Source of the DNA: a virus
Length of the DNA: 20,401 bases
Direction: 5' to 3' (one strand)
Virus record (IMG/VR): IMGVR_UViG_3300047379_000384
Span: 1-20,401 of that record
Numbering within the stretch: position 1 is the stretch's first letter; each line of letters begins with the position of its first letter. Shown one piece after another: positions 1 to 20,401 of this stretch. A model generated the notes under the pieces. The model saw only the letters and a program-made list of their open reading frames with translations, was not told the DNA's origin and searched no databases. The translations under genes were made by a program, and so were the position numbers.

Positions 1-11
1 ATCAGAATGCC

Positions 12-46
12 TCAAAATGCACAACTTATTGATTATCAATGATTTA
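12..46 (-). promoter_or_regulatory. Box-1-type upstream element at window edge
   Basis: Read on the minus strand from 46, this begins with the stop codon of the adjacent gene and continues as TAAATCATTGATAATCAATA, ending in an ATTTTG stretch. It matches the distal box found upstream of three promoters at 13183, 15501 and 15926. The core ATTGATAATCAAT is a perfect palindrome. In those three cases a second box follows 57 nt later and a -35 element another 31 nt on, which here would fall outside the window. The role as a regulatory box is inferred from the repeats. Confidence 0.45.
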
Positions 47-976
47 GATACTTTTCAATGAAAAATCGATAGCACGGGCGGCTTCAAGGTTCAGAGGTCG
101 ATTCTTATACCATCCTCCGGTATCATTGTCGATCTCTTTGCAGAGTTTCGAGACCTCTTCGGGTGTAATCGGATACTGTGCTCTCATTGCTTTAGATGAA
201 ATAGATACCATGATTTGAAACATCTTATGATACCAACCAGAGTCTGATATATTCCTGTATTCAAGAACTAGTTGTTTATTAACAAATGGACAATCACGAT
301 AAGAAGCCCAAGTGAAATTTGAGTTTGTCAATTTGGTTTTCTTATATTCGGCAATCTTTTCACGAATTGCGGATGGCATCTTATCTTCGAATGAATTTCT
401 AAATCCACCCACAAACTCATGTCTTTCCATCAATTCATTGGGATTGATTCTATCTGCTTTATTTGTAAATATGAAATTATGCGCATTAGGATATTTTGCA
501 GGAACATAATACATTCTACTCACATCTTTTGTCTGAGCATCTCCGACCGAACCGAACTCGTGATTCAGAGCATACCAAAAGTGTCGCAACTTATCTGCTG
601 GAACAGATTCCGTCAATGGGAGAACCATACGAAACTTTGGCTTCTCTTTTGTAGAAGATGCAGATGAATAACAAATGAAATAGTTCTTCTTGAATTTCTC
701 AATCGTTTCTTCAAAGGTACCTTCGTAGTCATCAACATCTAGAGCAGCCCAGCCATTCCATTGTATGACATTAGCATTTGATCTTGTTGTGTCTTTATGG
801 AATGTTGAAGGTGTGATCAATGCTGAGCCTGGCTTTCTTTCACCCTTCTTTGGTTTGTAACCGGGTTGGCTACTCAATTCATAAAGCAACTTTTCAAAAG
901 ACTCAAGAGTATCGAACTTCATCGTTCGATGTGTCTTATTATCAAATATATTTTTGAATATGGTGAGAGAAAACAT
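44..976 (-). CDS. Primase-polymerase-like (AEP superfamily) domain protein
   Basis: This 310-residue protein resembles the archaeo-eukaryotic primase-like domain of phage and plasmid replication proteins. Visible features are an acidic pair in an ALDVDD motif (residues 78-83), a YSSASS segment (103-108) followed by the strand RMVLPL (116-121), and TKDVSRMYYVP (149-159). These could be the DxD, second and third catalytic motifs. The C-terminal third (about 225-310) is helical and has no motif I recognise. The start at 976 shares one base with the upstream stop (TAATG), so it is translationally coupled; a second Met at residue 19 is a less likely start. No helicase motif is present. It may act in priming or DNA synthesis, but the family call rests on motif pattern alone. 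Confidence 0.5.
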   Translation of the reverse strand: MFSLTIFKNIFDNKTHRTMKFDTLESFEKLLYELSSQPGYKPKKGERKPGSALITPSTFHKDTTRSNANVIQWNGWAALDVDDYEGTFEETIEKFKKNYFICYSSASSTKEKPKFRMVLPLTESVPADKLRHFWYALNHEFGSVGDAQTKDVSRMYYVPAKYPNAHNFIFTNKADRINPNELMERHEFVGGFRNSFEDKMPSAIREKIAEYKKTKLTNSNFTWASYRDCPFVNKQLVLEYRNISDSGWYHKMFQIMVSISSKAMRAQYPITPEEVSKLCKEIDNDTGGWYKNRPLNLEAARAIDFSLKSI

Positions 977-1140
977 TATTCAAAGAATTCATCCAGACCT
1001 TGCTGTGGCTTTTTGTATTTGATTTTTACTCTAGGTCTTAGAGAAGAACTGGCCTTACGCACAAAATGTTTGATGCCAATCTTCTTGCCGAATTCAATCA
1101 TAGAATTTTCATCTGGAAATCTAACTATTACTGTTCTCAT
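976..1140 (-). CDS. Small hypothetical protein (54 aa)
   Basis: A 54-codon frame starts with MRTVIVRFPDE and ends with EFFE. It overlaps the upstream gene by ATGA-type coupling (start within its stop region at 1137-1140) and the downstream gene by TAATG at 976, which is strong support for a real gene. It has a short beta-type N-terminus with FPDENSMIEFGKKIG, then a basic middle (KKPQ, RPRVK) and an acidic end. The first 20 residues resemble the FETDEDLQDF segment of the neighbouring upstream protein, so the two may share a fold. Function is unknown. Confidence 0.65.
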   Translation of the reverse strand: MRTVIVRFPDENSMIEFGKKIGIKHFVRKASSSLRPRVKIKYKKPQQGLDEFFE

Positions 1141-1421
1141 ACTTCACCCTCCTCAAAGTAACGATGGTCTACATCTTTGCCGTATGGGAAATCTGGATAC
1201 CATATTGCTTTTGTTTTATCTTTTATTTCTAAATTAGTCTTTTCTATAAAATCCTGCAAATCTTCATCTGTTTCAAAACTGAATTCGGCAGTCGAATGAG
1301 CATAATCTTGATGTGAATATTCAGGCATACCCCACCATCCATGAAATGTGTTTTCGATGCCTTCTGATCTATCAAAGATATTATTCTCTGTGTCATTTGT
1401 ATTTCTTACACTCTTTTTCAT
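1137..1421 (-). CDS. Conserved phage hypothetical protein (WWGMPEY motif)
   Basis: This 94-residue protein contains the segment FHGWWGMPEYSHQDYA, then a strand-rich part with FSFETDEDLQDFIEKTN, and KTKAIWYPDFPYG near the end. I recall this order (W-MPE-Y, an F-E-x-E-D-F stretch, then K-T-K-x-IWYP) from small proteins of many phages, with no assigned function. The ATG at 1421 is preferred over an upstream TTG because it overlaps the previous gene's stop as ATGA. It lies in a coupled run with the glycosyltransferase upstream and two genes downstream, so it is probably co-expressed with them. Confidence 0.7.
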   Translation of the reverse strand: MKKSVRNTNDTENNIFDRSEGIENTFHGWWGMPEYSHQDYAHSTAEFSFETDEDLQDFIEKTNLEIKDKTKAIWYPDFPYGKDVDHRYFEEGEV

Positions 1422-2359
1422 ACCCAATATTTTTCTATTTCGATTGTTTCTTCTGGTGTTGGCTTTCTGTATTCCATACCATAATTATTATTACCCATAA
1501 CTGGCACAATATGATCTTTGTAAACTGGCTTCTGATTGAATGAAGAGTAGTCCACTTGATGGTGCCATCGATTGAATTTCTTTGTGATGGTCGTTACATC
1601 TGGATGCTGATCTCGAAGAGATTTCGCAAACTCATATCGGTCATCATATTCTTTGTCATCAGAGTTGAAATTATAAACCTCTTCAGTATTACCACCCTTC
1701 ATAGAAAGTGTCGTAATTTTCCCACACAAGAAAGCATTGAATAACATTGTACAGTGTTTATCTTTCAAGATTCGTAATGATAGATCGGTATCTTCATTAT
1801 ATCGACCTCTCCATCTATAGTCAATATCATTAGATAGAAGAATGCAACTGTAGATGCGAGAATTGAGATAATAGGGCTTTTTATAAAGCATGGCTTCAGA
1901 TGGGACAACAAAGTATGTATAATTCATACCAGCCATCTTAACATTCTTATATCGATCAACAAAATCCTCTGCTGCCGCAAATGTAGCACCAGTATTTACC
2001 CTGCGCCTACGATTCTTATTGAATCGAAAGAATTCACGAATATTATCATCTAGAATCCAATGTCGTTCATGTCCTTCTTTGATTGAATGTTCCCAAACAA
2101 AATTACGAGCTGGAATTGAGCCACCAAGTAGTCCAGTAACTTCACATCTCTTTGCATATTTAGGATTGTCTCTGAAATCTGTTGGTAAGGTCAATATCTT
2201 TTCAGCAGGAATATTTTTATTGTAATCAGCGAATTCTGATTCTTCAATAACAACACGGTATGGAACATTCATCATATCAAGAGCCCTTGATGTGAATCGA
2301 GTATCTGCTCTTCCCTTAGAAATTATATAAATTGGATAGCGTGGATTGTAATTAGACAT
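1418..2359 (-). CDS. TET-associated glycosyltransferase-like protein (TAGT)
   Basis: This 313-residue GT-A-type enzyme matches my memory of the TET-associated glycosyltransferase family. It starts with YPIYIISKGRADTR (8-21). The central block is GGSIPARNFVWEHS (79-92), then HERHWILDDNI (97-107) with the acidic DD expected to bind metal and nucleotide-sugar. Next come AGMNYTYF (143-150), YLNSRIYSCIL (164-174) and the strongly family-like RWRGRYNEDTDLSLR (182-196), then SMKGGNTEE (219-227). Known members are phage proteins predicted to add sugars to hydroxymethylated pyrimidines made by TET/JBP dioxygenases. No dioxygenase is visible here, so the substrate is inferred. It has its own promoter and no Shine-Dalgarno. 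Confidence 0.75.
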   Translation of the reverse strand: MSNYNPRYPIYIISKGRADTRFTSRALDMMNVPYRVVIEESEFADYNKNIPAEKILTLPTDFRDNPKYAKRCEVTGLLGGSIPARNFVWEHSIKEGHERHWILDDNIREFFRFNKNRRRRVNTGATFAAAEDFVDRYKNVKMAGMNYTYFVVPSEAMLYKKPYYLNSRIYSCILLSNDIDYRWRGRYNEDTDLSLRILKDKHCTMLFNAFLCGKITTLSMKGGNTEEVYNFNSDDKEYDDRYEFAKSLRDQHPDVTTITKKFNRWHHQVDYSSFNQKPVYKDHIVPVMGNNNYGMEYRKPTPEETIEIEKYWV

Positions 2360-2394
2360 GGTATTATATTATATTATATTCTGAATTATGTCAA
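2360..2394 (-). promoter_or_regulatory. Predicted sigma70-like promoter for the TAGT gene
   Basis: The -35 TTGACA is at 2389-2394 and TATAAT at 2368-2373, spaced 15 bp. Overlapping TATAAT copies allow other registers. Only 8 nt separate this -10 from the ATG. Confidence 0.55.
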
Positions 2395-2396
2395 TA

Positions 2397-3245
2397 TTAT
2401 TTGAAGTGGTTCTCTAATGAGTTGATTTGGGAATCTTTATATGCTTGATTCCAACGGATTGATCGCTTGCCGTAGTTACGAAAGCCTCCTGGCACCCTCT
2501 TACCATTTTCATCATACAGAATCTTGAAGTATTTAGGGTATAGTGATTGAATGAATTTGTGATCATTATGAACCCGGTCAAATGCAAGGTTGTCCCAGAT
2601 TGCGGATTCCTCTTTGGGGCTAGCAATACTTTGATTGCCAAACAAGAATTCTCCACTACGCCTAGTTTTATATCCGCGAGTGAGTAATCCTAATAGAAGT
2701 AAATCATCTTGTGCTGTACGAACTTTAGTAAGTTGCATATCATCTAGATCATCCGCAAAGTGTGTTCCATTGAACCAGTATGTATTACATACAGAACTAT
2801 TATCATTGTAATGTTTTGTATTTGGCGGTGTAGAGGATAAACCACACCCACACACAGTAAAACCTTCATCCAACCAATTCTGCATGACATCAAACATTTC
2901 TCTAACATCATCTTCATTACATTTTCTTGATGACTTCTCCATGTTAGAATTTCCAGTCCAATACTTTGCATTACGTCTAACAAAGAACATATCATCATCG
3001 AACATACAGTATTGCATATTCTTCCCTGCTTCGTAAATGAATCGGCGGGTGTTTGATAATGGATTCTTACTATCCAATGTAATTTCTTTAGGAAGAACCA
3101 AATACTCGGCATCGTATTCATACTGGTCTCTCTCCCATTCTTGAACTACAAATACTACCTTAGATTGTAACTCTTTTGGAAGACAGTTATAAGTGATCTG
3201 CCGATCTACTCGACATACAGTTGGTATGAATATTTTCTCAATCAT
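2397..3245 (-). CDS. GT-A-type glycosyltransferase-like protein
   Basis: This 282-residue protein has the layout of a small GT-A nucleotide-sugar transferase. The N-terminal strand IEKIFIPTVCRVDR (2-15) is followed by VVFVVQEWERDQY (30-42) and LVLPKE (49-54). A basic turn NTRRFIYEAG (65-74) then leads to QYCMFDDDMFFVRR (78-91), where DDD is the likely metal-binding motif. The middle has a Cys/Trp-rich segment and the C-terminus a basic NYGKRSIRWNQAYKD stretch. The order of blocks parallels the TAGT-like gene immediately downstream, so both may act in DNA or glycan modification. Its start is 2 nt after the polymerase stop. Its substrate cannot be read from sequence. Confidence 0.6.
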   Translation of the reverse strand: MIEKIFIPTVCRVDRQITYNCLPKELQSKVVFVVQEWERDQYEYDAEYLVLPKEITLDSKNPLSNTRRFIYEAGKNMQYCMFDDDMFFVRRNAKYWTGNSNMEKSSRKCNEDDVREMFDVMQNWLDEGFTVCGCGLSSTPPNTKHYNDNSSVCNTYWFNGTHFADDLDDMQLTKVRTAQDDLLLLGLLTRGYKTRRSGEFLFGNQSIASPKEESAIWDNLAFDRVHNDHKFIQSLYPKYFKILYDENGKRVPGGFRNYGKRSIRWNQAYKDSQINSLENHFK

Positions 3246-3246
3246 A

Positions 3247-5838
3247 TTAGCAAAAGAAATCTTGTAGAGAAACTACTTTCTCATCAGTCCAGTTCAGTGT
3301 TTTTAGTATCATGTTAATAGGCTCAATGAATGTTTTTTGGAATTGTAATTCATAGTCAATATACTTTTCCAATTTCAATTCATGTGGAAAGGCATCTTTG
3401 AAGCCAAAGATATTCTCACGGATTGGATTTGGTGTCAGCATATAGATGTATTTCATATTGTCTCCATTATATATGAGTTCGTAATTATTGTCAATGCCGT
3501 TCTTCTTTACATGGTGATTGAAAAGAAGAGAAGCCCTCACATGCATTGGTGTTCCTTTGTCATATATTGATTCACGATTCCGCCACTTGTTCACATCGGA
3601 AACTTTACGTGGAGATGCGATTTCTTCTGGTCTTGAATTTAGGAAATGCTCTTTGAAAAGTGCGATAGCCTCTTGAGTCTTTTCCTCACTACCAGTCATA
3701 ATCACCTTGAAGATTTCTTTCATCGCCGTGCGATTCATTTGAGGTGTAGAAGATTTGATTGCTTCGATACCCATCATCTTGATCTTAGGCTCTGCGTATT
3801 GCACACCTTCATTGTTGTGGACATTGAGAATGTATCTTTTCTTTGCTGTCCAAATGCCACGATCAGCAATGGCTTCTCTTTTCATAACCATGCGGTTTGT
3901 AAATGCATTAGACATATCTGCAAATCTTTCGAAGGCTCGATTCAATGCTGGCTCAATCACACGATCGCCAAATTCATCAAGGAACTTCACAGGATTCTTT
4001 GGCTTGAATTTATCGATAACATCTTGTGCAGTAATATACACGGAGTCAGTATCAATAGCAATAACACGATCCTTGGTCTTATCTTCGCCAAGGAATTTCT
4101 TTATCTCTTCATTAACTGCTTTCTCTGCCCATTGAATGACACACTGTCCGGTCAGAGTAACACCTTCAGCAACCTGTGGATCATAGTATCGAAAATACTT
4201 GTTTGCCATGGCACCATAAAGAGAGTTGAGAAGAATCTTTACAGCAGTCTGCTGTGTCTCATTTCTCATCACCTGGCTCACAAGAGATTTGTTCTTGGGG
4301 TCTTTCTCTAATTGTTTCTTTCCTTCAATCATTCTATCCTTGATCTCGACACGCATTGAATAAAGTTCTTCAACGATCTCTGGAATGATTCCTTTCTTAT
4401 CTCTTCGATACACCGAACCATTACCTGCTCGACATAAATCGATATCTGTTGGGAAAGATTCTTCTTTCAAGATTCTGTTGGGAAAAACATTGTCCACATG
4501 AGAGTGTGGCACCAATGTCTCGGGCGACATATTGTTTTGGATAATGATGTTTGGATATAGGGAGTTAAGGTCGAAAGACATCACCCATTCACTCATTCCT
4601 TTTCTCACCTCTTTCACATAGCCGCCGGCAATGGCTCTTTCTTTTCCTCGATGTCCTTCCATCTTACCATTCGACCATTCGAAGTTTACCACATCAGCAC
4701 CATAGATAGGATAGTCAGATGGGTTGAGTTTTAGTAAGGTTGGAACCGTCCTTGATCTCATTAGTCTGCGATAAATGATTGTATCCCATATGCCAACCGT
4801 TCCAAGAGTTTGTGCATAATTTACACCACCAAGATAAGCCGTGGTCATCACCAGATTAATCAGACCAAGTTTCTCTTCGAGTCTTTCGATCAATTCGACA
4901 TCCTTGATGTTGTAATCGACATACTTTTGAAAATCTGCATCGTACAAATCTCTCAAGGAACCAATCTCGCTATAATCAAGTTTTCGGTCATTCAGAACCA
5001 CATGCGCGATATGATCCAGTTTGTATGATTCTTGTGTTCCATAAGCATACGCAAACTTTTTGAAAAGAGCCATGTAGTCAAGGTTTGGAATACCAACGAT
5101 GTTCAATGTCTTTTGTTCTCTATCGAACACCTTGACAGAATTTTCATTCACTTGTCCCCAAGGCGAGAATTTTTTCATTACACTATCTCCAAGTATCTTT
5201 TGAACACGAGACAGAAGATAAGGCACATCAAAGAATTCAGTATTCCAACCCGTAATCACATCGGGTGTATTCTCTGGATCAGACCAGTAGTCAATGAAGT
5301 CAAGTAACATACCTTCTTCATTGTCGAATTGTTTGTATTCTGTTTTTAGACCGAGTTCAGATTCTTCGGCATCATAAGGTTTCATACCCCAAACCCGATA
5401 GAAATCTTCCTTAGATGATTTGTATGCAACAGTTAAGATTTGGTTTGTTGGATTGTCCGAATCTGGAAAACCATCACCATATTCAGTCTCGATATCGAAA
5501 CTACCAATATTAACGAATTCTTTATTGAAACGAATTGCGCCAGGAAACTGAGTCTGAATGAAAGATGTTATGTGATTGGAATTACCAAAGAGTCGGTAAT
5601 CTCTAACACCAGAATACATCTTCTCATATTCGCCAGCCTGTTTGATATCTGGAAATGTCATTGGAGCCAACTTCGTACCATCGAGGCTCTTATGTGTTGA
5701 ATTGCCGTCTTTGGCTTCGGCATAGTATGTTGGCTTGAACTTGATCTTTTGTTGAATTCTTTTCCCAAAATCATCGTAGCCGCGATACATAATAAAGTTA
5801 CCTCTTTTCGAGATAGATGTATAAAACCCTGAAATCAT
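3247..5838 (-). CDS. 43: DNA polymerase, family B (T4 gp43-like)
   Basis: This 863-residue replicative polymerase has both expected activities. The 3'-5' exonuclease shows Exo I in SFDIETEYG (D115, E117), Exo II in ITGWNTEFFDVPYL (D204) and Exo III in YNIKD (Y309, D313). The polymerase domain shows motif A, SFDLNSLYPN (421-430, D423), motif B, KILLNSLYG (534-542), and motif C, DTDSVY (596-601). T4 gp43 is 898 residues, so the length is normal and no intein or split is seen. The N-terminus GFYTSISKRGN aligns with the start of T4 gp43, which supports ATG 5838. A promoter lies 7 nt upstream with no Shine-Dalgarno. The two glycosyltransferases follow closely downstream. Confidence 0.97.
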   Translation of the reverse strand: MISGFYTSISKRGNFIMYRGYDDFGKRIQQKIKFKPTYYAEAKDGNSTHKSLDGTKLAPMTFPDIKQAGEYEKMYSGVRDYRLFGNSNHITSFIQTQFPGAIRFNKEFVNIGSFDIETEYGDGFPDSDNPTNQILTVAYKSSKEDFYRVWGMKPYDAEESELGLKTEYKQFDNEEGMLLDFIDYWSDPENTPDVITGWNTEFFDVPYLLSRVQKILGDSVMKKFSPWGQVNENSVKVFDREQKTLNIVGIPNLDYMALFKKFAYAYGTQESYKLDHIAHVVLNDRKLDYSEIGSLRDLYDADFQKYVDYNIKDVELIERLEEKLGLINLVMTTAYLGGVNYAQTLGTVGIWDTIIYRRLMRSRTVPTLLKLNPSDYPIYGADVVNFEWSNGKMEGHRGKERAIAGGYVKEVRKGMSEWVMSFDLNSLYPNIIIQNNMSPETLVPHSHVDNVFPNRILKEESFPTDIDLCRAGNGSVYRRDKKGIIPEIVEELYSMRVEIKDRMIEGKKQLEKDPKNKSLVSQVMRNETQQTAVKILLNSLYGAMANKYFRYYDPQVAEGVTLTGQCVIQWAEKAVNEEIKKFLGEDKTKDRVIAIDTDSVYITAQDVIDKFKPKNPVKFLDEFGDRVIEPALNRAFERFADMSNAFTNRMVMKREAIADRGIWTAKKRYILNVHNNEGVQYAEPKIKMMGIEAIKSSTPQMNRTAMKEIFKVIMTGSEEKTQEAIALFKEHFLNSRPEEIASPRKVSDVNKWRNRESIYDKGTPMHVRASLLFNHHVKKNGIDNNYELIYNGDNMKYIYMLTPNPIRENIFGFKDAFPHELKLEKYIDYELQFQKTFIEPINMILKTLNWTDEKVVSLQDFFC

Positions 5839-5873
5839 GTATATGATTATATCAAATTATAGAAGTTTGTAAA
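5839..5873 (-). promoter_or_regulatory. Predicted sigma70-like promoter for gp43
   Basis: TTTACA at 5868-5873 and TATAAT at 5846-5851 are separated by 16 bp. Seven nt lie between the -10 and the ATG, so the transcript should start at or one base before the start codon. Confidence 0.75.
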
Positions 5874-5878
5874 GCCTG

Positions 5879-5924
5879 AAATGAAAGAAAGAAACCCCTT
5901 ATCAAATAATGACAAGGGGTTTCT
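5879..5924 (-). terminator. Rho-independent terminator upstream of gp43
   Basis: On the minus strand AGAAACCCCTT pairs with AAGGGGTTTCT. The stem extends through a G-U and three more pairs to a 5-nt loop (arms 5910-5924 and 5890-5904). It is followed by a U-rich tail (TTTCTTTCTTTC). The mismatch on the plus strand becomes a G-U pair only in minus-strand RNA, which fits termination of the genes to the right before the gp43 promoter. Confidence 0.85.
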
Positions 5925-5934
5925 GCATTTAATA

Positions 5935-6174
5935 CTATCCGTTGCTCACGAACTCATTGAGTTCTCGGGCTTTGATGATTATATCTTTCTCACTAGGAAA
6001 TGGCACAGGCTCATAAGGAGCTGGAAGCTCTGATTCAGTTTCCATTGCACGTTGCATTTTCATATTATAGTGATCTTGTAATGCAAAATTCTTCGCATTC
6101 CATGCTTCATATAGTAAATCCTTTGCCATTTGAAGAATTTCAAGGCGGATTTCGTATGGGTTTTTATCGCTCAT
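5935..6174 (-). CDS. Small conserved hypothetical protein upstream of gp43
   Basis: This 79-residue protein starts MSDKNPYEIRLEILQMAKDL. It is predicted to be mostly helical, with an amphipathic N-terminal half and a proline-rich break (ELPAPYEPVPFPSEK, about 48-62) before a final helix. I recall similar short proteins next to the polymerase gene in marine T4-like phages, but no function is known to me. It is bracketed by two terminator-like hairpins (5879-5924 and 6202-6228), so it is likely its own short transcript. No Shine-Dalgarno and no convincing promoter is visible; a CATAAT about 17 nt before the ATG is a weak candidate -10. Confidence 0.75.
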   Translation of the reverse strand: MSDKNPYEIRLEILQMAKDLLYEAWNAKNFALQDHYNMKMQRAMETESELPAPYEPVPFPSEKDIIIKARELNEFVSNG

Positions 6175-6201
6175 TGTGTGTTTGTGTTTGTATTATGAAA
6201 T

Positions 6202-6228
6202 GATGGGGTGAGATAAGCCCACCCCATC
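6202..6228 (-). terminator. Hairpin terminator candidate
   Basis: A perfect 9-bp stem (GATGGGGTG with CACCCCATC) has a 9-nt loop and lies 10 nt after the stop of the 45-codon gene. The downstream tail on the minus strand is only weakly U-rich (ATTTCATAAT), so termination efficiency is uncertain. Confidence 0.6.
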
Positions 6229-6237
6229 GTTGTTTAT

Positions 6238-6375
6238 TTAGACAAAGACTTGTAGGTCACTCATCAATTTCACTGCTTCTTGTGGTTCACAATCGGAACC
6301 GGTGAAGAAGAATACATAGGCTGCATAGAGCACTGCTGCTCCGATGACCCATTTAATGATTGTTGTTTTTTTCAT
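6238..6375 (-). CDS. Small single-pass membrane protein (45 aa)
   Basis: This short frame (MKKTTIIKWVIGAAVLYAAY, ending in LQVFV) has a basic N-terminus. A hydrophobic stretch (about 6-25) is long enough to cross a membrane once, and a short polar tail containing SDCEPQE follows. The Cys at 29 is not in a lipobox context, so I read it as an N-terminal anchor rather than a lipoprotein. It fills the gap between hsp20 and a terminator hairpin, which supports a genuine gene. Neither a Shine-Dalgarno nor a clear promoter is present; a TATAAT lies only 1 nt from the ATG. Function is unknown. Confidence 0.6.
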   Translation of the reverse strand: MKKTTIIKWVIGAAVLYAAYVFFFTGSDCEPQEAVKLMSDLQVFV

Positions 6376-6428
6376 ATTATATTTTTTATTTTTGACATAG
6401 ATATTCACTACATCTTTGTTTGTTTGTT

Positions 6429-6881
6429 TTATTCAGATAGAAACTCTGGATCGGAAGACCCTTCACGAGTATTGTTTATCTTGAATGATTTTGGTTTCTT
6501 CTCTTCTGGAATATTCTTCTCAAGAAAAACTGAGAGAATACCATCAATGAGAGCAACCTCTTTCACTTCGATGTATTCACCGAGTGTGAAAGCTTTCTTG
6601 AACTTGCGTGTTGCGATGCCTTTATGAATATATTCTTTATCACCATTTAGATCAACATCCTTAGATGCGATGGTAAGAACATTTTCCTCTTGTTCAACGG
6701 TTAAATCTTTTTCGTTGAATCCAGCAACTGCGATAGCAATTTCAAATCGGTCATCATCATGCTTCACCACATTGTGGGGCGGATAACCAGATTGTTTTTC
6801 ATTTAATTTTTCGAGTCTATTAAACATAGAATCGAAACCGATAGTCCAGGTTTGACCTGGCCATGTATTTGTATTAGTCAT
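6429..6881 (-). CDS. hsp20: Small heat shock protein, Hsp20 family
   Basis: This 150-residue chaperone has the IbpA-like N-terminus (GFDSMFNRLEKL, 15-26) and YPPHNVVKHDDDRFEIAIAVAGF (33-55). The alpha-crystallin core ends with ALIDGILSVFLEK, the A-x-x-x-GxL motif. The C-terminal I-x-I-type anchor is replaced by PKSFKINN. Hsp20 proteins hold unfolding proteins; in T4-like cyanophages an hsp20 gene is common and has been linked to virion maturation or stress. Here it follows regA. It has a late promoter, an approximately 78-nt leader and a strong GGAGG 7 nt before the ATG, unlike most genes around it. Confidence 0.93.
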   Translation of the reverse strand: MTNTNTWPGQTWTIGFDSMFNRLEKLNEKQSGYPPHNVVKHDDDRFEIAIAVAGFNEKDLTVEQEENVLTIASKDVDLNGDKEYIHKGIATRKFKKAFTLGEYIEVKEVALIDGILSVFLEKNIPEEKKPKSFKINNTREGSSDPEFLSE

Positions 6882-6961
6882 TTATTTTCCTCCATTAGGC
6901 AGGTTATGTGTTGTGAGACCCTTACGGCATCTCGTTCAAGATCACGTCGTGTGACCTTGAA
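6882..6961 (-). promoter_or_regulatory. Structured hsp20 leader, candidate RNA thermometer
   Basis: Minus-strand RNA would first form an 11-bp hairpin (arms 6951-6961 and 6935-6945, 5-nt loop, one G-U). The Shine-Dalgarno GGAGG (6889-6893) is sequestered by CCUGCC (6898-6903) as a 5-bp stem with one bulged G (6900) and a UAAU loop. A short UGC opposite the Shine-Dalgarno with an unpaired G is the hallmark of ROSE thermometers of small heat shock genes. The pairing is seen; temperature control is inferred. Confidence 0.5.
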
Positions 6962-6964
6962 AGT

Positions 6965-6972
6965 TATTTATA
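6965..6972 (-). promoter_or_regulatory. T4-type late promoter for hsp20
   Basis: A perfect TATAAATA overlaps the regA stop codon (GTA TAA ATA). By T4 spacing, transcription would start near 6959, giving a leader of about 78 nt. gp55, encoded at 18892-19470, is the sigma factor that reads such boxes. Confidence 0.7.
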
Positions 6973-7390
6973 CGGATTTTGTATTACCAATTGAATATTT
7001 TGTTTCCAATGTCCATTCGGCTTTATCCTTATGTGAAATTATTTTGATACTTCTTATTGGCGCTACATTTGTTGTTTGATTTTCATTTACAATATTTAAT
7101 AATCCCCAATCACTCAGTAGGGTTACAATTGTATTTCTTCTACCTTGATCATTGACTGAAAAGTTAGAAGGTTTACCATCAAGCATGAATAATTCCTTAA
7201 AATGTACAATGAAGTATCGCCCTTGTTTATGTAAGATATGGCAACTCTGAAATAGAGTATTGTGGTTCTTCTTAGAGGAAATACCTATGCGGGTAAGTGT
7301 TTCCTTTATCTTTAAGAAATCATCGGGTTCAGACAGTAAGACCTCGACCATATCATTAGGCGACCATTCTATAATTGTATCATCATTCAT
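6968..7390 (-). CDS. regA: Translational repressor RegA
   Basis: This 140-residue protein aligns well with T4 RegA, an RNA-binding protein that blocks translation initiation of many early mRNAs. Matching blocks are EPDDFLKIKETLTRIGIS, LFQSCHILHKQGRYFIVHFKE, RRNTIVTLLSDWGLL and, at the end, EWTLETKYSIGN. The T4 protein begins at the equivalent of Met14, so the first 13 residues are an extension, or the true start is 7351. The late promoter at 7396-7403 would put the 5' end exactly on the ATG at 7390, which argues for the longer form. It sits between an extra glycosyltransferase gene and hsp20. Confidence 0.95.
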   Translation of the reverse strand: MNDDTIIEWSPNDMVEVLLSEPDDFLKIKETLTRIGISSKKNHNTLFQSCHILHKQGRYFIVHFKELFMLDGKPSNFSVNDQGRRNTIVTLLSDWGLLNIVNENQTTNVAPIRSIKIISHKDKAEWTLETKYSIGNTKSV

Positions 7391-7403
7391 AGGTCTATTT
7401 ATA
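7391..7403 (-). promoter_or_regulatory. T4-type late promoter for regA
   Basis: A perfect TATAAATA at 7396-7403 is followed by GACCT and the ATG at 7390. In T4 late promoters +1 lies 6 nt after the box, here the A of the ATG. Confidence 0.65.
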
Positions 7404-7407
7404 ACTT

Positions 7408-8139
7408 TTAGTTTTTTCGGGTAATCGTATCAAGTTCTTCATTAATTTCAAGGTGTTTTCCTGTGGTTGGATCGATGAGATAACGAAGTTTTTTGAATTC
7501 CATTCCAGTAAAGTGCTTGGGTGCCTCATATTGAATAGTAGAGAAATTACTTTCGGCAGAAATACACCAGGGAATATATTCTTGTAATTTTGGGAATCTA
7601 TTATTATTCAGATAATAATCAATGGCACTTGTTACTACATCTGATTCCATGTGCTCAATTATTTCATCTACCCCAGGTGTTACTATGTAACCATGGGTTC
7701 CGCAGAATTTATGATTTGATCTGAGTCTACCCAAACCCTTTCTAAGATATTCGATTTTATCTATGTCCTTTATTGAATCTATGTAGCCCGGCGCCCCGAG
7801 GTTTACTATCTGTTTTACTCTCTTTATAAGATGGGCTGGAAATACATTTTCAACTATTGCATCATGTTCTAATATAAGAAAAGGTTCATTCTTTTCTACA
7901 CACTTCTTCCATAATAGAAAATGAGAAGCCCAACAAGCCAGAGCAGCAGGATTGTGATCTTTAATCCAACCTTGCATTTCGATTCCGTGCTTATTGAATA
8001 TTTGTAAAGGATTGTCTTTTGGTTTTACAGCATTGAATATACTGACATCATATCCATGTTCCCTAGCACTGGCGATGGTCTTTTGTGCTGATTGTTCCGA
8101 TTCTTTGATTCCTTTTAATGTTATGACAAATGCTTTCAC
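7408..8139 (-). CDS. Glycosyltransferase family 25 (LPS-type)
   Basis: This 243-residue protein fits glycosyltransferase family 25. The N-terminus KAFVITLKGIKESEQSAQKT (2-21) is followed by VSIFNAVKP. LACWASHFLLWKKCVEKNEPFLILEHDAIV has the acidic E-H-D expected at the metal site, and CGTHGYIVTPG lies further on. Family members transfer sugars in lipopolysaccharide or glycan synthesis. Its start is a GTG overlapping the gp62 stop as GTGA, with a near-perfect AAGGAGG 7 nt upstream, so it is coupled to gp62. In T4 gp62 is directly followed by regA; this gene is inserted between them. It may decorate the virion, the host surface or modified DNA. Confidence 0.85.
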   Translation of the reverse strand: MKAFVITLKGIKESEQSAQKTIASAREHGYDVSIFNAVKPKDNPLQIFNKHGIEMQGWIKDHNPAALACWASHFLLWKKCVEKNEPFLILEHDAIVENVFPAHLIKRVKQIVNLGAPGYIDSIKDIDKIEYLRKGLGRLRSNHKFCGTHGYIVTPGVDEIIEHMESDVVTSAIDYYLNNNRFPKLQEYIPWCISAESNFSTIQYEAPKHFTGMEFKKLRYLIDPTTGKHLEINEELDTITRKN

Positions 8140-8543
8140 TTCGAACCTCCTTTATCCATAAACTTGCGAAGTTTCTTCATGTCTATAAGATCATAAACCC
8201 CTTCTGCTTTTTCTCGGCTACAAGAGTATGCTTCTTTAATCAATTCAATATCTTTGCTATCCTTGGGCTTCTTAGCCCATTTCGAGAATCTGCGTTTCCT
8301 TCTCACACCATGGTATAAGAAATCATATTGCATCTTCTTGGCAAGTTCGAATCGTTCATTCATTTCATTCGCCAACATTACTGTATCGATGAAGTATGAG
8401 AGACCACGATTTATCATGAAAGGTGGATACTTACGATCGACAGAATCTAAATTGGATGCTTCACCAGAGTTATCTGCCCGAACATCATCAAACAGATAAG
8501 CCTTCTTCTCATTAATTGAATTTAGAAAATCAAACGGTGTCAT
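8136..8543 (-). CDS. 62: Clamp loader small subunit (gp62-like)
   Basis: This 135-residue protein has the pattern of gp62 from marine T4-like phages: TPFDFLNSINEKK at the N-terminus, PPFMINRGLSYFIDTVMLANEMNER (about 40-64), then MQYDFLYHGVRRKRRFSKWAK (71-91) and a charged helical tail. gp62 joins four gp44 ATPases to load the gp45 clamp. T4 gp62 is 187 residues, so this is the short form. It overlaps the end of the upstream GIY-YIG-like gene by 14 bp and lies two genes away from gp44, where T4 has the two adjacent. A weak GAG before the ATG may serve as ribosome site. Confidence 0.9.
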   Translation of the reverse strand: MTPFDFLNSINEKKAYLFDDVRADNSGEASNLDSVDRKYPPFMINRGLSYFIDTVMLANEMNERFELAKKMQYDFLYHGVRRKRRFSKWAKKPKDSKDIELIKEAYSCSREKAEGVYDLIDMKKLRKFMDKGGSK

Positions 8544-9075
8544 AATGCATCTCTTCAGTATATTTATCTATTCCCATTTGTCGAGCCTCAATTACAATGT
8601 TTTGTATATCAATTGAATTCAACTCGCTGATGAGAGATAATATATATGTTGTGGCACCATCAAGACCACCCGAAGCCTCCACCCAAGCATATTTGTATCC
8701 ATGTGATACTGTCTCTTCTGTTTGTTTATGAATATCTTTTTCAAGTGTTTGAGCATCTTCGGTAGATTCAGTCAATAGATACCGAACATAAACTGTATTT
8801 CTATCTATATCATTCTGATCACAATAATGTCTTGCGCCGTGCTTGCCTTTTTTTGTTCTCATACCATAGGTACGACCTAGTATATTATCACTCCGACCAT
8901 TATACCCTATCTTTTCATGTATGATAGCATCTCCAATTTCTTTAATATCTTTATCGACGGCAAATTGATATACGCCACACATTTCTCCACCAAGTTCATC
9001 ATACTTTTTACTCTTACAAGTTGGAATTTCCATCACTGGCATCCAATCAATCACTTTCTTAATTTTGTCTTCCAT
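8530..9075 (-). CDS. GIY-YIG nuclease-like protein
   Basis: Residues 32-115 look like a GIY-YIG domain. MCGVYQFAV (32-40) gives the first motif and KIGYNGRSDN (55-64) the second. R68 in LGRTYG is the likely catalytic Arg, and the Glu in DAQTLEKDIHKQ (107-118, E112) is the likely metal ligand. The family nicks or cuts DNA and includes free-standing homing endonucleases. The ATG at 9075 is chosen because it lies 13 nt after the previous stop; an open frame extends to 9123 but would overlap. It sits between gp44 and gp62, which are adjacent in T4, so it may be a mobile intruder. No DNA-binding repeat is evident. Confidence 0.65.
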   Translation of the reverse strand: MEDKIKKVIDWMPVMEIPTCKSKKYDELGGEMCGVYQFAVDKDIKEIGDAIIHEKIGYNGRSDNILGRTYGMRTKKGKHGARHYCDQNDIDRNTVYVRYLLTESTEDAQTLEKDIHKQTEETVSHGYKYAWVEASGGLDGATTYILSLISELNSIDIQNIVIEARQMGIDKYTEEMHYDTV

Positions 9076-9088
9076 AATATATTTTAAT

Positions 9089-9385
9089 TTAACCAAAAAA
9101 GAATTCTGAGAAATAGAAGGCATGTTTACCTGAACTATTTTGCTCTTTATATTCTTTAATTTTATTCATCACATTTTCTACTGTATCTGTTGAGCCTAAT
9201 CTATTTTGATTGAGCATTTCTGTGAAATAATTATGTTTATCCCATTCAACATAAAACCAATCTTCATGTTTACCCATTCGTAAGTAATATGAATCTGTTG
9301 TGATCTGAACAGGATATTCCTCTAAAGACTTTAATTCAGTATTCTCGCGGATGTCTTTTACTGTGGTATTATATGTAAATTTCAT
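9089..9385 (-). CDS. Hypothetical protein (98 aa)
   Basis: The start is ATG 9385, which shares a base with the gp44 stop (TAATG). It begins MKFTYNTTVKDIRENTEL, contains an aromatic stretch EDWFYVEWDKHNYF (41-54), and ends in an unusual aromatic tail HAFYFSEFFFG. The order of strands and helices is not one I recognise. Tight coupling to gp44 suggests it is made with the clamp loader, but function is unknown. It is one of two genes between gp44 and gp62. Confidence 0.7.
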   Translation of the reverse strand: MKFTYNTTVKDIRENTELKSLEEYPVQITTDSYYLRMGKHEDWFYVEWDKHNYFTEMLNQNRLGSTDTVENVMNKIKEYKEQNSSGKHAFYFSEFFFG

Positions 9386-10326
9386 TATTTGAATTGCGCG
9401 GTTCCCATAATCTCTGTGAGACATGCAACCAAGTTTAGTTCACGGTCAGCAACAAATGCTGCTTTGTATTGATAATCAGCCAATATTAAGATCACTGGTG
9501 GAATCGATTGAGATTCTAGGATATCATAACTGGTATCATAGATTCTCCGAAAGACAACAGATGAATCAATGTCAGAATTAGCGGCAGCCCAAGACCTCAT
9601 AGATCGAAAATCTTTTTCTTTCAGATGTTTTACCAACTCATTAATTTCTGATTCACCCGTAGTAACAATCTCTGGTGTAAGTGTACCAGACGTTGAATAT
9701 CTCTGGCACTCATTGATAACACGTCGCCAGTCTGGTGCATGTTTCATAATCAGATTGGCAATTGCCTGCTTGCTGTATTCGATCTTCTGATTCTCAAGAA
9801 TGAACTGGAGCCTCTTCATAAAGGTCGCAGACAATTTTGGATCGTTAATCTTCACTTCGTTGAAATCGATCACGGTGCATCTTGAATGAAGAGGTTCGAT
9901 AATACGATTCTTGAAATTACAGGTCAGAACAAAGCGACAGTTGCCAGAGAATTCTTCAATGAAGCCACGAAGAGCCGGCTGTGTCGATTGAGCATTTAGA
10001 TAGTCGGCTTCATCAAGGATCACCAGCTTGTATTTCTTTTCCATATCAAGGGACATGGAAGAAGCAAACTGTTTGATCTTGTTTCTAAGAGTATCAATTC
10101 CACTCTCTTCAGAGGCATTGATCAGAAGACAATCAAGACCGAGTTCATTAGCCAATGCTCGGGCAATAGTTGTCTTTCCTGTTCCAGCAGGGCCAGCCAA
10201 AATGATGTTTGGGACATCATTGTTTTTCACAAATTCCAAGAAAGTTGTTTTCAACTTAGATGGAAGGACACAATCTTCAATGGTTTGCGGTCGGTATTTT
10301 TCTACCCACAATAGGTTTTCTTTCAT
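9385..10326 (-). CDS. 44: Clamp loader ATPase (gp44-like)
   Basis: This 313-residue AAA+ protein is the ATPase subunit that opens and loads the sliding clamp. It shows the RFC-type start LWVEKYRPQTIEDCVLP (6-22), Walker A GPAGTGKT (45-52), Walker B VILDEAD (102-108), sensor 1 TCN (135-137) and the arginine-finger motif SRC (148-150). T4 gp44 is 319 residues. The C-terminal collar domain ends in GTAQFK. It has its own promoter just downstream of a terminator that separates it from the gp45 unit. The -10 is 6 nt before the ATG and there is no Shine-Dalgarno. Confidence 0.96.
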   Translation of the reverse strand: MKENLLWVEKYRPQTIEDCVLPSKLKTTFLEFVKNNDVPNIILAGPAGTGKTTIARALANELGLDCLLINASEESGIDTLRNKIKQFASSMSLDMEKKYKLVILDEADYLNAQSTQPALRGFIEEFSGNCRFVLTCNFKNRIIEPLHSRCTVIDFNEVKINDPKLSATFMKRLQFILENQKIEYSKQAIANLIMKHAPDWRRVINECQRYSTSGTLTPEIVTTGESEINELVKHLKEKDFRSMRSWAAANSDIDSSVVFRRIYDTSYDILESQSIPPVILILADYQYKAAFVADRELNLVACLTEIMGTAQFK

Positions 10327-10360
10327 AATGTAATAATATATTAATTCAAATAGATGTCAA
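10327..10360 (-). promoter_or_regulatory. Predicted sigma70-like promoter for gp44
   Basis: TTGACA at 10355-10360 and TATTAT at 10333-10338 are spaced 16 bp. Six nt separate the -10 from the ATG, so +1 should be the A of the start codon. Confidence 0.65.
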
Positions 10361-10393
10361 TAAAATGGTGGGCGCCAAAATGACACCCACCAT
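10355..10393 (-). terminator. Rho-independent terminator after the gp45 unit
   Basis: ATGGTGGGTG pairs with CGCCCACCAT (10365-10393, one G-U, 9-nt loop) and is followed by TTTTATT on the minus strand. The tail runs into the -35 of the gp44 promoter. Confidence 0.8.
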
Positions 10394-10398
10394 AATAT

Positions 10399-10647
10399 TT
10401 ATTCCTCTTCCTTAAAATCGAATTCCAACTGTTCTGGTATCTTTTCGACTTCTTCGGTCTCAGGCTCTGCTTCATTTTCATCTGGCTTATTCGCTTCGAT
10501 GAATGCATATAATTTATCTCTCAAGATACCAATATCTGTCAGTTCGGCTCCTTTAAAGGCACCGCGTTCTGAACAGACATCAATTACCTGCAATGATAAA
10601 TTTAGATCATTTATACTGATCGATGGTTCATTATTTTCTTCGTCCAT
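10399..10647 (-). CDS. Small acidic conserved protein downstream of gp45
   Basis: This 82-residue protein starts MDEENNEPSISINDLNLSLQ and contains VIDVCSERGAFKGAELTDIGILRDKL (about 22-47). I associate that pattern with small genes beside gp45 in marine T4-like phages. The C-terminal third is a Glu/Pro-rich tail (EAEPETEEVEKIPEQLEFDF), and the final LEFDF resembles short hydrophobic clamp-binding peptides, though this is speculation. ATG 10647 lies 4 nt past the gp45 stop; an in-frame TTG at 10659 would overlap that stop. A terminator follows directly. Function is unknown. Confidence 0.75.
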   Translation of the reverse strand: MDEENNEPSISINDLNLSLQVIDVCSERGAFKGAELTDIGILRDKLYAFIEANKPDENEAEPETEEVEKIPEQLEFDFKEEE

Positions 10648-10651
10648 ATAA

Positions 10652-11326
10652 CTAAGCAATGTTTGTGGATTTATCTAGAGCTATCCAATACTGGACATTC
10701 TTTGTTTTGTGTTTCCAATTGGAAATCAATTTGTTGGTAATGTTCACTTCGTAATCGCCACCAATAAGTTTAAGATTATCAATGTTGAAACGATAATCAG
10801 AACCATTCTCTTCGCCACTATAATCTCCAACCTCTATAGAATAACTATTGGATGATGGGTTCTGTGAGCAAAGAACCTTTGCAACAACCTTTCCACCATC
10901 TACTGAAAGAGATAGTGAAGGAGAGTCGAGGCTCAGACTTGATGCTGCACGACGAATGGCTTGAATCGATTCATCGGTGAAATCAAATGTCATGTCAGAC
11001 GGAGGCATGTTAATATCCTTTGTCTTCTTTGTCAGAATTTCTTTATCAGCAAAATGATATTTCACACTTGCTGTGCCGGATTTAAGAGTAACATGACTAT
11101 CAAGAAATTCTAGCTCGGGGTCTTCAATGAGACTGTGAGCAGAAAGGAATTCATTCACGTCATAGATACCGAATTCAGAATCAAAGGACTGTTCAATCTG
11201 AGCTTCTGCTAAGATGTGTTTTGCCTCTGCCAGTGTTGAAATAGTCGAACCAGGGTTGACTACGATGTTAGGTTGAATGGCGCCAAAATTTCTTAGCACC
11301 TCTATTGTTTCATTACTTAGTTTCAT
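10652..11326 (-). CDS. 45: Sliding clamp (gp45-like)
   Basis: This 224-residue processivity clamp has the T4 gp45 start pattern: MKLSNETIEVLRNFGAIQPN against MKLSKDTTALLKNFATIN in T4. Later blocks also fit, such as FGIYDVNEFLSAHSLI (about 52-67), the KVLCSQNPSSNSYSIEVGDYSGE stretch, and the C-terminal VQYWIALDKS. Clamps form a trimeric ring that tethers gp43; in T4-like phages they also activate late transcription with gp55 and gp33. The start is fixed by similarity to T4, and a promoter lies only 8 nt upstream, with no Shine-Dalgarno. It forms a unit with the acidic gene downstream. Confidence 0.95.
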   Translation of the reverse strand: MKLSNETIEVLRNFGAIQPNIVVNPGSTISTLAEAKHILAEAQIEQSFDSEFGIYDVNEFLSAHSLIEDPELEFLDSHVTLKSGTASVKYHFADKEILTKKTKDINMPPSDMTFDFTDESIQAIRRAASSLSLDSPSLSLSVDGGKVVAKVLCSQNPSSNSYSIEVGDYSGEENGSDYRFNIDNLKLIGGDYEVNITNKLISNWKHKTKNVQYWIALDKSTNIA

Positions 11327-11362
11327 TGTATATAACTATATCAGGTTATGGTTCTTTGTCAA
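11327..11362 (-). promoter_or_regulatory. Predicted sigma70-like promoter for gp45
   Basis: TTGACA at 11357-11362 and TATAGT at 11335-11340 are spaced 16 bp, with 8 nt to the ATG. The flanking ACCTGATATA matches the cobS-like and cobT-like promoters. Confidence 0.7.
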
Positions 11363-11364
11363 AT

Positions 11365-11757
11365 CTATTTTGATTTATTTTCAATCATCTTTGCAGCGAT
11401 CTCATTAAATTCTTTCAGCCAACCATCTTCACTCGGCGGTGGGCGATCATCTACCCAATTATCTCTTATCATTGAATCACGAAGAACCGCAAGTCCGGTT
11501 ATAGCATGAGATATGTGATGAACACCAGAATCAGGGTCAATGTCTTCACCTTCATACCATGCGGCCAAATGTCGAATCGCGGCATCGTAATATACAGAGC
11601 CTCGAACTCCTGCTTCTCTCCAATTAAAGCGACCATATTTTAGGTCGCCGTGTAGTTTAACGAGTCCTGCTTCCATCAGAACATTCATGGGCATTCCACT
11701 CATGGGTGCCTTTTTGATTCCACAAGAATCTTTTGGGTTGGTTGGTTTTGTTTTCAT
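11365..11757 (-). CDS. dATP/dGTP diphosphohydrolase-like protein
   Basis: This 130-residue all-helical protein resembles the N-terminal dATP/dGTP diphosphohydrolase domain of phages (MazG-like). Visible motifs are NPKDSCGIKKAP (7-18), GLVKLHGDLKYGRFNWR (31-47) and AAIRHLAAWYEGEDIDPDSG (59-78), followed by HHISHAITGLAVLRD (80-94). Conserved Glu, Asp and His residues in these would bind metal and phosphates. Related enzymes cleave dNTPs to dNMP and pyrophosphate, changing the nucleotide pool. ATG 11757 is preferred: an upstream frame to 11838 would run through a hairpin. The substrate is inferred; no purZ-like gene is in the window. Confidence 0.7.
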   Translation of the reverse strand: MKTKPTNPKDSCGIKKAPMSGMPMNVLMEAGLVKLHGDLKYGRFNWREAGVRGSVYYDAAIRHLAAWYEGEDIDPDSGVHHISHAITGLAVLRDSMIRDNWVDDRPPPSEDGWLKEFNEIAAKMIENKSK

Positions 11758-11774
11758 ATAAAATTTGATATAGT

Positions 11775-11803
11775 GAGGTGGCACCCGTAATGGATGCCAC
11801 CTC
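11775..11803 (-). terminator. Hairpin after the CobS-like gene
   Basis: A perfect 9-bp stem (GAGGTGGCA with TGCCACCTC) has an 11-nt loop and lies 44 nt after the CobS-like stop. It lacks a clean U-run, so it may be an attenuator or processing site instead of a full terminator. Confidence 0.5.
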
Positions 11804-11846
11804 GATTGATTATGAATTACTGTCGTATCCCTCGACAATAAAGTTT

Positions 11847-13049
11847 TTATGGCATGTCGATCTTGGGGTCGTATCCACCGTTTTCAACGGTCTCGCCCTC
11901 TTGGATAAATTCCTCAAGATTAGCAGATTCATCGATCTTCGTGTAGAGGTCAAGGAAAGCATCCTTGGTCTCGGAGTCGAAACGGTTGATGCACATCTCA
12001 ATCGATTTCATGCGATTGGCGAAAATGGAATGGCTCTTCACGATGTGGCAGAGACGGCGAGTAGAAATCACTTCGTCCACTGCTTCGTCTTCGAATGTTT
12101 TACGAATCACATTTGACCAGGCAACAAGCTTGTCGATGAATTCGAGATCGCTCACCTCATATTTTTCGGCATGCTTGACCAAAATCTTTTTCTCAATGCG
12201 AGCCGCAGGGTATTCCTGTTCGATTGTGGCTACGAAACGTTCTAGGAAGGCATCGTCAATGATTGAAGCCGCGGTATATCGACCGTCATCAGAACCACGA
12301 CCTTTAGTATTTGCGGTGGCAATAACCGTGAAGCCGCGGGCTGGAGTAATGACCTCTCCTGTCTTTTTTAAGAGAACAGGATTGCCCTCAAGAACCCCTT
12401 GGAGGCACATGATTTTATTGGTTGAACGGTCAATCTCGTCAACCAGTAGAACTGCTCCACGTTCCATAGCCTTGACTACGGGTCCCTTTTGGTAGATTGT
12501 CTCGCCATTAATGAGTCGAAAGCCACCGATAAGATCGTCCTCGTCAGTCTCAGGCGAAATCTGAACCCGGATATATTCTCGCTTGGCTTTCGCACAGGCT
12601 TGTTCGACCATGAATGTTTTACCATTGCCAGACATGCCCTCAATATATAATGGGTAGAAAATGCCAGCGGCAAGAATATCAGCCACGGTTTTGAATTCAC
12701 CCCACTTGACATATGTGGAATCAACTGTTGGAATGTGAATTTCATCGTCCACAACCGAGGCAACTGTGGTCGCCAGTTTGAAATTCTCAGCAGGAGTTCG
12801 AACCGCGGGGGTCGAAACAGGGGTGTCGGCGGTAAGGAATTCACCAGTTACCTCCGAAACAGGAAATGTGTAATAACCTCGTTTCGAGGCTTTGGAGAAC
12901 ATCGTGCGCACGGTCTTGTGCACGAGAGAACGGTCGAGACCGAGGCTCTCGGCGACATCAATGATTGCGGCTTTCTTAACCGGGGCTTTAGTAAGGTCCA
13001 TCGCTTGGTGGATGGAGGCGATATTTTCGTTTGTTAGTGTATTTTTCAT
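11847..13049 (-). CDS. cobS: CobS-like (MoxR-type) AAA+ ATPase
   Basis: This 400-residue ATPase has an N-terminal helical region (1-100) with a helix-turn-helix look (IIDVAESLGLDRSLVHKTV, 29-47). The AAA+ domain follows: Walker A GMSGNGKT (138-145), Walker B VLLVDEID (200-207), sensor 1 IATANT (243-248) and DDAFLERF (265-272) with the likely arginine finger. Cobaltochelatase CobS and MoxR ATPases share this layout, and T4-like cyanophages carry a homologue. No cobalamin genes are present, so a MoxR-type remodelling role is as likely as metal insertion. ATG 13049 is preferred over TTG 13055. It pairs with the VWA protein upstream, and their promoters are near-copies. Confidence 0.88.
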   Translation of the reverse strand: MKNTLTNENIASIHQAMDLTKAPVKKAAIIDVAESLGLDRSLVHKTVRTMFSKASKRGYYTFPVSEVTGEFLTADTPVSTPAVRTPAENFKLATTVASVVDDEIHIPTVDSTYVKWGEFKTVADILAAGIFYPLYIEGMSGNGKTFMVEQACAKAKREYIRVQISPETDEDDLIGGFRLINGETIYQKGPVVKAMERGAVLLVDEIDRSTNKIMCLQGVLEGNPVLLKKTGEVITPARGFTVIATANTKGRGSDDGRYTAASIIDDAFLERFVATIEQEYPAARIEKKILVKHAEKYEVSDLEFIDKLVAWSNVIRKTFEDEAVDEVISTRRLCHIVKSHSIFANRMKSIEMCINRFDSETKDAFLDLYTKIDESANLEEFIQEGETVENGGYDPKIDMP

Positions 13050-13183
13050 AATCAATCTTATATGTATATTATATCAGGTTTTGAGGATTTGTACAGGATT
13101 TTAAATCTTTGATCATCAAATAGTTACAAAACTGTTTCGAACTTTTAACAAAAGTTGATAAGTCGTTAATATTCAATGAGTTA
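13050..13183 (-). promoter_or_regulatory. Tandem-box promoter of the CobS-like gene
   Basis: Box 1 starts at 13183 (TAACTCATTGAATATTAACG) and box 2 at 13126 (TAACTATTTGATGATC). The -35 TGTACA is at 13090-13095 and the -10 TATAAT at 13068-13073 (16 bp). The ATG lies 18 nt further on. The arrangement aligns without gaps over 137 nt with the region before the CobT-like gene; the last 38 nt differ by one base. Confidence 0.7.
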
Positions 13184-13204
13184 CTCATCCAGTTCACTTT
13201 GGGT

Positions 13205-15367
13205 TTAGGCAATCTTTTCAGCCAGACTAGTTAGGAGAATTCGTGTTTGGCGAGCCTTTTGGTTATGGGCGCCGAACTGTTTAGCGAGTCTGTTCTGAGC
13301 CTTGCGAGAGTTGGCTGCGTCTTCTTGAATGCTTGTTACAAAATCATTATCGGTAATTCCGACATCTGAATCTAAGATGTAATAGGCACCATAGCCGCGG
13401 TTCTCCACACTTGAGAAGCCATTCTTGGCATGTAATTTTCTGGCTTTTTTAACATCGGTGGTGGTGCGATGAAAACGATTTAGAAGTCGGTTGAGTTCTT
13501 TCTTGTGGTTTGGAAGAAAGAAACCGATAGTAGATATGCCAGGTAAATCACTAATCATTTCCATCAAGCTATTAGTTGATCTATAACGTGGAATGTCATG
13601 AATCTTGCCGCCAGATTTGATTTTCAATCTTCCACTAAGCATTTCGTCCCAGCCGTGATTCGTAGAGATACCTGCACTGTCACCATCTGTTAGGGTAACA
13701 AAAGTGGTTTTTTGAATTCCAGTCTTCTTTACAAAATCAGTCAAGATGGTTGGCATCATGGTCAATACGGTATCTAATGGTGTGCCTCCAAGTGAATCAT
13801 ATTGTCCGCCCTGCCAATGAGTGTTCCGTGTCGCCCAAAGGGCTTGGAAAGCCTCTTCATATGTTGTCTTTTTCATCTCGCTGGTGATGTGTTCAACCAG
13901 AACCACATTGGATAGATCGACCTCATTGAAAGTAGGATCAATGGTGCATTTTGAATTCGTTACATATGTGTTAGTAAAAGAATAAACCCGAAAAGGAATT
14001 CCGACCTTCTTACAAAAGGTAACCAAGTTGAGAGTCTGGTCAATGACATCTTTAAGAACTCTAGCCATTGAACCAGAATAATCCAATAGGAAAATCATTC
14101 CGTGCGATTTCGAATCAGCAAGTTTGGTTTGCGAGAGGAAAATTTCATCGGTCAACTTGTAATTGTGTAACTTGTTCACATCCAATTTACCGGTACGACT
14201 TTCGGTAGCACGAGAGTATTGGAAAGCCGCTTTGCGTTGTTCGAATTCACGAACCAGAGTTCCAACCTTCTTGTTAGTAATCTTACGGAAATTGATGAAT
14301 TTATCGTTTATATCTTGTGAGACATTTGAATCACATCCTGCGAGCCATCCTAAAAAACTGCCACGATTTTTACGCAACATATCATAGTCAACAATTGAAT
14401 CATAAATATAATTTGGTCGAGGAAGCATGACTGGTGTGTATTTTCTCTCGGTCATGCTCTCAACGGTTTCGCCTAGATTGTCTTCGAAATCTTTGATAGT
14501 GTCAGCAACGAATTCTTTAGGTATATCGTCACTTGCACCACTATTAGAATCTGAGGCAGAAGTTTCGGTCTCATCATTTTCTGTTTCAGAACCAATATCG
14601 GAGCTGGATACATCGGCATCAGGCATGCCTTCATCGCCATCATCTGTTTCTTCGCCATCTTCGGCTTCAGAACCATCGTCGGTTTCTGATTCATTAGAGT
14701 CATCACCATCAGTTTGGTTATTCTCATCTTCGTTTTGATCAGAAGGTAAAGGGTCAACATCTTCGGCTTCTTCAGAAGAATCTTCGCTCTCGCTTTGGTC
14801 TTGTGGTGACTCTGGCTCTTTTTCAATCATATCTTTAATCTCTAGGCAAATGTCTAGAACATCGTCGAAAGTTTGAGCCTTGAGGCACTTTTGATAGATC
14901 ACCTCTTCATCGGCGTCCAAAGGAATATCTAAAAGAGAACCAACTTTGCCTCGCAAATTAAGGCGGTCAAGAAAGCCACATTCGGGTATGTTCTTTTCCT
15001 TGGTTCCGAAAAAGTCGTCCTCAACCAACTCAGAGTAAGCCTTTCGAAATACTCGAGGCAAGCCAGGATAAGTGTCTTGAATCATTCGTTCAATTCGAAT
15101 ATCTTCAACGATGTTACAAACATCAAATGGAATGTCTCCGCACTTGGAACGAAATTCTTCAATTCCTTTTTCTGGTGTGTAAAGGGCATGACCAACTTCG
15201 TGTCCGACCAACATATCGTAAACATCCTTGCTTTTATTTTTCCACATGGGCAAACCAAGGACACGATTTTTAACATCAAACATTGCGGTCTTCATGTTGC
15301 CGTGAGTGACGACAATGTTCTCTTTGGCGAGAAGTCTCGCGAGGGTGGATTGGAGTTCGTAATTCAT
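13205..15367 (-). CDS. cobT: CobT-like protein with metallopeptidase and VWA domains
   Basis: This 720-residue protein has three parts. Residues 45-110 hold a zincin motif, VGHEVGHAL (HEVGH 56-60), and NIVEDIRIERM (85-95), whose Glu could be the third zinc ligand. Residues about 183-280 are an acidic Asp/Glu/Ser linker. Residues 415-620 form a von Willebrand A domain with MIDAS motif DYSGS (429-433), GGTPL (527-531) and TLTDGD (558-563). CobT and other VWA partners of MoxR ATPases share the linker-VWA layout. The intact HEXXH makes a protease or a disabled metal-binding fold possible. It lies directly before the CobS-like gene. Promoter and boxes precede it, without a Shine-Dalgarno. Confidence 0.85.
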   Translation of the reverse strand: MNYELQSTLARLLAKENIVVTHGNMKTAMFDVKNRVLGLPMWKNKSKDVYDMLVGHEVGHALYTPEKGIEEFRSKCGDIPFDVCNIVEDIRIERMIQDTYPGLPRVFRKAYSELVEDDFFGTKEKNIPECGFLDRLNLRGKVGSLLDIPLDADEEVIYQKCLKAQTFDDVLDICLEIKDMIEKEPESPQDQSESEDSSEEAEDVDPLPSDQNEDENNQTDGDDSNESETDDGSEAEDGEETDDGDEGMPDADVSSSDIGSETENDETETSASDSNSGASDDIPKEFVADTIKDFEDNLGETVESMTERKYTPVMLPRPNYIYDSIVDYDMLRKNRGSFLGWLAGCDSNVSQDINDKFINFRKITNKKVGTLVREFEQRKAAFQYSRATESRTGKLDVNKLHNYKLTDEIFLSQTKLADSKSHGMIFLLDYSGSMARVLKDVIDQTLNLVTFCKKVGIPFRVYSFTNTYVTNSKCTIDPTFNEVDLSNVVLVEHITSEMKKTTYEEAFQALWATRNTHWQGGQYDSLGGTPLDTVLTMMPTILTDFVKKTGIQKTTFVTLTDGDSAGISTNHGWDEMLSGRLKIKSGGKIHDIPRYRSTNSLMEMISDLPGISTIGFFLPNHKKELNRLLNRFHRTTTDVKKARKLHAKNGFSSVENRGYGAYYILDSDVGITDNDFVTSIQEDAANSRKAQNRLAKQFGAHNQKARQTRILLTSLAEKIA

Positions 15368-15501
15368 AATTAATCTTATATGTATATTATATCAGGTTTT
15401 GACAATTTGTAAAGGCTTTTATGTCTCTGACCATCAATGAGTTATGACTCGTGTAGTTGATCATCCGCAAAATTGATAAGTGGTTGATAGTCAACATATT
15501 A
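15368..15501 (-). promoter_or_regulatory. Tandem-box promoter of the CobT-like gene
   Basis: Box 1 starts at 15501, on the stop codon of the gene before. Box 2 (TAACTCATTGATGGTCAGAG) starts at 15444. The -35 TTTACA is at 15408-15413 and the -10 TATAAT at 15386-15391 (16 bp), with 18 nt to the ATG. Box spacings are the same as before the CobS-like gene. Confidence 0.75.
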
Positions 15502-15801
15502 AAAATCATTGAGTGATGGATTTAACTCTGCGATGAGTTCTCTCTCGCGCTGGTAAGCAGCTTTGCGACCTCGGACAACTTCAAGAACCTCATAGTAGAT
15601 GGTCTCGTTTGTCTCACGGATAAATTTGCACATCGTCCAGTCCTTGTTTTCCTTCAAGGCACGGGAGATATGTTTCTGAACCCGAATCTTTACAGATTTC
15701 CAAAATGCTCGACCTTGAGAAACCGTAAGTCCGATATATTCATCGTCACCACCGCTCACACGGTAAAGAACGTAGTTTCTATCTTTTCTTTTCTTTCTCA
15801 T
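15499..15801 (-). CDS. Small GIY-YIG-like protein
   Basis: This 100-residue protein covers one compact GIY-YIG-like fold. NYVLYRVSGGDDEYIGLTV (9-27) carries degenerate forms of the two YIG strands. Other residues are R40 in VKIRVQKH, E71 in YYEVLEVV, and the final RERELIAELNPSLND (85-99), whose Glu and Asn match the family's C-terminal motif. The basic N-terminus (MRKKRKDR) could bind nucleic acid. It might be an active nuclease or a binding protein that lost activity, since the first tyrosines are partly replaced. It has its own tandem-box promoter, 8 nt from -10 to ATG. Confidence 0.65.
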   Translation of the reverse strand: MRKKRKDRNYVLYRVSGGDDEYIGLTVSQGRAFWKSVKIRVQKHISRALKENKDWTMCKFIRETNETIYYEVLEVVRGRKAAYQRERELIAELNPSLNDF

Positions 15802-15926
15802 ATAGGTATATTATATACCATAAATGCCATTTTGTAAATGGTTTTAACCCATTGAATATCAATGAGTTACAAAAGAAAATTTAAAAGAAACCAAAAGTTT
15901 ACTAGTTATTCACTATCAATGACTTA
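15802..15926 (-). promoter_or_regulatory. Tandem-box promoter of the small GIY-YIG-like gene
   Basis: Box 1 starts at 15926, inside the last codons of the upstream gene. Box 2 (TAACTCATTGATATTCAATG) starts at 15869. The -35 TTTACA is at 15833-15838 and the -10 TATAAT at 15810-15815 (17 bp). Box spacings (57 and 31) equal those of the other two copies. Confidence 0.7.
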
Positions 15927-16126
15927 CGAATACCTTTCAATTGTTCAAGCAATTGAGAATAATTCTCATTATATTGGAGTTCTATCCCGTAGTCTTTAAG
16001 GAAATCTCGTTTGAGGACTCCATTAAAATATGTTTCGAATAGCTCTTTTGAGGGTAGATTATCTTCTTTACCCATCATTGATTCAACCATGTATGTGGTA
16101 TTATTATATGTATCTAAATGCCTCAT
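15902..16126 (-). CDS. Small hypothetical protein (74 aa)
   Basis: A 74-codon frame starts MRHLDTYNNTTYMVESMMGK and ends KSLIVNN. It is mainly helical, with LFETYFNGVLKRDFLKDYG (about 29-47) and a Leu-rich NYSQLLEQLKGIRKSL. I recognise no motif. It starts 2 nt after the gp46 stop, so it belongs to the gp55-47-46 unit. Its last seven codons overlap a box-1 element that occurs elsewhere outside coding sequence, so the extreme C-terminus may be fixed by DNA constraints. Function is unknown. Confidence 0.65.
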   Translation of the reverse strand: MRHLDTYNNTTYMVESMMGKEDNLPSKELFETYFNGVLKRDFLKDYGIELQYNENYSQLLEQLKGIRKSLIVNN

Positions 16127-16128
16127 AA

Positions 16129-17838
16129 TTACTTTTTTATACCAGAGAAGTTTCTGATCTTCTCAAATTCTATCTTGGCAGGAAATTTGCCTTCTAGTAA
16201 ATCTTGCTTGTGCGATATCACAAAGACATTGGAATCATCTCTTAATGTGAAAAGAATTTTAAGAAGATTATCAACTCCATCTGCATCCATACTTGAATCG
16301 AATGTTTCATCCAATATCAAAAGATTGGTGTTGGCTGAATTCTTCATCTTGGCTATCTGTCGCCAAGCAAAGAGAAGAGCCAGATCGATTCTTTGTTTCT
16401 CACCCTCTGAAAATGAATCATAAGAGAAATCATCTCTATGTCTTGATTTGATAGTCTCATTAAAAGAATCATCAAGATTAAATGAAACAAAGAAATCTAA
16501 TACCTGTAAGTATTGATTGATAAGTTTATTCATTACAGGTAGATATTCACGAATGATCTTCGTCTTTATTCCTGTGTCTTTTAATAACTCAAAGATTGCC
16601 TCGATGTATGTCTTAACATGAGTTTGTGATTGCTGTTTCTTATTTAAATCTATAATAGATTCTTCGTCATCCTGCAATTCTTTTTCGGAAGAACTTGTAT
16701 CTACTGAATCAACCGCATCGGTAGATTCTAATGAATCTACCTGTTCCTGGCAATGGTTAATAGTGCCTTGATTCATACGAATATCTGTACGAAGTTTATC
16801 TAAATTCTTCTTCTTAATATCTAAAGAATCGAGGGTTTGCCGAAGTGAAAAATCGTCATCTTCTAGAGATTTTAGGGTGCCTTGAATCACACCAGCGGAT
16901 TCTTTTATACCCGATTTCTTAGATGCTTTTAATTCATCAGAGATAGTCTGATCACAGGTAGGACAACAATCATTATCCTCAAAGAACTTGGATTGTTTCA
17001 TCAATGATTTTAATTCATGATTACAGGTGTTCTTTTCGTAACCTACATTTTTTCTGCCCTCTGTCGCTTCTTCTATAAGAGAACTAAGCTCTGGCCATTT
17101 TGCATCAAAATCTTTTTGCAATTCTGTGTTTCTCTCTTCAAGAAGTTTTTTCTCATCTTTCAAAGATTTAATCTTCTTTGTGTTCTTAACAGAATTCTTG
17201 AGATCAATTGCTTTCAATTCATCAATGTGCTTCTTCTTTAATCTTATTGATTCTGTAAGTATATTGATCTCATTAGTAGTATTGATTAGATCATTCTTGA
17301 GTTTAGAATAGCGATCCTTTGTCAAAACATTCATCTTTGTGAATATACCAATATCTAGTAGGTCTTCAATAACACCTCTTCTTTGCGCTGTAGGCAATTG
17401 CATAAAAGGAATGAAACTGCTTGAACCAAGAACTACAACCTGGTGAAAAGACTTATGATTTAGTTTAAGAATGTTGCTCTCTAGAACCTTTTGATAATCT
17501 CTGCTATGAGATTCTTGGTTCAGTAATTGATCATTCTGATATATCTTGAATCCTCCTGGTTTGATTCCACGATACACCCTATATTTATTTTTACCTACAG
17601 AGAATGTTACCTCAACCTCACAACCTTTACCATTGATTGAATTTACCAACTGTGGTTTATTGATATTACGATGTGGCTTTCCAAATAGAGCAAATGATAA
17701 TGCATCTAGCATCGTAGATTTACCAGCTCCATTTGCTCCAACAACCAAAGTTGCGGCCGATCTATTCAGATCGATTACTGTTTCCTTATCTCCAGTTGAT
17801 AGGAAATTTTTGTAAGATAGTCTCTCAAAGGTTATCAT
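16129..17838 (-). CDS. 46: Recombination nuclease ATPase subunit (gp46, SbcC/Rad50-like)
   Basis: This 569-residue SMC-like ATPase has an N-terminal head with Walker A GANGAGKST (34-42). A coiled coil runs through about 170-410, interrupted by the zinc hook CPTC (292-295). The C-terminal head carries the signature FSEGEKQR (476-483) and Walker B NLLILDETFD (505-514). With gp47 it resects DNA ends for recombination-dependent replication and host DNA degradation. T4 gp46 is 560 residues. The start overlaps the gp47 stop by one base (ATG and TAA share A). Confidence 0.96.
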   Translation of the reverse strand: MITFERLSYKNFLSTGDKETVIDLNRSAATLVVGANGAGKSTMLDALSFALFGKPHRNINKPQLVNSINGKGCEVEVTFSVGKNKYRVYRGIKPGGFKIYQNDQLLNQESHSRDYQKVLESNILKLNHKSFHQVVVLGSSSFIPFMQLPTAQRRGVIEDLLDIGIFTKMNVLTKDRYSKLKNDLINTTNEINILTESIRLKKKHIDELKAIDLKNSVKNTKKIKSLKDEKKLLEERNTELQKDFDAKWPELSSLIEEATEGRKNVGYEKNTCNHELKSLMKQSKFFEDNDCCPTCDQTISDELKASKKSGIKESAGVIQGTLKSLEDDDFSLRQTLDSLDIKKKNLDKLRTDIRMNQGTINHCQEQVDSLESTDAVDSVDTSSSEKELQDDEESIIDLNKKQQSQTHVKTYIEAIFELLKDTGIKTKIIREYLPVMNKLINQYLQVLDFFVSFNLDDSFNETIKSRHRDDFSYDSFSEGEKQRIDLALLFAWRQIAKMKNSANTNLLILDETFDSSMDADGVDNLLKILFTLRDDSNVFVISHKQDLLEGKFPAKIEFEKIRNFSGIKK

Positions 17839-18887
17839 TATATTTCGTCGATGTTCTGTGCCTCAAGAAAGAGTTCTTGCATTAATTTCTTGAGTATATT
17901 TTTATTCAAGTCTGTTTCTGTTGAATCGATATAACTGTTTAGAAGTGTTGATGTATCTGTGGTCGTGATTCCTTCATCCTCTACATTCTCACCTAGATAT
18001 TCATCAAATGATTCTAGTATCTTAATTTCAAATGGTTCAGCCTTATGAACCTTATCTAGCCATTTATCATAAGAATACAAATCTTTCTTATTCAGAACGA
18101 CTATCTTTATGTATGAATCTTTATATTCTTTTTTTATCTCTGGTACTTTATCTTCATCATATATTAGTTTATGAAACATACTATCAGGGTTTCTAACTGG
18201 TGTCAATTCTCTTTTATCAGTATCTAATATATGGAAATACTTATCTTCATTTGCATCAGCAAAAGTAAATTGAAATTGTGTGCCAAGATAGTGAATGTTA
18301 TCCTTTGAACTTTTGGCATGATAGTGACCAGATAAAACCATATCGAATCTATCAAAGATTTTTCTATCCATACCATCGATAGCCTTGATTCCTCTCATGA
18401 CTTCGAAGCCACCGAGTTCAAGGTGACCTGCTAGAATGGTTGCCCTTGATTTCTTTATCGCTTCGATTGAGCGATTATGGTTCTCTTCACATATCCAAGG
18501 TAGTAAAAGAATATCTAGTTTATCATAAGAAACAACAGTAGCCTCATTATAGATTGTTATTCTATCATGTTGCTCTAGAATTTCATTCAATGAATTAAGA
18601 TCATTCGTATTCTTATAATACACATCATGGTTGCCTGGTATGATATCCATTGTAATATCATACTCATTTAACTTGGAAATAAAATGTTCGTAGTTTCTTT
18701 TAAGAACCTTAAAGTTCACAAACCTACGGTGATCAAAGTAATCACCAAGATGTAATATCTTTTTTATACCATGCTCTTTCAAATAAGGAAAGAACGTATT
18801 CGTGTAAAAACTCTCCGCGTAATCAAGAAATATATCCGAACCATTCTTGATGCCTGCATGAGTATCATTAAGCAGTGCTATCTTCAT
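17838..18887 (-). CDS. 47: Recombination nuclease subunit (gp47, SbcD/Mre11-like)
   Basis: This 349-residue calcineurin-type phosphoesterase is the nuclease partner of gp46. Metal-binding motifs are seen in order: LLNDTHAG (D8, H10), HLGDYFDHR (D49, H53), PGNHD (84-88), AGHLELGG (H155) and SGHYHAKS (186-193). The C-terminal part, about 230-349, would be the capping and gp46-binding region. T4 gp47 is 339 residues. The ATG at 18887 is 4 nt after the gp55 stop, and no Shine-Dalgarno is seen, so it probably relies on coupling to gp55. Confidence 0.96.
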   Translation of the reverse strand: MKIALLNDTHAGIKNGSDIFLDYAESFYTNTFFPYLKEHGIKKILHLGDYFDHRRFVNFKVLKRNYEHFISKLNEYDITMDIIPGNHDVYYKNTNDLNSLNEILEQHDRITIYNEATVVSYDKLDILLLPWICEENHNRSIEAIKKSRATILAGHLELGGFEVMRGIKAIDGMDRKIFDRFDMVLSGHYHAKSSKDNIHYLGTQFQFTFADANEDKYFHILDTDKRELTPVRNPDSMFHKLIYDEDKVPEIKKEYKDSYIKIVVLNKKDLYSYDKWLDKVHKAEPFEIKILESFDEYLGENVEDEGITTTDTSTLLNSYIDSTETDLNKNILKKLMQELFLEAQNIDEI

Positions 18888-18891
18888 ATAG

Positions 18892-19470
18892 TTATACTAT
18901 AATATAGAATTTTTCGAAAGAGTCAATAACTTTCTTCTTAGCTCTTTGTTTCCTCTTTTGCTTCTTGCCGAATTCTTTAACAAGATCATCTCTTTCACGA
19001 ATCTTTTGTGATTTTTGTCTGATGTGATCTACTATAAATTCTGAATCACAATTACCATCAAAGTCTGCAAAGGCATCTGCTCCTGCATAATCAATGTATC
19101 TTTCTTTGATCTCTTGTTGCTTCTTTTCTTTTGCAATCCTTCTAAGGAAAGCATAGTAACTGATCTGTGTGAAATAAGAAAAAGCATTTGGTAATCCTGT
19201 TCTTGTTGCCTTCTTGATATCGTAATTCATAATTGCTTTGATACAATTCTCTACGGCATCCATGACCATCTCTTCACGATATGTATATGAAAAGAAATTA
19301 GGTTTGTGTGATAGTCCTTCTGCTATCTTTAAAAAACAACTACCAATATAATTAGTAATCTTGGGTTCATCTTTTTCATTCTCTCTCGCTTCGACTACGG
19401 AAGTTACATAGTCAACTACTGCTTGAGAAAATTCTTTATTGTTTACATAGTGTTGTGGTTCACGTTTCAT
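18892..19470 (-). CDS. 55: Late sigma factor (gp55-like)
   Basis: This 192-residue protein matches T4 gp55 in size (185) and pattern. Core residues about 43-112 include FLKIAEGLSHKPNFFSYTYREEMVMDAVENCIKA and the sigma-region-2-like AFSYFTQISYYAFLRRIAKEKKQ. A basic stretch (KKQKRKQRAKKK) precedes a hydrophobic tail, SFEKFYIIV, similar in character to the clamp-binding tail of gp55. It directs RNA polymerase to TATAAATA late boxes, two of which occur in this window. It heads the 55-47-46 unit, with a promoter 10 nt before the ATG. Confidence 0.95.
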   Translation of the reverse strand: MKREPQHYVNNKEFSQAVVDYVTSVVEARENEKDEPKITNYIGSCFLKIAEGLSHKPNFFSYTYREEMVMDAVENCIKAIMNYDIKKATRTGLPNAFSYFTQISYYAFLRRIAKEKKQQEIKERYIDYAGADAFADFDGNCDSEFIVDHIRQKSQKIRERDDLVKEFGKKQKRKQRAKKKVIDSFEKFYIIV

Positions 19471-19508
19471 TATATGGTATATAATATATTATATGGGAAA
19501 TATGTCAA
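19471..19508 (-). promoter_or_regulatory. Predicted sigma70-like promoter for the gp55-47-46 unit
   Basis: TTGACA at 19503-19508 and TATTAT at 19481-19486 are spaced 16 bp; the -10 is 10 nt from the ATG. Upstream, GTCAACCACCTGTCAA (about 19527-19542) resembles part of the distal box at 15501. Confidence 0.6.
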
Positions 19509-19578
19509 TACCTTATTTTGGGTTTGACAGGTGGTTGACAAATGATTATAATTGATTTGTTCGAAAGAAAGAGAAAGA

Positions 19579-20004
19579 CTAATTATTCTCCGGTTTCCAA
19601 TTTAATCTGTTTTTATATGGCTTGTCGACATTAGGGTCAAATGCATCAAATAACTCATTATCTTCTTCCATTTTTTCTATTTCTTCTTCTATCATATCAT
19701 TTCTTACTTTGTTGGCAATGATATATCTGAGATAATCGCACTTCAATCCAAAGGGTGCCTCTGTTCGGGTTACTATGGCTTTTGTATTTAATTCTGTTAC
19801 ATCATTCATATCTCCGATAGTATAAATTCCAAACTTGAAACCGTAATGAGTTCTTTCTAATTTGGCAGGTAGAACGATATAGGTTATATCATATTCTTCT
19901 TCATAATCTATTTCTTCCGCAATAATATAAGAACCATCGGTAAGATGATAAGTGTAAACTTCTGTTTCTTCAATATTATCAAAGATATCTAATGGATCAC
20001 TCAT
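19579..20004 (-). CDS. Hypothetical acidic protein (141 aa)
   Basis: This 141-residue protein starts MSDPLDIFDNIEETEVYTYH. The first 90 residues are strand-rich (VYTYHLTDGSYIIAEEI, ITYIVLPAKLE, FGIYTIGD). That order loosely recalls small Sm/LSM-like beta barrels reported in marine T4-like phages, which is a weak impression only. The second half contains YLRYIIANKVRNDMIEEEIEKMEEDNELFDAF, an acidic helix. The start overlaps the uvsW stop as ATGA, so the two are coupled. Nothing in the sequence fixes a function. Confidence 0.75.
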   Translation of the reverse strand: MSDPLDIFDNIEETEVYTYHLTDGSYIIAEEIDYEEEYDITYIVLPAKLERTHYGFKFGIYTIGDMNDVTELNTKAIVTRTEAPFGLKCDYLRYIIANKVRNDMIEEEIEKMEEDNELFDAFDPNVDKPYKNRLNWKPENN

Positions 20005-20401
20005 ATATTTATGGAATGAATTTTGTATTTGAAACTCTCTTTATCATAAATCTTAACTCTTGAAATTGCATGATTTAATGTGTAGTTCTTTCGAGACTTC
20101 CAAGATAGATCATCCGCAATATCATAAACCACTGTTCCTTGTCCATTATTACTTTTTCTTAAACCTCTGCCTATTGATTGTAGAACTCGTATTTGTGATT
20201 TTGTGGGTGAAGCGAATATAATATTATTTAGTGACTTTATATTAATGCCTGTGGAGAAGGTTCCAACAGATGCAACGATGATCGCATTCTTTTCTTGCTC
20301 TGTAATCTCTCTGATCTTTTCTCTTTCTTCTGCATTTACAGAACCAGATACAAAGAAAACCTTTCTGTCTTTTGCGCGATCTCTTATCTGTTTGAAAAGA
20401 G
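20001..20401 (-). CDS. uvsW: RNA-DNA helicase UvsW, C-terminal part
   Basis: The frame enters from the right edge and covers about 132 C-terminal residues. Helicase motif V appears as AIIVASVGTFSTGINIKSL and motif VI as QSIGRGLRKSNNG. FVSGSVNAEERE fits the preceding superfamily-2 strand. T4 UvsW is a 3'-5' helicase that resolves R-loops and branched DNA and turns off origin-dependent initiation late in infection. The end, FKYKIHSINI, overlaps the next gene by ATGA. The N-terminal domain with Walker A is outside the window. Confidence 0.9.
   Translation of the reverse strand, partial: LFKQIRDRAKDRKVFFVSGSVNAEEREKIREITEQEKNAIIVASVGTFSTGINIKSLNNIIFASPTKSQIRVLQSIGRGLRKSNNGQGTVVYDIADDLSWKSRKNYTLNHAISRVKIYDKESFKYKIHSINI

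Follow-up and report, generated by a model that had tools for sequence, protein, structure and literature searches.

Paired palindromic boxes at fixed distances from sigma70-type promoters in an uncultured T4-like phage and its relatives

Repressors typically act through paired palindromic operators; those of phages, for example lambda and P22, consist of multiple short palindromes at a promoter. Next to nothing is known about how the uncultured majority of T4-like aquatic phages controls transcription. In T4 itself, the MotA box is centered at -30 and replaces the -35 element (PMC2988021), and UP elements are sites of alpha-CTD contact (PMC2988021). In cluster K mycobacteriophages, the ESAS elements are imperfect inverted repeats that precede a subset of genes, are conserved in relatives, and have an unknown function (PMC3203893). 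They comprise 17-bp repeats with a variable spacer of 4 to 13 bp and are coupled to a 13-bp start-associated sequence, GGGATAGGAGCCC (PMC3203893).

The window analyzed here, a 20.4-kb fragment (20,401 nucleotides) of an uncultured marine T4-like phage, carries replication genes of the T4 type. The DNA polymerase encoded by it was less than 60% identical to that of every phage on record, with 44% identity to the best listed match. The following genes and promoters on its minus strand are those associated with the element described below.

11847..13049, minus strand: CobS-like AAA+ ATPase gene (cobS); Pfam AAA_5, 1.5e-19; named "CobS" in cyanophage records
13068..13095, minus strand: sigma70-type promoter of cobS; TGTACA, 16 nt, TATAAT with TGn
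13205..15367, minus strand: CobT-like gene (cobT); full-length tblastn matches to cyanophage "peptidase," 31-32% identity
15386..15413, minus strand: sigma70-type promoter of cobT; TTTACA, 16 nt, TATAAT with TGn
15499..15801, minus strand: 100-aa ORF (giy), predicted GIY-YIG nuclease fold (AlphaFold, PDB structure match)
15810..15838, minus strand: sigma70-type promoter of the 100-aa ORF; TTTACA, 17 nt, TATAAT

The label CobT was given in the initial annotation; a Pfam search with the gene product gave no match. Pfam likewise returned no match for the 100-aa ORF, and its AlphaFold model (pLDDT 90) had the I-TevI catalytic domain as the top PDB match, with a probability of 0.99 and an E value of 0.09. 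Because of this predicted fold, the ORF is possibly a mobile gene. All three promoters have -35 and -10 elements, with the first base of the -35 at 13095 (TGTACA), 15413 (TTTACA), and 15838 (TTTACA); TGn is present in those of cobS and cobT and absent from that of the 100-aa ORF.

Several window promoters without boxes (11362-11324, 10360-10324, 5873-5836, and 2394-2357) have the -10 element a few bases before the ATG, e.g., TATAGTTATATACAATG, and the same was observed in contig L283 (TATACTactcccATG). This proximity suggests that these promoters and that of L283 may give leaderless transcripts. Elsewhere in the window, two proteins (1418-2359 and 2397-3245) matched the Pfam family TAGT (TET-associated glycosyltransferase) at 4e-43 and 2e-9, hinting at hypermodified DNA, and 11365-11838 and 6429-6881 gave matches to the dATP/dGTP diphosphohydrolase N-terminal domain (PF18909) and HSP20.

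Upstream of the three promoters, the initial annotation had reported a box with variable bases in two copies at constant distances. All six boxes were recovered, with every position exact on recheck: on the minus strand, those starting at 13183, 15501, and 15926 read TAACTCATTGAA, TAATATGTTGAC, and TAAGTCATTGAT, the one starting at 13126 reads TAACTATTTGAT, and those starting at 15444 and 15869 both read TAACTCATTGAT. The reported 57 bp between paired boxes held for all three pairs, as did the 31 bp from the start of the second box to the start of the -35 at all three promoters. Taken as the 12-mer originally proposed, however, the box was barely above chance (61 matches with up to 3 mismatches versus 47 expected, 61 being reached in 3 of 100 shuffles), and the full palindrome was required for a clear signal. 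The palindromy, described at first as partial around TTGA...TCAA, was found to span the whole box, which is a 25-bp imperfect palindrome (TAASTCNTTGANNNTCAANGASTTA) composed of two 11-bp half-sites, TAASTCRTTGA, and a 3-bp center. A seventh copy, at 22-46 on the minus strand, marks a fourth pair. Sites were scored over the 20 defined positions of the 25-bp motif, and the distal and proximal palindromes were designated P1 and P2.

13159..13183, minus strand: P1 before cobS, TAACTCATTGAATATTAACGACTTA; score 19/20; P2 57 bp away
13102..13126, minus strand: P2 before cobS, TAACTATTTGATGATCAAAGATTTA; score 18/20; -35 begins 31 bp after its start
15477..15501, minus strand: P1 before cobT, TAATATGTTGACTATCAACCACTTA; score 16/20; its TAA doubles as the stop codon of the preceding ORF
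15420..15444, minus strand: P2 before cobT, TAACTCATTGATGGTCAGAGACATA; score 18/20; P1 at 57 bp, -35 at 31 bp
15902..15926, minus strand: P1 before the 100-aa ORF, TAAGTCATTGATAGTGAATAACTAG; score 16/20
15845..15869, minus strand: P2 before the 100-aa ORF, TAACTCATTGATATTCAATGGGTTA; score 19/20
22..46, minus strand: P1 of the fourth pair, TAAATCATTGATAATCAATAAGTTG; score 17/20; P2 lies past the left edge of the window

Seven window sites scored at least 16/20, compared with 0.05 on average when the window was simulated 200 times under a first-order Markov model, a figure that is somewhat flattering because the motif and threshold were fixed after the boxes had been seen; no 57-bp pair occurred in any of the 200 simulations of the window. 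The evidence from relatives is independent of this figure. In one relative, G001, the fourth pair has a counterpart in which both boxes and a promoter are present.

A gapless alignment of the regions upstream of cobS and cobT was confirmed over 137 nt, of which 99 are identical. Identity was uneven, at 18/25 in P1, 12/32 in the spacer, 19/25 in P2, and 45/49 from the -35 to the ATG, and the poorly matched spacer nevertheless contained no indel. The same pattern was observed in an alignment of 35 promoters, where information per column was 1.21 for P1 and 1.23 for P2 versus 0.68 for the spacer. In this alignment, each box had a longer inner than outer arm (P1 ...TATCAATGACTTATGAATTTT, P2 TTTC.TAACTC.TTGATA...), and the pair itself is therefore an inverted repeat.

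Relatives were collected through CobS. In G001, a 48.6-kb contig of L002, a scan with the motif alone at a score of at least 15 returned ten sites, which made up exactly five pairs, all spaced 57 bp, all on one strand, and all with a -35/-10 promoter 31 bp after the P2 start. These promoters serve cobS, cobT, giy, a 172-aa ORF, and a 59-aa ORF that precedes a GNAT-type ORF. For the 172-aa ORF, a Pfam search gave no match and the structure model was uninformative (pLDDT 40). Five further promoters with identical geometry, plus some extra box copies, were found in L387, and a spacing of 58 bp was seen for two of the three pairs in both L017 and L019. P1 often begins on the stop codon of the preceding gene, and boxes were also found where no GIY-YIG-like ORF adjoins. 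Reversed-pattern controls gave no matches in 24 records, 17 of which contain the motif itself.

The 39 collected promoters were chosen for a -35 at 31 bp and are for that reason no test of this distance, which was tested instead by the motif scans of G001 and L387, by comparison with control promoters, and by a shifted-spacing scan of IMG/VR. For cobS, cobT, and giy in relatives, the best site mostly preceded the -35 by 31 or 88 (31 + 57) bp, and the promoters of genes 43, 44, 45, 46, and 47 in relatives showed no peak at 31 or 88 bp. Across IMG/VR, TTGATANTCAA-N13-TKTACAAA gave 29 distinct readable matches, with the full palindrome and a -10 in 22 and with P1 in 20. When the spacing was shifted, the full palindrome and a -10 occurred together in 0/35 matches for N8 (-5) and 0/14 for N18 (+5). 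A weaker -35 at the boxed window promoters was considered as a sign of activation; this argument was dropped because some control promoters in relatives likewise have TTTACA/TGTACA. In another phage lineage (L456, L464, and L467), two palindromes about 27 bp apart precede TTTTACAAAAAAAGTG, without a -10.

Distant relatives (about 60% CobS identity) appear to keep the proximal box only; in L010, for example, the alignment reads as a P2-like sequence 31 bp before the -35, with P1 absent. The mean P2 score was 9.3 in the more distant relatives versus about 5.5 at control promoters, and some relatives were without any motif match. Since a P2-like sequence persists at 31 bp where P1 is gone, P2 probably matters more than P1. 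Boxes at random positions, or promoters kept without boxes, had been named beforehand as arguing against a binding site. Neither was found in near relatives; distant ones appear to keep P2 only, and some gave no match. Phage C48C1, the closest by DNA polymerase, had no box in its first 50 kb, and short-query searches of named phages gave weak, scattered matches only.

Fixed spacing across diverged copies had been put forward as an argument for a protein-binding site. The spacing is indeed exact, but the three promoter copies undergo concerted evolution within each genome and so are not independent witnesses. When 46 nt starting at P2 were compared, the cobT and cobS promoters of L005 were identical at 42/46 positions, compared with 36-38/46 against their L004 orthologues. 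The -35 was also uniform per genome, being TGTACA at all three promoters in G001 and L004 and TTTACA in L005. Either gene conversion or coevolution with a trans-acting factor would suffice to produce this likeness, and gene conversion could do so without regulation.

A palindrome scan of IMG/VR returned many contigs that hold pairs, even though pairing was not searched for. Among the matches listed, spacings peaked at 50 bp (at least 90 pairs), followed by 58 and 41 bp, counts that are not independent because some records overlap or are related. Among the same matches, spacing was usually uniform within a contig, spacers were GC-rich (mean, 81% GC), and the nearest promoter-like sequence was not at a fixed 31 bp; the mechanism may therefore not carry over. 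By mechanical gene calling, at least 114 pairs with clear neighbors lay between tandem genes, at least 16 between divergent genes, and at least 12 between convergent genes, with at least 6 inside ORFs. Recurring regulator genes were not found behind the pairs, small hypotheticals and DUF932 proteins being observed instead. Many pairs lay between small genes in L373, L375, L369, L319, L283, L314, L364, L365, and others, with near-constant spacing per contig (58, 41, 42, 50-51, 50 bp, and others) and mostly GC-rich spacers. In L364, L373, L389, and others, TTGAC was located about 39 nt (36-41) outside the palindrome and facing it; in tandem-gene context, it occurred beyond P2 (at least 37) more than before P1 (at least 13) among the matches listed. 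The wide occurrence of such pairs in other uncultured phages had escaped the initial annotation. We tentatively consider that promoters in several separate lineages of uncultured aquatic phages may be controlled by a single unrecognized system, built on a conserved binder and pairs of 25-bp palindromes, with each lineage having its own spacing (41-42, 48, 50, 52-53, or 57-58 bp).

The motif was rejected as a general bacterial element, the inspected genome matches being mostly terminator-like hairpins near tRNAs or a dispersed Microscillaceae repeat. The hairpins (L161, L183, L206, L208, L210, and L221) have the form TAAnnC-TTGA...TCAA-GnnTTA, stand shortly after tRNA-like sequence, are followed in several cases by T-runs, and are probably terminators whose resemblance to the motif is fortuitous. 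The repeat, in a Microscillaceae MAG (L160, L190, L197, L224, and L265), is MITE-like with ends CAGCAATTCCCACTWTGG and encloses two to three similar palindromes, with spacings of 50 and 44. An operator of the FNR/CRP type, TTGAT-N4-ATCAA, was also rejected, with 0/26 clade sites and 0/424 other sites among the matches listed.

The promoter-associated element is real, conserved, and geometrically strict. With moderate confidence, P1 and P2 are interpreted as paired operators of a putative, probably dimeric, sequence-specific DNA-binding protein regulating a small sigma70-type regulon, which in this uncultured T4-like clade would include cobS, cobT, the GIY-YIG-like ORF, and at least two more genes. 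If the -10 is taken to end at -7, P2 extends from about -65 to -41, with its center near -53, and ends about 6 bp before an intact -35, while P1 is centered near -110. The core promoter is left free by both, which suggests activation or bending over occlusion; activation by the putative regulator is thus more likely than repression, position being the sole evidence for the sign of regulation. Most simply, protein bound at P2 would recruit RNA polymerase via the alpha C-terminal domain or sigma region 4, and P1 would allow cooperative binding or bend the DNA. The binder would probably be phage encoded. The box sequence, the pairing, the fixed spacing, the link to promoters, the conservation, and the lack of arm covariation are shown directly; protein binding itself, the dimeric state and phage origin of the binder, activation over repression, and the timing of expression are points that we infer. 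The 57-bp spacing corresponds to about 5.4 turns of the helix, and the spacings common elsewhere, 41, 50, and 58 bp, share no helical phase, a poor fit to simple side-by-side contact of two dimers.

A repressor that binds P2 and P1 cooperatively, forming a loop of about 57 bp and shutting the genes off at some infection stage, is possible but doubtful. Such paired palindromes are typical repressor sites, and the TTGAC that often faces the box from about 39 nt outside it in other phages would put the box near a start site; in the present clade, however, the boxes lie upstream of otherwise complete promoters, with the core uncovered by P2, which stops about 6 bp short of the -35, and with P1 as far away as -110. 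It is unlikely that a host protein (IHF, HU, or a host regulator) uses the boxes, e.g., IHF bending the upstream DNA, the phage thereby exploiting host regulation. Although one arm or both fit the IHF core WATCARNNNNTTR in 10/13 P1, 8/13 P2, and, among the matches listed, 278/424 other-phage sites, the core is found on one arm in 18/26 clade sites while the conserved unit is the symmetric 25-bp palindrome, both arms of which are conserved without being needed by IHF. Many other-phage sites read ACTCAA and fail the IHF core, and the bacterial genome matches, mostly tRNA-proximal hairpins or the Microscillaceae repeat, speak against a host regulator. About equally unlikely is that recombination copied a P1-P2-promoter unit from gene to gene, perhaps together with the GIY-YIG ORF, which would make the likeness a matter of descent and gene conversion rather than of a regulatory site. 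Homogenization of P2 and the -35 within genomes, the frequent start of P1 on the previous stop codon, the position of the GIY-YIG-fold ORF between two pairs, and the clustering of pairs in one stretch of large phage contigs all agree with such copying. Yet boxes and spacing persist while the spacer is randomized, pairs also stand at genes without a GIY-YIG neighbor, and the distance to the -35 was specific in the collection-wide scan.

Folding of the palindromes into RNA or cruciform hairpins, as terminators of the upstream gene or a processing signal, is very improbable. P1 does directly follow the upstream stop codon, and GC-rich inverted repeats occur in the spacer of some other phages, but the box arms do not covary, spacer stems are scarcely above shuffles (4.5 versus 4.0 bp), and terminators would not be expected at a fixed distance from the next promoter. 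Relative to column shuffles for 28 promoters, pairing gave z values of -1.9 within P1, -1.5 within P2, and 0.8 between P1 and P2, and the half-site letters in other phages vary nearly independently. A structured RNA element was rejected, as an Rfam search for structured RNA gave no match and compensatory stem changes did not exceed the column shuffles. The lack of arm covariation, together with spacing that is kept while spacer sequence is lost, therefore favors double-stranded DNA-protein recognition, and the boxes are best read as a DNA-protein site rather than a hairpin. The protein-binding proposal of the initial annotation is partly supported, by the conserved pairs, the fixed spacing, the link to sigma70-type promoters, retention in relatives, and the absence of hairpin covariation.

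A promoter signature of strict geometry that can be scanned for makes a regulon definable and its member genes predictable from sequence alone, and the 140-bp region offers a concrete bait in the search for a regulator. The wide spread of palindrome pairs suggests a common control element overlooked by gene-centered annotation. As far as the literature found extends (mostly freely accessible papers), the element appears to match none described. As in the paired operators of lambda and P22, multiple palindromic sites are present at a promoter; unlike there, the sites are 25 bp long and lie entirely outside the core promoter, on its upstream side, and no gene for a repressor was identified. With the cluster K ESAS, the element shares conserved imperfect inverted repeats before some phage genes, but no fixed relation to a -35 is described for ESAS. 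The layout of 25-bp palindromes, 57 bp center to center, differs from that description, and membership in ESAS was rejected (PMC3203893). The T4 early promoters (UP/-35/TGn/-10) are similar in their -35/-10 hexamers, in TGn, present here in several promoters, and in AT-rich upstream DNA, whereas UP elements are not sequence-specific paired palindromes at fixed spacing (PMC2988021). The T4 middle promoters (MotA box plus AsiA) likewise form a sigma70 promoter class of a T4-type phage marked by an extra upstream box. The box described here was rightly distinguished from a MotA box, since a -35 hexamer is present at every site and the boxes lie near -53 and -110: where the middle promoters have a MotA box at -30 replacing the -35, these promoters combine a -35 with two 25-bp palindromes.
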